Source of the DNA: Acidobacteriaceae bacterium
Lineage (GTDB): Bacteria > Acidobacteriota > Terriglobia > Terriglobales > Acidobacteriaceae
Length of the DNA: 64,000 nt
Assembly: GCA_903642225.1 (NCBI GenBank)
Contig: CAHJWI010000022.1
Location: 1 to 64,000, forward strand
Reading direction: 5' to 3'
Both the position numbers and the translations under genes were made by a program. The notes below the pieces were generated by a model that worked only from the letters and a program-made list of their open reading frames with translations, had not been told where the DNA came from and did not search any database. Below are positions 1 through 64,000 of this stretch, in pieces (the stretch's first letter is position 1; every line of letters starts with the position of its first letter).

Positions 1-400
1 GCTGGCCGTAGGCGAGATCCCCGACCCGGTGGCGGGTGCGGGCGAGGTCCGGATTCGGGTGTGGCGGCTTCGGGGGGTCCATCCGGGTGATACCACGAAG
101 CGTGGGGACGTCTTTGGGCTGAGCATGGCCTTTGCACGGATTCCTCCGCATAGCGACGGAGCGGGCGTGATTTACGCAGTGAATGATGGAGTGTCACCGT
201 AGCTGGTAAGCAAGCGGGGGTGGTGCTTTGGAGCGCAGCCGTACCGAGCGTTTGGGACGGCAGCGGAGTCCATGGTGGTGCCGGGCGGACCTGTGGCAAT
301 GACACCGGAGGGGGTTCGTTTGAGCAGGGGCGTGCCTTGGGATTGTCGGATCATCCCGAACGGCCGGGGCGGGTTCTTGTGACGATCAGCGTTGATCGCG
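1..400 (+). pseudogene. Decayed zinc-independent alcohol dehydrogenase / NADPH:quinone oxidoreductase remnant
   Basis: Reading from base 2 gives an open stretch with typical medium-chain quinone-oxidoreductase N-terminal features: a 'GEVRIRV' strand, 'GVHPGDT', then 'IPPHSDGAGVI'. It hits an in-frame TAG at 200-202 and carries on in the same frame with recognisable sequence ('WCFGAQPYRAFGTAAE', 'MVVPGGPVAMTPEGV') until about 318. There a frameshift moves the homology to the next frame ('FEQGRALGL'), and it fades out before 400. The catalytic and NADPH-binding C-terminal part is absent. The gene is cut on the left by the window edge and is broken by at least one stop, one shift and a 3' truncation, so it is unlikely to be functional. 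The family call rests on motif recognition only. Confidence 0.75.
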
Positions 401-433
401 GCGAGGCAGAAATGTTTCAAAGAGGGACGAGGC

Positions 434-2176
434 TTAGGCGGATCTGCGCGGCCAAAGGTGAACAACCTGCGCGCCGAATTGGGCGATCGCGTGCAGAATG
501 GAGCGGTGCGGCTGGATCTGATCTGCATCTACCTGGAAGCTTTGCGTGGCGGGATGTTCGGGTGCCTTGCAGCGAATGACCTTCAGTTCAAGCGGTGTTG
601 TGTCACGTAACGGCGTTTCGATTCGTGCGTCGGTGAGTGCGCGGTATGTCGCGATTGTTAAAAATTCAGAGGGCTGAAGAGCGACACGAACGGCATGGGC
701 ACGGTCAAACCTGGCCATCCAGTGACCGCTGGAGTCGGTATACAAGAGCTGATTGCCGACCGCGACAGCGGCACCTGCAACGGGGTTGCTGCCGTCGAGC
801 ACAGTGCCTTGCAGCCGGTACTTTGGCATGGATACTTGCAGCCGAGGACCGTTAGAGGAGGTGGTGTCGCCTGCACTTTCGAAGTCGTTGACGCTACCTT
901 CCCAGACGGAGGGAATGCCCGTGGCGCTGACGCGGGCGAGGCCAACGTCGGCATTGTGCACGTGCATGCGAAGTGCAACGGTAAGCACGCGGCGAAAGCC
1001 CGCCTGGGTGCCGAAGGGGATGTACGTCTCACCGTGGGAGAAGCTGAGGGAACCCCAGTTACCGTCGATTGTGCCTCCGACGTCTGCATGGGGTGCACCG
1101 CTGCCCAGTTGCATGCCGGTTCGCAGGCGCAGGTGGCGCACCACATCGCGGTCCGCGTCCAGTTGCAGGGTACTGGTGGTGCCTTGCAGATCGACGCGGC
1201 GTAAGACCATGGCCTGCGCGCCTGTTAGCCTGCGACGCCAGCTTCCAATCCAAACCAGGGAGTGGTCGTGCGCACTGCCGGTGCTGGAGCCAAGCAGGCG
1301 CACGCCGGCTCGGAAGTCGCCCAGGTATGCCGTCGCACCGGCTTCAAGCAGGGTGGAGCGTGCGCCGATGGTGGAGGGGGCGGGGCTGCTCGGCAGGTCG
1401 GTGGTGCCGGTGGCATACTCGTGGCGCGCCACGTCGACTGTGAGCCATTGCCGCAGGCGTTCGGACGCGGAGAGGTTGAGGCCGATGCGCTCGAGCTGCG
1501 AGATCTGAAAGCTGTTTTGTGGTTGCAGCTGCAGGTGGCCGCTGGTGCTGGATGCGTCGATGCGCCAGGTTTGCGCGACATGTTGGAAGCTGGCGCGCAG
1601 TACGGGTTTGCCGGCGCACTTGCCGGCGCTGAAGGCCAGCAGAGTCCGCGGGTGAAGGCGGACCTGGGCCGAAGCAATCATGGCGTGCTGCTCACCATGG
1701 ACCAGGAGGGTATGCCAGAGGACGCTGCCGGTGCGCACCGTGGAACTGGAGAGCAGCATCGGTTTTTCAGCAGAAACACCGGAGAAAAAGGCGTTGCCGT
1801 AGTTGACGCCACTGCGGCCCGCAAAGACGGCAATATTGCGGTCGGGGGAGCCGACTTGCAGCAGGGCACCGGTGGCGTAGACGCCGCGGTCGTTGCCGTC
1901 CAGGTCTGAGGGCAAGGCGAGTGAGGGATGGCTGTCGCCCAGGGTCAGGTGTACCGGACCGGAGGTCACCTCTCGGCTGAGACCGAGGTGCATGCCCTGC
2001 GCGGCACCCAGGCTTACGCGGCTTGTGGCGTTGTCGTCGTAATGGGTCAGGCTGGCGCCTTCCGTCCCGCTGATGGAACTGCCGAAACCGGACAGTTGCA
2101 TCACCTGTGCGGGCAGCCACGGCGCAATGCCGAGCGGCAGCACAGCAAGCAGGAAGGAGAGGCGCCGCAACTTCAT
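434..2176 (-). CDS. Outer-membrane beta-barrel protein with C-terminal carboxypeptidase-regulatory-like domain (mini-usher candidate)
   Basis: A 580-residue secreted protein. A signal peptide (residues 1-23, hydrophobic core then 'LPAQ') is followed by about 420 residues of alternating polar/hydrophobic, Gly/Ser/Thr-rich sequence with repeated 'V.LGAAQG', 'AVFAGRSGVNYG'-type strands, as in outer-membrane barrels. Residues about 460-530 ('YRLQGTVLDGSNPVAGAAV', then 'LLYTDSSGHW') look like a carboxypeptidase-regulatory-like beta sandwich, the fold of usher C-terminal domains. Its ATG overlaps the stop of the upstream chaperone gene (ATGA at 2173-2176), so the two are probably translationally coupled. 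Classical fimbrial ushers are about 800 residues or longer and carry N-terminal and plug domains; I see neither. A usher-like role is therefore inference from context, shape and the C-terminal domain. It could also be an unrelated porin-like barrel. Confidence 0.7.
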   Translation of the reverse strand: MKLRRLSFLLAVLPLGIAPWLPAQVMQLSGFGSSISGTEGASLTHYDDNATSRVSLGAAQGMHLGLSREVTSGPVHLTLGDSHPSLALPSDLDGNDRGVYATGALLQVGSPDRNIAVFAGRSGVNYGNAFFSGVSAEKPMLLSSSTVRTGSVLWHTLLVHGEQHAMIASAQVRLHPRTLLAFSAGKCAGKPVLRASFQHVAQTWRIDASSTSGHLQLQPQNSFQISQLERIGLNLSASERLRQWLTVDVARHEYATGTTDLPSSPAPSTIGARSTLLEAGATAYLGDFRAGVRLLGSSTGSAHDHSLVWIGSWRRRLTGAQAMVLRRVDLQGTTSTLQLDADRDVVRHLRLRTGMQLGSGAPHADVGGTIDGNWGSLSFSHGETYIPFGTQAGFRRVLTVALRMHVHNADVGLARVSATGIPSVWEGSVNDFESAGDTTSSNGPRLQVSMPKYRLQGTVLDGSNPVAGAAVAVGNQLLYTDSSGHWMARFDRAHAVRVALQPSEFLTIATYRALTDARIETPLRDTTPLELKVIRCKAPEHPATQSFQVDADQIQPHRSILHAIAQFGAQVVHLWPRRSA

Positions 2177-2919
2177 GGCAGTGCCTGTTCCACCGTGAAC
2201 TTTTCAAGATGCGCCCGCACCGCATCGGCCTTTTCGCCTTTGGGCAGGTCAAGAGAGAAGGCACGCACGCCGCCGGGCAACAGAGGAAAGCCGCCACCTG
2301 CCGATCGGTTCCTGCCATGCGACACGACGTCAAGCTCGTGCACACGCACCACATTGGCGCCGTCGTTGTGCAGCATGCCGCGGATCTGTGCGCCGTTCGT
2401 TTCCAGGCCGGTGAAGTGGACTTCGTGCGCGGAAACGGGTTGACGTGCAAGCAGGTAGACGGTGTGGGGCAGGCTGAGCTGCACGTTGAGGCCATTGCGC
2501 TTGGGCAAGCCGGAGAAGTTGGCATACACCGAAAACCACGCAGGGTAGTGGTCGGCGCTGGCCTTGTAATAGACCGTGCGCTGCTGGCGCGGCGGAACAC
2601 GCAGGCTCGTCTGGCTGAGTTCCAGGTGGATGTCTTTGCTCAGAGGGGTGAAGACGGCATTGCTGTCGGCATCGACTGCAAAGCTATGTGTGTCGATGGT
2701 GACGAAGAGCGGCGTGAGCCCGTCGTTGGTGACAAGGAAGCTGCCTTCTGCCGCCGCCGTGTACTGCACGACGGAGGGACTGACACCCTGAGCGCTCCCG
2801 GTCGCAACAGAGAGAAGTAGAAGCATGGCCGCGAGGAAAGACATGCGTGCGAAGACTGCCGCGCACGTCCATCGCGTTGCGGCTGTAGACGCAAGCCGGG
2901 TGAGAAGAACCTTGCTCAT
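2173..2919 (-). CDS. PapD-like periplasmic pilus chaperone
   Basis: A 248-residue protein with an exported N-terminus: a hydrophobic run around residues 27-43 ends 'ATGSAQG'. The body matches the fimbrial chaperone pattern: an early 'GSFLVTNDGLTPLFVTI' strand, 'LRVPPRQQRTVYYKA' (equivalent to the conserved basic F1-G1 region), 'WFSVYANFSG' and 'LPHTVYLL', then a second Ig-like half. Such chaperones cap pilin subunits in the periplasm and hand them to an usher. The start chosen (2919) overlaps the stop of the pilin-like gene by ATGA; an internal ATG at 2841 would give a more usual signal-peptide length. The gene sits between the subunit and barrel genes, as expected for a subunit-chaperone-usher order. 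The family assignment comes from motif and context recognition. Confidence 0.8.
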   Translation of the reverse strand: MSKVLLTRLASTAATRWTCAAVFARMSFLAAMLLLLSVATGSAQGVSPSVVQYTAAAEGSFLVTNDGLTPLFVTIDTHSFAVDADSNAVFTPLSKDIHLELSQTSLRVPPRQQRTVYYKASADHYPAWFSVYANFSGLPKRNGLNVQLSLPHTVYLLARQPVSAHEVHFTGLETNGAQIRGMLHNDGANVVRVHELDVVSHGRNRSAGGGFPLLPGGVRAFSLDLPKGEKADAVRAHLEKFTVEQALP

Positions 2920-3467
2920 ATGGCCTGCGCCTGGAAGTGCAGCGTTCCGGTGTAGGTGTCCGCCATCAACGACGAGCTGGGCGTGATGGTGAGCGTGATT
3001 GAGTCCGTGCGGGTTGTGACCGCATTGGCGGCGGAGATGAGAACGGAATAGACCGTGGCGGACGTGGACCCCGAGGTGAAGGGGCTCGCGCTGGTGAACG
3101 ATTGTGCAGCGCCACCGTTGACGCTTGCGGAGACGGCAGACGTTGGAACCAGCTGGCCGCTAAGGGTGCCGGTCATGGCGGCGGACGCACTGTCGAAGAA
3201 GGCGTACATCTTGACGGTCTGGCCAACTCCAAGATTCCATGCGCTGATCACGGAGATGGCCTGCGCAAGAGGCGCCGTGTTGGCGGTGCCGGCCGTGATA
3301 ACACCGAAGGCTACGGTGGGCACGGCGATGGTTGTTGTGAGTCCATTGGCGATGATGGCCGTGAGGGCGACATCGACCTTGGTGGACGTGTATGTGGTTG
3401 CCTGTGCGTTTACGAGGCACGAGATGGTGAACAGGCAAAGTACGAGGGGGCGAAGCGTACGGGACAT
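2916..3467 (-). CDS. Secreted pilin-like subunit, spore coat U (SCPU)-type
   Basis: A 183-residue protein with a clear signal peptide (residues 1-23, 'LCLFTISCLVNAQA'). The mature part is Thr/Ser/Ala-rich and strand-forming, and ends in an amphipathic 'YTGTLHFQAQAI', the type of C-terminal strand that chaperones recognise in SCPU/archaic chaperone-usher subunits. It is the first gene of a three-gene minus-strand unit: its TGA overlaps the ATG of the chaperone. There is no cysteine pair in the mature chain, which fits the archaic rather than the classical pilin type. It probably forms a surface fibre or coat, but only one subunit gene is present, so a tip adhesin would have to be encoded elsewhere or be missing. 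Confidence 0.72.
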   Translation of the reverse strand: MSRTLRPLVLCLFTISCLVNAQATTYTSTKVDVALTAIIANGLTTTIAVPTVAFGVITAGTANTAPLAQAISVISAWNLGVGQTVKMYAFFDSASAAMTGTLSGQLVPTSAVSASVNGGAAQSFTSASPFTSGSTSATVYSVLISAANAVTTRTDSITLTITPSSSLMADTYTGTLHFQAQAI

Positions 3468-3704
3468 AGGGCTGCTCCGGGTGGGACGTCTGACGGGCTG
3501 TCCTACTTATCGACCCCGATTCGCGTTCCATGAGAGGTCGCTTCGCCAACTTTGCCCGAGACGCGTGCACGAGGGTTTTGCATGTAGCTTGTCAGGGTTT
3601 CGACGCCTGTGCACTGTCTTTATGTGCTTTGCGGCAGGCGGAGGCAGAACCGCCGGTGCCTGCACATCGGGAGAAGCCAGCCTTGAGGGCAGCGGTCCAG
3701 GTAG

Positions 3705-6158
3705 CTAGCGTAGGTTGCTTTTGGCTCTGGTGGGTAGGGTAAAGAGGAAGCTGGCGCCGGTGCCTGGTTCGCTTTCGGCCCAGATGCGGCCGCCATGCTG
3801 CGAGACGATGGAGCGGCAGATGGCGAGGCCAAGGCCGGTACCGCCCATGGCGCGAGAGTCCGAAGCGTCCACCTGCTGGAAGCGGCCGAAAATGTGCTCG
3901 AGTTTATCCGGGGGGATGCCGCGGCCGGTGTCGTGGACCTCGAGCTGCGCTTCCGAGTCGCTGATGCGCCGGGTGGACAGGGTGATGACTCCGCCTGCGG
4001 GCGTAAATTTGAGGGCGTTGGAGATGAGGTTGGTGACGGTTTGGAGGATGCGGTCACCGTCGGCCCAGACGATGAGCCGCTCGAACTCGAAGTCGAAATC
4101 GATGTGTGCCTTTGCGGCCGAGGCACCGAGGAGTTCGGCGGCGTGACGCATAAGGGTGTGCGCTTCCACGTTGCTGTAGTGCAGCTCGGCCTTGCCGCTT
4201 CCGATGCGTTCGAGCTCAAGGATGTCGTTGACAAGCGAGACGAGACGGTCCGTGTTGCCGATGGCGATGGAGAGCATCTGCTGCTGCTTGTCAGGCCGGT
4301 TGACAAGTGCACCGGACGCGATGAGGCCGAGGGATGCGCGCATGCTGGTGAGCGGTGTACGCAGTTCGTGCGAGACGGTGGAGACGAACTCGTCCTTCAT
4401 GCGGTCGAGCGCGGCGCGTTCCGTGGTGTCGGTAAAGGCGACGACGATGCCGGTGGCCTGCCCCTCGCGGAAGATGGGGCAGGCGATGTAGTCGACGGGG
4501 AAGCTGGTGTTGTCCTTGCGCCAGAAGACCTCTGTGGAGACGCGGACGGGCTGGCCGGTCCGGGAAGAGTCGATGATGGGGCACTGGTGATTGGGGTAGG
4601 GCCGGCCGTCGGGGTAGCTATGGTGGGCGAGTGCGTGTATGTTCCTGCCGAGGATGCGGCTTTCGATCTCAGCTCTTGTGTAACCGAGCATTTGCGCGGC
4701 TGCGGGGTTGCAGACGGTGCAGATTCCGTCGAGGTCAAGGCCGAAGATGCCATCGCCGACGGAATCGAGAATGGAATTGCTTTGTTGTGTAAGGCGGAGG
4801 AGGCGATCTTCAGCGATGACCTTTTCGGTGATATCAACACCGAAGCACAGGGCATAGCGCTCGCCGTTGGTGGAGGCAAGCAGGCGGTTGCGGTAGGCGA
4901 GGATGTGGGTGGGGCCGTCGCGGTGGGTAAGCTCGAATGTACCCTGGGCTTCGCCGGTGCGCACCAGCTTGTTCAGGTACTCGGTGAAAACGCCGTGGTT
5001 GCTGGTGGTCATGAAGTCGGTAAGGCTGTGGCCGACCATCTGGTGCACGTTGTAGCCGAGGTTCTCTGCGCCGTAGCTGTTGAGGGAGAGCAGCCTGCCA
5101 TCGAGCGAGTGGGTGAAGACGGCTCCGAGTGAGCCTTCGATGAGGTGCCGGTAGCGGGACTCCGACTCGCGCAGAGTGCCTTCCGCTTCACGCTGCAGGG
5201 TGATGTCGATGCCGGTGGCGATGATGAAGGCGACATCCTTGTGGCCGTCGGTGAGGGCTGTGGCGGTCCACTGGATGAGGCGGTTGGATTTTTCGCGGGT
5301 CACCCAGCGGTCTTCATACTCATACGGGAACTTGCCGCTGCGCATGCGTGCGAAGCTTTGCTGCGATTTGACGCGGTCTTCGGGCGGTACGAGGGTGTCC
5401 CAGATGGTGTGCCCGACCACTTCTTCCACGGAACGGCCGGAGATGGTTTCGCAGATGCGATTGAAACGGACGACGCGGCCCGCGGTGTCGTAAACGATGA
5501 CAAGAGCGCCGATGGTGTCCAGGACGGCGGAGACGAAGTTGCGTTCGACGGTGAGAGCAGCTTCAACGCGTACGCGGGTGCGTGCCTCCTGTTCGTTGAG
5601 GCGGGTGTGCAGGCTGAGTTCAAGCCGCGTGATGACGGCGCGGGCGAGGGTGCGGAGGGTGTTGCCCTCAAGCTCGTTGAGCACACGCGCTTCCGTGGCG
5701 TAGACACAAAGGCAACCGACGGCGATGCCGTCTGCCCCGATGAGCGGTGCGCCGGCATAGAACTGGAAGGTGCGATCACCGACGACGATGCCTTTTTCCT
5801 TATACTCAGCGTCTTCGGACGCGTCGGGGATGGTGAAGAGCTCGGTACCGCGGACAGTTTCGTCGCAGGGCGATTGTGACCGCGGCATGTCGCGGCTGGT
5901 AATGCCGACGCGGGATTTGAACCAGATGACATCGCCGCGCACAAAGGTGATGGCGGCTGCATCGGCCTCGCACACCTGGGCCGTCAGCAGGGTGAGCTCG
6001 TCCAGGCCGAAGTCGCTCGCGTTGTCGAGGCTTTCAAGCGTTTCCAGGACCCGCGGACGTGGGATCTCCCGGTGCGGTGCGAAAGGCATGAGAGCCGCCG
6101 GCACGGAGACGCGCGATGCGCCGATCGGCGTGGACGGGGTGATGGTGCGGGTCGACAT
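3705..6158 (-). CDS. GAF/multi-PAS sensor histidine kinase
   Basis: An 817-residue soluble-looking histidine kinase without obvious membrane spans. Order: GAF domain (about 30-185), a PAS domain starting after 'FVSAVLDTIGALVIVYD' (about 205-320), a second PAS ('YRHLIEGSLGAVFTHSLDG', about 330-445), a third PAS ('ILDSVGDGIFGLDLDG', about 455-575), then HisKA with the phospho-acceptor in 'SHELRTPL' (His597) and an HATPase domain with N-box 'NLISNALKF' (about 705-715), 'DTGRGIPPDKLEHIF' and 'GGTGLGLAI'. It ends directly after the HATPase domain, so there is no fused receiver. No response regulator gene lies next to it, which makes it an orphan kinase here. The ligand cannot be read from the sequence; the PAS/GAF stack suggests an intracellular redox, light or small-molecule signal. 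Confidence 0.93.
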   Translation of the reverse strand: MSTRTITPSTPIGASRVSVPAALMPFAPHREIPRPRVLETLESLDNASDFGLDELTLLTAQVCEADAAAITFVRGDVIWFKSRVGITSRDMPRSQSPCDETVRGTELFTIPDASEDAEYKEKGIVVGDRTFQFYAGAPLIGADGIAVGCLCVYATEARVLNELEGNTLRTLARAVITRLELSLHTRLNEQEARTRVRVEAALTVERNFVSAVLDTIGALVIVYDTAGRVVRFNRICETISGRSVEEVVGHTIWDTLVPPEDRVKSQQSFARMRSGKFPYEYEDRWVTREKSNRLIQWTATALTDGHKDVAFIIATGIDITLQREAEGTLRESESRYRHLIEGSLGAVFTHSLDGRLLSLNSYGAENLGYNVHQMVGHSLTDFMTTSNHGVFTEYLNKLVRTGEAQGTFELTHRDGPTHILAYRNRLLASTNGERYALCFGVDITEKVIAEDRLLRLTQQSNSILDSVGDGIFGLDLDGICTVCNPAAAQMLGYTRAEIESRILGRNIHALAHHSYPDGRPYPNHQCPIIDSSRTGQPVRVSTEVFWRKDNTSFPVDYIACPIFREGQATGIVVAFTDTTERAALDRMKDEFVSTVSHELRTPLTSMRASLGLIASGALVNRPDKQQQMLSIAIGNTDRLVSLVNDILELERIGSGKAELHYSNVEAHTLMRHAAELLGASAAKAHIDFDFEFERLIVWADGDRILQTVTNLISNALKFTPAGGVITLSTRRISDSEAQLEVHDTGRGIPPDKLEHIFGRFQQVDASDSRAMGGTGLGLAICRSIVSQHGGRIWAESEPGTGASFLFTLPTRAKSNLR

Positions 6159-6189
6159 GCACTTTCCTTTCCGGCACTCGCGCCGACTC

Positions 6190-6753
6190 TTAGAACTTTG
6201 GTTCTTCGGCGCTGGCGTCCAGCGCTACCTTCCACTTGCCGTCGGCCTGCCTCTTCCAGACGGTGATGTAACGTCCGCCCAGAACCGTCGGATTGCCGCC
6301 TGCGGGGTGGTATGTCGTGGCATCGTAATGACCCCAGGTAAATCCCATGTCGCCGCTATCGCTCATTTTGCCGCCCATGGGTGTCCATTGGAGTTTGTAC
6401 TCTTCGGGCTTCCAGCGGGCGTGGTCCATGATGCCGGTCTTGTTGAGCACGGGTGCCTTGCCGTTGCTGAGCGTGACGGCATCGTCGGCGAACCAACTGG
6501 CAAAGGCGGCGCCTCCACCCTTTTCGACGGATTGGCTGAACTGGCCATCGAGGGTGAGCAACTGCAGCACCTGAGGAGAGAAAGTGGGAAGAGGGCCTTG
6601 ATCGGGGATGCGCGTGGGTGCATTCGGCGGAAGGAAGCTGCCGGTGGCCGGTGTAAGAGCGCCCGGTGGTGGCGTGAGACCGACCTGTGCCTGCGCGTGG
6701 CCGGTGTGGTGTAACGCGGCAAACGTGGCAAGGGCTAAGATGGGGATTCGCAT
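6190..6753 (-). CDS. Secreted SnoaL/DUF4440-like (NTF2-fold) protein
   Basis: I chose the start at 6753 ('MRIPILALATFAALHHTGHAQAQ') because it gives a clean signal peptide; the open frame continues upstream but without sensible sequence. The 187-residue product contains an NTF2-like pattern: 'LLTLDGQFSQSVEKGGGAAFASWFADDAVTL', 'GHYDATTYH' and a C-terminal 'GRYITVWKRQADGKWKVALD' that is typical of DUF4440/SnoaL-like proteins. These are small cone-shaped domains of varied or unknown function, and some are periplasmic enzymes or binding proteins. It stands alone, divergent from the symporter gene. No specific substrate can be assigned. Confidence 0.8.
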   Translation of the reverse strand: MRIPILALATFAALHHTGHAQAQVGLTPPPGALTPATGSFLPPNAPTRIPDQGPLPTFSPQVLQLLTLDGQFSQSVEKGGGAAFASWFADDAVTLSNGKAPVLNKTGIMDHARWKPEEYKLQWTPMGGKMSDSGDMGFTWGHYDATTYHPAGGNPTVLGGRYITVWKRQADGKWKVALDASAEEPKF

Positions 6754-6876
6754 CCGTAAATACACTGCTATCACGCTACTTACCCAGGGTGTGTCTGTGA
6801 TGAGTGTGTACCGAAACTGTTGCAGTGGCAACTGCCGAAACCAAGCCAGATGTACCAAGAAGGGACCGCGCCGCAC

Positions 6877-8277
6877 ATGGTGAACGATTGGTGGCGTCGA
6901 GTTTTACCTGTCGCATGCTTGTTGGTGTACGGCGCGGGTGTTGCGCTGTTGTTTGCCGGGAAGCATGCTTTGCAGGTTGCCGCGGCGGGGCTGTGCGTGC
7001 GGCTGCTGGGCGACGGGCTGCTCCTGCTGTGGGTGGGCTTGCGCTGGAGGAGCCTGACGGGGCTGATCCTGGTGGGAATGCTGGTGGGCGTGCATGTGGG
7101 GATCGATGCGCCGGCGTTGGCCGTGAACCTGCATTTTTTGAGTGATATCTTTTTGCGGCTGGTGAAAACAATTGTGGCACCGCTGATCCTGGTGACCCTG
7201 ATCAGCGGGATAGCCGGGCATGGCGACCTGAGGAGCGTGGGGCGCATGGGATGGAAGAGCCTCTTGTACTTTGAGGTGCTGACGACGGTGGCTCTGGTGC
7301 TGGGACTGGCGGCGGCCAACCTGGCGCATGCCGGGGATGGGCTGGTTTTGCCGCCGGACCTGCGGGGAGATTTAGGAGCGACCGCTCCGCTGCACTGGCA
7401 GCAGTTCCTGGTGCAGGTGTTTCCGGAGAACCTGGCAAAGAGCATTGCCGAGGGGCAGGTGCTGCAGGTGGCGGTGTTCGCGGTCATCTTTGGGCTTGGA
7501 CTTGCAATGGTTTCCAGGGAGAAGGCCACACCGCTGCTGCGGCTGACGGAGAGCATGACCGAGGTGATGTTTCGGTTTACCAACCTCGTGATGTATCTGG
7601 CACCGGCGGCGGTGCTGGCGGCCATTGCATATACCGTTGCGCGGCTGGGGCCGGGTGTGCTCCTTCACCTGGGCAAGCTGCTGGGCGCGTTTTACGTGGC
7701 GGCGGCGGTGTTTGTGGGTGGTGTGCTTGTACCTGTGGCTCTGCTGGCGAAGGTACCCTTGCGCCGGTTTGCCCAGCATGTGAGCGGGCCGGCGGCGATT
7801 GCATTTGCGACGGCGGCAAGTGAGGCCGCTCTGCCGCGCGCGATGGAGGAGATGGAGGAGTTTGGGGTGCCGCGCAGGGTGTTGGCGTTTGTGATTCCTG
7901 CGGGATATTCCTTCAACCTGGATGGGTCGACCTTGTACCTGGCGATGGCGATGGTATTTGTGGCGCAGGTGGCGAAGGTGCAGCTTGGTTTCGGGCAGCA
8001 GGCCGTGATGCTGGGCACGCTGATGCTGGCTTCAAAAGGTGTGGCGGGTGTGCCGCGGGCGGTGCTGGTGGTGATGCTTGCGACGGCTTCGACACTGCAT
8101 CTGCCAAGTGAGCCGATCCTTGTGCTGCTGGGGGTGGATGCACTAATGGACATGGGACGGACGGCAATTAACGTGATTGGCAATTGCCTGGCGAGCGCGG
8201 TGGTGGCACGGTGGGAGGGCGTGTTTGGGGAGGAGATACCCTCAGCGGCGGTGCTGGCCGAGGATGCGCTGCCTTGA
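6877..8277 (+). CDS. Dicarboxylate/amino acid:cation symporter (DAACS family)
   Basis: An integral membrane secondary transporter that couples uptake of dicarboxylates or acidic amino acids to Na+ or H+. Family hallmarks are visible: 'FLRLVKTIVAPLILVTLISGI', the Ser/Ala-rich reentrant loop 'ATAASEAALPRAM' and 'VIPAGYSFNLDGSTLYL', the latter containing the substrate and ion-binding residues of the GltP/DctA family. The frame is open from 6820; I prefer 6877 ('MVNDWWRR') because a purine-rich AAGAAGGGA lies upstream and the extra residues look unstructured, but 6820 and 6850 are possible. About 465 residues. The N-terminus carries two additional hydrophobic segments before the usual first conserved segment, so topology may differ from GltP. 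The exact substrate is not predictable. Confidence 0.88.
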   Translation: MVNDWWRRVLPVACLLVYGAGVALLFAGKHALQVAAAGLCVRLLGDGLLLLWVGLRWRSLTGLILVGMLVGVHVGIDAPALAVNLHFLSDIFLRLVKTIVAPLILVTLISGIAGHGDLRSVGRMGWKSLLYFEVLTTVALVLGLAAANLAHAGDGLVLPPDLRGDLGATAPLHWQQFLVQVFPENLAKSIAEGQVLQVAVFAVIFGLGLAMVSREKATPLLRLTESMTEVMFRFTNLVMYLAPAAVLAAIAYTVARLGPGVLLHLGKLLGAFYVAAAVFVGGVLVPVALLAKVPLRRFAQHVSGPAAIAFATAASEAALPRAMEEMEEFGVPRRVLAFVIPAGYSFNLDGSTLYLAMAMVFVAQVAKVQLGFGQQAVMLGTLMLASKGVAGVPRAVLVVMLATASTLHLPSEPILVLLGVDALMDMGRTAINVIGNCLASAVVARWEGVFGEEIPSAAVLAEDALP

Positions 8278-8406
8278 ATGTTGGGCGGTGCAGGACTGCA
8301 TGCGTCCAATGCTTCATCGGTGATAACGGGGTTTGATGCGGTACAGTGTGGCGCGGCGGTAGGGCAGGTTTGTGCGGAAGCAAGGCGTCCTGAAGACTAG
8401 AATGGG

Positions 8407-10329
8407 ATGCTGAACAAGCGAGGGGATTCGCGGCTGCCGATGAGTGAGTTTCTGAAGACGATCACGGGTCCGGCGGATGTAAAGAAGCTGTCGGTGCCGC
8501 AGTTGGTGGAACTGGCGGCGGAGATTCGCGAGCGGCTGATCACGTCTGTGGCGAAGACTGGTGGGCATATCGGGCCGAACCTGGGCGTGGTGGAGTTGAC
8601 CATCGCCATGCATTACGTGTTCGACACGCCGACGGACTCGTTTGTGTTCGACGTGAGCCACCAGGCGTATGTGCACAAGCTGCTGACGGGGCGGGCGGAC
8701 AGGTTTGACACAATCCGGCAGCCGGGTGGGCTGAACGGCTTTATGCTGCGCACCGAAAGCGAGCACGACAGCTTTGGCGCGGGGCACGCAGGCACAGCGC
8801 TGAGCGCGGCGCTGGGCATGGCGGTGGCGCGGGACCGGAGCGGTGGGAATGAGCACATTGTTGCGCTGGCCGGGGACGCGGCGTTTACGTGCGGAATTTC
8901 GTATGAAGCGTTAAATAACATTGCGTCTCAGACCAAGCGGCTGATCGTGGTGCTGAACGATAACGCGTGGTCGATCGACAAAAATGTAGGAGCGATTGCT
9001 GCGTACTTCCACAAAGTGGTGACGCACCCGAGCTTTCGGTATTTGCATGAGCGGGCGAGCGGATTGGTGAGCCGGTTTGGCGGCAAGGCGGCAAAGCACG
9101 TGCAGCGCAAGGCGCAGGAGAGTGTGAAGGGGCTGCTGGGACCCAGCATGTTGTTTGAGGAGTTTGGGCTGGACTACTACGGGCCGCTGGATGGGCATGA
9201 CCTGCCGCTGCTGGTGAATACGTTTCAGTTTTTGAAGACGCAGAACCGGCCCGTGATCCTGCACGCCATTACGCAAAAGGGGCGCGGGTTCCAGCCGTCC
9301 CTGGATAACCAGAAGAAGTTTCATGGGCTGGGGCCGTATAACCCGGATACAGGTGAGACGACGGCGGTGGGGCAAAAGACGTACTCCGAGGTCTTTGCCG
9401 AGACTCTGGTAAAGCTGGCCGACAAAGATCCCAAGGTGGTGGCAATTACGGCGGCGATGCCGAACGGGACGGCGCTTGATTTGTACAGGCCGCACCACCC
9501 TGAGCGGTACTTCGACGTGGGCATCGCCGAGGAGCACGCGGTGATTTTTGCGGCGGGGATGGCGACGAAGGGGTACAAACCGTTTTGTGCGATCTACTCG
9601 ACGTTTTTGCAGCGTGCGTTCGACCCGATTGTGCACGACGTTGCACTGCAGAATCTGCAGGTTTGTTTCTGCATGGATCGCGGTGGATTGAGTGGCGATG
9701 ACGGGCCGACGCACCATGGATTGTTCGATATTTCATATCTGCGGAGTGTGCCAAATCTGATTCACATGGTGCCGGCGAACGAGGACGAGCTGGCGGACAT
9801 GATGCAGACTGCGCTGGAGTTCAGCGGGCCGAGCGCGATTCGGTATCCGCGGGGGGTGGGGCCGGGTGTTGTGGTGAAGGCTGCGCCGGTGGCGTTGGAG
9901 ATCGGGAAGGCGGAGGTGCTGCGCGAGGGGTCGGATGTGGCGATCTTCGGGCTGGGAGCGTTGCTGCCGCTGGCTGTCCAGATGGCCGCGAAGTTGGAGG
10001 CCGAGGGTTTGAGCGTAGCGGTGGTGAATCCTCGGTTTGTGAAGCCGATGGATGGTGCTGTTGTGGAGCGGTTGGGGCGTTCCTGTGGGCTGGTGGTGAC
10101 GTTTGAGGATCATGTGCTGGCGGGTGGGTTTGGGTCGGCGGTGATGGAGACGCTGAACGCCGCGGGGCTGAGCACGCCTGTGGTGCGCATCGGTTGGCCG
10201 GATGAGTTCATTGAGCATGGGCGGGTGGATGCGCTGCGGGAGAAGTACGGTGTCACCGTGGAGCGGGCCATGGAGATGGCGGAGCCATTTGTAAGCGCGA
10301 TGGTGCGGGAGCGGCTGGCGGCGGTGTAG
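8407..10329 (+). CDS. dxs: 1-deoxy-D-xylulose-5-phosphate synthase
   Basis: It condenses pyruvate and glyceraldehyde 3-phosphate, with thiamine diphosphate, at the entry to the non-mevalonate isoprenoid pathway. Visible: 'GGHIGPNLGVVELTIAMHYVF' at the N-terminus, 'DVSHQAYVHKLLTGR', the ThDP/Mg region 'GDAAFTCGISYEALNN' with 'LNDNAWSID', the pyrimidine-domain 'DVGIAEEHAV' and 'FCMDRGGLSGDDGPTHHG', then a C-terminal transketolase domain. The length of 640 residues is normal. An in-frame ATG at 8440 ('MSEFLKTITGP') is an equally credible start by homology. The gene is monocistronic, upstream of a convergent immunity-like gene. The window also encodes a polyprenyl synthase (23319-24227) further down the same pathway, but it is not linked. 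Confidence 0.95.
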   Translation: MLNKRGDSRLPMSEFLKTITGPADVKKLSVPQLVELAAEIRERLITSVAKTGGHIGPNLGVVELTIAMHYVFDTPTDSFVFDVSHQAYVHKLLTGRADRFDTIRQPGGLNGFMLRTESEHDSFGAGHAGTALSAALGMAVARDRSGGNEHIVALAGDAAFTCGISYEALNNIASQTKRLIVVLNDNAWSIDKNVGAIAAYFHKVVTHPSFRYLHERASGLVSRFGGKAAKHVQRKAQESVKGLLGPSMLFEEFGLDYYGPLDGHDLPLLVNTFQFLKTQNRPVILHAITQKGRGFQPSLDNQKKFHGLGPYNPDTGETTAVGQKTYSEVFAETLVKLADKDPKVVAITAAMPNGTALDLYRPHHPERYFDVGIAEEHAVIFAAGMATKGYKPFCAIYSTFLQRAFDPIVHDVALQNLQVCFCMDRGGLSGDDGPTHHGLFDISYLRSVPNLIHMVPANEDELADMMQTALEFSGPSAIRYPRGVGPGVVVKAAPVALEIGKAEVLREGSDVAIFGLGALLPLAVQMAAKLEAEGLSVAVVNPRFVKPMDGAVVERLGRSCGLVVTFEDHVLAGGFGSAVMETLNAAGLSTPVVRIGWPDEFIEHGRVDALREKYGVTVERAMEMAEPFVSAMVRERLAAV

Positions 10330-10373
10330 TGGCTGCTGTGTACGAGCGGGGCACTGATCGTTAAGGAGTCACG

Positions 10374-10733
10374 CTACTCCTCGTGGTGAATGAAGACCAC
10401 TTGCGCGTTCCCATTTTTAAGTTGAAGAACTGCTGTACCGCCAAACGCTTTGCCGTGAAAAGTTCCGATAACTGTCCAGACATCGCCTTTGAGCTCAGCC
10501 CGTAATGGCAGTTCTTTCTCGATGAGCTTGTCCCCAAAGACATGACGCAAAATCGGTTCGGCTATGAGGAGACAGGTCTTTTCGTCTCCGACTACCCCGT
10601 TCTTGGGTCTCAGGCTCCTCTGCATGCGCACCCATTCTCTTACCGCTGAGAACTCACCCTGGGCTGACATGGACTGAAACGGCAGCAGCATGGCCAATGC
10701 CGCTACGGCAAGTTTCACCAGAATGATTTTCAT
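10374..10733 (-). CDS. Secreted NTF2-fold immunity-like (YbbC/YhhH-type) protein
   Basis: A 119-residue protein lying immediately downstream of citrate synthase on the same strand, three bases after its stop codon; the frame stays open far upstream but only because of the citrate synthase shadow. The N-terminus is a signal peptide ('IILVKLAVAALAMLLPFQSMSAQG'). The rest matches the NTF2-fold immunity domain pattern: 'GVVGDEKTCLLIAEPILRHVFGD', 'KELPLRAELKGDVWTVIGT', 'GGTAVLQL'. Such domains are known as immunity proteins in polymorphic toxin loci, but no toxin gene is adjacent here, so an immunity function is not supported locally. It may be an orphan or a domesticated domain. Confidence 0.72.
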   Translation of the reverse strand: MKIILVKLAVAALAMLLPFQSMSAQGEFSAVREWVRMQRSLRPKNGVVGDEKTCLLIAEPILRHVFGDKLIEKELPLRAELKGDVWTVIGTFHGKAFGGTAVLQLKNGNAQVVFIHHEE

Positions 10734-10735
10734 AG

Positions 10736-11869
10736 CTAGCGGCTGGCGAGTGGAATGTAAGGTGCGGGGAAGGCTGGACCGGTGTAGTCGGCGCGGGGGC
10801 GGATGAGGCGGTTGTTGTCGTGCTGTTCGATGACGTGGGCGGCCCAGCCGGCGATGCGGCTGACGGCGAAGATGGGCGTGAAGAGGTCGGGCGTGATGCC
10901 GAGCGTCGTATAGGTGCTGGCGGAGTAGAAATCCACGTTGGCGTTGAGCTTCTTCTCGGCCTTGATGAAGTCCTCGATGGCTTTGGACATGGTGAAGAAC
11001 TTTGTGTTGCCGGCGGCGCGGCCGAGTTCTTCGCTCATGCGGCGCAGGTGGGTGGCGCGGGGATCTTCTGTTTTGTAGACGCGGTGGCCGAAGCCTGAGA
11101 CCTTTTCCTTGCGGGCGAGCATGCCGCGGACGTGTTCGACAGGATCGGTGTTGGATTTCTCGATGGCGTCGAGCATGTGGCTTACTGCTTCGTTGGCGCC
11201 GCCATGGAGCGGGCCTTTGAGGGCGCCGATGGCACCGGTCATAGCGGAGTGGACGTCGGACAGGGTCGCAGCGATGACGCGGGCGGCGAAGGTGCTGGCG
11301 TTGAGCTCGTGGTCGGCGTGCAGGATGAGGGCGACGTCGAAGGCGCGGGTGGCTTCCGCGATGGGCTTTTCGCCGGTGAGCATCCACAGGAAATTGGCGG
11401 CGTGGGAGAGCGAGCGGTCGGGATCGACGAGGGGCAGGCGGCGGCGCAGGCGGTCGAAGCCGGCGACGATCAGGCCGATCTGCGAGGTGAGGCGGATGCA
11501 CTTGCGGACGTTGGCGTCGTGCGAGTTGTCGGCGTCCTCGGGGTCTGCGATGCCGAGCAGGGAGACGGCGGTGCGCAGAACTTCCATGGGCGCGGCTTTG
11601 GTGGGGATCTGGCGGAGGAAGTCGATGACGCGCCAGTCGAGGTGGCGGGCGTCGGCGAGCTTCTGGCGGAAGTCCTTGAGCTCGACCTCCGTGGGGAGCC
11701 TGCCGAACCAGAGGAGATAGGTGGTCTCTTCAAAGGTGGAGTGCGCGGCGAGTTCGTGGATGTCGATGCCGCGGTAGGAGAGGACGCCGGCGTCGCCGTC
11801 GATCCAGCAGATGCCGGAGGTGGTGGCGACTACGCCTTCAAGGCCTCGTGCCGGTGCGTCGTTCGCCAT
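10736..11869 (-). CDS. gltA: Citrate synthase (or 2-methylcitrate synthase type)
   Basis: It condenses acetyl-CoA with oxaloacetate as the first step of the TCA cycle. The short 377-residue form begins 'MANDAPARGLEGVVA' at 11869, preceded by AAGGGAG about 8 bases upstream; the open frame extends 21 codons further without support. Catalytic landmarks are present: 'LILHADHELNAST', 'GPLHGGANEAV', 'GFGHRVYKTEDPR' and 'FYSASTYTTLGI' (active-site Asp region in a slightly divergent form). Short citrate synthases of this shape cannot be told from 2-methylcitrate synthases by eye; there are no prp genes nearby, so citrate synthase is preferred. Confidence 0.9.
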   Translation of the reverse strand: MANDAPARGLEGVVATTSGICWIDGDAGVLSYRGIDIHELAAHSTFEETTYLLWFGRLPTEVELKDFRQKLADARHLDWRVIDFLRQIPTKAAPMEVLRTAVSLLGIADPEDADNSHDANVRKCIRLTSQIGLIVAGFDRLRRRLPLVDPDRSLSHAANFLWMLTGEKPIAEATRAFDVALILHADHELNASTFAARVIAATLSDVHSAMTGAIGALKGPLHGGANEAVSHMLDAIEKSNTDPVEHVRGMLARKEKVSGFGHRVYKTEDPRATHLRRMSEELGRAAGNTKFFTMSKAIEDFIKAEKKLNANVDFYSASTYTTLGITPDLFTPIFAVSRIAGWAAHVIEQHDNNRLIRPRADYTGPAFPAPYIPLASR

Positions 11870-12004
11870 GGTTCGAGACTCCCTTGTGTTGTTGCGAGGA
11901 TGGGGTGCGGCCATAGGTGCGGGTGCCGCCATCGGTTGGGTTATAGCGAAGCGTTGGTGCGATTGTCACCAATGATGCTCGATTATCGATGATGGTGCGT
12001 GGGC

Positions 12005-13045
12005 TCAAGCAGAGGCAGTGTTCGCGAAGCGGGCGGGGGAGAAGGGACGCAGGTCGACGTCGGTCTGCTCACCACAGAGCAGTTGCGCCATGACACGCGC
12101 GGTGCCGGGGGCAAGCAGGATGCCGTTGCGGAAGTGGCCTCCGGCGACGTAGGCATTCGGTGCGGGAGCGTTCGGCATGGGGCCTAGAACAGGCAGACCG
12201 TCGGCGGTTGCGGGTCGAACGCCCGCCCAGCGCTCAAGCTCTTGCGCGTGTTGCACGGCTGGGTAGAGGTGCGCGGCGCGGGCGCGGAGGTCGGCGATGG
12301 TGGCGTCTTTGGTCTTGATGCAGAAGCCCTTGTGTTCGAGTGTGGAGCCGATGACCATGCTGCCGTCGGTGCGCGGGACGAGGTACGCGTCAGGGGTGCG
12401 GAGCACGATGTTGCCGCGGCCTGGCATGCGTGGGTTGAGGTCGCCCATGTGAACGCGCAGCATCTGGCCCTTAACGGGATGGACGGCGGCGCTGCTCCAC
12501 GCGCCGGTGCAATCTACGAATTGCGTGCAGGTAAGAGGAGACGCCGAAGTTTCAACAAGAAGGGTGCCTGGCGTGAGTGGGCGCAGGCTGCGCAACGTTG
12601 TGGCTTGAAGAATCTGCACGCCCGCCTGCGAAGCCGCGGCCAGCAGTGCTGGGAGCAAGCGGCGAGGGTCAACGCTGCACTCCCGGATGAGGGAGAAGGA
12701 GCGGCCGTTGGCGTAAAGACCTGCCGGTACCTGCTCGGCGATGCCGGTATCGCCTTCTTCGAGTGTCCAAGCGGTTTCAAAGTACAGGCGATGTGCGGGG
12801 ACGAGCGACTGGATGGTGTTGAACAGGGAAGGATAGAGCTGCAAGCTGTGCTCGGCAAGTGGGCGAAGAGCCGGAGGATTTGCTGGATCGTTGACGGCCA
12901 GCATGCCGGCGGCGGCGGTGCTTGCGCCGCTGCCAGGGGCAGCACGTTCAAGCATGGTGACACGACGGCCGCGGCGACGGAGCTCCAGCGCAAGCGTCAA
13001 ACCGATGATGCCTGCCCCAGCGATGACGATGTCAGCCTGCTGCAT
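12005..13045 (-). CDS. FAD-dependent glycine oxidase-like (ThiO/DAAO family) enzyme
   Basis: A 346-residue flavoprotein of the D-amino-acid/glycine oxidase family. It has the Rossmann FAD motif near the N-terminus ('IVIAGAGIIGLTLALELRRRG'), then the glutamate-ended beta2 'VTMLERA' and the family motif 'GASTAAAGMLAV'. The C-terminal 'GVRPATADGLPVLGPM' and 'VAGGHFRNGILLAPGTA' match ThiO, where the HxRNG-like segment contacts FAD and substrate. ThiO converts glycine to iminoglycine for thiazole synthesis in thiamine making. No other thi genes are in the window, so a general amine or amino-acid oxidase is possible. It is transcribed divergently from the coiled-coil membrane protein gene. Confidence 0.85.
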   Translation of the reverse strand: MQQADIVIAGAGIIGLTLALELRRRGRRVTMLERAAPGSGASTAAAGMLAVNDPANPPALRPLAEHSLQLYPSLFNTIQSLVPAHRLYFETAWTLEEGDTGIAEQVPAGLYANGRSFSLIRECSVDPRRLLPALLAAASQAGVQILQATTLRSLRPLTPGTLLVETSASPLTCTQFVDCTGAWSSAAVHPVKGQMLRVHMGDLNPRMPGRGNIVLRTPDAYLVPRTDGSMVIGSTLEHKGFCIKTKDATIADLRARAAHLYPAVQHAQELERWAGVRPATADGLPVLGPMPNAPAPNAYVAGGHFRNGILLAPGTARVMAQLLCGEQTDVDLRPFSPARFANTASA

Positions 13046-13158
13046 GCGTCCATTCTAGAGCAGCGGTCGAAGGGGATACGGCCGCAGCCTAGAACGAGGC
13101 CGTCGGTCTTTGGCGGAGTATCGTGTTGGGAGTGAAGAGAGGTTGGAGGCGAACGGGA

Positions 13159-13995
13159 ATGAATGATGTGAAGGAGACAAAACAGGGTGTGTTCGCTGCC
13201 AACCGGCCGCTTTATATTGCCGTTGCAGTGGCGCTGGTGGCAGCGCTGGGCGCACTGGTGTGGGCCTTTGTGCTGCAACAGCGGCTAACGGAGACCGAGG
13301 CGAAGCTGGCCGATGCGGCTTCGAAGGACCGGATGGCGCTGATTCGACAGTTGAGGGAAGCAGACGCCAAGATTCAGGCGAACAGTGCGAACGTAGACGA
13401 GCAGATGACCCGTGCGCAGCAACAGCAGGCAGCGCTGGACGCGCGTGCACAGGCGTTGGCGGCGGACGCAAACCGGCTGCAGAAAACGCAGGCTGCCACG
13501 GCCGAGAAGCTGGGATCGGTGGAGACCGATGTGAGCGGCGTCAAGACAGATGTGGGCAGTGTGAAGTCCGACGTCTCAACGACCAAGACGCAGCTGGCTG
13601 CGACGCAGACGGACGTGGCTGATACGAAGAGCCTGCTGCAACGGACGGTTGGCGACGCCGGTGTGATGAGTGGGTTGATAGCGCGCAACCACGACGAGCT
13701 TGAGGTGCTGAAGCACAAGGGCGACCGTACATATTACGAGTTCACGCTGCACAAAAACGCGCCAGCGACGCTGCTGGCGACGGTAAAGCTGCAGTTAAAG
13801 AAGGTGAACGACAGGAAGTCGCGGTTCAACCTGCTGGTGAGTTCCGACGACCGCAACATTGAAAAGAAGGACAAGACAGTGGACGAGCCGACTCAGTTTC
13901 TTACCGGGAAGAATCCTGTGCTGTACGAAATGGTTGTGAACCAGGTGGGCAAGGACACGGTGAGCGGATACCTGTCTGTACCGAAGGGCATGTAG
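13159..13995 (+). CDS. Single-span membrane protein with heptad-repeat coiled coil
   Basis: No family recognised. The start at 13159 ('MNDVKETKQG') has GGAGG about 9 bases upstream; an earlier in-frame start at 13123 is less likely. The 278-residue protein has a short cytoplasmic tail, one membrane span (about residues 18-40, 'LYIAVAVALVAALGALVWAF'), a long Ala/Gln-rich coiled coil and then six near-perfect seven-residue units around residues 118-160 ('VETDVSG VKTDVGS VKSD...'). A C-terminal globular domain (about 185-278) contains a run of beta strands ('YYEFTLHKN', 'ATVKLQLKKV', 'RFNLLVSSDDRNIEKKDKTV', 'LYEMVVNQVGKDTVSGYLSVP'). This looks like a periplasmic stalk presenting a sandwich domain. 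The function is unknown. Confidence 0.8.
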   Translation: MNDVKETKQGVFAANRPLYIAVAVALVAALGALVWAFVLQQRLTETEAKLADAASKDRMALIRQLREADAKIQANSANVDEQMTRAQQQQAALDARAQALAADANRLQKTQAATAEKLGSVETDVSGVKTDVGSVKSDVSTTKTQLAATQTDVADTKSLLQRTVGDAGVMSGLIARNHDELEVLKHKGDRTYYEFTLHKNAPATLLATVKLQLKKVNDRKSRFNLLVSSDDRNIEKKDKTVDEPTQFLTGKNPVLYEMVVNQVGKDTVSGYLSVPKGM

Positions 13996-14007
13996 GCACG
14001 TCTGCGG

Positions 14008-14592
14008 CTATTTGATTGTGACGGTCGCTGGGTCCTGGTGATAGAAGTCCAGCGTAAGCGCCGCGTTCTTGCGTGCTGCCCAGATGTTTTGCGGACCTGC
14101 GAACTGAAGGAGTACGTACCCGTCAGCAGTTGTGCACGCAGCAACGGTTTCTTCCAGTTGCAGCGGCGGGGCGGCAATCTGCTGCAGTACAGGTCTGAGT
14201 GCCGGAACGATCTCCAGCAAACGGTCGAGATCTGCTGCCTTGATGCGAGTAAATGGTACCGGCGTGCCGTCTGCGAGCTGCATGGTGCCGGTGATGTCTT
14301 TAATAAAGAGTGGAACGTTCGCGCGGTCGTATACGTGGAGCGCAGTGACGACGTAAGTCGTGTCTTCGCCACCTTCAGGTCCTCCTGAGCTTTTGCCCAT
14401 GTGCGTGTATGTCGTGTGCAACGGCAGGACCAGTGTGCGAGTGGATGTGAGCTCGACCGGGGCATGATTCTCGTGATGAACAAACGCGGCGAAGGCAGCT
14501 GCTGCGAGCGCGAGGAGCACTGCCGCGGCAAGAAGCAGTGTGCGAAGCGTGGTGCGCTCGTGGGTGGTGTCCGGGTTGAGCAGGTCGGCCAT
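14008..14592 (-). CDS. Membrane-anchored hypothetical protein
   Basis: A 194-residue protein with one N-terminal span (about residues 16-37, 'LLLAAAVLLALAAAAFAAF') and an extracytoplasmic domain with no family I recognise. The domain has mixed strands ('LTSTRTLVLPLHTTYTHMG', 'DTTYVVTALHVYDRANVPLFIKDI', 'AALTLDFYH') and 'ACTTADGYVLLQF'. It is convergent with the coiled-coil protein gene (12 bases between the two stops) and is separate from the GH13 gene upstream by about 45 bases on the same strand (that gene ends beyond it), so co-transcription with GH13 is possible. Confidence 0.75.
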   Translation of the reverse strand: MADLLNPDTTHERTTLRTLLLAAAVLLALAAAAFAAFVHHENHAPVELTSTRTLVLPLHTTYTHMGKSSGGPEGGEDTTYVVTALHVYDRANVPLFIKDITGTMQLADGTPVPFTRIKAADLDRLLEIVPALRPVLQQIAAPPLQLEETVAACTTADGYVLLQFAGPQNIWAARKNAALTLDFYHQDPATVTIK

Positions 14593-14637
14593 GGGGTCTA
14601 GTGTCTCAGACGGTTGTGCCGGGAGGCGAGAGGCGCA

Positions 14638-16509
14638 TTACTCCAGTCGAAAGACGGCGAAGCCCATGGCTGGGACTGTGAGGTTGAGGCCGCTTGCCTG
14701 GGCCTGGTCACCGAAGATCTCCGTGGCTCTGGTGCAGCCCTGCAGGACGTTGCCGGTGGCTGGCAGGGTGAGGGTGTTGACCTGATTCGACTTGTTGACC
14801 GCTATGAGGACCGACGGGATGCTGGCGCTGGAGGAACAGGCCTGTGTGGCGTTGAGCGGTAGGCGGACGAAGGCGAAGGTGTCGTTGCCGACAAGGACAT
14901 CCTGCTGTGCGGTGCCCTGTAGCGCAGGTGTTTTGGCGCGAAGTGTGGCGAGGCCGGCCGTGAAGGTCTGGAGTGCAATCTGGTCTGCGGAAAGTCCGGT
15001 GCCGGTGAAGGCGTTCGTGCTGTCGCCGGGCCAGCCACCGGGAAAATCGCGGCGGTTGTCGGGGTCCGGGCCGCCCTGCATCAGGACCTCGTCGCCTATG
15101 TAAAGCTGCGGTGTGCCGCGCAGAGTGAGAGTGATGCCGGTGGCCAGGCGGAGGAGCGCGGGCGTGCTATTCGGCTCGCTCATGAAGCGCGGCTGGTCGT
15201 GGTTGCCGAGGATGGTGACGAGGCGCTCGGGATGTGGGTAGAGCCAGTCCTGCTGCAGGGTTTGCTCCAGACGGCTGAAGGGCTTGTTGTTTAGCAGAGT
15301 GTCGCGAATGGAATAGAAGTAGGCGTAGTCAAAGGGTGTGTGCAGGTTCGTGTCGATGCCTGCGGGGGCGCGACCACCTGCGAAGTAGGCGGCGATGGTG
15401 CTGTCGCCATTGTCCACCTCGCCGACCTCGTTCAGGTGAGGATATTGCTTGTGGAGAGCACCGAGGTAGCTCTGCCAGAAGGTGCGCTGCACGAAGGGGA
15501 AGGTGTCGATGCGGAGGGCGTCGAGACCGGTCTGCTCGATCCACCACATCATGTTTTGCAGCAGGTATTGTGCGACGACGGGGTTGCCCTGGTTGAGGTC
15601 GGGCAGGGTATTGACGAACCAGCCGTTGAGTTCGGCATTTGCGGCGTTGGGTGGCAGGTGCTGGTCGAGAATTTTGCCGAAGTCGTAGGTCGCCTCGATG
15701 TGGTTCGCGGCGGTGCCGTGGAACCAGTCCGGCAGAGGGGAGTCTGCGGCCCACGGATGAGCCTGGCCGACGTGGTTGGGCACGTCGTCAAACAACAGCT
15801 TCATGTGGCGGTTGTGGAGCTCGGCCGCTAAGTGCTGGTAGTCGGCGAGGGTGCCGAGGCGCGGGTCGACGGCGTACAGGTCGGTGGCACCGTAGCCGTG
15901 GTAGTCAGACCCTGCGGGGTTGTTGGCGACGATAGGTGTGAGCCAGACTGCGGTAATGCCGAGCTGCTGCAGGTAGTCCAGGTGATTGAGGATGCCCTTG
16001 AGATCACCGCCATGGTAGGCGTGCGGGTCGGCACGGTTTGCGGCGGGTGAGTCGGGGAGGTTGTCGTTGGTGGGGTCGCCGTCGGCGAAGCGGTCAGGCA
16101 TGATGCAGACCATGACGTCGGCGGGGGAGAAGCCGGCGATGCCATCGCTGGCTGCGTGCCGTGGGGCGAGTGTGTAGTCGAAGGTCGCGCTTCCGGTGGC
16201 AGTGTGGGCGACAAGGTGCAGTGTGGAGGCGGGGGTTGCATGGGTGTCGAGCCAGACCATAGCCCAGTGGCCGTTGGGCGAGGTAAGCGTTCGGTTGACG
16301 GGTGCGCCGGTGACCGTGGCACCCTGCAGCCCGGTGCCGTGCAGCAGCAGCATGGGCGAGGGCAGGGCAGCGAACCAGCTGGGCGGGTCGACCTTGCTGA
16401 TGGTGGGTGCCTGGGCTTGTGCACGCAGTGCGTCGGTGCAGAGGGTTGTGGCAAGCAGCAGGAGAGCGGTTCGGCGCAGGGCAGCGAACGTGTTGAATGC
16501 TGGAATCAT
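14638..16509 (-). CDS. Secreted GH13 alpha-amylase-family glycosidase (neopullulanase/cyclomaltodextrinase-like)
   Basis: A 623-residue enzyme. I placed the start at 16509, which gives 'MIPAFNTFAALRRTALLLLATTLC', a signal peptide; the open frame continues to 16842 across the neighbour's promoter. An N-terminal Ig-like domain with 'ISKVDPPSWFAAL' matches the cyclomaltodextrinase N-domain. The catalytic barrel shows the GH13 conserved regions: 'DDVPNH', 'LDALRIDTFPF' (nucleophile Asp335), 'NEVGEVDN' (acid/base Glu364) and 'ILGNHDQPR' (Asp438), then a C-terminal beta domain. It probably hydrolyses alpha-1,4/1,6-glucans or cyclodextrins outside the cytoplasm. No Shine-Dalgarno is evident, so the exact start is less certain than the family. 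Confidence 0.92.
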   Translation of the reverse strand: MIPAFNTFAALRRTALLLLATTLCTDALRAQAQAPTISKVDPPSWFAALPSPMLLLHGTGLQGATVTGAPVNRTLTSPNGHWAMVWLDTHATPASTLHLVAHTATGSATFDYTLAPRHAASDGIAGFSPADVMVCIMPDRFADGDPTNDNLPDSPAANRADPHAYHGGDLKGILNHLDYLQQLGITAVWLTPIVANNPAGSDYHGYGATDLYAVDPRLGTLADYQHLAAELHNRHMKLLFDDVPNHVGQAHPWAADSPLPDWFHGTAANHIEATYDFGKILDQHLPPNAANAELNGWFVNTLPDLNQGNPVVAQYLLQNMMWWIEQTGLDALRIDTFPFVQRTFWQSYLGALHKQYPHLNEVGEVDNGDSTIAAYFAGGRAPAGIDTNLHTPFDYAYFYSIRDTLLNNKPFSRLEQTLQQDWLYPHPERLVTILGNHDQPRFMSEPNSTPALLRLATGITLTLRGTPQLYIGDEVLMQGGPDPDNRRDFPGGWPGDSTNAFTGTGLSADQIALQTFTAGLATLRAKTPALQGTAQQDVLVGNDTFAFVRLPLNATQACSSSASIPSVLIAVNKSNQVNTLTLPATGNVLQGCTRATEIFGDQAQASGLNLTVPAMGFAVFRLE

Positions 16510-16620
16510 TGGTGGAGGAAGAGTAGTGGCTGGGAACGCGTCCTGCAACAGAGGAGTTTGTAGCGCAAATCGTGTTCTGGCCAGTATTCCGGCAGTCTCT
16601 CGCATCATCTGAACAACGAC

Positions 16621-17874
16621 ATGATTTCTCTTTTTGAGCTGTTGAGCGTTCTGGTCACGATCGGCGCGCTGTTCAGCTTTGCCAGCGTGCGGCTGTTGCG
16701 GCTGCCGGCGACGATCGGGACGATGGTGTTGTCGCTGGGGGCGTCGGTGCTGCTGATTGTTGCGACGCCGAAACTGCCGATGGTGCACGCGATGGCGGAA
16801 CGGCTGGTGCAGCAAATTGATTTCAACCAGGTAGTTTTGCACGGCATGCTGGCGTTGCTGCTGTTTGCCGGTGCGCTGCAGCTGGACCTAAAGCACCTGC
16901 GCCGCCAGCGTGTGCCGGTGCTGGTGCTGAGCGTGGTGACGACTGCGCTGGCAACGGTGCTGGTGGCCGTGCTGATGCGCTGGTCTCTGCAGCTGGTGCA
17001 CGTGGAGCTGAGCGTGATTGCTGCTTTGCTGTTTGGAGCGCTGATTTCGCCTACGGATCCCATCGCTGTGCTGGACATGCTGCGGCGCGCGAAGGCACCG
17101 CCGGAGTTGGAGGTGCAACTGGCTGGCGAGTCGTTGTTCAACGACGGTGTGGGTGCGGTGATCTTTCTGGCGTTGCTGGGAGCGTCGGCGGGCGGCGGAT
17201 ATCCGTCTGCGAGTGTGTTCGGGTGGTTGCTGCTGCTGAAGGCTGGCGGGGGCATTGCGATGGGCGTTGGGCTGGGGTATGTGACGTACCGCCTGCTTCG
17301 ATTAGTGGACGACTACAAGGTGGAAGTGCTGCTGACGCTGGCGTTGGCGATGGGTGGGTATGCCTTGGCGGATTCGCTGGCGTTGTCTGCGCCTTTGGAG
17401 GCGGTCGCTGCAGGATTGCTGGTGAGTGGACCGGGCCGGTCTCGTGCCATGTCAGAGTTGACGCGGGAGCATGTGGAGCGCTTTTGGGAGTTGGTAGACG
17501 ATGCGCTGAACGTAGTGTTGTTCCTGATGCTTGGGCTGCAGATTGTGGTGCTGCCGTTCACGCGGACGTATCTGATTGCCGGACTGATTGCGATTCCCGT
17601 GGTGCTGGTTTCGCGATTTCTAAGTGTTGGTGCATCGGTGCAGGCATTGGGTCTCTTTCGCAGGCACATCCCCGGATCGGTTGCAGTGCTGACGTGGGGC
17701 GGCTTGCGTGGTGGGCTTGCTGTTGCGCTGGCATTATCGTTGCCGAGGGGTGAGGGCCTGGGACACGACATGCTGCTGGCAATTACGTTCGTGGTGGTTG
17801 TCTTCTCGATACTCGTCCAGGGTTTGACGCTCCCGATGCTGTTGCGGCGATTGCTGCCGCGGTCTGTTTCATAG
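16621..17874 (+). CDS. CPA1-family Na+/H+ antiporter
   Basis: A 417-residue polytopic membrane protein with about 11-12 spans and a very short C-terminal tail. Diagnostic segments of the NhaP/CPA1 family are present: 'LLFAGALQLDLKHL', 'LISPTDPIAVLDML' (the TM5 TDP ion-binding motif), 'LAGESLFNDGVGAVIFLALL' and, near the C-terminus, 'TWGGLRGGLAVALALSLP'. It exchanges cytoplasmic Na+ (or K+) for external protons for pH and salt balance. It is transcribed divergently from the secreted GH13 gene and convergent with polX with only 14 bases between stops. A second, longer CPA1 antiporter lies at 29788-31398. Confidence 0.92.
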   Translation: MISLFELLSVLVTIGALFSFASVRLLRLPATIGTMVLSLGASVLLIVATPKLPMVHAMAERLVQQIDFNQVVLHGMLALLLFAGALQLDLKHLRRQRVPVLVLSVVTTALATVLVAVLMRWSLQLVHVELSVIAALLFGALISPTDPIAVLDMLRRAKAPPELEVQLAGESLFNDGVGAVIFLALLGASAGGGYPSASVFGWLLLLKAGGGIAMGVGLGYVTYRLLRLVDDYKVEVLLTLALAMGGYALADSLALSAPLEAVAAGLLVSGPGRSRAMSELTREHVERFWELVDDALNVVLFLMLGLQIVVLPFTRTYLIAGLIAIPVVLVSRFLSVGASVQALGLFRRHIPGSVAVLTWGGLRGGLAVALALSLPRGEGLGHDMLLAITFVVVVFSILVQGLTLPMLLRRLLPRSVS

Positions 17875-17888
17875 CGCCGTAGCGGCAG

Positions 17889-19643
17889 CTATTGGTGAAG
17901 GCCGAGGGCGGCCAGGAAAGCCTGCGCGTCCAGCGTATTGATCACGTCCGCGGGGGAAAGCCAGGCGCGGCGCAACTGGGTGATGCCGAAGCGCATGCGG
18001 TCGAGTTCCGTGGTGGCGTGGGCGTCGGTGTTAACGCTGATTTTGCAGCCGAGTTCTTTGGCAAGGCGAAGATTGCTATCGCTGAGGTCGGCACGTGGTG
18101 GTGCGGCGTTGTGTTCGACCGCGACGCCGAGTTCGGCGCAGCGTTTGAGCACGGCGTGCAGGTCATAGCTGTACGGTTCGCGCCGGAGCAGAACGCGGCC
18201 GGTGGGGTGGCCGAGGATGCGCAGGTAGGGGTTCTCGATAGCGCGGAGCAGACGCGCGGTCATCTCTTCCGCGGGCAGCTGGAAGTGCGAGTGCACGCTG
18301 CCGACGACCACGTCCATTTGGGCGAGGGTACTGTCATCGAGATCCAGTTCGCCGGCCTGCAGGATGTCCACCTCGATGCCAGCGAAGACGCGGATGCGGC
18401 CTTCCATCTCTCTGTCGACCTTACGGATGGCGTGAACGTGGGCGAGAGCGCGCTCGTCGTCGAGGCCGCCGGTCATGGCGAGGTTCTTGCTGTGGTCTGT
18501 GATCGCGATGAACTGCAGGCCGCGAGCGAGTGCAGCATCGGCCATCTCGCGGATGGTGTTTGCACCGTCTGTGGCGACGGTGTGCATGTGGACGTCACCG
18601 CGGATGTCGGACATCTGGATGAGATGGGGAAGTGTGTTTTTTTCGGCGGCTTCGATCTCGCCGCAGTTCTCGCGAAGCTCTGGCGGTATCCAATCCATGC
18701 CAAGGGCGTTGTAGATGTCTTCCTCAGTCGCTGAGGCCACGATAGGTGCTTCACCCGGCTGTGGGTCGATACGTGCGAGGGCGTACTCGCTGAGGGTGTA
18801 GCCCTTGCGCAGAGCGCGCTGCCGCAGCGTGACGTTGTGCATTTTGCTACCGGTGAAGTACTGCAGGGCGGCGCCGTAGCTTTCGCGTGGGAGCAGGCGC
18901 ACGTCGACCTGCAGGTGATTGCGCAATGTGAAGCTGACCTTGTTCTGACCGCGTGCGATCAGGTTGTCGATGAGCGGCAGGGATGCGACGTGTTCGACGG
19001 CTGAGGCCACGACATCGGGCTCACACGCCGGGCCAGTGACGAGCAGGTCCAGATCGCCGACGGTGTCTTTGCCACGGCGCAAAGAGCCTGCGGGTGTAAT
19101 GGTGTCGATGCCGGGAAAGTCGAGGATAAGGGAACCGATGCGGTCGGCCCATTCGCCCGCGACGTCGATGCGGAAGCGGCCGGTATTCTTGCGGTGATCC
19201 TCAATCCCTTTCAGAATTTTGTCGACCTGCTTTTGGCCAAAGCGCGGCAGCTTGTTGAGATGACCGGCCTTGGCGGCGGCTTCCAATTCATCGATGTTCG
19301 AGACTTCGAGCGCACTCCACAGCAGAGCGACGGTCTTGGGTCCCATGCTGGGCAGTCGCAGCAACTCAAGCATGGTTGGGCGGTACTTGGTGAGCAGTTC
19401 ATCGCGCAGGGGCATGGAACCGGTACGCACCAGGTCAATGATGTTGGTGGCCATGGTCTTGCCGATGCCACCAATAGACGTGAGGGCCTTTGGGTCGTCC
19501 AGCAAGGAGCTCAATGGCTGTGTCTGCTGCTCGACGGCCTCTGCGGCGCGGCGATAACTGCGAATACGGAAGGGATCGGCTGCGTCGATTTCCAGCAGTG
19601 CCGCAGTTTCGTCAAGCAGCCGCGCCAGGGTGATGTTATCCAT
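17889..19643 (-). CDS. polX: DNA polymerase X with PHP phosphoesterase domain
   Basis: A family X DNA polymerase with 3'-5' exonuclease activity, probably acting in gap-filling repair. The start at 19643 ('MDNITLARLLDETAALLEI') is the usual N-terminus; the 24 upstream codons are not protein-like. Order: HhH 8-kDa domain (about 1-95), fingers with 'SMGPKTVALLW' HhH motif, polymerase palm with 'AGSLRRGKDTVGDLDLLVT' carrying the two metal-binding Asp residues, then 'FTGSKMHNVTLRQRA'. The C-terminal PHP domain (about 335-575) has 'DVHMHTVATDGANTI', 'ITDHSKNL' and 'VNTDAHATTELD'. A length of 584 residues is standard. Confidence 0.94.
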   Translation of the reverse strand: MDNITLARLLDETAALLEIDAADPFRIRSYRRAAEAVEQQTQPLSSLLDDPKALTSIGGIGKTMATNIIDLVRTGSMPLRDELLTKYRPTMLELLRLPSMGPKTVALLWSALEVSNIDELEAAAKAGHLNKLPRFGQKQVDKILKGIEDHRKNTGRFRIDVAGEWADRIGSLILDFPGIDTITPAGSLRRGKDTVGDLDLLVTGPACEPDVVASAVEHVASLPLIDNLIARGQNKVSFTLRNHLQVDVRLLPRESYGAALQYFTGSKMHNVTLRQRALRKGYTLSEYALARIDPQPGEAPIVASATEEDIYNALGMDWIPPELRENCGEIEAAEKNTLPHLIQMSDIRGDVHMHTVATDGANTIREMADAALARGLQFIAITDHSKNLAMTGGLDDERALAHVHAIRKVDREMEGRIRVFAGIEVDILQAGELDLDDSTLAQMDVVVGSVHSHFQLPAEEMTARLLRAIENPYLRILGHPTGRVLLRREPYSYDLHAVLKRCAELGVAVEHNAAPPRADLSDSNLRLAKELGCKISVNTDAHATTELDRMRFGITQLRRAWLSPADVINTLDAQAFLAALGLHQ

Positions 19644-19740
19644 GCAGGCAAGGGTATCGCGCTGTGGTGCAGTACGCGAGCGGAGGATGCGGACCGATGC
19701 ACCGACAATGGGCAAAACCGGTGCTGCAGTACTGCTGCCG

Positions 19741-19953
19741 TTAGTTGAGCAGAATGACCTGGTCGGCTTGCGGCCCCTTGCTACCCTGGATTACATCGAA
19801 CTCCACCGGGTCGCCTTCCTTCAGGCTCTTGTAGCCCTCAGTCTGAATGGAGCTGTAGTGCACGAAGACGTCAGCGGCGCCGTCTTCTCGGCCCAGGAAG
19901 CCATACCCTTTGGCGTTGTTGAACCACTTTACCGTTCCTTTAAGCTGTGCCAC
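19741..19953 (-). CDS. Cold-shock domain protein
   Basis: A 70-residue single-domain CspA-type protein. It contains both nucleic-acid-binding motifs: RNP1-like 'KGYGFL' and RNP2-like 'DVFVHYSSI', preceded by '[11 protein letters not shown]'. It binds single-stranded nucleic acid and acts as an RNA chaperone. It has a 179-base upstream gap (19954-20132) before the Nudix gene on the same strand; long leaders are usual for csp genes, but I could not identify a defined thermosensor structure there. Confidence 0.96.
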
Positions 19954-20132
19954 GCGTGCCCTCGTTCTGCACCATCAGTCCGTCGCTCAACCCCGGGCTC
20001 GCCCCTGGGAGGATGGTGTTGGATAGACGTGGTGAGGATAGGTTTGGGGTACAGCGGTGAGCGGGATGAGTGTGCGCCGGGAGCGCCGTTTCATGCCGTA
20101 AAAATCGAGGTACCGGATGGGTGGAGGTCACT

Positions 20133-20828
20133 TCAACGCTTTGGTTTGGCCATCACCGCTCTGCGGGCAAGGCGGCGCTGCTCCGCATACAACATGACGC
20201 CGATGATCGTTTTGCCGTCTTTGATCTTGCCAGCAAGGCAGAGCTCGACCATTTGGGAAAGCGGCACGAGCCGCACCTCGATGATCTCGTCTTCCTCCGG
20301 CTCCGCTCTTCCGGCGACGATGCCCGTTGCGAGATAGATCTCCATCCACTCCGCGACGAAGCCCGGGGAGGCGAAGTACTTGACCAGCCTTGTCCACTTT
20401 CCGGCGCGAAAGCCGGTCTCCTCAATCAGTTCGCGCTTGGCGGCGGCGAGGGTTTTTTCCCCGGGTTCAACGCGGCCTGCGGGCAGTTCAAGCAGGTACT
20501 GGCCGGCTGCCTGCCGGAACTGCTGCTCGATAACGATGAGGGGGTCGCGGGGATTTGTTTCCTCATCGACCGCAAGCACAACGATGGAGCCATTGTGACG
20601 GACCACATCGCGGGTGGCATGGACGCCGTCCGGTTCCTGCACTTCTTCGGTGTAGACGGAGAAGATCTTGCCTTTGAAGGCGAGCGTGGAACTGAGGGTG
20701 GCGGCCTTGCCGCGCGGCGCTTTCGGCAGGCCGACGTTAACCTGTTGCGGTGCGGTGGTGGCTTGCCTCGCGGGTTTCGTGGGTGAAGGGTTTGTCTTCG
20801 TCGCCGCTTTGCGCTGGGTGGCCATCAT
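20133..20828 (-). CDS. Nudix hydrolase, ADP-ribose pyrophosphatase-like
   Basis: A 231-residue protein with a complete Nudix box (residues 118-140, from 'GRVEPGEK' to 'RELIEETGF'), the Mg-binding site that hydrolyses nucleoside diphosphates linked to another moiety. Upstream 'LPAG' and downstream 'YFASPGF' are the pattern of the ADP-ribose/ADP-sugar subfamily (NudF-like). About 45 residues of Lys/Ala/Pro-rich low-complexity sequence precede the domain and may be disordered or reflect an over-long start. The gene is divergent from bshC with 98 bases between starts. Confidence 0.9.
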   Translation of the reverse strand: MMATQRKAATKTNPSPTKPARQATTAPQQVNVGLPKAPRGKAATLSSTLAFKGKIFSVYTEEVQEPDGVHATRDVVRHNGSIVVLAVDEETNPRDPLIVIEQQFRQAAGQYLLELPAGRVEPGEKTLAAAKRELIEETGFRAGKWTRLVKYFASPGFVAEWMEIYLATGIVAGRAEPEEDEIIEVRLVPLSQMVELCLAGKIKDGKTIIGVMLYAEQRRLARRAVMAKPKR

Positions 20829-20926
20829 GCAACGGTATCAAACCTGCATCCATTGCCGGCGGGTCGCATCCTACTGCAGGACCTGACGAACACGGTACCC
20901 CGATAGATAATGCAGAAGAGCCGATC

Positions 20927-22567
20927 ATGAGCGCAGCCACCACTATCGAAGACTGTTATCCGATTACGGTGCTTCCGCACATCTCTCGCCTGTTCGAAGC
21001 GTTCACGGAGATGCGAACGGCTCCCGCAGATGCGCCGGTTCGGGCTTTTTATGCGTCGAGCCCGTTTGACGATCGATGGATGCAGGGAACGACTCCTTTG
21101 CTCCAGCCGGAGCGCGGGGCGTTGGTGGATGCGCTAGTGCATCAGAACAGAATGTGGGGCGCTGGGGAGCAGACTTTCGCGAACCTGGGGCGACTACGGG
21201 ATGGAGCACGTGCCGTGGTGACTGGACAGCAGGTGGGTCTGTTTGGCGGACCTTTACTGACGTTGCTGAAAGCGGCTACCGTGATTCGCAAGGCACAACT
21301 GGCCAGCGAGGCCGGTGTGCCGCATGTGCCCGTGTTCTGGATGGCGACCGAGGACCATGACCTGGATGAGGTGAACCAAGCGACCTTTGTGACGAAGGCG
21401 GGAAACGAGACGCTGCGGTCGAGCTTTCCGGGGCATCGTTCGCGGGAGGTCGGTGGCTTGGCGCTGGGTGAGGACATTCTGCCTGTGTTGGAGCGGGCGG
21501 AGGAACTGCTGAAGTATGCGCCGGTGTGCGAGCTGCTGCGGTCGTCGTATACGCCGCAGGCAACGCTGGCGAGTGCGTTTGCGAAGCTGCTGAGTGGAAT
21601 CTTCCACGAGTACGGACTAATTGTGATCGACGCGAGCACGCGTGAGTTTCACGCGATGGGTACGCCGGTGCTGGAATACGCACTCAAGCACGCAGACCAG
21701 TTGCATGACGAACTGACGCGGAAGTCAGAGGAACTTGTAGCGGCGGGGTTCCATGCACAGGTGCTTGTGGCAGAGAACAGCTCCCTGTTGTTCCTGTTGT
21801 CAGAGGACGGGGATCGTGTGCCTTTGCGCCGGGTCGCTGGTGCTGGCACTGAACGAGGCTGGAGGGCCGGGCTGCGCAGCTTCACCACAGAGGAGTTGCT
21901 TGCGATTCTGGTTGAGTCGCCGGAGCGGTTCAGCCCGAATGCGCTGTTGCGGCCGGTGTTTCAGGACGCGATTCTACCCACATCTGCGTACATTGGCGGC
22001 CCAGCAGAGATCGCGTACTTTGCGCAGAGCCGTCCGCTGTTCGAACAAATTCTCGGTGTGGCGACGGCAGTGCTCCCAAGGCTATCCGCAACGCTTGTGG
22101 AGCCCACCATTGGCGCTGTGATGCAGCAGCATGAGGTTGGTTTGCGCGACATAGTTCAACCCGTGGACTTGCTGGCCCAAAAGCTGGGTGCGCGGGCCAT
22201 GCCGGTGGAGGGCAAGCGCGGGATTGCCGCGGCGGGCAACGCACTGGATGCCGAGTTGAATGAAGTGACGCTCTGGATGACGACGATGGATGCGGGGTTG
22301 GGCAGATCCGCGGGCGTTGCCGCCAGCAAGATGCGTTACCAGATGAACCGTTTGCGCAGGCTGGCTGCGAACTGGCAACTGGAGAAGGAAGCCCATCTCC
22401 GCAAGCACGCATTCGCAATAACGACGGCTCTATTTCCGGATGGACATGCTCAGGAACGTCTGATTGCGGGCGTGCAGCTGCTGGCGCAAAGCACGGTTGA
22501 CTTGCCTGCAATGCTGGTCGCGAACGCGGAACAGGAGTGCCCGGGCCATCGGGTCTTCAGCATCTGA
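20927..22567 (+). CDS. bshC: Bacillithiol biosynthesis cysteine-adding enzyme BshC
   Basis: It catalyses, or supports, the last step of bacillithiol making: adding cysteine to GlcN-malate. The start at 20927 ('MSAATTIEDCYPITVLP') follows a purine-rich AGAAGAG; upstream in-frame codons overlap the divergent Nudix gene. The 546-residue product shows family landmarks: 'AVVTGQQVGLFGGPLLTLLKA', 'PVFWMATEDHDLDEV', 'HEYGLIVIDAS' and 'DAILPTSAYIGGPAEIAYFAQ', with a C-terminal coiled coil ('MRYQMNRLRRLAAN'). bshA and bshB are not nearby, which is common because the pathway genes are often dispersed. Presence of bshC suggests bacillithiol is the low-molecular-weight thiol. Confidence 0.95.
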   Translation: MSAATTIEDCYPITVLPHISRLFEAFTEMRTAPADAPVRAFYASSPFDDRWMQGTTPLLQPERGALVDALVHQNRMWGAGEQTFANLGRLRDGARAVVTGQQVGLFGGPLLTLLKAATVIRKAQLASEAGVPHVPVFWMATEDHDLDEVNQATFVTKAGNETLRSSFPGHRSREVGGLALGEDILPVLERAEELLKYAPVCELLRSSYTPQATLASAFAKLLSGIFHEYGLIVIDASTREFHAMGTPVLEYALKHADQLHDELTRKSEELVAAGFHAQVLVAENSSLLFLLSEDGDRVPLRRVAGAGTERGWRAGLRSFTTEELLAILVESPERFSPNALLRPVFQDAILPTSAYIGGPAEIAYFAQSRPLFEQILGVATAVLPRLSATLVEPTIGAVMQQHEVGLRDIVQPVDLLAQKLGARAMPVEGKRGIAAAGNALDAELNEVTLWMTTMDAGLGRSAGVAASKMRYQMNRLRRLAANWQLEKEAHLRKHAFAITTALFPDGHAQERLIAGVQLLAQSTVDLPAMLVANAEQECPGHRVFSI

Positions 22568-22597
22568 CCCCTTTGATTACTGGCGTACACTTCTGCA

Positions 22598-22918
22598 ATG
22601 GCGAAGTCGAAGGTTGCGAAGGCAATCGGATTTGAAGTAAGTTGTCCAGACTGCGGTGCGGTTCTACGCATCGATCCGGTAACTCAGTCCGTAATCAGTC
22701 ATACCCCCGCACCACGTAAGCGTACGTTTGAGGATCTGGCGTCTGCTGCGGAAGGCATGCACGCGCAGGATGCTCGGCGTGACTCCCTGTTTGCGCAGTC
22801 GGTAGAGGCGCAGAAGAACCGTGACGACATCCTGAGTAAGAAGTTTGAAGAGGCGTTTCGTAAGGCGAAGGAATCTCCGGATACGGGCAAGCCGCTGCGC
22901 GAATTTGATTTGGACTAG
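22598..22918 (+). CDS. Small hypothetical protein with a single CxxC knuckle
   Basis: A 106-residue protein starting 30 bases after the bshC stop and likely co-transcribed with it. The N-terminus holds one 'CPDCGAVL' knuckle, half of a zinc ribbon, with no second Cys or His pair, so metal binding would need dimerisation or other ligands. The rest is charged and helical ('SVEAQKNRDDILSKKFEEAFRKAKE') and ends in acidic 'REFDLD'. I do not recognise the family. Its position suggests, but does not show, a link with thiol chemistry. Confidence 0.75.
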   Translation: MAKSKVAKAIGFEVSCPDCGAVLRIDPVTQSVISHTPAPRKRTFEDLASAAEGMHAQDARRDSLFAQSVEAQKNRDDILSKKFEEAFRKAKESPDTGKPLREFDLD

Positions 22919-22957
22919 ACCACTGCCGGATTAGGGCGGGTGTTTGGGGGAGCGTTG

Positions 22958-23317
22958 CTAGAGGCGGATTTGCACGAGCGGCGCAGACGGCGACGGCAGG
23001 AGGCGCTGGCGTGCGTCACTAGTAAGCAGGTCAGCAGTCCACGCTGGCGTGTCCACGATGGAGGCACGGGCCTGAGAGATGGACTGCAAGCCCATAAGCC
23101 TGTTTTCCACCTGCGCGAGCAGCATGGCCTCGCGGGTCTCGTCCGTCGTACGTCGCAGCAGATGGATGTGGACGTGGAAGCGAGACTCGGAGCCGGGCGC
23201 TTCAGTGTCCTCAACAATGCTGACGCCATGCACAAGGCCGAGATCGACAATGTTGACCGGCAGCACCGGGTCGAAGCAGACACGAAGCGCGTCGCGGATG
23301 TCGGCTTCGGTAAGCAT
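22958..23317 (-). CDS. MIP18/DUF59-family metal-sulfur cluster assembly protein
   Basis: A 119-residue protein. The start at 23317 ('MLTEADIRDALRVCFDPVLP') gives the normal N-terminus; upstream codons belong to the overlapping polyprenyl synthase region. 'CFDPVLPVNIVDLGLVHGVSI' is the signature strand-helix of MIP18-family proteins, which help assemble or transfer Fe-S clusters (SufT, PaaD-like). The rest is shorter and more divergent than typical, with a histidine-rich strand 'FHVHIHLL' and a helix beginning 'REAMLLAQVENRL'. It is the last gene of a minus-strand run and starts 2 bases after the stop of the polyprenyl synthase gene, so it is probably translated by coupling. Confidence 0.8.
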   Translation of the reverse strand: MLTEADIRDALRVCFDPVLPVNIVDLGLVHGVSIVEDTEAPGSESRFHVHIHLLRRTTDETREAMLLAQVENRLMGLQSISQARASIVDTPAWTADLLTSDARQRLLPSPSAPLVQIRL

Positions 23318-23318
23318 G

Positions 23319-24227
23319 TTAGTGGGTGCGCTCCACAAGGTAGCGCGCAATGGAGCGAAGCGAATCGGCACTTGCGCCGAAGGTGTCGAGTTCCGCAAAG
23401 GCGTCGGTGATCAGTGCGTCCGACTGTTTGCGCGAGGCATCAAGGCCGAAGACCGCAGGCCACGTGGCTTTCGCCGTTGCGGTGTCCTTGCCTGCGGTTT
23501 TGCCCAGCTCCTCAGAGCTCTGCGTGACGTCGAGAATGTCATCGACGATCTGGAAGGCTAGGCCGGCGCGTTCGCCGAAGGCACGCAGGTGCGCAACCTG
23601 GGCAGCGGACGCTCCGGCATAGATGCCGCCGGCAACGATGCAGACTGTGATCAAGGCACCAGTTTTGGCGCGGTGGATAGCTTCCACCAGGTCGGCGGTG
23701 GGCGCGTGGCCTTCGCTCTCGATATCCATCACCTGGCCGCCGATCATGCCTGGGGGGAGTGCGCCGCCGACGCCGGTGCCGGTGGCGATAGCGACTTCTT
23801 TCACGATCTGAATGGCAGCGCCTGGATCACAGGGCAGCTTGCCTAATGTTTCGTACGCAAGGGTCTGCAGGGCGTCGCCCGCGAGGATGGCGATGGCCTC
23901 GCCGAAGACGACGTGGCAGGTCGGCTTGCCGCGTCGCAGGTCATCGTTGTCGAGCGAGGGCAGGTCGTCGTGGATCAGGGAATAGGTATGGATCATCTCC
24001 AGCGCGCAGCCAAGATCTTCCACGCCGCGTGGCAGGTCTCCGGCGATAGTGCGCGCGGCTTCCATGGCGAGCAGCGGACGCAGTCGCTTTCCACCGGCGA
24101 AGACGCTGTGCCGCATAGCGCGATGAATGGAGTGCGGCAGTGTTTCGGGCCCCGGCAAAAGGTGCTCCATTGCCTCGTCGGTGCGACCTGCACCTCTCTT
24201 CAAAAGTTGCTGAACGGAATCGGTCAT
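23319..24227 (-). CDS. ispA: Polyprenyl (farnesyl/geranylgeranyl) diphosphate synthase
   Basis: It elongates allylic diphosphates with isopentenyl diphosphate. The 302-residue product has the first aspartate-rich motif in the seven-residue bacterial form ('DDLPSLDNDD', Asp87/88/93), 'GGKRLRP' for diphosphate binding, and the second motif 'DDILD' at 229-233. This layout is that of IspA-type short-chain synthases. Its start overlaps the stop of the upstream GT-C-like membrane gene (ATGA at 24224-24227), and a MIP18-family gene follows, so it lies inside a four-gene minus-strand transcript. Product chain length cannot be set by eye. Confidence 0.93.
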   Translation of the reverse strand: MTDSVQQLLKRGAGRTDEAMEHLLPGPETLPHSIHRAMRHSVFAGGKRLRPLLAMEAARTIAGDLPRGVEDLGCALEMIHTYSLIHDDLPSLDNDDLRRGKPTCHVVFGEAIAILAGDALQTLAYETLGKLPCDPGAAIQIVKEVAIATGTGVGGALPPGMIGGQVMDIESEGHAPTADLVEAIHRAKTGALITVCIVAGGIYAGASAAQVAHLRAFGERAGLAFQIVDDILDVTQSSEELGKTAGKDTATAKATWPAVFGLDASRKQSDALITDAFAELDTFGASADSLRSIARYLVERTH

Positions 24228-26086
24228 GCGGTAGGTCGATTGTATGGGGTTACGGCCGGCTTTGCGTCGACGGCTTTAGACCGCAGGATAGGCCAGCGCA
24301 GCAGCACGGCTGCGGCCAGAGCACACAGGGAGATCAGCAGTCCGATCATCTCGTCGGCCGTCCACCAGTAGCGCAGCTCGACCACGTGATCGCTATTTGG
24401 GAGAAGCGGGATGCTGAGGAGACCGTCGGCGCGTTCGGGTGTTGGATGGATGACGGCTCCGTCCAGCGTGACCGTCCATCCGACGAACTGGCGCAGACGG
24501 ACGACGAGGGTGCGACTTGTGGATGCCGAGCGGACACTGAAGGTGAGGTGCGAAAGATTGCGATCCTGCAGTTCAAGGATGTTCTGCAGGGTGGTTGTGT
24601 CAGGCGAGCCGTCTGCATTGGTGGCAAGCCAGGCTGCGGGTAGATTGGGCTGCAGGGCGTCGTTATCGGCGTCGGTCGGCGTGTACTCGTCGGTTGGTGG
24701 AACTCCGGTGTCGCTCAAGTACAGAGCACGTTGGGCCGCCGGTGTGTCCTCGTCGGCGCAGGGCTGGGCGTAAAGACCATGGGCTGCCCAGCAGCCCCCG
24801 CAAACGACTGCACACACCACAAGCATCACGGGGGCAGAGCTCTGCGGACTGTGTGCTCTTGCAGGGAGCCGAGCAGCCCAACGTTCGAAGGCGAGGCAGG
24901 CGAGCAAGATCGCTATGGCGGCTTCAATGCTGAGAAAGCGCCAGGGAAACTGCAGGAACGCCAGCTCGGGCGCGTGCGCCCACACGGGGCTGCTGATCCG
25001 TGTGAGCAGGAGCGCGATGACGATGGTGAGCACCGCTGTTGCGGTAAGAACGAAGAGTCGCTCCGTTTCAGGATGGCGGTGCAAGGCAGATCCGCGCGCA
25101 TGCATCGAGCTGTAGACCCGGTGGCGCTCAGGTCTAAGCAAGAGGGCTGCGATGGAGGTTACGGCAGCAGCGAGTATGCCCACCGCGATCCACGAAGCGG
25201 AGCGCAGGACGGCGTCGTGGGCAAGGTCTGCCGTGTGTTGGAAGAGAAAGCTGTCCGACGGCCGCATGCCGGGCAGGATGGCCATGTTGATTTGCACGAA
25301 GCGCCGCTGCACCACGGCAGGGACCAGGTAAAAAGCTGCCGCTGCAAGACCCAGGGCCGTAGCCCATGACATGGCGAGTGCCTGCCGCAACGCTGTGAGT
25401 ATGCCTTGTGTGCGTGCCGCGAGTGCAATGCGGACCAGGCCGAGGCAGAGCAGGGAATAGCAGCCAACAACTGCGGCAGGAGCGTTAGTCAACCAAAGCA
25501 GAGCAACGGCGCATGCCAGTTGCGATGGTCGGAGCCTGAGCCGCAGTGCCGCCAGCAGGAGCAGCGGCATCCACGCCGCGGCAAGCAGTTCCGCGTAGGC
25601 TGTGCGCTCGTAAGCGACAAACAGCATGTAGGGGTTTGCGAGGTAAAGGCAGGCTCCGGCGAGCGCCGACGTCGAGCCAACGAAGGCGCGCAGAAAGCTC
25701 CGCATGGTGATGCCGCAGAGGATGAGAACGACGAGCGTGAAGGCAATGGGTGTGATGGTCCAGGGCAGAAGCAGGCCCAATTCGGCGCCAAGAAACCACG
25801 ACAGGGGTGGATAGAAGACGAAGCGTGGCTCACCCGCGCCGAACGCCGCGTGAAAGGCCCACCAAGGCCTGAGCGTGCCGTGCTGCCACTGGGTCGCGAC
25901 CTCCATCCAGTTCAGCAGGTGGAAGCTGAGGTCGTGTCCACAGGAGAGGCCGCGGAAAAGCAGCGGCAACACTGCAAGCAGAGCAGCGAAAACAATCCAC
26001 TGCAGGTCGTGTCGCAAGTTTCCGGCTCGCAGGATCGCCGGCTTTGCTGGAGCGCTTGAGGCGATGCGCTGCATGCGCCTCTTCAT
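24224..26086 (-). CDS. Polytopic membrane protein, GT-C/6-pyruvoyl-tetrahydropterin-synthase-related type
   Basis: A 620-residue protein with about 11 membrane spans. After the first span comes an extracytoplasmic loop 'LSCGHDLSFHLLNWMEVATQWQHG', with the acidic residues and shape expected of GT-C lipid-linked-sugar glycosyltransferases; 'PRFVFYPPLSWFLG' follows. After the last span of the main bundle, residues about 470-575 form a soluble beta-rich domain ('LVVRLRQFVGWTVTLDG', 'LLSIPLLPNSDHVVELRYWW'), then a final span (about 585-605). It overlaps genes on both sides by ATGA. It may transfer a sugar from a polyprenyl carrier, which would fit its neighbour, a polyprenyl synthase, but the donor and acceptor are not known. 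Confidence 0.8.
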   Translation of the reverse strand: MKRRMQRIASSAPAKPAILRAGNLRHDLQWIVFAALLAVLPLLFRGLSCGHDLSFHLLNWMEVATQWQHGTLRPWWAFHAAFGAGEPRFVFYPPLSWFLGAELGLLLPWTITPIAFTLVVLILCGITMRSFLRAFVGSTSALAGACLYLANPYMLFVAYERTAYAELLAAAWMPLLLLAALRLRLRPSQLACAVALLWLTNAPAAVVGCYSLLCLGLVRIALAARTQGILTALRQALAMSWATALGLAAAAFYLVPAVVQRRFVQINMAILPGMRPSDSFLFQHTADLAHDAVLRSASWIAVGILAAAVTSIAALLLRPERHRVYSSMHARGSALHRHPETERLFVLTATAVLTIVIALLLTRISSPVWAHAPELAFLQFPWRFLSIEAAIAILLACLAFERWAARLPARAHSPQSSAPVMLVVCAVVCGGCWAAHGLYAQPCADEDTPAAQRALYLSDTGVPPTDEYTPTDADNDALQPNLPAAWLATNADGSPDTTTLQNILELQDRNLSHLTFSVRSASTSRTLVVRLRQFVGWTVTLDGAVIHPTPERADGLLSIPLLPNSDHVVELRYWWTADEMIGLLISLCALAAAVLLRWPILRSKAVDAKPAVTPYNRPTA

Positions 26087-28566
26087 TGCGGTTGCAGGAG
26101 CAATGTGTGCGTCGCGGGAGTAACGCCAGCGTAGGGCAAGGGTACTGGTTTGCCCTCAGTCCACCATGGCCACTGGTCCACGTACCATGGTGACCCCGGT
26201 AAACCACTCTCGCCCTCCGGCAGCGTCAAGGTTGCATGCGCCGGGTCGGCAAGGTCGGCGACGAAGCGCTCGCTCGCTCCGTGAACACCGCTTGCAGCGC
26301 GGACCGTGTACGCATTGCCTGGGAGCTGGACGGGGCTGGACCGCGGGTTGCCGCTGAGCCAACGCAGGGGCCACGAACTGCCGAAGACGGGATGCAGCAA
26401 CTGCAGAGTGTGCGTCGGCCCCCACTGCCAATTGGCAAGCTTCGCCGGTGCCGCACTCTTCTTGAGTCCCTGCTCCAGCGCGGCAGTTAGCAGTTCGTTC
26501 CAGTCGCTGTAGTCGCGCGGCAGCCAGCGTTCGGAGGCGTGCTCCAAGATCATCTCGATGGCGTAGCTGCGTTCGCCCCAGGTGTAAAGCGGCCACAGAT
26601 CGCCGAGCTTCGGTTTGAGCAGCATCGGCATCAGCGCGACGCGCACGGCTTGGGTGATGTTGGGGGCAGCGCTGTTGCGGGTCACACGGCCATCCCAGGT
26701 GCGCAGCACGTCAGCGGCCTCGCGCGCACGTGCGCTGGGTGACTTGGCATGATCAACTGCGTAGGCAACACGCTCGGCGACGGTCTTGTCCAGGGCGGAG
26801 AAGGTATCGTCCTGCAGTGCAGTCATGTCTGCGGGTGTAAGGCCGGTGCGGTCGCCGAGAGATTTCCAGATGCGCTCGTTGCGGTAGGGCAATTCCCAGT
26901 CCAGCGCGATGGCGTATGGGTAGTTATCTGCGGTGATGCGGGAGTTCGCAGTCGCCAGCACACCCGCGGCGGGATCGGTGACGGCGGGCAGCTGCTCGTA
27001 GGGGATGAAGCCTGTCCACTCGTAGGTTCCCGCCGTGACGGGGACAGGGCTGATGCCGTTCTGGCCGTTGACGCCGCGCATGGGTACGAGGCCGGTCAGG
27101 TGATAGCCGATGTGGCCTGCATCGTCGCCCCAGACGAGGTTTTGTGACGGTCCGTTGAAGTTTGCGAAGGCGCTGACGAGATCTGCCCCGCTTGCGGCTG
27201 CATTGATGTCCTTCAGCGGCAGCGTGGCATACCCGGGTTCGTACAGATTCCAGCGCAGCGCCAGGGCACGCGACTCGTTGGGGAACATGGGCGAAACCAG
27301 TGGTGTGAGCGCGTTGCCGTGGCGGGTCTCGCGTACGTCAAGAGTGGTGTCCAGGCCGCGCTTGACGCGGATGTGCTCCTGCTGGTGAACCAGCGGCTGC
27401 ATGGAGCCATCAAGAGCGCGGTAGCTGTCACCGGTGACCTGCTCGACGTAGAGATCCTGCACGTCGGCGCCGCTGTTGGTAAATCCCCAGGCGACGTGGT
27501 CGTTGTGGCCGACGATAACGTATGGCACACCGGGCAGGGTGACGCCGCTGACGTGAAAGCTTCCTGCCTGCAGCTCCGCCGTGTACCAGATACCGGGCAA
27601 CGTAATGGAGAGGTGCATATCGTTGGCAACCAGGGGTTTGCCGCTTGCGGATCGGGCACCGCCGACGACCCAATTGTTGGACCCGGCGGCACAGCCGTCG
27701 CACTGCAGTGCGGAGACGCTTTGCGCCAGCGTTGCGCGTGCTGCCTGCAGGTCCTGTAGATGCTGTGCTGTGACGAGCTTCGCCTGCGTTTCGTCCAGCG
27801 GGATGTCGATCATCTCGCGTGGTGCGGAGAGGTCGGGCTTGCCCTCTGCCGGTGGGTGGTCGCGCCAGGAGCCCACGGGATAAAGCGCGGCCATATCTTC
27901 CGGCGAGAGCTTGGCGGCTACTGCCTCACGATTGAGCTTGTCCGGGTATTCGGTGCTCAGGTCCTCAGCCATGGCGAAGCTGACCAGTAGACTGTCGCGC
28001 GGTTGCCAGGCAGAAGGTGTGTAGCCGAGCATGCGAAACTCCGCAGGCAGGTGATCAGCCGCGGCGGCCATCGCGGCATTGACACCGTTTGCGTAGACCT
28101 CAAGCGCATGGCGCTGGCCCGGTTCAAGCGTGGCGACGCTGCGATCGGCGACGGCGCGCAGCTGTAGATAGCGCTGAGTGCGGTCGTGCTCCAGCAGACC
28201 GCTGCCTAGCACTTCGGCCAGCTCGCCGGCTGCGTGGCGGCGAAGCATGTCCATCTGCCATAGCCTGTCCTGTGCGGTTACATAGCCTTGCGCAAAGACG
28301 AGGTCATCCATCGTTTGTGCGGTAATGTGGGGAATGCCGTGCGTGTCACGCTCCACGCGCACCGGGGAGGTGAGGCCGCTGACCCGAAGGCCGCCGTCAA
28401 TCTGGGGAAGGGCGGCAAAGATGGCGCGGTGCAGCCAGAGTCTCGTTGCAAGAGCAGCCAAGAGGACAAGGCTAAAAAGTACAACCAGTGCCAGCGTGTA
28501 TCGCCGAAGCCGTCGGCGTTTACGCATCTGCTGGGGTGTGATGGGGGCAAGTCGTGTTGTGGTCAT
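26083..28566 (-). CDS. Penicillin acylase-family (Ntn-hydrolase) protein
   Basis: An 827-residue member of the penicillin amidase/AHL acylase family. An N-terminal span (about 22-45) anchors or exports it. The alpha chain region includes 'GLTSPVRVERDTHGIPHITA' and 'AQGYVTAQDRLWQMDMLRR'. Autocatalytic cleavage should expose Ser296 in 'AAGSNNWVVGG', followed by 'GKPLVANDMHL', the standard beta-chain N-terminus, and 'GHNDHVAWGFTN'. Family members hydrolyse amides such as beta-lactam side chains or acyl-homoserine lactones. It heads the minus-strand run and overlaps the GT-C-like gene by ATGA. The substrate is not predictable; acyl-homoserine lactone degradation is one option. Confidence 0.93.
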   Translation of the reverse strand: MTTTRLAPITPQQMRKRRRLRRYTLALVVLFSLVLLAALATRLWLHRAIFAALPQIDGGLRVSGLTSPVRVERDTHGIPHITAQTMDDLVFAQGYVTAQDRLWQMDMLRRHAAGELAEVLGSGLLEHDRTQRYLQLRAVADRSVATLEPGQRHALEVYANGVNAAMAAAADHLPAEFRMLGYTPSAWQPRDSLLVSFAMAEDLSTEYPDKLNREAVAAKLSPEDMAALYPVGSWRDHPPAEGKPDLSAPREMIDIPLDETQAKLVTAQHLQDLQAARATLAQSVSALQCDGCAAGSNNWVVGGARSASGKPLVANDMHLSITLPGIWYTAELQAGSFHVSGVTLPGVPYVIVGHNDHVAWGFTNSGADVQDLYVEQVTGDSYRALDGSMQPLVHQQEHIRVKRGLDTTLDVRETRHGNALTPLVSPMFPNESRALALRWNLYEPGYATLPLKDINAAASGADLVSAFANFNGPSQNLVWGDDAGHIGYHLTGLVPMRGVNGQNGISPVPVTAGTYEWTGFIPYEQLPAVTDPAAGVLATANSRITADNYPYAIALDWELPYRNERIWKSLGDRTGLTPADMTALQDDTFSALDKTVAERVAYAVDHAKSPSARAREAADVLRTWDGRVTRNSAAPNITQAVRVALMPMLLKPKLGDLWPLYTWGERSYAIEMILEHASERWLPRDYSDWNELLTAALEQGLKKSAAPAKLANWQWGPTHTLQLLHPVFGSSWPLRWLSGNPRSSPVQLPGNAYTVRAASGVHGASERFVADLADPAHATLTLPEGESGLPGSPWYVDQWPWWTEGKPVPLPYAGVTPATHTLLLQPQ

Positions 28567-28618
28567 GCAGTTGCCCCAAGTTTAGCGTTGCAAGCGGGGT
28601 GCGCAAACGGCCTGCTGC

Positions 28619-29665
28619 TTAGACGGTCCGATCGGGGTCAGGCATGGTGTCGGGATCCGGCTCCGGTGCGTCGAGTTCCGCCTCGGCCCAAAGGTCAGGG
28701 TAGGCGGTGTGGCGCGGCAGAAGTAGTACCAGGCCAAGTGCAGCCAGAAGCGCGAGAAAGATGAAAATGCTTCCCTCTGGGCCGGCACTGCCGCCACTCT
28801 TCCATACGGGGCCAAGCGGCTCTGCAAGCCAGATATGGTCACGGGCGCGGAGGCCAGTGTCTGCGGTGCCGAAGACGAAGCTCTGCATCCAGTCCCACGC
28901 CACGTGAAAGCCGAGAGCCCACCAGAGTGAACCTGTGCGCCACAGGCTGAAAATCAGAAGCAAACCCAGAAAGAATGTGCTGACAATACCCAAAAGGGTC
29001 TCGCCAACGTTAAGGCCGTGCAACAGACCGTAGAACAGCGAAAGCAGGATTGCCGCCGCCCAGAATGCGGCTGCGACCCCGGACCGGGCACCAAAGTAGG
29101 TTCGTAAAAGCGACGCCATCGCGCGCGTCAGGTCAAACTGCAGATACCCGCGGAGCAGAAGCTCTTCCACGAAGCCCACCAGCAGGTAAAAGCCGGCCCA
29201 GATAATTCCCAGGCGCCAGTAATTCGCCGTGCTTGAAATCCTGTCGGCGTGGAAAGCAACAAGGCCCATCGCGCGCAGAGCGACCATGAAGCTGGCAAGA
29301 ATGGCCGCTCCACTGCCGATGCCGGCCAGCAGAAGGGGCATGCGGGCAACTCCACCGAAGCCGTAATCCCCATAGCGGCGTTGCTCCAGCATGGTTACGA
29401 CGGCAGTGGCCACGGTGACCGCGAACAGGGCAACCATGTTGCCGAGCGAATCATGCGGTACAAGGATGGTGTGCGGCACATCTCGAAGGCGTGGAACTGT
29501 GCGCAGCGCCAGAGTTTGGCCCGCCACCAGCAGCACGGTAAGCAGCACAAACAGCAGCAAACCCCAACCGGCGCGAAGGACACGGCGGTGAAAGAACAGG
29601 TCGTGCCACTTGCCACTTAATTCCGCTGCCTCCGCCGATCGCGGCGCGGGTGCCTGCTCACTCAT
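28619..29665 (-). CDS. CPBP-family intramembrane protease
   Basis: A 348-residue protein with about eight membrane spans. It carries the three CPBP (Rce1/CAAX-like) motifs: 'VEELLLRGYLQFDL' with Glu167-Glu168, 'FYGLLHGLNVGET' and 'GFHVAWDW'. These motifs supply the glutamate and histidines of Rce1-type glutamic proteases. Family members process prenylated proteins in eukaryotes and are tied to bacteriocin immunity or membrane-protein maturation in bacteria. The C-terminal tail is acidic ('ELDAPEPDPDTMPDPD'). It is divergent from the second Na+/H+ antiporter gene, with a perfect 14-base palindrome between the two. Confidence 0.9.
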   Translation of the reverse strand: MSEQAPAPRSAEAAELSGKWHDLFFHRRVLRAGWGLLLFVLLTVLLVAGQTLALRTVPRLRDVPHTILVPHDSLGNMVALFAVTVATAVVTMLEQRRYGDYGFGGVARMPLLLAGIGSGAAILASFMVALRAMGLVAFHADRISSTANYWRLGIIWAGFYLLVGFVEELLLRGYLQFDLTRAMASLLRTYFGARSGVAAAFWAAAILLSLFYGLLHGLNVGETLLGIVSTFFLGLLLIFSLWRTGSLWWALGFHVAWDWMQSFVFGTADTGLRARDHIWLAEPLGPVWKSGGSAGPEGSIFIFLALLAALGLVLLLPRHTAYPDLWAEAELDAPEPDPDTMPDPDRTV

Positions 29666-29686
29666 GCAAACAGTTTAAGGCCAGTG

Positions 29687-29700
29687 CTCTTCGCGAAGAG
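29687..29700. promoter_or_regulatory. Perfect 14-base palindrome, candidate operator
   Basis: CTCTTCGCGAAGAG reads the same on both strands and sits in the 122-base gap between the divergent CPBP protease and antiporter genes, about 22 bases upstream of the protease start. A symmetric site in a shared promoter suggests a dimeric regulator, but no regulator gene is adjacent and no promoter hexamers could be assigned securely. A chance palindrome is possible. Confidence 0.35.
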
Positions 29701-29787
29701 AGAACATCGGCTAGGGTCCACCCGCGTTCAAGCAGAATCGGGAATGCTATTCTGCGAAGCTGCAACTCTGCGAGACTGGAGAGCAAC

Positions 29788-31398
29788 ATGATCAGCAGCA
29801 TGACACCCCTGAGCGAATTGGAACTGGTGCTGCTGGCGCTCATGATTGTTGTGGCCGGTGTTTCCGGTGTGGCGCGCCGGTTTGGGTATTCCTATCCGAT
29901 TGTGCTGGTGCTGGTAGGTTTGGCGTCGTCCTTTATTCCAGGCCTGCCGCGTATTCCACTGCCGCCGGATGTAGTGTTCCTGATCTTTCTGCCGCCGCTG
30001 TTATTCGCGTCGGCATGGCAGACGTCGTGGCGTGAGTTTCGCGAAAACATGTTTTCGATCAGCCTGCTCGCGTTTGCGCTGGTGTTTTTTACAGCGTTTG
30101 GGGTGGCGTACACAGCGCACCTGTTTTTGCCAAACTTCGACTGGCGGATCGGCTTTTTATTAGGCGCCGTGGTTTCACCCACGGATGCGGTTGCCGCGTC
30201 GTCGATTGCAAAGAAGGTTGGCATGCCGCAACGCATCGTGGATCTGCTGGAAGGCGAAAGTTTGCTGAACGACGCCACGGGCCTGCTTGCGCTGGAGTTC
30301 GGTATCGGTATGCTGGTGCACGGCACGTCGCCGACGTTTGTCGAGGGTGCTCTGCGCCTGGTGTGGCTGGTTCTGGGCGGCGTTGCCGTGGGTCTGGCAG
30401 TGGGTGGCCTGGTAGCCTGGTTCGAGCGTTGGATCGACGATGGTCCGGTAGAGATCGCGATCTCGCTGGTCGTGCCGTACGTGTGCTATCTGTCCGGCGA
30501 GGCTATCCATTCCTCAGGCGTGATCGCCGTGGTCGCCTGTGGCCTGTTGATGAGCCGGCGTAGCGCCAGTTTCTTTTCAGCAGCCAGCCGGCTGCAGGCG
30601 ACAGCCGTGTGGGAGGCCTTGGAATTTTTGCTGAACGGCCTGATCTTCATCCTGCTTGGCTTACAGTTGCCTGCGGTGCTGAGCGGCCTGCATGAATACA
30701 GCCGCCTGCAGCTTCTGGGGTATGGTGCCGCCTTCTCAGCGCTGCTGATTGCGTTGCGACTGGTTTGGGTATATCCCGGGACAGTTGTTGCGCGGCTGCT
30801 GCGGCGACTGTTTCATCAAAAGGAGTTGCCACCACCAAACCCGAAAGGCATCTTTGTGGTGGGATGGACGGGGATGCGCGGCGTGGTTGCGCTGGCCGCG
30901 GCAAGTTCGCTGCCCCTGACCATCATGGATGGACACGACTTCCCGCAGCGAAACCTGATCGTCTTTCTCACCTTCTCGGTCATTCTTGTCACGCTCGTCC
31001 TGCAGGGAACGTCGCTGCCATTTCTTGTGCGTGCGCTGGGCTTCAAGCAAGATGAAAGCACAGTGTGCGAGGAAGGCGAAGTGCGTCGCCTGCTGCTGCT
31101 GGCTGCCATTGAGAGCCTGCGAACTGGCCGCGCTTCAAACCCGGAAGCTAGTCATGCCTACGACGACCTTTTGCACCAATACGAACACCGCCTTGCAGAA
31201 GTGACAGGTTGCAGTCCGAACGGAGAGTTAGCAACGCACTCGGCAAATAACACTTACAGCATCATGCTTGAACTTGTCACGCAGGAACGCCAAACCCTGA
31301 ACCGGATGCGCGATGAAGGCACGATTGGCGACGCCCTGCATCGCTCCATTGAGCGAGAGCTGGACCTGAGCGAAAGCCGGCTGCTTACGATGGCATAA
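29788..31398 (+). CDS. CPA1-family Na+/H+ antiporter with long cytoplasmic tail
   Basis: A 536-residue antiporter. The start at 29788 ('MISSMTPLSELELVLLALM') has GGAGAG 4-5 bases upstream; the open frame before it covers the promoter. About 12 spans with 'FLPPLLFASAWQTSWREFREN', 'VVSPTDAVAASSIAKKVG' (TM5 motif) and 'LEGESLLNDATGLLALEFG', plus 'WTGMRGVVALAAASSLP' near the end of the membrane part. A hydrophilic C-terminal tail of about 110 residues, probably helical, may be regulatory. It belongs to the YjcE-like group and differs clearly from the shorter antiporter at 16621-17874. Confidence 0.93.
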   Translation: MISSMTPLSELELVLLALMIVVAGVSGVARRFGYSYPIVLVLVGLASSFIPGLPRIPLPPDVVFLIFLPPLLFASAWQTSWREFRENMFSISLLAFALVFFTAFGVAYTAHLFLPNFDWRIGFLLGAVVSPTDAVAASSIAKKVGMPQRIVDLLEGESLLNDATGLLALEFGIGMLVHGTSPTFVEGALRLVWLVLGGVAVGLAVGGLVAWFERWIDDGPVEIAISLVVPYVCYLSGEAIHSSGVIAVVACGLLMSRRSASFFSAASRLQATAVWEALEFLLNGLIFILLGLQLPAVLSGLHEYSRLQLLGYGAAFSALLIALRLVWVYPGTVVARLLRRLFHQKELPPPNPKGIFVVGWTGMRGVVALAAASSLPLTIMDGHDFPQRNLIVFLTFSVILVTLVLQGTSLPFLVRALGFKQDESTVCEEGEVRRLLLLAAIESLRTGRASNPEASHAYDDLLHQYEHRLAEVTGCSPNGELATHSANNTYSIMLELVTQERQTLNRMRDEGTIGDALHRSIERELDLSESRLLTMA

Positions 31399-31440
31399 CG
31401 ACCGCGAAATGTATTCCCTTGCGTGAAGGAAGATACAAGC

Positions 31441-32457
31441 ATGCATGTTCTATTCCATAACAACTGCTTTGATGGTGCCTGCTCGGCATCGTTGTTCACG
31501 CGCTTTTACCGAGAGTGCATTGATGCCTCTGCCCAGTTCACCTACCAGGGTCTGCAGCATGCAGCGGGTGGCGGCATCCATGATGCCGATCTCTCCGGAG
31601 AACAGAATGCGATCGTCGACTTTAAATACTTGCCTTCGCCGAAGCTCACATGGTGGTTTGACCACCACGTGAGTGCGTTCTTGACACCGGAGTACCGCCA
31701 GCATTTTGACGCGGAACAGAAGCGCACGGCGACTCATCCACAGCAGTTCTTCGACGCCGCGTACACCTCGTGCGCCGGACTAATCGCAGACGTGGGGCGC
31801 GAACGATTCGGCTTTGACAACAAGCCGTATGCCGATCTGCTGCACTGGGCCGACATCATCGACGGCGCCAAATTTCCGTCGGCAGAGGACGCCGTGACCC
31901 TTGCCTCACCTGCCATGAAGATTGCGACCGTCATTGAGGCTGCCAAGGATCCCGCGTTCATCACACGCATCATCCCGCTGCTGACGGCGCAGTCTCTGGT
32001 GGACACGGAGCAGGAGTTGTTTGTGCAAGAGGCATTAGAGCCTCGCATGGCGAAGCAGCAGAGCGACATAACGTTGATGCGTTCTCGAGCGTCGGCTGAC
32101 AAAGGCGTAATCACCTTTGACCTGATGGATCAGCAGGCAGAGGGATACAGCAAGTTCATTCCGTACTACCTGTTGCCGGAGGCTGTGTACGCAGTGGGTC
32201 TGTCGCAGTCCAGCACGCGTGTGAAGATTTCTGTGGGCACAAGCCCGTGGACCACCGTCGTGAAAGAGAAGCTGGCCGACATCGCCGCCATTTGCGAGCG
32301 TTTCGGCGGTGGTGGACACCCGCGCGTGGGTGCGATCAGTCTGCCTGCAAACGACCTGGACGACGCGCGACGCATTGCAGCCGTGGTGACAGAGGAATTA
32401 AAAGCTTTTGGGCAATGGAACGATCTGCCTATGCGGCCTTCCTTTCACGATGCATGA
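31441..32457 (+). CDS. DHH/DHHA1-type phosphoesterase
   Basis: A 338-residue protein. The start at 31441 ('MHVLFHNNCFDGACSA') follows GAAGGAAG; a start six codons upstream is possible. The N-terminal 'HNNCFDGACSASLF' and 'WWFDHHVSAF' match the DHH metal-binding core; 'YTSCAGLIAD' also fits. The C-terminal 'FGGGGHPRVGAISLP' is the GGGH substrate loop of a DHHA1 domain. The family includes nano-RNases, cyclic-dinucleotide phosphodiesterases and exopolyphosphatases. With a degenerate first motif (HNNCFDG where many have H.nPDgD), the substrate cannot be chosen. It is convergent with recG (8 bases between stops). Confidence 0.85.
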   Translation: MHVLFHNNCFDGACSASLFTRFYRECIDASAQFTYQGLQHAAGGGIHDADLSGEQNAIVDFKYLPSPKLTWWFDHHVSAFLTPEYRQHFDAEQKRTATHPQQFFDAAYTSCAGLIADVGRERFGFDNKPYADLLHWADIIDGAKFPSAEDAVTLASPAMKIATVIEAAKDPAFITRIIPLLTAQSLVDTEQELFVQEALEPRMAKQQSDITLMRSRASADKGVITFDLMDQQAEGYSKFIPYYLLPEAVYAVGLSQSSTRVKISVGTSPWTTVVKEKLADIAAICERFGGGGHPRVGAISLPANDLDDARRIAAVVTEELKAFGQWNDLPMRPSFHDA

Positions 32458-32465
32458 CCCTGCGG

Positions 32466-34793
32466 TCAGGCTTCGATCAGACCGTAGCGGCGCTGCCACT
32501 GGTCTTTTAACTGGGTGCGGACGCACTCCCGCTCAGCTTCCGTCACGTCGGTGAGGCGGTTGTGCGCAAGGTTCTGTGCTTCGGACTTTGCAATCTCAAG
32601 CATGCGCCGGTCGCGCAAAAGGCTGGCCACGCGCAGGTCCGGCGTGCCTGCCTGTTTGGTGCCGAAGAACTCGCCTGGTCCGCGCTGCTGCAGATCAAGC
32701 TCGGCGAGTTCAAACCCGTTCTGCGTGCGCACCATGGCGTCCAGGCGCAGCTCTGCTTCAGGCGACACTTTTTTGCCGGTCATCAGAATGCAGTAGCTCT
32801 TTGCAGCACCGCGACCCACGCGTCCGCGGAGCTGGTGCATCTGTGCCATACCGAAGCGTTCGGCGTTTTCAATGACCATGACGCTGGCGTTGGGCACGTC
32901 GACGCCGACTTCAATGACGGTCGTTGAAATGAGCACGTCGACTTCGCCGCGCTGGAACTGGCGCATCGTCAGCTCCTTCTGTTCAGCTAAAAGCCTGCCA
33001 TGCAACAGGCCAAGTCGCAGGTCGTGCAGTGCGCCGTGCCGAAGCTCTTCAAACATCTCCGCGGCTGAGCGAAGCTGCGTCGCCTCTGCCGGAAATGCGA
33101 GTGCCGACGCTTTTCTGAGCGCCGTCTTTTTTGAAGCCTTCTTTGCCGTTGGCTTGCCGAGCCTTTTGCCTGGAGTTGATGGGGTTGGGGAAAGTGAAGC
33201 GCCAGCGTCGGCCTGCTGGGAGGGATCGTTGGCGAAGTCCAGCTCCGGCTGGTCGTCGTTCGGACCCTCAATTAGCGGGTAAACAATGTAAGCCTGGTGG
33301 CCTTTGCCGACCTGCTTGCGGATGAACTGCCAGACCTCTTCGGCACGCTCGATACCGGTGCGCTTGGTTACGATGGGCGTTCGGCCCGGCGGCAGCTCGT
33401 CGATGACGCTGACCTCCAGGTCGCCGTAAACGGTGAGCGCAAGTGTGCGTGGAATGGGTGTAGCGGTCATGACCAGCACATCCGGATCGCCGCTGCCGGG
33501 TTTCTTCATCAGCGTAAAGCGCTGGCGTACACCGAAGCGATGCTGCTCGTCCACGATGACAAGTCCCAGGTTTGCGAAGTCGACTTTGTCCTGAATAAGT
33601 GCCTGCGTCCCCAGGATCAGCTCGGCCTCTCCGGCTGCGATGCGACGACGCGCTCGGCGCTTCTCCGCCTCGTCCAGCGATCCGGTAAGCAGCGTGACCT
33701 GGTACTGACGCGAGGCCCGTTCCAGCAGCTTGCGCGCGGAGAGATAGTGCTGCGTTGCCAGGATCTCCGTCGGTGCCATGAGCACTGCCTGGTAGCCGTT
33801 TTCGATGGCGATGAGTGCGGCTTCAATGGCGACGATGGTTTTGCCGCTGCCGACGTCACCCTGAAGCAGGCGGCGCATGGGGTTGGGCTTGCGCATGTCT
33901 TCCACAATCTCGCCCAGCACACGTTTTTGCGCGGCTGTGGGGCGGAAGGGAAGTACGGATTTGATGGCAGCACGCACGTTTGCGTCAGTGGTAAAGGCAA
34001 CGCCCTCGCGGTCGCGGAGCCGCTTGCGCTTCAACTCCAGGCCCAGTTCCAGGTAGAAGAGCTCCTCAAAGACGAGCCGCTGCAGGGCGGCTGTGCGAAA
34101 GCCCTGCAGGTCCGCAAGCGCTGTGCCTTCCGGCGGGAAGTGGGCATCGCGCAAAGACTGCAGACGTGGTGGCAGACCGAGGCGGCGCAGCATCGTTGCT
34201 GGCAGAATCTCAGGCAGAGGCGCGCCTGCCGCAAGGTCTTCAAACACCTGCCACAGCACGCGGCGCACCCACTTGGAGCCCAGCTTCGATCCCCATGGCG
34301 TGGTACCGCCAAGGGACTCGTACACGGGGACAATACGGCCTACCTCCAGCATGGTCACTGGGTCGGCGTCGTCACCTGCTGCCGGCAGCATTTCAAACTG
34401 CGGCTGTACCATCTTGAAACGGCCGGGTGTAGAACGCGACGGCTCTATCTTGCCGTAGAGCGCCACCATTTCGCCCAGCTTGAATTTGTCTTTCAGGTAA
34501 GTGCCGCCAAACCACATTGCCTTTAATGTTTGCAGGCCGTGACCAACCGTCAGCTCAAACAGTGGCTTGCCTCGCGTCCGCAGCAGCATGGACCCGCGAA
34601 CCTCCGCAACGACGGACGCCGTTTCGCCGGGCTGTAGCTCGTGGAGCGCCTTGGGATGCAGTCGATCCTCATACCGGAACGGTAGGTGGTAGAGCAGGTC
34701 TTCTACCGTGCGCACGCCGCGTTTGGCCAGCGCCTCTGCATTGCGCGGACCGACCCCCCGAAGGAGCTGGACGGCGGTGGTGAGTTGAAGCAT
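32466..34793 (-). CDS. recG: ATP-dependent DNA helicase RecG
   Basis: It remodels stalled replication forks and branched DNA. The start at 34793 ('MLQLTTAVQLLRGVGPR') is the canonical N-terminus; upstream codons lie in the divergent promoter. The 775-residue product has the N-terminal HhH-like and wedge/OB domain ('ETASVVAEVRG'), Walker A 'GDVGSGKTIVA', 'DEQHRFGVRQR', 'MTATPIPRTLAL', and motif VI region 'QLRGRVGRG'. Between the two helicase lobes, after 'QAYIVYPLIEG', there is an extra segment (about residues 505-570) rich in Ser/Lys/Pro/Ala before 'AAEMFEELRHGAL' resumes the family pattern; most RecG proteins go straight across. The insertion is in frame and not a break. Confidence 0.96.
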   Translation of the reverse strand: MLQLTTAVQLLRGVGPRNAEALAKRGVRTVEDLLYHLPFRYEDRLHPKALHELQPGETASVVAEVRGSMLLRTRGKPLFELTVGHGLQTLKAMWFGGTYLKDKFKLGEMVALYGKIEPSRSTPGRFKMVQPQFEMLPAAGDDADPVTMLEVGRIVPVYESLGGTTPWGSKLGSKWVRRVLWQVFEDLAAGAPLPEILPATMLRRLGLPPRLQSLRDAHFPPEGTALADLQGFRTAALQRLVFEELFYLELGLELKRKRLRDREGVAFTTDANVRAAIKSVLPFRPTAAQKRVLGEIVEDMRKPNPMRRLLQGDVGSGKTIVAIEAALIAIENGYQAVLMAPTEILATQHYLSARKLLERASRQYQVTLLTGSLDEAEKRRARRRIAAGEAELILGTQALIQDKVDFANLGLVIVDEQHRFGVRQRFTLMKKPGSGDPDVLVMTATPIPRTLALTVYGDLEVSVIDELPPGRTPIVTKRTGIERAEEVWQFIRKQVGKGHQAYIVYPLIEGPNDDQPELDFANDPSQQADAGASLSPTPSTPGKRLGKPTAKKASKKTALRKASALAFPAEATQLRSAAEMFEELRHGALHDLRLGLLHGRLLAEQKELTMRQFQRGEVDVLISTTVIEVGVDVPNASVMVIENAERFGMAQMHQLRGRVGRGAAKSYCILMTGKKVSPEAELRLDAMVRTQNGFELAELDLQQRGPGEFFGTKQAGTPDLRVASLLRDRRMLEIAKSEAQNLAHNRLTDVTEAERECVRTQLKDQWQRRYGLIEA

Positions 34794-34911
34794 GGCACGT
34801 ATGAGAATAGCAGTCGAAGCGAAACAAAAGCGTACGTGCGGGACTACCGCTAAGCAGCACACCGCTTGTGCACCACTGCTAGACTGGGTTACTCAGGAGC
34901 AAGAAGCAGTC

Positions 34912-35820
34912 ATGCCGACGGTCGATCTGGAAAAGGTGCGCAAGGTCTACGACCAGAAGGTCGCGGTAGAAGGTCTGACGTTGCGTATCAACCCGGGCGA
35001 GATGTTCGGTCTGCTGGGACCAAACGGTTCCGGCAAAACGTCGTCCATCCGTATGATGATCGGCATCACGATGCCCGACTCGGGCACGGTGAGCCTGTTC
35101 GACCAGCCATTTACGCGCGACAGCCTGAAGCGTGTGGGATACCTGCCGGAAGAGCGCGGCCTGTACAAGAAGATGATCGTGCTGAAGCAGCTTGCGTTTA
35201 TGGGTCAGCTGCATGGCCTGACCGCCGCAGAGGCGGAGCGCCGAGCACGCCGCTGGGCAGATCGTCTTCAGATTACTGAGGCTCTGCCCAAGAAGACGGA
35301 AGAGTTGTCCAAGGGCATGCAGCAGAAAATCCAGTTCATCGCGTCGTTAATGCATGACCCCGATCTGATCATTCTGGACGAGCCGTTCAGCGGCCTGGAC
35401 CCGGTAAACGCTTCGCTGCTGCAGGACACAATGCTGGAGCTGCGCGGGGAGCGGAAGGCCATCCTCTTCAGCACGCACCGCATGGACCAGGTGGAGCGCA
35501 TGTGCGACGCCATCGCGCTGATACACCGTGGGCGGGTGGTGCTTGAAGGTGGCATGCGCGAGATCAAGAGCCGCTACCCGCGGAATCGCGTAGAGGTGCT
35601 GTACGGCGGTGATACGACATTTCTGCGCAACGCGGAAGTTCAAGAAGTAAAGGAATACGCCGGACGCGCGGAGATCACCCTGCGGGGAACCGAACCGAAT
35701 GCGCAGCCGCTGCTTGCAGACGCCGTGGCGCACGGTACGCGTATCGAAAAGTTTGAAGTAAAAGAGCCGACGCTGGAGGAGATCTTCATCAGCACGGTAG
35801 GGGGGCGCGTGGATGCATAA
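34912..35820 (+). CDS. ABC transporter ATP-binding protein (NatA-like)
   Basis: A 302-residue ATPase of the ABC-2 exporter type. The start at 34912 ('MPTVDLEKVRKVYDQ') follows AGGAGC with AAGAAG nearer; the reading frame before it lies in the recG divergent gap. It has Walker A 'GPNGSGKTS' (36-44), signature 'ELSKGMQQK' and Walker B 'LIILDEPFSGLDP'. The C-terminal extension (about 215-302) matches the NatA/YhaQ-type domain ('PTLEEIFISTVG'). Its stop overlaps the permease start by 8 bases, so the two make one transporter, probably exporting Na+, a peptide or another toxic solute. Confidence 0.93.
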   Translation: MPTVDLEKVRKVYDQKVAVEGLTLRINPGEMFGLLGPNGSGKTSSIRMMIGITMPDSGTVSLFDQPFTRDSLKRVGYLPEERGLYKKMIVLKQLAFMGQLHGLTAAEAERRARRWADRLQITEALPKKTEELSKGMQQKIQFIASLMHDPDLIILDEPFSGLDPVNASLLQDTMLELRGERKAILFSTHRMDQVERMCDAIALIHRGRVVLEGGMREIKSRYPRNRVEVLYGGDTTFLRNAEVQEVKEYAGRAEITLRGTEPNAQPLLADAVAHGTRIEKFEVKEPTLEEIFISTVGGRVDA

Positions 35821-37054
35821 CGTCTGGCTGATTGCGAAGCGCGAGTACACGGAGCGGATCCGTACGCGTGGTTTTATGATTGCGACAATTTTGATTCCGC
35901 TGCTGATGAGTGCCGGTATTGCTGGCACAATTCTGATCGCGAAGCACAGCAAGTCCAACTCGCACATCGCCGTGGTGTCAACGGATATGAAGTTGGCGAC
36001 CGATGTGCAGGACGAGCTGGAACACGGCAGCGAGAGCGAGATGATGGTGGATGTCATCTCGCCACCCAGTGCAAAGACCCGCAGCAACCTGGACGCGGCG
36101 GTCAAGGCGAAAGATCTGGACGGCTATCTTTGGATCAATCCGCCGAAGACGTCGGGGGCACGGCCGCAGCTACAGTATAAGCAGGGTGCAAGCGCGGACC
36201 TTGCAACGCGCAGCACCGTGAGCCACGGCCTGAGTAACGTGCTGGCGCGTGAGAATCTCGTCCGCCATGGCATGAACCAGGAGCAGGTCGCGGAAGCGAT
36301 GAAGCCGGTGGACATGGAAACCGAAACCGGCGCGAAGGACAGCACTGCCGCCAACTTTGCCGCGGCGTACGTCACCTTCTTTTTGATGTACATGGTCATC
36401 ATGCTGTACGGCATGAACGTGGCACGATCGATCATCGAAGAGAAGACATCGCGCGTCTTTGAGGTCATGCTGGCGACAGTAAAACCGGTGGAGATGATGG
36501 CGGGCAAGGTGCTGGGTGTGGGCTCCGTCGGCCTTACACAGGTGGGCATCTGGATGCTGGCAGCTGTGATTCTGACGCACACCGCGCTGATCGCAAGTGT
36601 GATGGGGAGCTCAGGCAGCCAGATCGCGTTTACGGTCTCACAGGTTGCCTACTTTATCGTCTTTTTCCTGCTCGGCTATCTGTTGTACTCTGCGATGGCC
36701 GCCGCGCTTGGAGCCATGACCAACAGTGAGCAGGAACTGCAGCAACTGAACATGTTCTTGGTACTGCCGCTTGCGGCGTGCATGGTGATGCTACCCCTGA
36801 TTCTGAATTCGCCGAATATCCTGGCGTCACGCATACTTTCGCTGGTGCCGTTCTTTGCGCCGTTGCTGATGTACATGCGCATCTCCGTCTCTCCGGTGCC
36901 GTGGTACGAGATTGCCGGGTCCATAGCGATTCTGCTGGTCACGATCTACGCCATCCTGGCGGTGACCAGCCGCATTTATCGCGTGGGCATCCTGATGTAC
37001 GGCAAGAAGCCCAACCTGCCGGAGATTCTGCGGTGGGTGAAGTACAGCGCATGA
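35813..37054 (+). CDS. ABC-2 family permease (NatB-like)
   Basis: A 413-residue membrane partner of the preceding ATPase. One N-terminal span (about 20-43, 'GFMIATILIPLLMSAGIAGTIL') is followed by a large extracytoplasmic domain (about 50-180), then a helical bundle of five or six spans starting near 'FAAAYVTFFLMYMVIMLYGMN', with the conserved 'IIEEKTSRVFEVMLATVKPVEMMAGKVLG' region split by coupling-helix-like residues. This is the NatB/YhaP topology. Its stop TGA overlaps the ATG of trpE (ATGA at 37051-37054), an unusual pairing of an exporter with a tryptophan gene. Confidence 0.92.
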   Translation: MHNVWLIAKREYTERIRTRGFMIATILIPLLMSAGIAGTILIAKHSKSNSHIAVVSTDMKLATDVQDELEHGSESEMMVDVISPPSAKTRSNLDAAVKAKDLDGYLWINPPKTSGARPQLQYKQGASADLATRSTVSHGLSNVLARENLVRHGMNQEQVAEAMKPVDMETETGAKDSTAANFAAAYVTFFLMYMVIMLYGMNVARSIIEEKTSRVFEVMLATVKPVEMMAGKVLGVGSVGLTQVGIWMLAAVILTHTALIASVMGSSGSQIAFTVSQVAYFIVFFLLGYLLYSAMAAALGAMTNSEQELQQLNMFLVLPLAACMVMLPLILNSPNILASRILSLVPFFAPLLMYMRISVSPVPWYEIAGSIAILLVTIYAILAVTSRIYRVGILMYGKKPNLPEILRWVKYSA

Positions 37055-38580
37055 GTGACGACGCCAACTCCAATGCGATGCCGGATCAACACCACTTCCG
37101 GGGACTGGCGCACAAACACCACACGTTGATTCCGGTATACCGGACTGTTACTGCAGATCTGGAAACACCGGTGTCGGCGTTTCTGCGCATTGCCGCAAAG
37201 GAGCCGGAAGCCTTTTTGCTGGAGTCGGTGGAGGGCGGCGAACGAGTCGGTAGGTACACGTTCATCGGCATTCGGCCCTACCGCAAACTGGTGTCGCGTG
37301 GACGTACGATTACTGCCACTACCGGCAAGAAGAGCCACACCTACGACGGCGACATTTTTGATGAGCTGAAAACTGCGCTGAGCGAACACACACCGGCAAA
37401 GCTGCCGGGGTTGCCGCCCTTTACCGCTGGCGCTGTGGGCTTTTTTGCGTACGACGTGGTGCGCCAGATTGAGCGGCTACCGGAGACGGCGGTGGACGAG
37501 CTTGGCGTGCCGGATGCCTGCCTCATGTTCTTTGACGAGGTGCTTGCCTTCGACCACGTGAAGAAAGAAATCTTCCTGATTGTGACGGCCGATCTAAAAC
37601 GGCAGCCCCATGCGGACTCGGCGTATGCTCACGCGGTGGCACGGCTGGACCGGTTGGAAAAGCAGCTCGCGTCCTCGCTGCCCAAGGTGCAAAAGCGAGA
37701 CGCCTTGGGCCCACTGGAGCTTGTGCCGCGAACGCCCAAAGCCGTCTACATGAAGGCCGTAGAGACGATCAAGAAATACATCACCGCCGGCGACATTTTC
37801 CAGTGCGTGCTGTCGCAGCGGTTCGATTGTGAGCCTGGGGTGGATGCCTTTGAGATCTACCGTGCGTTGCGCATCGTTAACCCGTCGCCCTACATGTATT
37901 TTCTTCGGTTCCCGATGGCCGCCGCAGGAGAAACGAAGCCGACTTCGGCGCACATCGTGGGCTCGTCGCCGGAGTTGCTGGTGCGTGTGCATGGCGCAAA
38001 GATCGGGTACCACCCCATCGCCGGAACGCGGCCGCGCGGCGACGATGAGGCCAGCGACAACCGGCTGGAACAGGACCTGCTGCGCGACGACAAGGAGACG
38101 TCAGAGCATGTGATGCTTGTGGACCTGGGTCGCAACGACCTTGGCCGGGTGAGCGAGTTCGGCACCGTGCAGGTGAAGAAGCTGATGTCGGTAGAACGCT
38201 ACTCGCACGTGATGCATCTGGTGAGTGCGCTGGAGGGCAGGTTGCGCGCGGGCCTCGGCGCGGTGGATGCCTTTCGCTCCTGCTTCCCGGCGGGAACGCT
38301 GAGCGGGGCACCGAAAATTCGCGCCATGGAGATCATTGAAGAGCTGGAGCCGACGCGCCGCGGTGTGTACGGTGGCTCAGTCTTCTACGCGGATTTCAGC
38401 GGCAATCTGGACAGCTGCATCGCCATTCGGACGTTGTTTATGCACGGCGCAAAGGGATATATACAGGCAGGCGGTGGTGTTGTTGCGGACTCCATCCCAC
38501 AGACGGAATTTGAAGAAACCGTCAGTAAAAGTAAAGCCGTGGTGCGCGCCATTGAACGTGCACGCTGCGCAAGAAGATAG
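37051..38580 (+). CDS. trpE: Anthranilate synthase component I
   Basis: It makes anthranilate from chorismate with the amidotransferase TrpG. The start at 37051 ('MSDDANSNAMPDQHHF') overlaps the permease stop; the frame open from 36778 is permease shadow. The 509-residue product shows 'PVYRTVTADLETPVSAFL', 'AFLLESVEGGERVGRYTFIG' (the 'LLES' feedback-binding region known from TrpE), 'GAVGFFAYDVVR', 'AGDIFQCVLSQRF', 'NPSPYMYFL', 'GTRPRGDDEA' and 'EHVMLVDLGRNDLGRV', then 'FPAGTLSGAPKIRAMEII'. The LLES motif favours TrpE over PabB. The glutaminase partner is about 1.4 kb downstream (39966). Confidence 0.95.
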   Translation: MSDDANSNAMPDQHHFRGLAHKHHTLIPVYRTVTADLETPVSAFLRIAAKEPEAFLLESVEGGERVGRYTFIGIRPYRKLVSRGRTITATTGKKSHTYDGDIFDELKTALSEHTPAKLPGLPPFTAGAVGFFAYDVVRQIERLPETAVDELGVPDACLMFFDEVLAFDHVKKEIFLIVTADLKRQPHADSAYAHAVARLDRLEKQLASSLPKVQKRDALGPLELVPRTPKAVYMKAVETIKKYITAGDIFQCVLSQRFDCEPGVDAFEIYRALRIVNPSPYMYFLRFPMAAAGETKPTSAHIVGSSPELLVRVHGAKIGYHPIAGTRPRGDDEASDNRLEQDLLRDDKETSEHVMLVDLGRNDLGRVSEFGTVQVKKLMSVERYSHVMHLVSALEGRLRAGLGAVDAFRSCFPAGTLSGAPKIRAMEIIEELEPTRRGVYGGSVFYADFSGNLDSCIAIRTLFMHGAKGYIQAGGGVVADSIPQTEFEETVSKSKAVVRAIERARCARR

Positions 38581-38592
38581 GCAGAAGCGACG

Positions 38593-39246
38593 ATGAGCGA
38601 AACGCACGAGGCATTTGAGCTGGACTTGATGAAGCCGGCAGACGGCTACAAGCTGCTGACATCGCTGGTCATGCCCAGGCCCATTGCATGGGTGCTGACG
38701 CAGAGCGCCGATGGCCGGAATAACGCAGCTCCGTTTTCGTTCTTCAACCTTCTGTCGACTGATCCTCCACTGGTTGCAATTGCATTCAGTCCAGCATCTG
38801 ACCGGAACGGTAAGGACACTCTGAGCAACATCCGCGACACAGGTGACCTGGTGGTCAACGTAGTGTCTGAAGAACTGGCCGGGGCTATGAACACGACTGC
38901 GGTGGACGCGCCGCCTGGTGTGGATGAGACGGAGCTTGCGGGGCTGGAGCTTGTGGCCAGCATTGCCGTCAAGCCGCCGCGCATTGCTCGGTCACCGGCT
39001 GCGTTGGAGTGCAGGCTGGAACGGGAGATCGACACCGGCCATGGCACAACGATTGTGCTGGCGCGTGTGCTGCAGGCGCACGTGGTTCGGTCGGCGTTTG
39101 AGGACCGGTCGCGGCTGCACATCGACAGCGCGCGGTTGGCGCTGATAGGCAGGATGACGGGTGGAGAGGGCGGTTATTGCACGACGCGCGACACCTTTTC
39201 GCTTGATCGGCCAAAGTGGAGCGAACCACAAGCCGGCGAGGGCTGA
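38593..39246 (+). CDS. Flavin reductase-like FMN-binding protein
   Basis: A 217-residue protein 12 bases after trpE. It starts near 'GYKLLTSLVMPRPIAWVLT', continues with 'NNAAPFSFFNLLSTDPPLVAIAFSP' and 'KDTLSNIRDTGDLVVNVVSEEL', which are the FMN-binding split-barrel landmarks of the flavin reductase family (HpaC/DIM6-NTAB-like). Such proteins reduce flavin for partner oxygenases or are themselves FMN enzymes. No oxygenase is adjacent. A Shine-Dalgarno is weak, so translation may depend on trpE. Confidence 0.88.
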   Translation: MSETHEAFELDLMKPADGYKLLTSLVMPRPIAWVLTQSADGRNNAAPFSFFNLLSTDPPLVAIAFSPASDRNGKDTLSNIRDTGDLVVNVVSEELAGAMNTTAVDAPPGVDETELAGLELVASIAVKPPRIARSPAALECRLEREIDTGHGTTIVLARVLQAHVVRSAFEDRSRLHIDSARLALIGRMTGGEGGYCTTRDTFSLDRPKWSEPQAGEG

Positions 39247-39263
39247 CGCATAGTGCGTGTCGC

Positions 39264-39776
39264 TTAGCGATGCGACAGACGCAGCGTGAGGCCAACGGTG
39301 AGGCCCGCATTGTTGGCCAGAGAAGTGACGGCTAGCTTGACGGGGGCAGGGTCGCCCGGAATCATCTGAAAGCCGAGCCTGGAGGTAAGGCGATAACAGA
39401 TGGCGAAGTCGTCAATGCTGGCGTCGTCCGTATTGAAGCGGCGACCCGCGCGGCGGCGGACGGTGCCAATCACAGGAAGTGCGTCCAGGCTCTGGCTGAT
39501 AGTGTCGCCTGAGTTCGGCAGAATATTAAATCGGGAAGTGGCGGCTGCATAGAAACCCGCAACCATCGACAAGAGGGTTTGCCGCGCGGGGTGCAGCAGC
39601 AGAACGGGCGTAATGCGCGCCGAGTAGTTAAGGGCCAGAGACTCCAGCGGCACAGAAGCAACCAGCCCGGTGCTGAACGCGGGTTGCGCCGGTGGAGGTG
39701 CTGCCGCCAGGCAAACGCTGCTTCCCGTAAGCGTGGACAGGAGGAGAGCTGTGAGGATAGCGATGCGGAGTGGCAT
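39264..39776 (-). CDS. Secreted hypothetical protein
   Basis: A 170-residue protein with a signal peptide (residues 1-25, 'ILTALLLSTLTGSSVCLAA') and AAGGAAAT upstream of its ATG. The mature chain has short strands ('GLVASVPLESLALNYSARITPVLLL') and ends in 'GLTVGLTLRLSHR', which resembles a barrel strand but is too little to call an outer-membrane protein. No family recognised. It is on the strand opposite to its neighbours, between flavin reductase and trpG, and so interrupts what would otherwise be a trpE-trpG unit. Confidence 0.65.
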   Translation of the reverse strand: MPLRIAILTALLLSTLTGSSVCLAAAPPPAQPAFSTGLVASVPLESLALNYSARITPVLLLHPARQTLLSMVAGFYAAATSRFNILPNSGDTISQSLDALPVIGTVRRRAGRRFNTDDASIDDFAICYRLTSRLGFQMIPGDPAPVKLAVTSLANNAGLTVGLTLRLSHR

Positions 39777-39965
39777 GGTAATTTCCTTATCGGCAGTTTG
39801 GGTTTCAGGCGTGACAGGTGGAACAGGGGCGGCATCACCACAGTGAACGATTTGCCGTCACGCCGCACTCCTACAGCGGTTATGGGTCGATAGCACGGAA
39901 GTGGGAGTGACTGCCCGAATTCGCGACAGAAAGCGGGCCAAAGCATAAACTGAGGGTGAGGCAGC

Positions 39966-40559
<594 letters not shown>

Positions 40560-41462
40560 ATGCGACCTCGACGTGGCAAGTGGTTGGCGCTGGTAGCGAC
40601 TGGTTTTGTGGTGAGTGCGGCACCTGGCACGGCGCAGTCAAGCATCGGCACGGTGCGGATCGAAGGCGCGCAGATCCAGGGCACAGTTTCGGTCAGTGGC
40701 GGGCGTGCAATGCTGCAGAATACTGCAACGGTAAGCGCGGGTGCTGCCGCAAGCGACATCGCACTGAGTCGCGGCGGCACGGTACGTGTGTGCGCGGGCA
40801 GCGTGGTGGCGTTGTCGCGATCGAACGCGACCGCTGCGGGAACGCCGTTGCTGATTGCGCTGCAGCGCGGGGCTGTGGAAATTCAGGAGAGCGCGCTGCG
40901 TGCGGACGCCGTGCTCACCCCCGATCTGCGGCTGGAGATGAGCGGCGGCACGCCTCTAGACCTACGCGTGCGTGTGAACCAGGCTGGTGATACATGTGTT
41001 GAGAATCTGGGCAGAAACGCCCCCATTTTGCATGTGACAGAGCAGTTTAGCGGAGCCGGGTATCTGGTAAAGGCGGGCCAGCGGGTGTTGTTTGAGCATG
41101 GCAGCGTCCGTGAGGTGGTGGACCGGCAGAGCTTTGGTTGCGGGTGTCCGAAGGCTGGCGGCAAGGATGATTTCCCGGAAGCAGTAAGCGCGGGCATGGC
41201 CCAGCCGGAAATACCGGCGGTGAAACCGGGCGACACCCACATGCAGGTAAGTGCAGGCATGGACTACAACGGCCAGACGCGTGCTGCCAGTGGACCGCCA
41301 AACCCCGACGGTAGCGTGCCTGTAACGACGGCCCAACCTGCGGCGACGACGCCTGCGGTCAACACGGCTGCGTCCGCGGCGACCTCGCCAAAGCAGCCGG
41401 GTTCCGGCCCCTTCTCTGCTCTCGGGCGTTTCTTCCACCGGCTATTCCACGGTGGCAATTAG
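40560..41462 (+). CDS. Secreted FecR-like protein with proline/threonine-rich tail
   Basis: A 300-residue protein starting directly after the trpG stop. It has an N-terminal signal peptide ('WLALVATGFVVSAAPGTAQ'). The central part reads as a FecR-like beta repeat: 'ALSRGGTVRVCAGSVVALSR', 'LLIALQRGAVEIQ', 'RLEMSGGTPLDLRVRVNQ', 'YLVKAGQRVLFEHG'. A short cysteine pair ('FGCGCP') follows. The last 90 residues are low-complexity Pro/Ala/Thr, ending in 'LGRFFHRLFHGGN', a basic aromatic helix. I cannot give a function; FecR-like domains may sense or bind in the periplasm. There is no sigma factor beside it. Confidence 0.72.
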   Translation: MRPRRGKWLALVATGFVVSAAPGTAQSSIGTVRIEGAQIQGTVSVSGGRAMLQNTATVSAGAAASDIALSRGGTVRVCAGSVVALSRSNATAAGTPLLIALQRGAVEIQESALRADAVLTPDLRLEMSGGTPLDLRVRVNQAGDTCVENLGRNAPILHVTEQFSGAGYLVKAGQRVLFEHGSVREVVDRQSFGCGCPKAGGKDDFPEAVSAGMAQPEIPAVKPGDTHMQVSAGMDYNGQTRAASGPPNPDGSVPVTTAQPAATTPAVNTAASAATSPKQPGSGPFSALGRFFHRLFHGGN

Positions 41463-41615
41463 CACCACTTCAGCTTCCTCACGGTACAATCGATAGGCTC
41501 ACCGCGAGTGCGGCGCTTGGCGCGTCTGTGCCGGTGGGAACGTCTTCTCTATAGTTTCTCTCGCAGTTCCACGGCATGGTCGTGAGCCGCCAAACCCGTC
41601 CAAGGAGTTCTCGTC

Positions 41616-42176
41616 ATGGCGATTCCCGCCACCCAAATGCGTCCCGGTATGGTCATCAAGCACAACGATATTCTGCACAGCGTGTTCTCGGTGGAGCACC
41701 GGACACCGGGCAATCTGCGTGCGTTTATCCAGGCCAAGCTCCGCAATCTTAAGTCCGGCGCCATGTTTGAGCACCGCTTTCGTTCTGGTGATGCGATCGA
41801 CCGCGTGATTGTGGACGACGTTGCGATGGAGTACCTGTATAACGACGGCGACGACTACTACTTCATGGACACGACGACGTTTGAGCAGACGCCGCTGAAC
41901 CGCGAAACCCTGGGCGATGCCGTTGATTTTCTTCTGCCGAACCTGAGTATCTACGTAAGCTTTTATGACGGCAAAGCTGTCGGCATCGAGTTGCCGGGTG
42001 TCGTGGAGATGACGGTGGTCGAGACGGAGCCGGGCATCAAATCCGCTACGGCGAGCAGCGTGACAAAGCCGGCCAAAACGGAGACGGGGCTTGTGGTGCA
42101 GGTGCCGCCGTTCATCAACGAAGGAGAGAAGATTCGCGTGGACACGGCTGAGGGGGCCTATATGTCACGCGCTTGA
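41616..42176 (+). CDS. efp: Elongation factor P
   Basis: It relieves ribosome stalling at polyproline stretches. The start has AAGGAG 8 bases upstream. The 186-residue product covers all three EF-P domains: 'TQMRPGMVIKHNDILHSVFSVEH', 'QAKLRNLKSGAMFEHRF', 'MEYLYNDGDDYYFMDTTTFEQ' and a C-terminal 'ETGLVVQVPPFINEGEKIRVDT'. The tip loop of domain I, which in E. coli is 'KPGKGQAF' with modified Lys34, reads 'RTPGNLRAF' here, so the tip residue is Asn33 rather than Lys or Arg. This means the lysylation and rhamnosylation pathways cannot apply unchanged. Confidence 0.96.
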   Translation: MAIPATQMRPGMVIKHNDILHSVFSVEHRTPGNLRAFIQAKLRNLKSGAMFEHRFRSGDAIDRVIVDDVAMEYLYNDGDDYYFMDTTTFEQTPLNRETLGDAVDFLLPNLSIYVSFYDGKAVGIELPGVVEMTVVETEPGIKSATASSVTKPAKTETGLVVQVPPFINEGEKIRVDTAEGAYMSRA

Positions 42177-42253
42177 TTGTGTTGCGAGTGGGCTTTCAGA
42201 ACGGCGTAGTTTCGGTCACGCCGCCGCCTCGCTTGAGAGCATCCAAGTGTGGA

Positions 42254-43153
42254 ATGAAAGTTCGCGAGATCAAGACTTCGGCTGTACGGTTGGCGTTTGA
42301 GGAGAGCGGTCCTAAGCAGGGTGAGCCGCTGTTGATGGTGCACGGCTGGCCAGACTCGCCGCGAACCTGGGACAAGGTGTTGCCTGCGCTGCATGCAGCT
42401 GGGTATAGGACGATTGCGCCATATCTGCGGGGCTACGGACCAAGCAGTTTCCGAGACAGATTGCTTGGCAGAAACCCGAAGCGGACAGGGCAGCCAGTGG
42501 CGTTTGCGCAGGACATGGTGGACCTGCTGGACGCGTTGGAGATTGAAAAGATCCACTTCATCGGGCACGACTGGGGTGCGCGTACGGCACAGGCGCTGTC
42601 CGCCTTGTTTCCCAGGCGACTCAAATCGATGGTGACCATCTCCGTTCCGTATGAGCCAGGCAAGGCGAAGCCACCGAAGCTGCCGCAGGCGCAAGCTTTT
42701 TGGTACCAGTGGCTGCTGTGCACAAAGCCTGGCGAGAAGCTGTTTACGGGCGACCCTGTGGCGTTCGGCAAGGCTCAGTGGGACGCATGGAGTCCCAAGG
42801 GGTGGTACACGGCTGGAGAGTTGAGCGAGGCGGCCAAGAGCTGGAAGGGAGATGACTTCAAAGCGGTGGTGCTTCACAGCTACCGGTCGCGCTGGGACCA
42901 TGCGCCATTAGACAGCAAGTATGACGTCTTGCAAGACCGGTTTGAGGCAACTGAAATGCTGGAGACGCCGACACTTCTGATCCATGGAATGGAGGATCGG
43001 TGTGAACTGGCAGAGACGACGGATGGTGCCGGCCGCTACTTTAAGGGAGGGTACCGGCGGGTGTTGCTGGATGGTACTGGACACTTTCCGCAGCGGGAGA
43101 AACCGGTGGAAACGGTGAATGAGATTCTCACTCATCTGCGGAGCTTTGCCTGA
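42254..43153 (+). CDS. Alpha/beta hydrolase, epoxide-hydrolase-like
   Basis: A 299-residue alpha/beta hydrolase. The start at 42254 ('MKVREIKTSAVRLAFEE') is preferred over 42173, which would overlap efp. 'MVHGWPDSPRTWDKV' gives the oxyanion HGxPD motif and 'FIGHDWGARTA' the nucleophile elbow with Asp106, the residue used by epoxide hydrolases and haloalkane dehalogenases rather than the Ser of esterases. The C-terminal 'LLDGTGHFPQREKP' supplies the catalytic His. It overlaps the acylphosphatase start by one base (stop TGA within TGATG). Confidence 0.88.
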   Translation: MKVREIKTSAVRLAFEESGPKQGEPLLMVHGWPDSPRTWDKVLPALHAAGYRTIAPYLRGYGPSSFRDRLLGRNPKRTGQPVAFAQDMVDLLDALEIEKIHFIGHDWGARTAQALSALFPRRLKSMVTISVPYEPGKAKPPKLPQAQAFWYQWLLCTKPGEKLFTGDPVAFGKAQWDAWSPKGWYTAGELSEAAKSWKGDDFKAVVLHSYRSRWDHAPLDSKYDVLQDRFEATEMLETPTLLIHGMEDRCELAETTDGAGRYFKGGYRRVLLDGTGHFPQREKPVETVNEILTHLRSFA

Positions 43154-43434
43154 TGGTGCGTCATTACCAGGTGGAAGGCCGGGTGCAGGGTGTGGGCTTT
43201 CGGTGGTTTGTGCACCGCGAGGCTGCTGCGATCGGACTGCGTGGCTGGGTTCGGAATACCGACGCAGGGCATGTGGAGGCTGTTGCGGCGGGGGAGGTGG
43301 GACAGCTTGAGGCTTTGGAGGCTTCGATGCAAAGGGGCTCGCGTGGAAGCCGTGTGGACCGCGTACGTGTGCATGAGTTGAACGATGGGGAAGGGGAGCA
43401 GCTTGGGACGTTTCGGATTGATGGAGCGTTCTGA
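43153..43434 (+). CDS. acyP: Acylphosphatase
   Basis: A 93-residue enzyme that hydrolyses acyl phosphates such as carbamoyl phosphate and 1,3-bisphosphoglycerate. The motif 'GRVQGVGFRWFVHREA' with Arg17 and 'GWVRNTDAGHVEAVAAG' with Asn35 are the two catalytic signatures of the family. Its ATG overlaps the stop of the hydrolase gene, and Apt follows 32 bases downstream, so the three genes may form one transcript. Confidence 0.93.
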   Translation: MVRHYQVEGRVQGVGFRWFVHREAAAIGLRGWVRNTDAGHVEAVAAGEVGQLEALEASMQRGSRGSRVDRVRVHELNDGEGEQLGTFRIDGAF

Positions 43435-43466
43435 GTTGGTATGGGTTTGGCCGGTAGAATGGAGGG

Positions 43467-44006
43467 ATGGTGACACCGATCAATTGTGAGCCGCTGAAGG
43501 CGCTCATTCGCACTGTTCCGGATTTTCCGAAGCCTGGAATCCTGTTCTATGACATCACCACGCTGCTGAAAGACAAGGCAGGATTTGCGCAGATGATTGA
43601 TGCATTTGCGGCGTACTACATCGACAAGCATGTTGACCTTGTTCTGGGCATTGAGGCCCGCGGATTCATCTTTGGGCCGGCAATGGCGTATCGGCTGAAC
43701 GCTGGATTCGTTCCGGTGCGCAAGCCCAAGAAACTGCCGGCGGAGGTGGCGAAGGTGACGTATGACCTGGAATATGGGTCGGACTCGCTGGAGATTCATC
43801 TGGATGCGATTCAGCCCGGGCAGCGGGTGGTGATTGTGGATGATCTTCTGGCGACTGGTGGCACCATGCAGGCCACGGTTCAACTAGTGAAGCAGTTGGG
43901 CGGAGAAATTGCCGGTGTGGCATTTGCGGTGGAGTTGGATTTCCTCAAAGGGAGACAGAAGTTTCCTGAGTATGACGTGTACAGCTTGTTGCACTACGAC
44001 GAGTAG
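43467..44006 (+). CDS. apt: Adenine phosphoribosyltransferase
   Basis: It salvages adenine to AMP using PRPP. The 179-residue product begins '[24 protein letters not shown]', the Apt N-terminal signature, with '[17 protein letters not shown]' and the PRPP-binding loop '[14 protein letters not shown]'. A few residues at the start ('MVTPINCEP') look dispensable. A strong hairpin terminator lies 86 bases after its stop. Confidence 0.96.
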
Positions 44007-44092
44007 ATGCACGCCCCTCCCTCTCTCCCGATCCAGAAGTCCTGAGTCGAATACGCCAATTGCATAAGTTCCCGGATGTTAACGAAGCAGGG

Positions 44093-44119
44093 AAAGGCAC
44101 CCTAATATGGGTGCCTTTT
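44093..44119. terminator. Strong bidirectional intrinsic terminator
   Basis: AAAGGCACCC, a six-base TAATAT loop, then GGGTGCCTTTT make a perfect 10-base-pair stem with an A run on one side and a T run on the other. It lies between apt (ending 44006, plus) and the small minus-strand gene (ending 44187), so it can end transcription from both sides. Confidence 0.9.
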
Positions 44120-44186
44120 CTGCGCTGACTGTTTTTTAGATAGTGGAGGTACTACTGTGCCAGGTGTAGTTTGCTAGGACACTCGG

Positions 44187-44465
44187 CTACGTATCGCCGG
44201 AGCTCGACAGCTTTTTGAGGCTGAGGTGTTCCGATGGGCTGAGATAGCCTTTGCGGCGAAACCAGGCCTCCATGGCGGTACTCAAGCGATCGAGCGGCAC
44301 CAGCGAGCCGACTTCAAGCAGGCCGTCCGCGATGGGCAGAGTGTCGTCGAAGAGCACGTCGTTAGTAAAGTTGCGCATGCAGAAATTGTCGATCTGTTTG
44401 ACGGGGACCGGTACAATCCGGCCTGACTCGGAGATGCGCTCCACGCGGAGCAGGTGGAGAAACAT
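44187..44465 (-). CDS. Small hypothetical protein downstream of the lactonase-like gene
   Basis: A 92-residue protein starting 9 bases after the stop of the lactonase-like gene, probably translated by re-initiation since no Shine-Dalgarno is visible. It contains 'FLHLLRVERISESGRIVPVPVKQIDNF' and a helix-like 'LDRLSTAMEAWFRRKGYLSPSEHLSLKKL'. No signal peptide, no membrane span, one Cys. The family is not recognised. The open frame plus operon position make it likely to be real. Confidence 0.55.
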   Translation of the reverse strand: MFLHLLRVERISESGRIVPVPVKQIDNFCMRNFTNDVLFDDTLPIADGLLEVGSLVPLDRLSTAMEAWFRRKGYLSPSEHLSLKKLSSSGDT

Positions 44466-44474
44466 GGGTGGACG

Positions 44475-45650
44475 CTAGCCGAACAGGAGGCAGGTGGGTG
44501 CACCAAGTTTGACGGTGGAGGTAGAGACACCGATCTTTCCGGTGGTCGTGTCGACCGGATAAACGGTGATGTCGCCGGAGAACTGATTGGCGGAGAGGAG
44601 CCAGTGACCAGAGGGGTCGAGGGTTATGTGGCGGGATTCCTGGCCTGGGTTGGGCAGGTGCTGGATATTTGTGAGCACGCCGGTTAGCGGGTTCACTGCA
44701 AAGACGGCAAAGTCTTCATAAATGCGATTGGCGGCGTAGAGGAACTTCTCGTCAAGGGAGAAGACCATCTCGCAGGCACGTTTGCCGACAGGATCGACCT
44801 GGTGTGGAAGCGTTCCGACGATATTGTGCAAGGTGAGAACGCCGCTGGCGGCGTTCCAGTCAAGCTGGTCGATGGTGGAGTTGAGTTCGTTAATGCTGTA
44901 AATCCAGCGGCCGTTGGAGTGCCGGACGAGATGCCGAGGTCCGCTTCCGGGACGGGCTTTGAACTCACTGTGGGGCTTGAGAACAGCAGTGGCACCATCA
45001 AGCTTGAGAACGTGGATGCGATCGAGACCGAGGTCGTTGACAAAGACATAGCCCTCGTCGGGTGAAGGGACCGCAGAGTGAGCGTAGCTTTGGGTCTGGC
45101 GTTCCTTGTCCGGGCCATGATCGGTGGCCGGGAACTTTAGAAGCGTGACGAGGGTGAGATTGCCCTGAGCATCAGCATGGAAGGAAGCGACACTGCCACC
45201 GCCATAGTTGGCGATAAAGACGCAACTGCCGTCTTTTGTGCAGGAAACGTGGCAGCCGCCGGGGCTGGCGGAGGACACCTCAGAGATGGTGGCGAACTGC
45301 TGGTCCGGCATGTCGGACATGGGCGGATGGGCAAAGCTTGAGGCCGAGGAATTGTGGTCCTCCGGCTGGGTCACGGCAAACAGGACGGGCGCGACGGAGG
45401 ACTCTTTCTGCGGCAATGCGAGGAAGCTGGGACTGGGAGTGACGGCCGTGAGGGTAGGCTCCGTGAGCTTGCCGTTGGTGAAATAGGCGGTGTAGATTCC
45501 CCTGCTGCCGCGGCCGCTGGTTCCGATGAGAAGACGGGTTGTGCCTTGGGGCCGCTTGGTCTGCAGGCCCTGGCTTAAAGCGTGCACGGCAAGTGCCCCG
45601 GCAGGGATGGACCCGAGAAGGCGACGGCGGGTGAAGGGACGTTTTCTCAT
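44475..45650 (-). CDS. Tat-exported lactonase-like beta-propeller protein
   Basis: A 391-residue protein. The start at 45650 gives a twin-arginine signal peptide ('RKRPFTRRRLLGSIPAGALAV') preceded by GAGAGC; the open frame upstream is not protein-like. The mature chain is a seven-bladed propeller of the YbhE/6-phosphogluconolactonase type: 'TTRLLIGTSGRGSRGIYTAYF', 'GGCHVSCTKDGSCVFIANYGGGSVASF', 'AHSAVPSPDEGYVFVNDLGLDRI', 'GPRHLVRHSNGRWIYSINELNSTI' and 'ESRHITLDPSGHWLLSANQFSGDITVY' are repeated blades with the family's conserved SP(D/S)G positions. It probably opens a sugar lactone in the periplasm, but non-lactonase members exist. Confidence 0.87.
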   Translation of the reverse strand: MRKRPFTRRRLLGSIPAGALAVHALSQGLQTKRPQGTTRLLIGTSGRGSRGIYTAYFTNGKLTEPTLTAVTPSPSFLALPQKESSVAPVLFAVTQPEDHNSSASSFAHPPMSDMPDQQFATISEVSSASPGGCHVSCTKDGSCVFIANYGGGSVASFHADAQGNLTLVTLLKFPATDHGPDKERQTQSYAHSAVPSPDEGYVFVNDLGLDRIHVLKLDGATAVLKPHSEFKARPGSGPRHLVRHSNGRWIYSINELNSTIDQLDWNAASGVLTLHNIVGTLPHQVDPVGKRACEMVFSLDEKFLYAANRIYEDFAVFAVNPLTGVLTNIQHLPNPGQESRHITLDPSGHWLLSANQFSGDITVYPVDTTTGKIGVSTSTVKLGAPTCLLFG

Positions 45651-45794
45651 GCTTGCTCTCTGGATGCTCCCTGGTAGGGATGCGTTCAAGAACGGTAGCA
45701 GGTGAAGCGGATGTTTGCGAGTGAATGTGACGGGCGCGACCGTATTTTGCCGATGCTTTTGTAGATTGTTCGGTGCCAATGGGTTGTGCCGTGA

Positions 45795-45818
45795 ATGCCG
45801 CAAGAGGGATGCCGCAAG
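45795..45818 (+). repeat. Two-copy 14-base direct repeat in the leader of the SLBB gene
   Basis: ATGCCGCAAG occurs at 45795-45804 and again at 45809-45818, giving a 14-base period, 51 bases upstream of the SLBB gene start. It could be a transcription-factor site or chance; no promoter hexamers can be assigned beside it. Confidence 0.4.
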
Positions 45819-45868
45819 TGCGAGTTGGCGAGGCGCCGCTGTATGATGGGCCCTGGAGTAAGCGGTAC

Positions 45869-48580
45869 ATGAGCGAAATGCAGAACAGCTCTCCTGCAAG
45901 AGTACGCAGGGGTTTTAGCCGTGTGTCTTCACCCTGCGCGGCCTTTTGGGTAAAGCCTAACTGGGCAAAGACGGTATGTGTCGCCGTTGTGGGTTTGGCA
46001 TGTGTTTCGGCTGGTGCGCAGGTTCCGGATGCATCGTGCTCGGACTCCGTGTTCGGTTCCTCCTTGGCATGTCAGCAGACGCAACAGGTACAGCAGGCAG
46101 CGCCCGTAACGTCGCAGGGCAATGAGAGTACGCAGGGCGCTGAGACGACGCAGGGCGCAGTGCAGACGCCAGCAAATGCACAGGTGTACGTGGATACGGC
46201 CGGCACAGGCAACCAGCGTGGGCCGACCGCAGCCGACCGCACTCGCATGTTGTTTCCGCAGGATCCGGTCACCGACCTGCAACGACTTGCACGCTCATCC
46301 ACCGGGGAAATGATTCCGATTTTCGGTCGAGATTTCTTTCAAACGGCCCCGTCGACGTTTGCTCCGGGCAACAGCATTCCCATCACGCCGGACTACGTTC
46401 TGGGACCCGGAGACCAGGTGCTTGTACGCACCTTTGGCGGTGGAAATGCGAGCAGCGGCAACAGCCAGCTCACCGTGGACAATGCGGGTGACATTTACGT
46501 GCCGCGGGTTGGGTCAGTCCACGTTGCGGGTCTGCGCGCAAATCAACTGCAAAGCGAGATTACAACTGCCGTGAACCGGGTGTTCCGGAACTACAGCTTG
46601 TCGGTGAGCCTGGGACAGCTGCGATCGATCCAGGTGTACCTGGTGGGAGAGGCGCGTCGGCCTGGAGCATACACGGTGAGCGGCCTGAGCACGGTGTTGA
46701 ACGCCCTGTTTGCTTCCGGGGGACCGAACGTGCAGGGATCGATGCGAAACATACAAGTTCGGCGCGGCGGCCAGACGTTGCCTGAGTTTGATCTGTATGA
46801 CCTGGTGCTGCGGGGTGACAAGAGTCGGGATTTTCGGCTGGAGTCAGGCGACACAATTTTCATTCCACCGGTGGGTCCGCAGGTAGCGCTGGCGGGCAGT
46901 GTGCGGCACCCGGCGATTTATGAGTTGAAAGACGCGAGCTCGCTGGACGATGTCTTAAAGCTGGCCGGAGGATTCTCAGCGACCGGATCGCCTGGGCAGA
47001 TCAGTCTGGAGCGCATTGGTACCGATTTACGCCGACAGGCGACAACGGTGACGCTGGATGCAGCAGGTCGTGCCATGGTGCTTCGTGATGGTGATGTGGT
47101 GTATGCGGGACACATCTCGCCGGGCTACGAGCAGTCTGTGACCATCCGTGGCAATCTGGCCAATCCCGGTCGTTTTAAGTGGGTTCCGGGCATGCGGTTG
47201 AGTGATATCGTTCCGGACCGTTCGTCGTTGTTGACCAACAATTATTGGCGCGAACGCAACCGACTGGGTGTACCTGTACCGTTGTTCGAGCCGCTGCCGA
47301 CGCAGAGCCAGCCAGGCCCGCAGAGGTATGGTTCCAATGAGCAGCAGCCGGTCGACCAGCGGACGTCAGGGCAGGCGAATCGTACCTACGCGAATACTGA
47401 AAATCAGCAGCAGAACGACGGCACCTTGCAGACGCAGCAGCAGAGGCAAAACGTACAGGTGACAGAGCAGAATGCCGGCCTTGCCACCGGCGGTGTAGTG
47501 TCTGCCATTGACGCCGCGAACGACCGGGCTGCCCGCAATGAAGGCCTGTTGAACGACGCGCGGGATCCCCAGGAATTGCAGGAGCGTCAGCAGGAAGCGA
47601 GTCTTCCGACGAACAGGGTTCGTATTCCGGCACCGGAAATTGACTGGTCGTACGCCGTGATCGAACGCTTGAATCCTGAGACGCTTAAGAATTCGCTTGT
47701 GCCATTCAACCTGGGCAGGTTGGTTCAGGATCACGATTCGACACAGAATCTGGAATTGCACGCGGGCGACATAGTGACCATTTTTTCTCAGCGGGACATT
47801 CTTGTGCCGCAACGCGAGCAGACGAAGTTTGTGAGGTTGGAGGGCGAGTTTGCCGGGGCAGGTGTGTATAGCGTAGGGCCTGACGAAACGCTGGACCAGC
47901 TTGTGCGGCGATCGGGCGGCTTTACAGCTCAGTCTTACCTGTATGGCAGCAGCTTTCAACGGGAGTCTGCGAGGGTATTTCAGCAGCAACGGCTGAATGA
48001 ATACATTACGCAGCTGTCTGGGGACCTGGAACGCGAGTCGGCAATTCGAGCAGCATCGTCGCTGACAGGAATCACCAATCCGAATGCATTGGTGGAGGAG
48101 AGAGACCGGGTCGAGCAGCTAAGGCGATTGCGCTCCACAGGGCGCATCGTGCTGGAGTTCAAGCCAGACGACGTTGACGTTGCAGCCGTGCCCAGAATCT
48201 CTCTTGAGAATGGCGATGTGTTCCGGGTGCCGCCGCGTCCGAGTACCATCAGCGTCATAGGTGCCGTATATGGCCAGAATGTATTTCTCTATAACCACGA
48301 TCGGCACTTAGCGGACTATCTGGCACTTGCAGGTAAGCCGAATCGAATTGCGGACAAGAGTCATGCGTTTATTATTCGGGCCGATGGTTCTGTATATAGT
48401 CGCGAATTGGCCAAAGGTGTGCTGTCGAACCACTTTGACGACTCTCGCATTTATCCCGGAGACTCGATCGTGATACCGGAAAAGCCCGTGCGACCGACAA
48501 CGCTGAAACAGGTGACGGATTACTCGCAGATACTGTCGTCGTTTGGTTTAGCGGCTGCAGCAATTAACGTTGTGCGATAA
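45869..48580 (+). CDS. Large SLBB-domain polysaccharide export protein (Wza-like)
   Basis: A 903-residue exported protein. The start at 45869 ('MSEMQNSS') has GGAGT upstream; the frame is open earlier. A signal region (about 28-52, 'KTVCVAVVGLACVSAGAQ') leads into a Gln/Thr-rich linker. The polysaccharide export domain begins near 'ITPDYVLGPGDQVLVRTFGG' and 'LTVDNAGDIYVPRVG'. It is followed by at least five SLBB-type repeats ('IQVYLVGEARRPGAYTVSGL', 'VALAGSVRHPAIYELKDASS', 'VTIRGNLANPGRFKWVPGM', 'VRLEGEFAGAGVYSVGPDE', 'ISVIGAVYGQNVFLYN'), interrupted by a Gln/Asn-rich low-complexity segment at about 47330-47480. Wza is about 380 residues, so this is a long, many-SLBB version. It probably forms the outer part of an exopolysaccharide channel. 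Confidence 0.92.
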   Translation: MSEMQNSSPARVRRGFSRVSSPCAAFWVKPNWAKTVCVAVVGLACVSAGAQVPDASCSDSVFGSSLACQQTQQVQQAAPVTSQGNESTQGAETTQGAVQTPANAQVYVDTAGTGNQRGPTAADRTRMLFPQDPVTDLQRLARSSTGEMIPIFGRDFFQTAPSTFAPGNSIPITPDYVLGPGDQVLVRTFGGGNASSGNSQLTVDNAGDIYVPRVGSVHVAGLRANQLQSEITTAVNRVFRNYSLSVSLGQLRSIQVYLVGEARRPGAYTVSGLSTVLNALFASGGPNVQGSMRNIQVRRGGQTLPEFDLYDLVLRGDKSRDFRLESGDTIFIPPVGPQVALAGSVRHPAIYELKDASSLDDVLKLAGGFSATGSPGQISLERIGTDLRRQATTVTLDAAGRAMVLRDGDVVYAGHISPGYEQSVTIRGNLANPGRFKWVPGMRLSDIVPDRSSLLTNNYWRERNRLGVPVPLFEPLPTQSQPGPQRYGSNEQQPVDQRTSGQANRTYANTENQQQNDGTLQTQQQRQNVQVTEQNAGLATGGVVSAIDAANDRAARNEGLLNDARDPQELQERQQEASLPTNRVRIPAPEIDWSYAVIERLNPETLKNSLVPFNLGRLVQDHDSTQNLELHAGDIVTIFSQRDILVPQREQTKFVRLEGEFAGAGVYSVGPDETLDQLVRRSGGFTAQSYLYGSSFQRESARVFQQQRLNEYITQLSGDLERESAIRAASSLTGITNPNALVEERDRVEQLRRLRSTGRIVLEFKPDDVDVAAVPRISLENGDVFRVPPRPSTISVIGAVYGQNVFLYNHDRHLADYLALAGKPNRIADKSHAFIIRADGSVYSRELAKGVLSNHFDDSRIYPGDSIVIPEKPVRPTTLKQVTDYSQILSSFGLAAAAINVVR

Positions 48581-48699
48581 GTGGACCTTCGGTAGGGCGC
48601 AGAGTTCAGGCTTAGCTTTGAAAGCTGGTGATTGGCGTTGGTGCTTGGAGCGACAGAGTACGACCGCGTGGGTGACAGAGCGAAGGAGCACGTCGGAGT

Positions 48700-49395
48700 C
48701 AGCGTTGTGAAGCCGTTTCGGCGGAACCTTCTGCGTTGCTACTTTGCGGTTTACTGGCTGGCTGCGTGTTGCGGAGCGGCGGCAGGACAAACGGGAGAAC
48801 CTGTCGCATTGTCATCGAAAGCGCTGGTGCTACCGATGCATGGGCCGATGCAAACTGCCACTCTGGACAGAGTGTTGCCGTTGCCTTTGTTGCTTCCCGT
48901 AGCGGCGTTGCCCCATGCCACTGCCGGAGCCCGCACGTCGCGGCCGTCCATGGACGACGATCACACGGGTTCGACCCTTCGGCTGCAGGCCACGCGACCG
49001 CATCCATTTCCGCTGGTCCCTTCATTGGGAAATACCGCTTCGACTTAGTAATCGGAAAGCTGTCAGGACGTAAATACCCGGTGCCGCCGTACTTCAATGG
49101 TTAGAAGGTAGAACTTACTTTAGCCGGTATCTGGAAGCTAGTTTTACACGATGGTCGATCTTGTGAGGGTGAGGGTCATCCCATGACGCTGGGATCGTTG
49201 AAGCACGACCTTTTCGCGGTAACTCCACAGGGTCGACCTTTACTTATGATGACCGACAAAATCCCGGAGACCGGAAAAGTGGCTTGGATTTCCGGTTACA
49301 TGTCCCGGGTGTAAGCAAGTACCTGACGCTGTATGCCGATGGGTTATGCGGATGATGAGTTGAAGCAGCTGGACGCGGCGCGGCGCGTTGCGTGA
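48700..49395 (+). pseudogene. Decayed gene for a secreted protein of unknown family
   Basis: Protein-like sequence is spread over three frames. A signal-peptide-like 'RRNLLRCYFAVYWLAACCGAAAGQ' starts near 48719 in one frame. A second frame carries 'SISAGPFIGKYRFDLVIGK' and 'KYPVPPYFNG', meets TAG at 49102-49104 and continues in the same frame with 'VELTLAGIWKLVLHDGRS', 'MTLGSLKHDLFAVTP', 'MMTDKIPETGKVAWISGYM' to a TAA at 49312. 'SKYLTLYADG' then follows in a third frame and 'YADDELKQLDAARRVA' after one more shift. The order is continuous and ends in a stop, as expected of one gene with several frameshifts and a nonsense mutation. I do not recognise the parent family. Confidence 0.6.
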
Positions 49396-49599
49396 CAGCG
49401 TGGCTTGTACCTTGCACGTGCCCACGGCTGCCTCACGCTGATTTCCGGTTTGAGATGGCCAGCTCCAGACCGCACCTTGGTGACAGAGCCCTAGACGCCG
49501 CGTGATGCAGGACACGGCCGCGCAGCCGCCCTCTTATGGATTTCAGCCACGGAGCCTTCCGAAAACGTGCTTCTGGAATGCGGGCGGTGCAGGCTGCCG
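49396..49599. other. Gap with nothing recognised
   Basis: Between the decayed gene and the end of the GH2 gene. No open frame with protein-like content, no RNA gene and no clear hairpin was seen. Confidence 0.5.
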
Positions 49600-52500
49600 C
49601 TACACAGTCGAGAGCCTTATGGTGGGCATGTTGAAGCCCTCTGCCTCAATGATTGGTTGTTGACCGCGGGTGTCGGCGTGGCGGAGTTCGGTGGTGAAGG
49701 TGCGCCGCTCGAGAGGCAAAAGGGTGACGTAATTGTCGTTGTAGATCGCCGGCAGGATGCGCTTGCCGTCCTGCTCGCCTACGGCTTTGAGGCGGACAAG
49801 AAGGGCGGGGGTGGTGGAGTCGTTGTGCAGCTCCGTGGTGAGGGACCAGAGCTCGCCCGTGCGTTGAGCCCTGGTGGTGCCGGTGACGGTGGCGTTGCCC
49901 AGGGTGCGGATAGAGCGTAGGTTGTCGGCTTCGCGCGCGCGGAGGTAGGTATTGGTGGAGAGCACGCGCTCGCCCTGCCTGAGCGTGAGGCGGCAGAAGT
50001 GGATGGGCGCGAGTGTACCGGGGTATTCCATGGCAAGCACTGCATTGTTGCTGTCTTCCAGCGAGTCGAGCGAGGCAGATTTCGTCCAGGCTGCTGTGCC
50101 ATCCGGGTTGAGGAGTTGCGCCGTTACCTGCAGGCCGGATTGATTGCCTGCGTTGTAATTGACGACTTCTACCTTGTTGGTAAGCGGGTTCCATTGGATG
50201 TGGATAGGCTCGCAGGCTTTTTTACAGGCAAAGTATGCGGCAGTGGGCTCCAGGTAGAAGTCGTAGGTTTGCCACACGAAAGAGGGCCAGCAGGGATGGC
50301 TCATCCATAACAGCACGCCCATGCGACTGCCGCTTTGCGCTTCAAACATGGCGCGGTAGGTGTCGTAGTTGAGGAACTGTGCGAGGGCGATCCACTCCTT
50401 TGCGTTGGTGGCCCCGCCATACACGTTGTCGATGAGCGCCAGCAACGACTGCGTCCCCTGCGCACCGGTCAGCGTGAAATCATGCAGGCCGTAATCGAGA
50501 CCGAGCGGCCACAGGGCGGACTTCGGCATCATGGCTTCGACGCTATCGAGCGGGGGAATGGCAGGCGCGCCGATTTCGCTGTGCAGCTTGATGTCGGAGG
50601 TCTGGAAATACTCGATCGTGGTGAGCGTGTGATAGGGGCCGTGGCCGCTGACGACGTCGTCGGCCGAGCTTGGGATGTAGGGCAGGTCGGGGTGAAGTTC
50701 TGCAAGGATGGTGCGGATGCCGGACTCCAGCGGCGCGGGCGGATAGCCCTCATTGCGGCCGCAGTACAGGCCCACGCTGGCGTGGTTGCGGATGCGCTTG
50801 ACAAGGTCGCGGGCGTTGGCCAGGAACATGGCGTTGTTTTCCGGGATGGGGCCGTCCCACGGGTTGGCGAGCCAGAAATCTTGCCAGACGACGATGCCAT
50901 GACGGTCGCAGGCCTCGTAGAAGGCATCCTCGCCAATTTGGCCGACCCAATTGCGGACCATGTTGAAGTTCATTTCGCGGTGGTAGCGCAGGGCGGCATC
51001 GTATTCGCGCGCGCGGTAGCGGAGCATGGATTCGCTGAAGCCCCAGTTACCGCCGCGAGCGATAAGGCGGCGACCATTGATGAACAGGCGCAGAATGTGG
51101 CCGTCGTCGGCGAAGGTGACCTGACGCAGGCCGGCTTTGAAGCGCAATGGAGTTCCGGCGGTACCGCGTTTTGGCTGGAAGGCGAGTGTGGCGTCGTAGA
51201 GGTGGGCGTCGCCATAGCCGTTGGGCCACCAGAGCATCGGGTTGGCGATGCGCAGCGCGGGTGTATTCGATGGGTCGAAGGTGACGGTCTGCTCGCTCTT
51301 TGCCGGCAGCTTTACTGTGTGTGAGAAGCGTAGGTCACCCAGGCTGCCGGTGACTGTGCCCTCCGTGGCATGGCTGCCGTGGTTGCGCACACGTGCAGTA
51401 ACGGTGACCTCTGCCGCGGTGGTGTCCTTGTGCGGCAGTAGCGTGGTAACGAGTGGATCTTCTACGGTGACGGCAGCAGTCTGCCAGAGGCGGACTTCGT
51501 TCCAAATGCCGGTGTTCCGGCCGCGGATCGTTGGAATCCAGTCCCATCCAACGGACGAGTGGAAGGTGGGGTTGTCCGCGCCGAGGCCGCCGCCGTTTTT
51601 GCTGGGCACCTCATATGTCTTCTGGTGCACGCTGCCGGGGGTGGCATTTTTTTCGACACGGATTGCCAGTGCGTTGAGCGCGCCGGGCTTCAGCTTTTCG
51701 GCGATGGCGAATTTGCCGCGGAAGAATGCACCGTCAATGCGACCGAGGGACTGGCCGTTGAGGAAGACCTCTGCTTTCCAGTTAATGCCGTCCAGGCAAA
51801 GCCACGTCATCTCGTGCGCATTCGCCGGTGTCTTGAACTCGGTGCGATACCAGAAGTCGGCGTAGAAGAAGCTGTCCGAAATGTAGAGCTGGTTCTCGCC
51901 AAAGTTTGGGTCGGGGATGGCAGCAGCGTTCAGGTAGGAGGTGAGCGTGGTGCCTGGGACGGTGGCCGGCAGCCAGGCTGTGTCCGCGAAGCCGGCTGTG
52001 CTCACCTGCTGCCCGTCGGCCTGTACAAGTGAGTCGCGCTGCAGCCGCCAATTGCCGCGTGTGAGTGAGAGCGAGCCATCTACAAACTGAGTAGGCGCGG
52101 GTTGCGGACGAGCTATCAGGCCGCCGCGGCCCATGACTTCGAGTTCGCTCAGGATGTAGCCGTCGTCGCTCGCCGGCTGTGTCATGAGGACACGCAGGTA
52201 GCGTGCCCGGGTGTTGACGGCAATCTCCTCGACCGGTGCTGTGCCCTTCAACGCGTGAACGTCGTGCCAGGTTGCTGCGTCGTCAGAGGTCTGGAGGGAG
52301 CCGCGGGTAGCGGGAGCGATCCAGTGCAGCCGCACGGCATCGATGTCGCAGACGGAGAGCAGGTCGACGTAGACCCACTCCTCATCGAGGCCCGCACTCT
52401 TCCACGCGCTGGTGAAGTGGTAGGGCCCGCCGATTTCAACCCGTGTCTGGGCGTTGTAGAAGGCGATCTGGCCGAGTTGCCAACTGGGAAAGCTCCGGCC

Positions 52501-53241
52501 CAGAACGGAAGGTTCGGCCAGCAGCTTCACACGGTAAAACCGCGCGGCTGTCGAGGCTGCAAGCGGGATGGAAGGTCTGTAAACATGGTTGCCGGCGACC
52601 ATATCGGGTGGGTAGGGGTCCGGTGCAACGGCAGTGCCGATGCCTGCCGTGCCAGCCTGCTGCCATGTGTGGCCGTCCTGCGATGTGGAGACGCGAAAGC
52701 TCAACGCCGCAGAAGGAACGGAGGTGGGCATGACGAGAAAAAGCTCTAGGCGGTCAACCGATGCAACGGCGTCGCCGCCTCCCAGGTGCATCTCCACCTT
52801 TGCATGTGGGCCGACGATCTCGGTGAGGTTAAAGGGCGCATGACCAACCAGGATCTCGCGCTCCTGCTTAGAAAGAACGCTGTCATTGATGCTGACCGCG
52901 ATCCAGGTTGGCCGCTGTGTCGTGGCTATGCCGTCGGTGATGAGTTGAGCCGTGAGGTTGTAGTCATAACTGCTGGAGTGATAGGCCGGGCGGAGCAGGG
53001 CGAGGTTTCGCGTGGTGTTGGCTGCCGGGACGAGCGTGGGGCCGGCGTACTCTGCCGGGTTACCGGGGTAGAGGCCGACTCCTCGCGTGAACGAATCAGT
53101 CGCAGCAGAGTCAGCCCGCATGAGCGCTTCGTTGGTAGCATTGTTCTGCGCTGTCCAGGCCTTTGCCATGGGTTCGCAAACAACTGCAAGGCCTGCCGCA
53201 ACACTGCCGGCAATGAAATCACGTCGAGTGTGTTCGGTCAT
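49600..53241 (-). CDS. Tat-exported GH2 exo-glycosidase (beta-mannosidase/exo-glucosaminidase-like) with discoidin-type domains
   Basis: A 1213-residue enzyme. The start at 53241 gives a twin-arginine signal ('TEHTRRDFIAGSVAAGLAVV'). The N-terminal 400 residues hold two F5/8-type C (discoidin) regions, e.g. 'NLALLRPAYHSSSYDYNLTAQLITDG' and 'VEIGGPYHFTSAWKSAGLDEEWVYVDL', likely carbohydrate binding. GH2 sandwich ('WYRTEFKTPANAHEMTWLCLDG', 'KAEVFLNGQSLG'), Ig-like and barrel domains follow. The acid/base is in 'CGRNEGYPP' (Glu831) and the probable nucleophile in 'KLHSEIGAPA' (Glu889). 'NFNMVRNWVGQIGEDAFYEACDRHGIVVWQDF' is the typical GH2 barrel region. It resembles CsxA-type exo-beta-D-glucosaminidases or mannosidases; the sugar specificity is uncertain. 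Confidence 0.9.
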   Translation of the reverse strand: MTEHTRRDFIAGSVAAGLAVVCEPMAKAWTAQNNATNEALMRADSAATDSFTRGVGLYPGNPAEYAGPTLVPAANTTRNLALLRPAYHSSSYDYNLTAQLITDGIATTQRPTWIAVSINDSVLSKQEREILVGHAPFNLTEIVGPHAKVEMHLGGGDAVASVDRLELFLVMPTSVPSAALSFRVSTSQDGHTWQQAGTAGIGTAVAPDPYPPDMVAGNHVYRPSIPLAASTAARFYRVKLLAEPSVLGRSFPSWQLGQIAFYNAQTRVEIGGPYHFTSAWKSAGLDEEWVYVDLLSVCDIDAVRLHWIAPATRGSLQTSDDAATWHDVHALKGTAPVEEIAVNTRARYLRVLMTQPASDDGYILSELEVMGRGGLIARPQPAPTQFVDGSLSLTRGNWRLQRDSLVQADGQQVSTAGFADTAWLPATVPGTTLTSYLNAAAIPDPNFGENQLYISDSFFYADFWYRTEFKTPANAHEMTWLCLDGINWKAEVFLNGQSLGRIDGAFFRGKFAIAEKLKPGALNALAIRVEKNATPGSVHQKTYEVPSKNGGGLGADNPTFHSSVGWDWIPTIRGRNTGIWNEVRLWQTAAVTVEDPLVTTLLPHKDTTAAEVTVTARVRNHGSHATEGTVTGSLGDLRFSHTVKLPAKSEQTVTFDPSNTPALRIANPMLWWPNGYGDAHLYDATLAFQPKRGTAGTPLRFKAGLRQVTFADDGHILRLFINGRRLIARGGNWGFSESMLRYRAREYDAALRYHREMNFNMVRNWVGQIGEDAFYEACDRHGIVVWQDFWLANPWDGPIPENNAMFLANARDLVKRIRNHASVGLYCGRNEGYPPAPLESGIRTILAELHPDLPYIPSSADDVVSGHGPYHTLTTIEYFQTSDIKLHSEIGAPAIPPLDSVEAMMPKSALWPLGLDYGLHDFTLTGAQGTQSLLALIDNVYGGATNAKEWIALAQFLNYDTYRAMFEAQSGSRMGVLLWMSHPCWPSFVWQTYDFYLEPTAAYFACKKACEPIHIQWNPLTNKVEVVNYNAGNQSGLQVTAQLLNPDGTAAWTKSASLDSLEDSNNAVLAMEYPGTLAPIHFCRLTLRQGERVLSTNTYLRAREADNLRSIRTLGNATVTGTTRAQRTGELWSLTTELHNDSTTPALLVRLKAVGEQDGKRILPAIYNDNYVTLLPLERRTFTTELRHADTRGQQPIIEAEGFNMPTIRLSTV

Positions 53242-53430
53242 ATGCCTCAAAGTTCTTGAAGTTCGACCCCGATGGTATCGCAACGGGTATCCTGCAGGCA
53301 TCTGTGCGGCCGTGGGAGACGGGTCAGGGTGGGGCTGGCTGGCTGGTCTTACGTGTCCACACCGCGGCGCATGGCCCGTCAAAAGTGCGTCATGCGTGCA
53401 CGTCGGCAGCAATGAGCCGCACGTCTGTAT

Positions 53431-53456
53431 CGTTAGAACGAGCCGTTAGAACGAGC
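53431..53456 (+). repeat. Tandem 13-base repeat, two copies
   Basis: CGTTAGAACGAGC occurs twice head to tail, just upstream of the GT39-like gene (20 bases before its TTG start) in the divergent gap with the GH2 gene. It could be a replication-slippage duplication or a paired regulator site. Confidence 0.7.
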
Positions 53457-53476
53457 CGCCGACCAAGGAACAACGC

Positions 53477-55279
53477 TTGACACCCTCACCCTCACGCTAT
53501 CGCGCCCTGCTGTGTTTGCTTCTGGTGGTTGCATGCACTTTGGCAGCATGGCCCTTTGCGGAGACGGGACTTGATGACGACTTCTCGTATATCTTTTCGG
53601 CTCGTGCGCTGGCCCAGACGGGGCATGTTCACTATGCGGGCTGGGCAAGTGCGATGGTGGGTTGGCAACTCTTGCTGGGTGCGGCGTTCATCCGGATCTT
53701 TGGGTTCTCGTTCTCCGTGGCGCGGCTGCCATTGCTGCTGATCGCTGCGGTTACTGCGTTCGTGCTGCACCGGCTGCTTGTGCGCTCTGGGCTGTCTGCG
53801 AACAATGCGGTGTTGGCCACGCTTACGGTGATGCTGTCGCCCATGGCTTTGCCGCTTGCCTTCAGCTTCATGACGGATATGTCCGGTCTGTTCTGCACGG
53901 TGCTGTGCGCGTATTGCTGCGTACGCGCACTGCAGGCAGAGAGAAGCGGGCCGCTATTGACATGGCTGATCGTTGCCATGATCGGGACTGCTGTGGGTGG
54001 GACCGCGCGGCAGACGGTGTGGCTTTGCCTGCTTGCCATGGTGCCGAGCACGGCGTGGCTGTTGCGCGGCAGACGGCTGCCGCTGGTGTGGCTTGCGCCC
54101 GTGTGGGTGGGCAGTGGCGGCTTTGCGTTTGCCAGCATGCAATGGTTCTACCGGCAGAATTACTCTGTGCGCGAGCTGCCCATTGCAGCGTACATCGACC
54201 GCGACCTGGTGGTGCAGGTGGTCAGCAACCTGGCGCGTGCCGGCCTGCAGTGTTGCCTCTTGTTGCTACCGGTTCTTGTGGCGTTTGTGGCGGTGTTTCC
54301 CGTGCGTAGCCGTGTTGCGTGGCGGTGGGCGGCCGGTGTTGGTGTGCTGATGGCGGCACTATTTGGCTTCGCGGTGCATCGCGGGCAGGTGGCACTTTGG
54401 CTCCTGCCGTTTCATGAAGCGGGGAACTTCTTTTCTTCCGTAGGCGTCGTGGATCTGCGCGAGATCGGGATCCGTCCGCCTGGCTTGCCGGTGTGGTGCC
54501 AGCTGCTGCTGACGCTGGTGACGGTGACTGCGGTGGTTGCTACGGTCGCATTTGCGTTGGGCAACAGCAGGGGCATCGGGAGAACGGCGAAGCTCCAGGC
54601 TGCGGTGGTTTCGGTCCAACGAGGTGACGCGGACGAAGGATCCGATGGAGAGGGCAATCGCCCGCTGACCTGGAGGGAGCTGCTTCGGCTTTCAGTACCG
54701 TTTTGCATTGCGTATCTGGGCTTGGTAATGCACCGGGCCATCTTTGCTTTTGCGTATGACCGATACTTCCTGCCGGTGCTGCCATTTGCTGTGCTGTTGC
54801 TGGTGCGGGCATATCAGCAGCGCGTTGCCGCAGAGCTGCCGCGCATCTGCTATGCGGCATTGGCCATGTTCGCGATGCTGGCGGTCGCCACGCTGCACGA
54901 CACTTATGCCGACCGTCGTGCGCAGCTTGCCGCGGCGCAGCGGCTGTTGAACGCCGGTGTCCCCCGCACTGCTTTTTACGGCGGCTTTGAGTACGACGGC
55001 TGGACCCAGATAGAGCAGATGGGATGGATGAACGTAATTGCGATGCGGTGGCCGGACGGCGTGCACATGGACCGGCCAATCCCACGCAGCATGTCGGTGA
55101 AGCCGTGCGGGCAGATGTTTGCGCACCTGGTTCCTGCGATTAAGCCGCGGTATGGCATTTCGTTCGACGACAAGGCGTGTGACGGACCGAGCACGTTCAG
55201 CCCGGAGGTGTACAACACGTGGCTGCCGCCGTTTACGCGACAGCTGTGGATTCGCAGCGTGACCACGCCTGCGTTTTAG
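53477..55279 (+). CDS. GT39-like membrane glycosyltransferase (ArnT/PMT type)
   Basis: A 600-residue polytopic protein. It starts with TTG at 53477, supported by AAGGAA 6 bases upstream. About 11-12 spans. After the first span, 'ETGLDDDFSYIFSARALAQTG' has the acidic residues and position of the catalytic loop of GT39/GT-C enzymes using polyprenyl-phosphate sugars; 'DMSGLFCTVLCAYCCVRAL' and 'TARQTVWLCLLAMVP' are typical of the family's membrane bundle. The C-terminal portion (about 480-600) is a soluble domain with 'GVPRTAFYGGFEYDGWTQIEQMGW'. It probably adds a sugar to lipid, protein or polysaccharide on the outer face of the inner membrane. Confidence 0.85.
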   Translation: MTPSPSRYRALLCLLLVVACTLAAWPFAETGLDDDFSYIFSARALAQTGHVHYAGWASAMVGWQLLLGAAFIRIFGFSFSVARLPLLLIAAVTAFVLHRLLVRSGLSANNAVLATLTVMLSPMALPLAFSFMTDMSGLFCTVLCAYCCVRALQAERSGPLLTWLIVAMIGTAVGGTARQTVWLCLLAMVPSTAWLLRGRRLPLVWLAPVWVGSGGFAFASMQWFYRQNYSVRELPIAAYIDRDLVVQVVSNLARAGLQCCLLLLPVLVAFVAVFPVRSRVAWRWAAGVGVLMAALFGFAVHRGQVALWLLPFHEAGNFFSSVGVVDLREIGIRPPGLPVWCQLLLTLVTVTAVVATVAFALGNSRGIGRTAKLQAAVVSVQRGDADEGSDGEGNRPLTWRELLRLSVPFCIAYLGLVMHRAIFAFAYDRYFLPVLPFAVLLLVRAYQQRVAAELPRICYAALAMFAMLAVATLHDTYADRRAQLAAAQRLLNAGVPRTAFYGGFEYDGWTQIEQMGWMNVIAMRWPDGVHMDRPIPRSMSVKPCGQMFAHLVPAIKPRYGISFDDKACDGPSTFSPEVYNTWLPPFTRQLWIRSVTTPAF

Positions 55280-55281
55280 TG

Positions 55282-56202
55282 TCAGGCTGCTGTTCGCGGT
55301 GATCGAAGTGCGTGTGCGAGCGTGGCTGCAGCGGTGCGCCACAGCGTCGGTCTCCATGGGGCGCTGGTGAGGGAGGACAGGGCGAAGCGCAGTGCGATGC
55401 CGTGCTGCCGGCGGTGGCTGTAGCCCTGCGCCTGTTGCTGCAGTGCACCGGCAAGGGCGACGCGCCGAGCAGCCCATCCGCATCCGGGTTCGCCGTGGTG
55501 CTTGTCGATAAAGGTGCGTTGGGCTGCGAGCATGCGTGGAAGGTCGCCGGACATGGAGCTGGCCGAGGTACGATAAAGCGCCAGAATCTTTGGGATGAAA
55601 ACGACGCCGTAGTGCTGGGCGATGCGCAGCCAGAGATCACGGTCCTCGGTGGCGCGCAGGAGTTCGTCGAACATGCCGACCGTTCCGATGCACTGACGGC
55701 GGAAGGTGACGGTGGGGCAGGGAAACGCGACTGAGCGCGTATACAGGCGGGTCACTGTCTGCTGCGGTGTTTTTCCCAACCGGCTGGTGACGAAGGTGTC
55801 GATGACGGTGCCCTTCTCTGCGAAGCGGGAAACCCCGCCGTAGGACAGACCGACGGCAGGCGCGTTTTCCAGGCTACCCAAGGACTCTTCAAGTCGCGTA
55901 GGCAGCCACAGGTCATCCGCGTCCAGCAAAGCGATGAACGGCGAATCGGAACAGCGGATGCCGGTGTTGCGCGCAGCAGAGAGGCCACGGTTAGGCTGGT
56001 GGATGTAGGTGAGCCGACCTCGCAGGCAGTCCGCGTTGTCGTGCATGAACTGCCGGACCACCTCCCGCGTGCCATCGGTGGAGCCGTCATCGACCAACAG
56101 GATGCGCCAGTCTGGTTCCGTCTGCGCCAGAACGCTTTCAATGGTCCCGGGCAGAAAGTGCGCTGCGTTGTAGGCCGGGATCAGGATGTCGACTTTGCTC
56201 AT
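55282..56202 (-). CDS. GT2-family glycosyltransferase
   Basis: A 306-residue GT-A enzyme. I chose 56202 ('MSKVDILIPAYNAAHFLPG') as the start; the upstream 86 codons are not protein-like. 'VDDGSTDGTREVVRQF' and 'LLDADDLWLPTRLEESL' provide nucleotide-sugar and metal binding; 'ATEDRDLWLRIAQHYG' is the usual acceptor-side motif. It ends 2 bases from the convergent GT39-like gene stop. It is likely to act in exopolysaccharide or surface-glycan assembly. Confidence 0.92.
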   Translation of the reverse strand: MSKVDILIPAYNAAHFLPGTIESVLAQTEPDWRILLVDDGSTDGTREVVRQFMHDNADCLRGRLTYIHQPNRGLSAARNTGIRCSDSPFIALLDADDLWLPTRLEESLGSLENAPAVGLSYGGVSRFAEKGTVIDTFVTSRLGKTPQQTVTRLYTRSVAFPCPTVTFRRQCIGTVGMFDELLRATEDRDLWLRIAQHYGVVFIPKILALYRTSASSMSGDLPRMLAAQRTFIDKHHGEPGCGWAARRVALAGALQQQAQGYSHRRQHGIALRFALSSLTSAPWRPTLWRTAAATLAHALRSPRTAA

Positions 56203-56303
56203 GGCAGATGAACGCAATATTCCAAAGGAAAATTCGGGGTGCGGACGCATCGCTGGATGCTCTGCGGACCTCACCCGCTCCGAAAGATTGTAGAGCGTGT
56301 TCC

Positions 56304-56335
56304 GGTGAAGCGTCTGTGTTCTCTTTCGCTTCACC
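56304..56335. promoter_or_regulatory. Inverted repeat between divergent glycosyltransferase genes
   Basis: GGTGAAGCG and CGCTTCACC form a perfect 9-base inverted repeat separated by 14 bases in the 242-base gap between two divergent GT2 genes. It could be an operator for a shared regulator or the stem of a leader hairpin for the rightward gene. No T run follows, so it is not an ordinary terminator. Confidence 0.45.
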
Positions 56336-56444
56336 AAATTTGATTCGCTCCTGTTCACGTGCTTGTGCCGGGACGGTACCCTAGCTCTGTCGAGTGCTGG
56401 GGCCGTCGGTGTCGCTCTGGTTCTTGCGTGAAGGAGAGTCCTGC

Positions 56445-57425
56445 TTGCCGCAGCGTACAACGGTCTCTGTCGCCATGTGCACGTACAACGGCGCGAAGTT
56501 TATCGGGCAGCAGTTGGCCAGCATTGCCGCGCAGACAAGCCTGCCGGACGAGCTGGTGATTATCGACGATTGCTCCACGGACGATACTGTCGCCATCATT
56601 CGCCAGTTTGCCGCAGGCGCCCCGTTTGCTGTCCACCTGCATGTGAACGATCAGAATGTTGGCAGGTTAGCGAAAGGCATCACCCGTAACTTTGAAAAAG
56701 CGGCAGGCCTTTGTACGGGGGCGCTGATTGTGCCGTGCGACCAGGATGACATCTGGATGCCGCAGAAGGTGGAGCGCATGGCCGCGATTCTGCTGGGTGA
56801 CTCGGCCATCGGCGCGGTGTTCAGCGATGCTCAACTGGTGAGTGAGACGGGTGTGCCGAAGGGTGTTCTGCTGTCAGAGACGACGGGGCTGAATGCGCGG
56901 GAGCAGGCGCAACTGGCGCGCGGAGATGGGCTGCCGCTGGTGATGTCGATGACCAAGGTGTATGGGTCGTCGCTGATGTTTCGTGCGGCGCTGCTGGACA
57001 AGGTGTTGCCGGTGCCGCCGAACTGGTGGTTCGACGCGTGGGTGGCGTGCGTGGCGACGGTGTACATGCGGCTGGTGTTTACACCGGAAGAGCTCTTCAA
57101 GTACCGCATTCACCCGAACCAGAGCGTGAGTGCGTCGCTGCAGACGGTATCGCAGAAGGTGGATCGGTGGCGGAGTTCGGCGGAGGCGTACTGGAAGCAG
57201 TCTGAGCCGCCGCTGACGGACCTTGAGTTGCGGTTGGTAGGTGAGAACGACTCCCGCGTGGCACCGTCGTTGCGGTATGTTCAGGGACGCAAGAAGCTGC
57301 TGCGCTTCCGAGCCGGCATGCCAGCGAACCGGCTGGTGCGGTGGCTGACTATACTCCCGCACGCGCGGGAGTACTTTGCATATTTCAACGGGTGGCGGAG
57401 CCTGGTGAAGGATCTAACGGCATAA
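56445..57425 (+). CDS. GT2-family glycosyltransferase (rhamnosyltransferase-like)
   Basis: A 326-residue GT-A enzyme. I assign a TTG start at 56445 ('PQRTTVSVAMCTYNG'), preceded by a strong AAGGAGAG; a GTG at 56394 would be the longest frame. 'VAMCTYNGAKFIGQQLASIAAQT', 'IDDCSTDDTVAII', 'PCDQDDIWMPQKVE' and 'VFSDAQLV' are typical of rhamnosyl/galactosyl-transferase-like GT2 enzymes. The later 'WWFDAWVACVATVYMRLVFTPEELFKYRIHPNQSVS' fits too. It is transcribed divergently from the preceding GT2 and convergent with the acyltransferase. Confidence 0.93.
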   Translation: MPQRTTVSVAMCTYNGAKFIGQQLASIAAQTSLPDELVIIDDCSTDDTVAIIRQFAAGAPFAVHLHVNDQNVGRLAKGITRNFEKAAGLCTGALIVPCDQDDIWMPQKVERMAAILLGDSAIGAVFSDAQLVSETGVPKGVLLSETTGLNAREQAQLARGDGLPLVMSMTKVYGSSLMFRAALLDKVLPVPPNWWFDAWVACVATVYMRLVFTPEELFKYRIHPNQSVSASLQTVSQKVDRWRSSAEAYWKQSEPPLTDLELRLVGENDSRVAPSLRYVQGRKKLLRFRAGMPANRLVRWLTILPHAREYFAYFNGWRSLVKDLTA

Positions 57426-57442
57426 AGGTCGATATCGCAGGG

Positions 57443-58627
57443 CTAATGGGCAACCAGCGGTGCAGCGAGACTCCTGCGCAGCAGGACCGTTCGCAGCAGC
57501 AGGAACGGATGCTCCACCAAGCAGAAGGTGAGTAGCGAGAGCGCCGCGGACAGGCAGACCGCCAAGACTGTGACGAGCGGTGCTGCCCAAACCAGTGGGT
57601 GAGCATGCGATCCAAGTACAAGGCGAGTGAGCGGCTGAATCAGGTAGGGATGGTTCAGGTACATGCCAAACGAAAGCCGCGAACCGAGATAGAAGATGCG
57701 GCCACTCATCCACTGGCTATGGCCGTGAATACCCCACCAGACGACTGCGGCGAAGAAGATGGCGAGACCTGTGAAGTTGAGGGTCTCGCTTTGCAGCTTC
57801 CAGCACGCGCCAAAAGCCGCAGCACCAGCCGCAAATACGAGCCATGGCCGGGACAGCAGGCCGCGCCACGCGGGGGCACCAGGCAGGCGAGCGACGACGA
57901 CCAGGTTGGCCACAAGCAGGCCCGCGATAAGGCCGTCTGAGTGGGTGTGAAACGGGTAGTACAGGTGTCCGAAGGCAGCGGCGTTTTTAACGCGAAAGCC
58001 GCCGGCCATGTGGACGTACTGCGCGACGCGGACGGTGATCTCTGTGAGCCACACACCGAGGAGCATCCACCGGAACCAGCGAAGTGATCGCCGCCGGAAC
58101 AGCAGCAGGAGCACCGGAGCCAGCAGGTAAAACTGCTCCTCTGTGCTGAGCGACCAGCCGCCAAGGACCACCCCATGGCCTAGGTAGTTGACAAGGAAGA
58201 CGAGGTCCGTCCAGCCGTAGTGTTGCGCCGCGGCGAAGTGCGGCGTGGTGAAGATCACAACAGCGTAGGTGAAGAAGTAGAGCGGCCAGATGCGCAGGGT
58301 GCGCCGCAGCATGAAGTCACCGAGCGCGACCGTTCGGGTGCGTGCCAGCTCCTTCCATAACTGCGAGCCGATGAAGAAGCCGCTGAGCACGAAGAAGAGG
58401 TCAACACCCATCCAACCGTTAACCGTGAGCGGAAAGTTTGTGTAGCGGGTCGGCCCGTAGTCGGTGTCGAACGCTGCGGCTACGTGGTGATTGACCACCA
58501 GCAGGATAGCCAGGGTGCGCAAGCCATCGAGGAACGGAATGCGCTTGTCTGAGGGGATCTTGAGTTCGTTTAGTGCGCTTGCGAGGGTGTTGCGCACCCG
58601 GAGGGTTTGGTGGGAGAGCGTCGTCAA
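57443..58627 (-). CDS. Acyltransferase-3 family membrane O-acyltransferase
   Basis: A 394-residue protein with about ten membrane spans. 'RIPFLDGLRTLAILLVVNHHVAAAF' at about residues 29-53 gives the N-terminal histidine-containing motif of acyltransferase-3 proteins, and 'WMGVDLFFVLSGFFIGSQLWKEL' and 'FMLRRTLRIWPLYFF' are its other signatures. These enzymes O-acetylate or succinylate polysaccharides and lipids. Its start overlaps the stop of the beta-helix gene by ATGA (58624-58627), suggesting coupled expression with a secreted carbohydrate-related protein. Confidence 0.92.
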   Translation of the reverse strand: MTTLSHQTLRVRNTLASALNELKIPSDKRIPFLDGLRTLAILLVVNHHVAAAFDTDYGPTRYTNFPLTVNGWMGVDLFFVLSGFFIGSQLWKELARTRTVALGDFMLRRTLRIWPLYFFTYAVVIFTTPHFAAAQHYGWTDLVFLVNYLGHGVVLGGWSLSTEEQFYLLAPVLLLLFRRRSLRWFRWMLLGVWLTEITVRVAQYVHMAGGFRVKNAAAFGHLYYPFHTHSDGLIAGLLVANLVVVARLPGAPAWRGLLSRPWLVFAAGAAAFGACWKLQSETLNFTGLAIFFAAVVWWGIHGHSQWMSGRIFYLGSRLSFGMYLNHPYLIQPLTRLVLGSHAHPLVWAAPLVTVLAVCLSAALSLLTFCLVEHPFLLLRTVLLRRSLAAPLVAH

Positions 58628-60738
58628 ACCTCTCGGCCTCCGCGGCTGCTTGCCTTGCCGCTGGATCTGCCCAGCAGGAACAGGCCCGCGCCGGATGCGA
58701 TGGCGACCGTGCAGAGTGCCACCGGCCGCAGCAGATGCCGCAGGTGTGGCCGTGCACCATCGGGTAGGCCGTCTGTGGAGGCCTCCGGTGCTGTCTCGTC
58801 TTCGGGGGAGTAGATGTCATCGGCAGCATTAACGGTAAGGCTGGACAGCGGGCCGCCGCCGCCGCTGGTGCTGTCCCCCTGCGTGCTGTCGGTCAGGCCG
58901 CTCTTGGGAGACGGGCTGCCGGGTTCAAGAGCACCGCGAGCTGGTGCCGCAGGACGCGCTGTGCCGCTAAAATCCACCTGAATGCTTGGCAGTGTTGCCC
59001 CGGTGCTGACGGATGTGCCGCCTGGTATGGGACGCATGTCGCCGTACCCGTCCGCGTGAAAGCTTTCGTCGTGAAGTTTGGGGCTACCGCACACCGCACC
59101 GCGGTCGAAGCGTCCCATGGGGCACGGGTCCGTGGTGCGCTGGTGGTAGACCGTGTTGTTGCGGATTACGCTGCCGTGGTTGGTAAATGGGTGCGCCTGG
59201 CTGTTGTTGTAGACGGCGGTCGGGAGGCGGCCATCGCCGTCCTTGTTGCCGGTTGCCGCGCCATTCTGGAAGCCGAGGATGATGTTGTTCTGCAGACTGA
59301 GGCGCGCAGTTGCGTCGCAGGGGCCGAGGTAGGTATCGCACTCCAGGTCGACGGCTATGGTTCCCGCGGCATACACCGTGTTGTGTTCAAACCGGGTGAG
59401 GCTGCCGCGGCCTACGGTGAGGACGACGGCCTGGTCACCGGCGCGGCAGAAGTCGCTGAGGTGGGCGTTGAAGTCCTTGGGTGTGCCGGCGATCGGACGG
59501 GACATGGCGCGGCAGTTGCCGACAATAAGGTTGTTGACTGCCTGCCCGGCGGCGCCGCCGACTTTTATTTGCTGGCCCATGTTTCCGTAAGCGAGGGTTC
59601 TGGTGACGGTTATGGAGGAGCCGTTGCCGATGAGGTGAAGTGCGTCCAGGCCGTCCTGGGTGTTGTAGGCGACCTCACCCTGGTCGAAGTGGGCCTGCCA
59701 GCCTGGTTTGCTGGGGACGGTGGCCGTGCCGAAACCGTCGCCGTAGCCGCCGCTGTTCTGGTCTGCACACGCGGTGTACGGCAGAGGATCTCGAATGGGG
59801 TACTGCTCGGCGCAGCCGTTCCACTTAATCTCGTAGTGCTGGACGAGGAGGGAACCTGTGCCTGTGGTTCCATCGCCTGCATCCGCGTTCCAGCCGCCAC
59901 CGCCGTTGCCGATCAGGGATAGGTAAGAAAAGGCGCTGCCATCGCCGCTGGGGCCAAGCATGCCGAAAACCTGCATGCCGTGTACGCGGACGTCGGTGAG
60001 CGTGAGGTGGTCTGCCCTGGTGGACAGGCCGATGCCCTCTTTGCCCGTGTCCTGCCCGGTGCAGCTATCCCTGCACTGGCTTTTGTCGGAGATATCAAAG
60101 CACTGGAAGTCGATGTAGCTGGAGGAGAAATTGAAGGCGCTACCGACGCCGAAGCCTGCAATGATGGGCGTGCGCTGCGACTGCGCATGGCAGCTTTGCC
60201 AATTCTCGCCCAGTATGCGGGTGTGGGCGGCAGCGGTTCCCGCGGGTGGCGTGGGCGGGCCGGAATAGGGGTTGCCGCGCCAGCCGCGATAGCAGGCGTC
60301 TGTGCCGAGTTTGCTGTGGAACGCAGGGTCGCAGCCGTTGCCATCGTTGGAGTTCCAGCCCACGCGGTAGGGTGCTGTACCGGCGGCGATAGAGCCGCGC
60401 AGGATGTACGTGTCGCCGCCCTGGCCTACCCAACCGGCGGCGGGGAAGGTAGACGCCGGCGGCGCGTAGGCGTAGCTGCCGTCCTGCCATAAGAGGCGAA
60501 CATCGTTGAAGGCACAATGCTGGTTGACACCTGTACCGGGGTAGGCAGCGTCACCCAGGCCGTCGCATTGACCGGTGGGAACGTTTGAGGAGTGCCGCGT
60601 GCCGCCGTCAGGACGAACGTACCAGGTGGTGGCCGACATGGGCGGCGCGAGCAACAGCAGGAGCGATGCGCAGAGGCCGAGAAGGTATACCTCGCGTCCC
60701 GTACGCATCAGCTTCCGCCATATCTTTCGCGCAGACAT
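58624..60738 (-). CDS. Secreted right-handed beta-helix protein with C-terminal membrane anchor
   Basis: A 704-residue exported protein. Signal/anchor near residues 17-36 ('VYLLGLCASLLLLLAPPMSA'). From 'TTWYVRPDGGTRHSSNVPTG' on, a beta-helix-type region of about 500 residues: 'FNFSSSYIDFQCFDIS', 'DHLTLTDVRVHGMQVFGMLG', 'SFSYLSLIGNGGGGWNADAG'-type rungs, 'LTVGRGSLTRFEHNTVYAAG', 'RNNTVYHQ'. A Ser/Thr/Gly-rich spacer leads to a C-terminal hydrophobic span ('VALCTVAIASGAGLFLLG') and a basic tail. It is closely similar to the neighbouring 60838-63300 product across the beta-helix part, so the two are tandem paralogs. Parallel beta-helices often bind or cleave polysaccharide; I see no recognisable catalytic motif. 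Confidence 0.85.
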   Translation of the reverse strand: MSARKIWRKLMRTGREVYLLGLCASLLLLLAPPMSATTWYVRPDGGTRHSSNVPTGQCDGLGDAAYPGTGVNQHCAFNDVRLLWQDGSYAYAPPASTFPAAGWVGQGGDTYILRGSIAAGTAPYRVGWNSNDGNGCDPAFHSKLGTDACYRGWRGNPYSGPPTPPAGTAAAHTRILGENWQSCHAQSQRTPIIAGFGVGSAFNFSSSYIDFQCFDISDKSQCRDSCTGQDTGKEGIGLSTRADHLTLTDVRVHGMQVFGMLGPSGDGSAFSYLSLIGNGGGGWNADAGDGTTGTGSLLVQHYEIKWNGCAEQYPIRDPLPYTACADQNSGGYGDGFGTATVPSKPGWQAHFDQGEVAYNTQDGLDALHLIGNGSSITVTRTLAYGNMGQQIKVGGAAGQAVNNLIVGNCRAMSRPIAGTPKDFNAHLSDFCRAGDQAVVLTVGRGSLTRFEHNTVYAAGTIAVDLECDTYLGPCDATARLSLQNNIILGFQNGAATGNKDGDGRLPTAVYNNSQAHPFTNHGSVIRNNTVYHQRTTDPCPMGRFDRGAVCGSPKLHDESFHADGYGDMRPIPGGTSVSTGATLPSIQVDFSGTARPAAPARGALEPGSPSPKSGLTDSTQGDSTSGGGGPLSSLTVNAADDIYSPEDETAPEASTDGLPDGARPHLRHLLRPVALCTVAIASGAGLFLLGRSSGKASSRGGREV

Positions 60739-60837
60739 TCCTGCACTTTACCGCAAATGGATAGCGCTGATGCGCTGCTCCCGTGTGCATGGTGCTCGTT
60801 GCACTAGCTGGCTAGACCGCGAGCTTCAAGCCCGGAT

Positions 60838-63300
60838 CTACTCTGTGGCCTTGTACGGTGTCAGACTGCTGCCTGCTTCCAGCGCGCCGATGCTTGGCGG
60901 TACGGCGAAGCTGGCACCGCTGTAGTCCCTGGTCAGGGTGGAAAGCACGGTGCCCGCGTGGTAGGCTGCGCCGCCGTGGGGTGAAAGCGCCAGGTTTGGG
61001 TACCCGTACGCGGGCTGCACCTCATCGACCAGGCCGGGACTCATGCACAGATTGCCGGTGCCGTTGTGGTCAGTGCATAAGTCCTTCAGCTTGGTATACG
61101 TGTTGTGCGCGTTGAAGCTGCCGGCGTTGTAGAAGACGTCGTTGCCGCAGCCGACCGAGCCGTCCGTTATCCATTGATGGTGGTGATCCGGCGCGGCGTT
61201 GCAGGCTGCCGCGTTGGTATAGGTGTTATCGATCACCATGAGATAGTTCCCGCCAGGATTGCCGCGGTCGGGGTTGGCATTGCCGAGCAGGATGTTGTCC
61301 TGGAGGTCGACAAGGGCGGAGCTGTCGCAGTTGCCATTGGAGCCGTCGCAGACATAGCCGATGAGCAGTGCGCCCGCACCCATGACGGTGTTGTGCTCCA
61401 TGGTCGTGGTGGAGTTATTGCCGACTGTCATGAGCAGTGCCTGGTTGCCGGCGCGGCAGAAGTCGCTGAGGTGGGCGTTGTATCCTGCGGGTGTTCCCGG
61501 TATCGCACCGGCCATGGCGTTGCAGTCGCCGACGACCACGGAATCCTGCAGGGTGCCGGCAGCGCCACCCACCTTGATCTGCTGGCCCATGTTGCCGTAG
61601 GCCAGGGTGCGAGTGACGGTCATGGACGAGCCGTTGCCGATAAGGTGAAGCGCGTCCAGACCGTCCTGCGTGTTGTAGGCGACTTCGCCCTGGTCGAAGT
61701 GGGCCTGCCAGCCGGGTTTGCTGGGAACAGCGGCTGTGCCGAAGCCGTCACCATAGCCGCCGCTGCTTTGGTCTGTGCAGTTGATGTAAGGCAGCGGATC
61801 TTTGATGGGGTACTCTTCCGCGCAACCGTTCCACTTGATTTCGTAGTGTTGGACGAGGAGCGAGCCTGTGCCGGTCGTTCCGTCGCCCGCGTCCGCGTTC
61901 CATCCGCCGCCTCCGTTCCCGACGAGGGACAGGTAAGAGAAGACGCTGCCGTCGCCGCTGGGGCCGAGCATGCCGAAGGTCTTCATGCCGTGGATGCGGA
62001 CGTCTGTGAGGGTGAGGTGGTCGGCGGCGTTGGACAGGCCGATACCCTCGACGCCGAAGTCCTCCTTTTCGCAGCTGGAAATGCAGTCGCTCTTGTCGGA
62101 GATGTCGACGCACTGGAAGTCGATGTAGCTGGAGGAAAAGTTAAAAGCGCTGCCGACGTGGAAGCCCGCGACGACGGGTGTGCGAGCGGACTGGGCGTGG
62201 CAGCTCTGCCAGTTCTCGCCCAGGATGCGGGTGTGTGCGCCGGCGGTGCCCGCGGGTGGCGTGGGCGGACCGGCGTACTGGTTGCCACGCCAGCCGCGGT
62301 AGGGTGCAGGGTTGCCGGCGGCGACCAGGGCGGGGTCCGCACCGTTGCCGTCGTAGGAGCTCCAGCCGACGCGGTAGGATGCGGAGCCGGCGGCGATGGA
62401 GCCGCGGAGGATGTAGGTGTCGCCGCCCTGGCCGACCCAACCTGCGGCCGGGAAGGTGGAGTCGGGCGGGTTATAGGCGTAACTGCCGTCCTGCCATAGC
62501 AGGCGAATGTCATTGAAGGCGCAATGCTGGTTGACACCGGTGCCGGGGTACGCTGCGTCGCCCTGGCCGTCACACTGGCCGGCAGGAACGTTCGAGGAAT
62601 AGCGGGTGCCACCGTCGGCACGGACGTACCAGGTGGTGTGGGCAGGTGCGTCCGCGACCGTGACGGACAGTGCAGCCGTTTGTGTTTCGGCGTTGGGCCT
62701 GGTGCTGTCGGCCACGGCGACGGTGAACGTGTAGGTGCCCTTGATGGCAGGCACGCCGGAGAGTATGCCGGCTGAGGTGTCGAGTGAAAGACCTGAGGGC
62801 AGGCTACCCTTGGCGATGCTCCAGGTATAGGCGGCAGTGCCGCCGGCGGCCTGCAGGGTAGCGGCGTAAGTGACGCCGGTGTTGGCCGCCGGCAGTGTGG
62901 CTGTCTTGATGATGACGGGGGATGGTCCGGCGGCGATGGTGATTTTGAAGTTCTGGGTCATCTGCTGCCTGGCTGTACTGGAATCGGTGACCGTGAGGGC
63001 GAAGTTCGCGGTGCCGGTGGCCATGGGTATGCCGGAGATCTGCCCGGTGGCGGGTGCGAGGGCGATGCCTGCCGGCAGGTTTCCTGCGGAGACGGACCAG
63101 GTGTAGGCAGGCGTGCCACCCTGTGCAACGGCTGCGCCGGCATAGGGGCTGCCGACCTCCCCTGTAGACAGCGAGCTCTGAACCACAAGGTTGTCGGCCA
63201 CAAGCGAAGCAGCCGTAGGCGCGATGCTCGAGCCGCAACCCCCGGTGACGAGGGCAGCAACTGCGGCAACACCAACCAGAAGGATATTTCGACTCTGCAC
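60838..63300 (-). CDS. Beta-helix lipoprotein with two Ig-like repeats
   Basis: An 820-residue lipoprotein. I place the start at a GTG at 63300, because GGAGAA lies 4 bases upstream and a lipoprotein signal follows ('MQSRNILLVGVAAVAALVTGGC' in translation, split: 'LLVGVAAVAALVTGGC'). Two putative Ig-like domains (about residues 45-210) share the pattern 'YTWSVSAGNLPAGIALAPATGQISGIP' and 'YTWSIAKGSLPSGLSLDTSAGILSGVP'. Then 'TTWYVRADGGTRYSSNVPAG' opens a beta-helix region strongly similar to the 58624-60738 product, including 'YPGTGVNQHCAFNDIRLLWQDG' and 'GQGGDTYILRGSIAAG'. It has no C-terminal span. The frame is open to 63363. Substrate unknown; probably polysaccharide. Confidence 0.88.
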   Translation of the reverse strand: MQSRNILLVGVAAVAALVTGGCGSSIAPTAASLVADNLVVQSSLSTGEVGSPYAGAAVAQGGTPAYTWSVSAGNLPAGIALAPATGQISGIPMATGTANFALTVTDSSTARQQMTQNFKITIAAGPSPVIIKTATLPAANTGVTYAATLQAAGGTAAYTWSIAKGSLPSGLSLDTSAGILSGVPAIKGTYTFTVAVADSTRPNAETQTAALSVTVADAPAHTTWYVRADGGTRYSSNVPAGQCDGQGDAAYPGTGVNQHCAFNDIRLLWQDGSYAYNPPDSTFPAAGWVGQGGDTYILRGSIAAGSASYRVGWSSYDGNGADPALVAAGNPAPYRGWRGNQYAGPPTPPAGTAGAHTRILGENWQSCHAQSARTPVVAGFHVGSAFNFSSSYIDFQCVDISDKSDCISSCEKEDFGVEGIGLSNAADHLTLTDVRIHGMKTFGMLGPSGDGSVFSYLSLVGNGGGGWNADAGDGTTGTGSLLVQHYEIKWNGCAEEYPIKDPLPYINCTDQSSGGYGDGFGTAAVPSKPGWQAHFDQGEVAYNTQDGLDALHLIGNGSSMTVTRTLAYGNMGQQIKVGGAAGTLQDSVVVGDCNAMAGAIPGTPAGYNAHLSDFCRAGNQALLMTVGNNSTTTMEHNTVMGAGALLIGYVCDGSNGNCDSSALVDLQDNILLGNANPDRGNPGGNYLMVIDNTYTNAAACNAAPDHHHQWITDGSVGCGNDVFYNAGSFNAHNTYTKLKDLCTDHNGTGNLCMSPGLVDEVQPAYGYPNLALSPHGGAAYHAGTVLSTLTRDYSGASFAVPPSIGALEAGSSLTPYKATE

Positions 63301-63693
63301 AGCGTTCTCCGAATCCGTGGCTGCTGAAGCGCACATATGTGCGTGCCTGTGTTGGCAGGTCACCGGATAGTTTGTGTGTGGGGTGGACGGCGGGTCGCGC
63401 GGCGACTGCTCCTGCGGCTCAGGGCGCTTCCGAAAGCCGGTGTGCGCGGTTTGAAGGCGAGCACTGGACCGAGGTGCTGCACGACTGCCGGGTTGTTGTT
63501 TGCTCCATCATGCTGTCAGCCACCGTTGAGGCCGGGGACGTGAATGCCTCGTACTGTTCACATCGGCGCGATGCGCGGTTTCGTTACACCTTTGTGGGAG
63601 AGGGAGGCTGAGTTTCAACTTTGCAGAGGAGGCTCTCCCCTGTTCGGGGGGCAGGTGATGGCCGGTATACTGGTGCCGTATCGAGCCCCTGCC
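63301..63693. other. Intergenic region upstream of the last glycosyltransferase
   Basis: About 390 bases divergent between the beta-helix lipoprotein and the next gene. No convincing protein-coding frame. A small GC-rich hairpin-like sequence (CCCC, TGTTC, GGGG) lies near 63637-63649, close to the start of the next gene, and may belong to its leader. Confidence 0.5.
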
Positions 63694-64000
63694 ATGAGTT
63701 TTCCTGCGACGCTGGACGTTGTGATTCCGACTTACAACCGCAAGGAGTTGCTGGCGAAGACCCTTGCCAGCCTGGCGCAGGCGATAAAGCCCGCCGGTCT
63801 GGCGGTCTCGGTAATCGTGGTGAACAACAACAGCACGGACGGCACAGAAGAAGCCGTGGCGGCGGTGGTCGCAGGATTCCCGATGCCGTTGCGGCATGTG
63901 CTTGAGGTGCAGCAGGGGTCGTCAAGCGCCAGGAATGCAGGCATCACCGCCGGCACGGCCGAGCTGATTGCGTTCGTTGACGACGACGAGGAAGTGGATA
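63694..64000 (+). CDS. GT2-family glycosyltransferase, 3' part beyond the window
   Basis: Only the first 102 residues are visible. 'MSFPATLDVVIPTYNRKELLAKTLASLAQ' is a typical GT2 N-terminus, followed by 'VIVVNNNSTDGTEEAV', 'LEVQQGSSSARNAGIT' and 'ELIAFVDDDEEVD', the nucleotide-sugar and DxD-type motifs. I prefer the ATG at 63694; an in-frame ATG at 63658 is possible but adds residues that look non-homologous. It has the same orientation as the GT at 56445 and probably belongs to the same surface-glycan locus. The C-terminus and acceptor half are cut off. Confidence 0.9.
   Translation, partial: MSFPATLDVVIPTYNRKELLAKTLASLAQAIKPAGLAVSVIVVNNNSTDGTEEAVAAVVAGFPMPLRHVLEVQQGSSSARNAGITAGTAELIAFVDDDEEVD

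Follow-up and report, generated by a model that had tools for sequence, protein, structure and literature searches.

The locus

The window, by which we mean the whole stretch of acidobacterial DNA that was analyzed (64,000 nucleotides), contains three minus-strand open reading frames that had been described as a trio joined by an ATGA overlap at each junction. All three frames and both overlaps are present in the sequence (Table 1). Family profiles from which both the window and its nearest relative (L002) had been excluded recovered these three frames in the window, and exactly these (E-values 3.3e-45 for the barrel protein, 3.7e-67 for the chaperone and 1.6e-31 for the subunit, designated S1). 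The frames are therefore genuine members of conserved families.

The overlap between S1 and the chaperone is less certain than that between the chaperone and the barrel protein. Translation from the former overlap gives the chaperone an unusually long leader of 43 residues, and an in-frame ATG at residue 26 (the alternative start in Table 1) would give a normal signal peptide. Pfam and NCBIfam searches with the three proteins of the window returned no meaningful score, and annotation based on either resource would name none of them as parts of a chaperone-usher system.

Table 1. Positions of the genes and of the features observed or predicted within them
Feature	Position	Strand	Basis
S1, secreted pilin-like subunit, 183 aa	2916..3467	-	ORF and signal peptide, family profile, AF2 model, structural matches
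Putative N-terminal donor strand of S1, V-x-L-x-A-x-I (V-x-L-x-A-x-L in most relatives)	3351..3371	-	Conserved pattern; unpaired in the monomer model
ATGA overlap, S1 stop and chaperone start	2916..2919	-	Sequence
PapD-like periplasmic chaperone, 248 aa	2173..2919 (alternative start ~2844)	-	hhalign against usher-adjacent chaperones
Part of the chaperone that aligns with G1 (donor strand) of CsuC-type chaperones, GLNVQLSLPHTVYL	2449..2490	-	Alignment to G1 of L040
ATGA overlap, chaperone stop and barrel start	2173..2176	-	Sequence
Usher-like outer-membrane barrel protein, 580 aa	434..2176	-	Family profile, AF2 model of relative L042, Foldseek
Barrel signal peptide, residues 1-23	2108..2176	-	Sequence; followed by Gln24, invariant in 29 members
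Barrel region, ~24 predicted strands, no inserted plug	917..2107	-	DSSP of AF2 model; limits approximate, through alignment A8
Single C-terminal transthyretin-like (carboxypeptidase-regulatory-like) domain	557..823	-	Aligned to PF13620-matching members; model compared with FimD

Conservation and distribution of the trio

About 30 homologs of the barrel protein were found in genomes of the same genus, family and class, mostly with 18-60% identity to a central member. Wherever an Acidobacteriota locus offered enough upstream sequence (31 of 31; L023, at a contig end, was left out), S1 and the chaperone lay directly upstream of the barrel gene, on the same strand and in the order S1-chaperone-barrel. 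The linked genes for a subunit, a chaperone and an outer-membrane assembly platform that are expected of a chaperone-usher pathway are present in all of these loci. The subunit-chaperone-usher order read from the window, and the co-occurrence of the three genes that was to be looked for in other Acidobacteriota, are thus both confirmed. The chaperone and barrel frames, as called, overlap in 18 of the 31 loci, and the genes flanking the trio mostly differ from one locus to another. In a second genome collection, in which the named genera include Granulicella and Edaphobacter and whose genomes partly coincide with those of the first set, all 10 loci were arranged in this way. A widespread occurrence of the barrel gene without its partners would have refuted the original prediction; the only barrels found alone were short, apparently decayed remnants (L075, L079).

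A phylum-wide sample yielded no member beyond the taxonomic family of the window's genome, and a class-wide search added members in other families of the same class. No relatives were detected in the viral contigs searched. The window's genome, which is 94% complete, has the trio in one copy and lacks both a PF00577 usher and any further chaperone or subunit belonging to these families; across the phylum, PF00577 was present in 9 of 199 genomes. Within a class of soil bacteria, the three genes are passed on together, as one unit. We found no description of such a system in the literature, of which the subscription journals were mostly not covered.

The barrel protein

Structural analysis of the barrel protein was based on an AF2 model of a relative, L042, aligned with nine others including the protein of the window (mean pLDDT 67.7, pTM 0.58). 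The modeled protein is only 19% identical to the barrel of the window, and the strand count is that of the relative. In this model, DSSP placed strands 1-24 at residues 25-403 and 24-25 strands over residues 25-415, with closure and the exact count uncertain, followed by a single C-terminal beta domain at residues ~454-540. The first strands and the linker (402-452) were poorly predicted, as was a conserved loop at residues 124-139 (sPFF..A.A..PAG).

In both the model and the family alignment, the first predicted strand directly follows the signal peptide, so that an usher N-terminal domain could not be accommodated. An Ig-like plug needs some 80 residues; successive strands of the barrel are nowhere separated by more than 18 (residues 216-233), so that the barrel contains no such insertion. 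The absence of both domains had been proposed from the sequence of the window and is borne out by these strand positions. The protein had also been judged shorter than ordinary ushers, and it is, by ~180-300 residues (580 aa, against mostly 760-890 aa in the true Acidobacteriota ushers that we found).

When the model was compared with PDB structures by Foldseek, ranks 1-12 were all occupied by FimD/PapC ushers (E-values 3.9e-10 to 1.7e-6), and the best non-usher match was another barrel (5.2e-6). VIA-align superimposed the FimD translocation domain on the model with a Z score of 17.7 (333 residues, rmsd 4.7), and complete ushers over ~400 residues including the C-terminal domain, reaching FimD residue ~751. 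Beta-barrels match one another easily, as the scores for porins (Z up to 15.9) illustrate. An ordinary porin or substrate channel that lies beside a chaperone-subunit pair by chance could account for generic barrel matches of this kind, which here include OprD-type porins. Yet the porin matches cover only ~260 residues versus 333-410 for ushers, and a chance neighbor would not be expected in 31 of 31 loci in one order, with its frame overlapping that of the chaperone in 18. We consider such a protein very improbable and reject it on the basis of linkage and strand count. The structure comparison, which could have revealed a closed porin of 8 to 18 strands, instead pointed to ~24 strands and one C-terminal beta domain. 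A 24-stranded outer-membrane barrel, as expected of an usher, is therefore found in the model, at moderate model confidence; the remaining attributes of ushers, i.e., PF00577, an N-terminal domain, a plug and two C-terminal domains, are all lacking.

The C-terminal domain had been assigned as carboxypeptidase-regulatory-like. Such a domain was not detected in the protein of the window itself, and the assignment is retained only by inference from the aligned family, in which PF13620 (CarboxypepD_reg) matches this region in 28 of 29 members. CooC_C, the C-terminal domain of alternative ushers, matched weakly in 6 of the 29 (best E-value 0.0014), and CarboxypepD_reg is the better fit. Two family members terminate in a SPOR domain (E-value 5.5e-19). 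SPOR domains are periplasmic and bind peptidoglycan, which, as in ushers, puts the C-terminus of the barrel protein in the periplasm, and we infer a periplasmic position for its C-terminal domain.

At the sequence level, the PF00577 profile was absent from the barrel of the window and 28 relatives at E-values up to 0.1, the outcome expected of a protein outside the known usher families. An hhalign comparison of the barrel family with true acidobacterial ushers gave a probability of 0.4 over the whole length, and comparisons by region (GD-motif and C-terminal) gave 17.5 and 19.8, against 16.4 and 15.8 for the best shuffled controls, which is not convincing. A GD motif common to the barrel and ushers was considered and is unsupported, the regional scores being only slightly above the shuffled ones. 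Sequence searches of the PDB with the window barrel and with family profiles produced a single match at or below 0.001, the N-terminal carboxypeptidase-regulatory-like domain of SusC (0.0008), which falls on the C-terminal domain of the barrel protein; the remaining matches look like chance. In the absence of convincing sequence similarity, homology between the barrel protein and ushers remains open.

It is therefore conceivable, if on balance unlikely, that a PapD-like chaperone and a pilin recruited an unrelated outer-membrane protein, which acquired the function of an usher without sharing its descent. This possibility would explain a barrel with no sequence similarity to ushers and a C-terminal domain best recognized as CarboxypepD_reg. 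It is also consistent with another acidobacterial locus, in which a PapD-like chaperone accompanies a barrel with only a marginal score against this family (6.5 bits), whose C-terminus carries two domains of the CarboxypepD_reg type. It is harder to reconcile with ushers being the best structural matches across both the barrel and the C-terminal domain, with the ~24 strands and with the CooC_C matches, weak as they are. The two possibilities, replacement and a minimal chaperone-usher system, differ in ancestry, not in function.

The chaperone

Comparison of the chaperone family with four usher-adjacent chaperones (L040, L041, L053 and L055) by hhalign gave a probability of 98.3 (E-value 1.3e-14). 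L040 and L041 had been found with the profile of this chaperone family itself, although L040 has a true usher as its neighbor and shows matches to PapD_N and CsuC. Restricted to L053 and L055, which were picked as neighbors of true ushers, the comparison gave a probability of 91.6 (E-value 8.2e-7), and column-shuffled controls did not exceed 0.8. Judged by these sequence profiles, the protein is related to archaic PapD-type chaperones and meets the expectation of homology within the PapD-like superfamily, which upholds its initial identification as a PapD-like chaperone. PF00345 itself did not match it.

Within the segment that aligns with G1 (Table 1), Leu150, His152 and Tyr155 are invariant in a 29-member alignment, and Pro151 and Thr153 are nearly so. 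Pro59 of CsuC represents the proline that is invariant in chaperone-usher chaperones, and Arg89, Tyr196 and Arg174 are the carboxylate anchors of CsuC, as found in archaic and alternative chaperones (PMC4654587). Three of these four residues have no conserved equivalent in our alignment, which is a distant one: the Pro59 position is occupied by Gln104 in the window and mostly by Met in its relatives, Arg89 aligns to Ser130 of the window, which is not conserved in the family, and Tyr196 aligns to approximately Phe211/Pro212. An invariant Arg192 may, by alignment, be the counterpart of CsuC Arg174. Because the equivalents of Pro59, Arg89 and Tyr196 are not conserved, we view the chaperone as a divergent branch. 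In two species (L073 and L074) it stops after its first domain (157 and 175 aa), next to a barrel protein of 470-486 aa; the occurrence of the same short form in both argues against a sequencing error.

The subunits

The AF2 model of S1 of the window (pLDDT 82.8) shows a beta sandwich from approximately residue 20, the first 20 residues not being in a strand. Its five best structural matches are chaperone-usher pilins, and such pilins also make up most of the 50 matches listed; among them are the CsuE pilin domain (Z 7.9, rmsd 2.9, 106 residues), FimF (7.6), CsuA/B (7.5), FimG (7.3) and PapA (7.3). Foldseek alone returned nothing below 0.001 for this model. As every match has a Z score below 8, the pilin assignment rests on consistency and not on one score.

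In 28 of 31 S1 proteins, hydrophobic residues occupy four alternating positions of the donor-like stretch near the N-terminus, and in all 31 this stretch is free of proline, as counted from the alignment. S1 thereby has what is expected of a pilin, an incomplete Ig fold with an N-terminal donor strand, the model matching pilins from about residue 20; donor-strand exchange is only inferred. The subunit had been called SCPU-like, and this does not hold at the sequence level: hhalign against SCPU-type subunits of true usher loci gave a probability of 1.2, and mature S1 of the window has no cysteine and does not fit the conserved-cysteine profile of SCPU proteins. The likeness is one of fold only.

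Many relatives carry a second subunit gene, S2, downstream of the barrel gene and last in the operon. Of 14 S2 proteins, 12 have proline in the donor-strand stretch, and none of these has the full pattern; the S2 proteins of L019 and L021 are proline-free there, have hydrophobic residues at all four positions and may represent a different type. Prolines where a donor strand should be, together with the last position in the operon, suggest that S2 is a tip-like subunit and S1 the polymerizing one, the role as a tip being inferred from sequence features. The contig of the window starts 433 bases past the barrel stop, and no S2 start occurs in this interval. The description of the locus as having only one subunit is accurate for the window's genome and does not extend to the many relatives with S2.

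The barrel protein might also export S1 as monomers, or as a loose coat on the surface, without donor-strand exchange building a fibre. The single subunit gene of the window's genome, with no S2 or adhesin beside it, would fit such a role, and no filament has been observed. We nevertheless regard it as improbable: a donor-like N-terminus that is conserved in S1 and lost in S2 is sensible only if subunits are linked, and the S1 model leaves its N-terminal stretch unpaired.

A probable minimal chaperone-usher-like system

We conclude that the operon probably represents a minimal chaperone-usher-like system for the assembly and export of S1; both export and polymerization are inferred. The suggestion that the barrel is a minimal usher is supported by its usher-like model and by the linkage of the trio, and its role in secretion stays an inference. 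The proposed mechanism builds on the observed gene order and its conservation, the fold matches of S1 and the barrel, the relationship of the chaperone, the donor-like N-terminus of S1 and the lack of N-terminal and plug domains. S1 would enter the periplasm through Sec, with an immunoglobulin-like fold that lacks its last strand. The PapD-like chaperone would lend it a strand and hand it to the outer-membrane barrel, where the N-terminal extension of an incoming S1 (V-x-L-x-A-x-L/I) would displace the chaperone on the preceding subunit by donor-strand exchange, and the growing fibre would exit through the ~24-strand barrel. Recruitment and docking, likewise inferred, may take place at the single periplasmic C-terminal domain or at the barrel rim. 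Where S2 is present, its proline-blocked N-terminus would allow it to start the fibre as the tip, which is also an inference. A minimal chaperone-usher system of this kind offers no explanation of subunit recruitment in the absence of an N-terminal domain, or of what seals the pore when there is no plug.

By sequence and by domain content the barrel does not qualify as an usher, and the chaperone does not satisfy the anchor-residue criteria; the anatomy of the system is that of the chaperone-usher pathway. Three lineages of this pathway are recognized: classical, alternative and archaic. The evidence leaves evenly balanced whether the trio constitutes a fourth chaperone-usher-like lineage, with a platform that consists of a barrel and one C-terminal domain and is possibly a non-homologous usher, and with a chaperone reduced to a single domain in some species.

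The N-terminal and plug domains of ushers are regarded as central to the recruitment of subunits and the gating of the pore. If our interpretation is true, a platform without either domain, kept with a chaperone and a pilin throughout a class, reveals what the pathway can do without, and provides a small system for testing how a fibre is started, fed and sealed. Natural truncations of the same machine would be represented by S2, without its donor strand, and by the single-domain chaperones. Overall, the trio appears to be a chaperone-usher pathway in minimal form, and an undescribed one.

Comparison with known chaperone-usher systems

The alternative (alpha) ushers CooC/CfaC resemble the barrel protein in the weak CooC_C matches at its C-terminal domain; they differ in that CarboxypepD_reg describes this domain better and in that no usher barrel match was obtained. 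The classical ushers FimD and PapC (3rfz, 3ohn and 2vqi) are its best structural matches and share with it the succession of ~24 strands and a C-terminal beta domain. PapC has five domains, i.e., an N-terminal domain, a 24-strand barrel, a plug between strands 6 and 7, and the C-terminal domains CTD1 and CTD2 (PMC4356140). The barrel protein has two, and shares no sequence similarity with these ushers. Archaic (sigma) pili, such as Csu of Acinetobacter baumannii, differ from the trio in having a PF00577 usher with an N-terminal domain and a plug, where the trio has neither and only one C-terminal domain. Unlike the Csu proteins, S1 also lacks the SCPU cysteine pattern, and the chaperone lacks, by alignment, Arg89, Tyr196 and the position-59 proline of CsuC. 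The gene order is nevertheless the same in the two systems, subunit-chaperone-usher, with a tip-like subunit last where one is present; the fold of S1 is closest to the CsuE pilin domain and near that of CsuA/B, and the profile of the chaperone is related to those of CsuC-type chaperones.

Additional subunits and operon variants

At many related loci a second subunit gene, S2, lies downstream of the usher-like barrel gene (the table gives examples; there are further loci). In S2 the donor strand, a putative N-terminal stretch of the pilin-like subunit S1, is replaced by one or more prolines, frequently as R/K-P-x-P, and S2 is likely a tip or initiating subunit. The convergent gene at L047 matched the subunit profile only weakly (E 7.5e-5, in a two-protein search).

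The system is further reduced in two species (L073 and L074), where the barrel has 470-486 aa and the chaperone is a single domain of 157 and 175 aa, respectively, that stops past the stretch aligned to the G1 donor strand of CsuC-type chaperones and carries extra cysteines. The barrel remnants at L075 and L079, which lack both chaperone and subunit, are apparently decayed copies. In the window the operon has a GAF-PAS sensor histidine kinase as its neighbour; the window's nearest relative (L068) has a similar one, oriented differently, and none was found beside the operon at the remaining loci examined.

Coordinates of features at the compared loci
Feature	Locus	Positions	Strand
S2	L010	912-1481	
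S2	L044	6613-7185	
S2	L016	936-1478	
Convergent gene directly past barrel	L047	6612-7169	minus
Further reduced system	L073	4102-6499	
Further reduced system	L074	3390-5941	
GAF-PAS sensor histidine kinase	window	3705-6158	
Similar GAF-PAS kinase	L068	7442-9862	
PapD-like chaperone with different barrel	L067	4818-7247	
Barrel with C-terminal SPOR fusion	L007	1099-3150	
Barrel with C-terminal SPOR fusion	L008	1072-3120	
Short C-terminal barrel-gene remnant	L075	4779-5258	
Short C-terminal barrel-gene remnant	L079	640-891	

True usher loci and a possible second usher-like barrel

In a different class of the phylum (genome G499), a PapD-like chaperone at L067 is adjacent to a barrel of another kind. 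This barrel, an 809 aa ORF with two carboxypeptidase-regulatory-like domains at its C-terminal end, scored just 6.5 bits against the window's barrel family and may be a second usher-like barrel. Acidobacteriota also contain true archaic chaperone-usher loci with spore coat U (SCPU) subunits (L040, L052), and the Pfam usher family PF00577 occurs in 9 of 199 genomes of the phylum.
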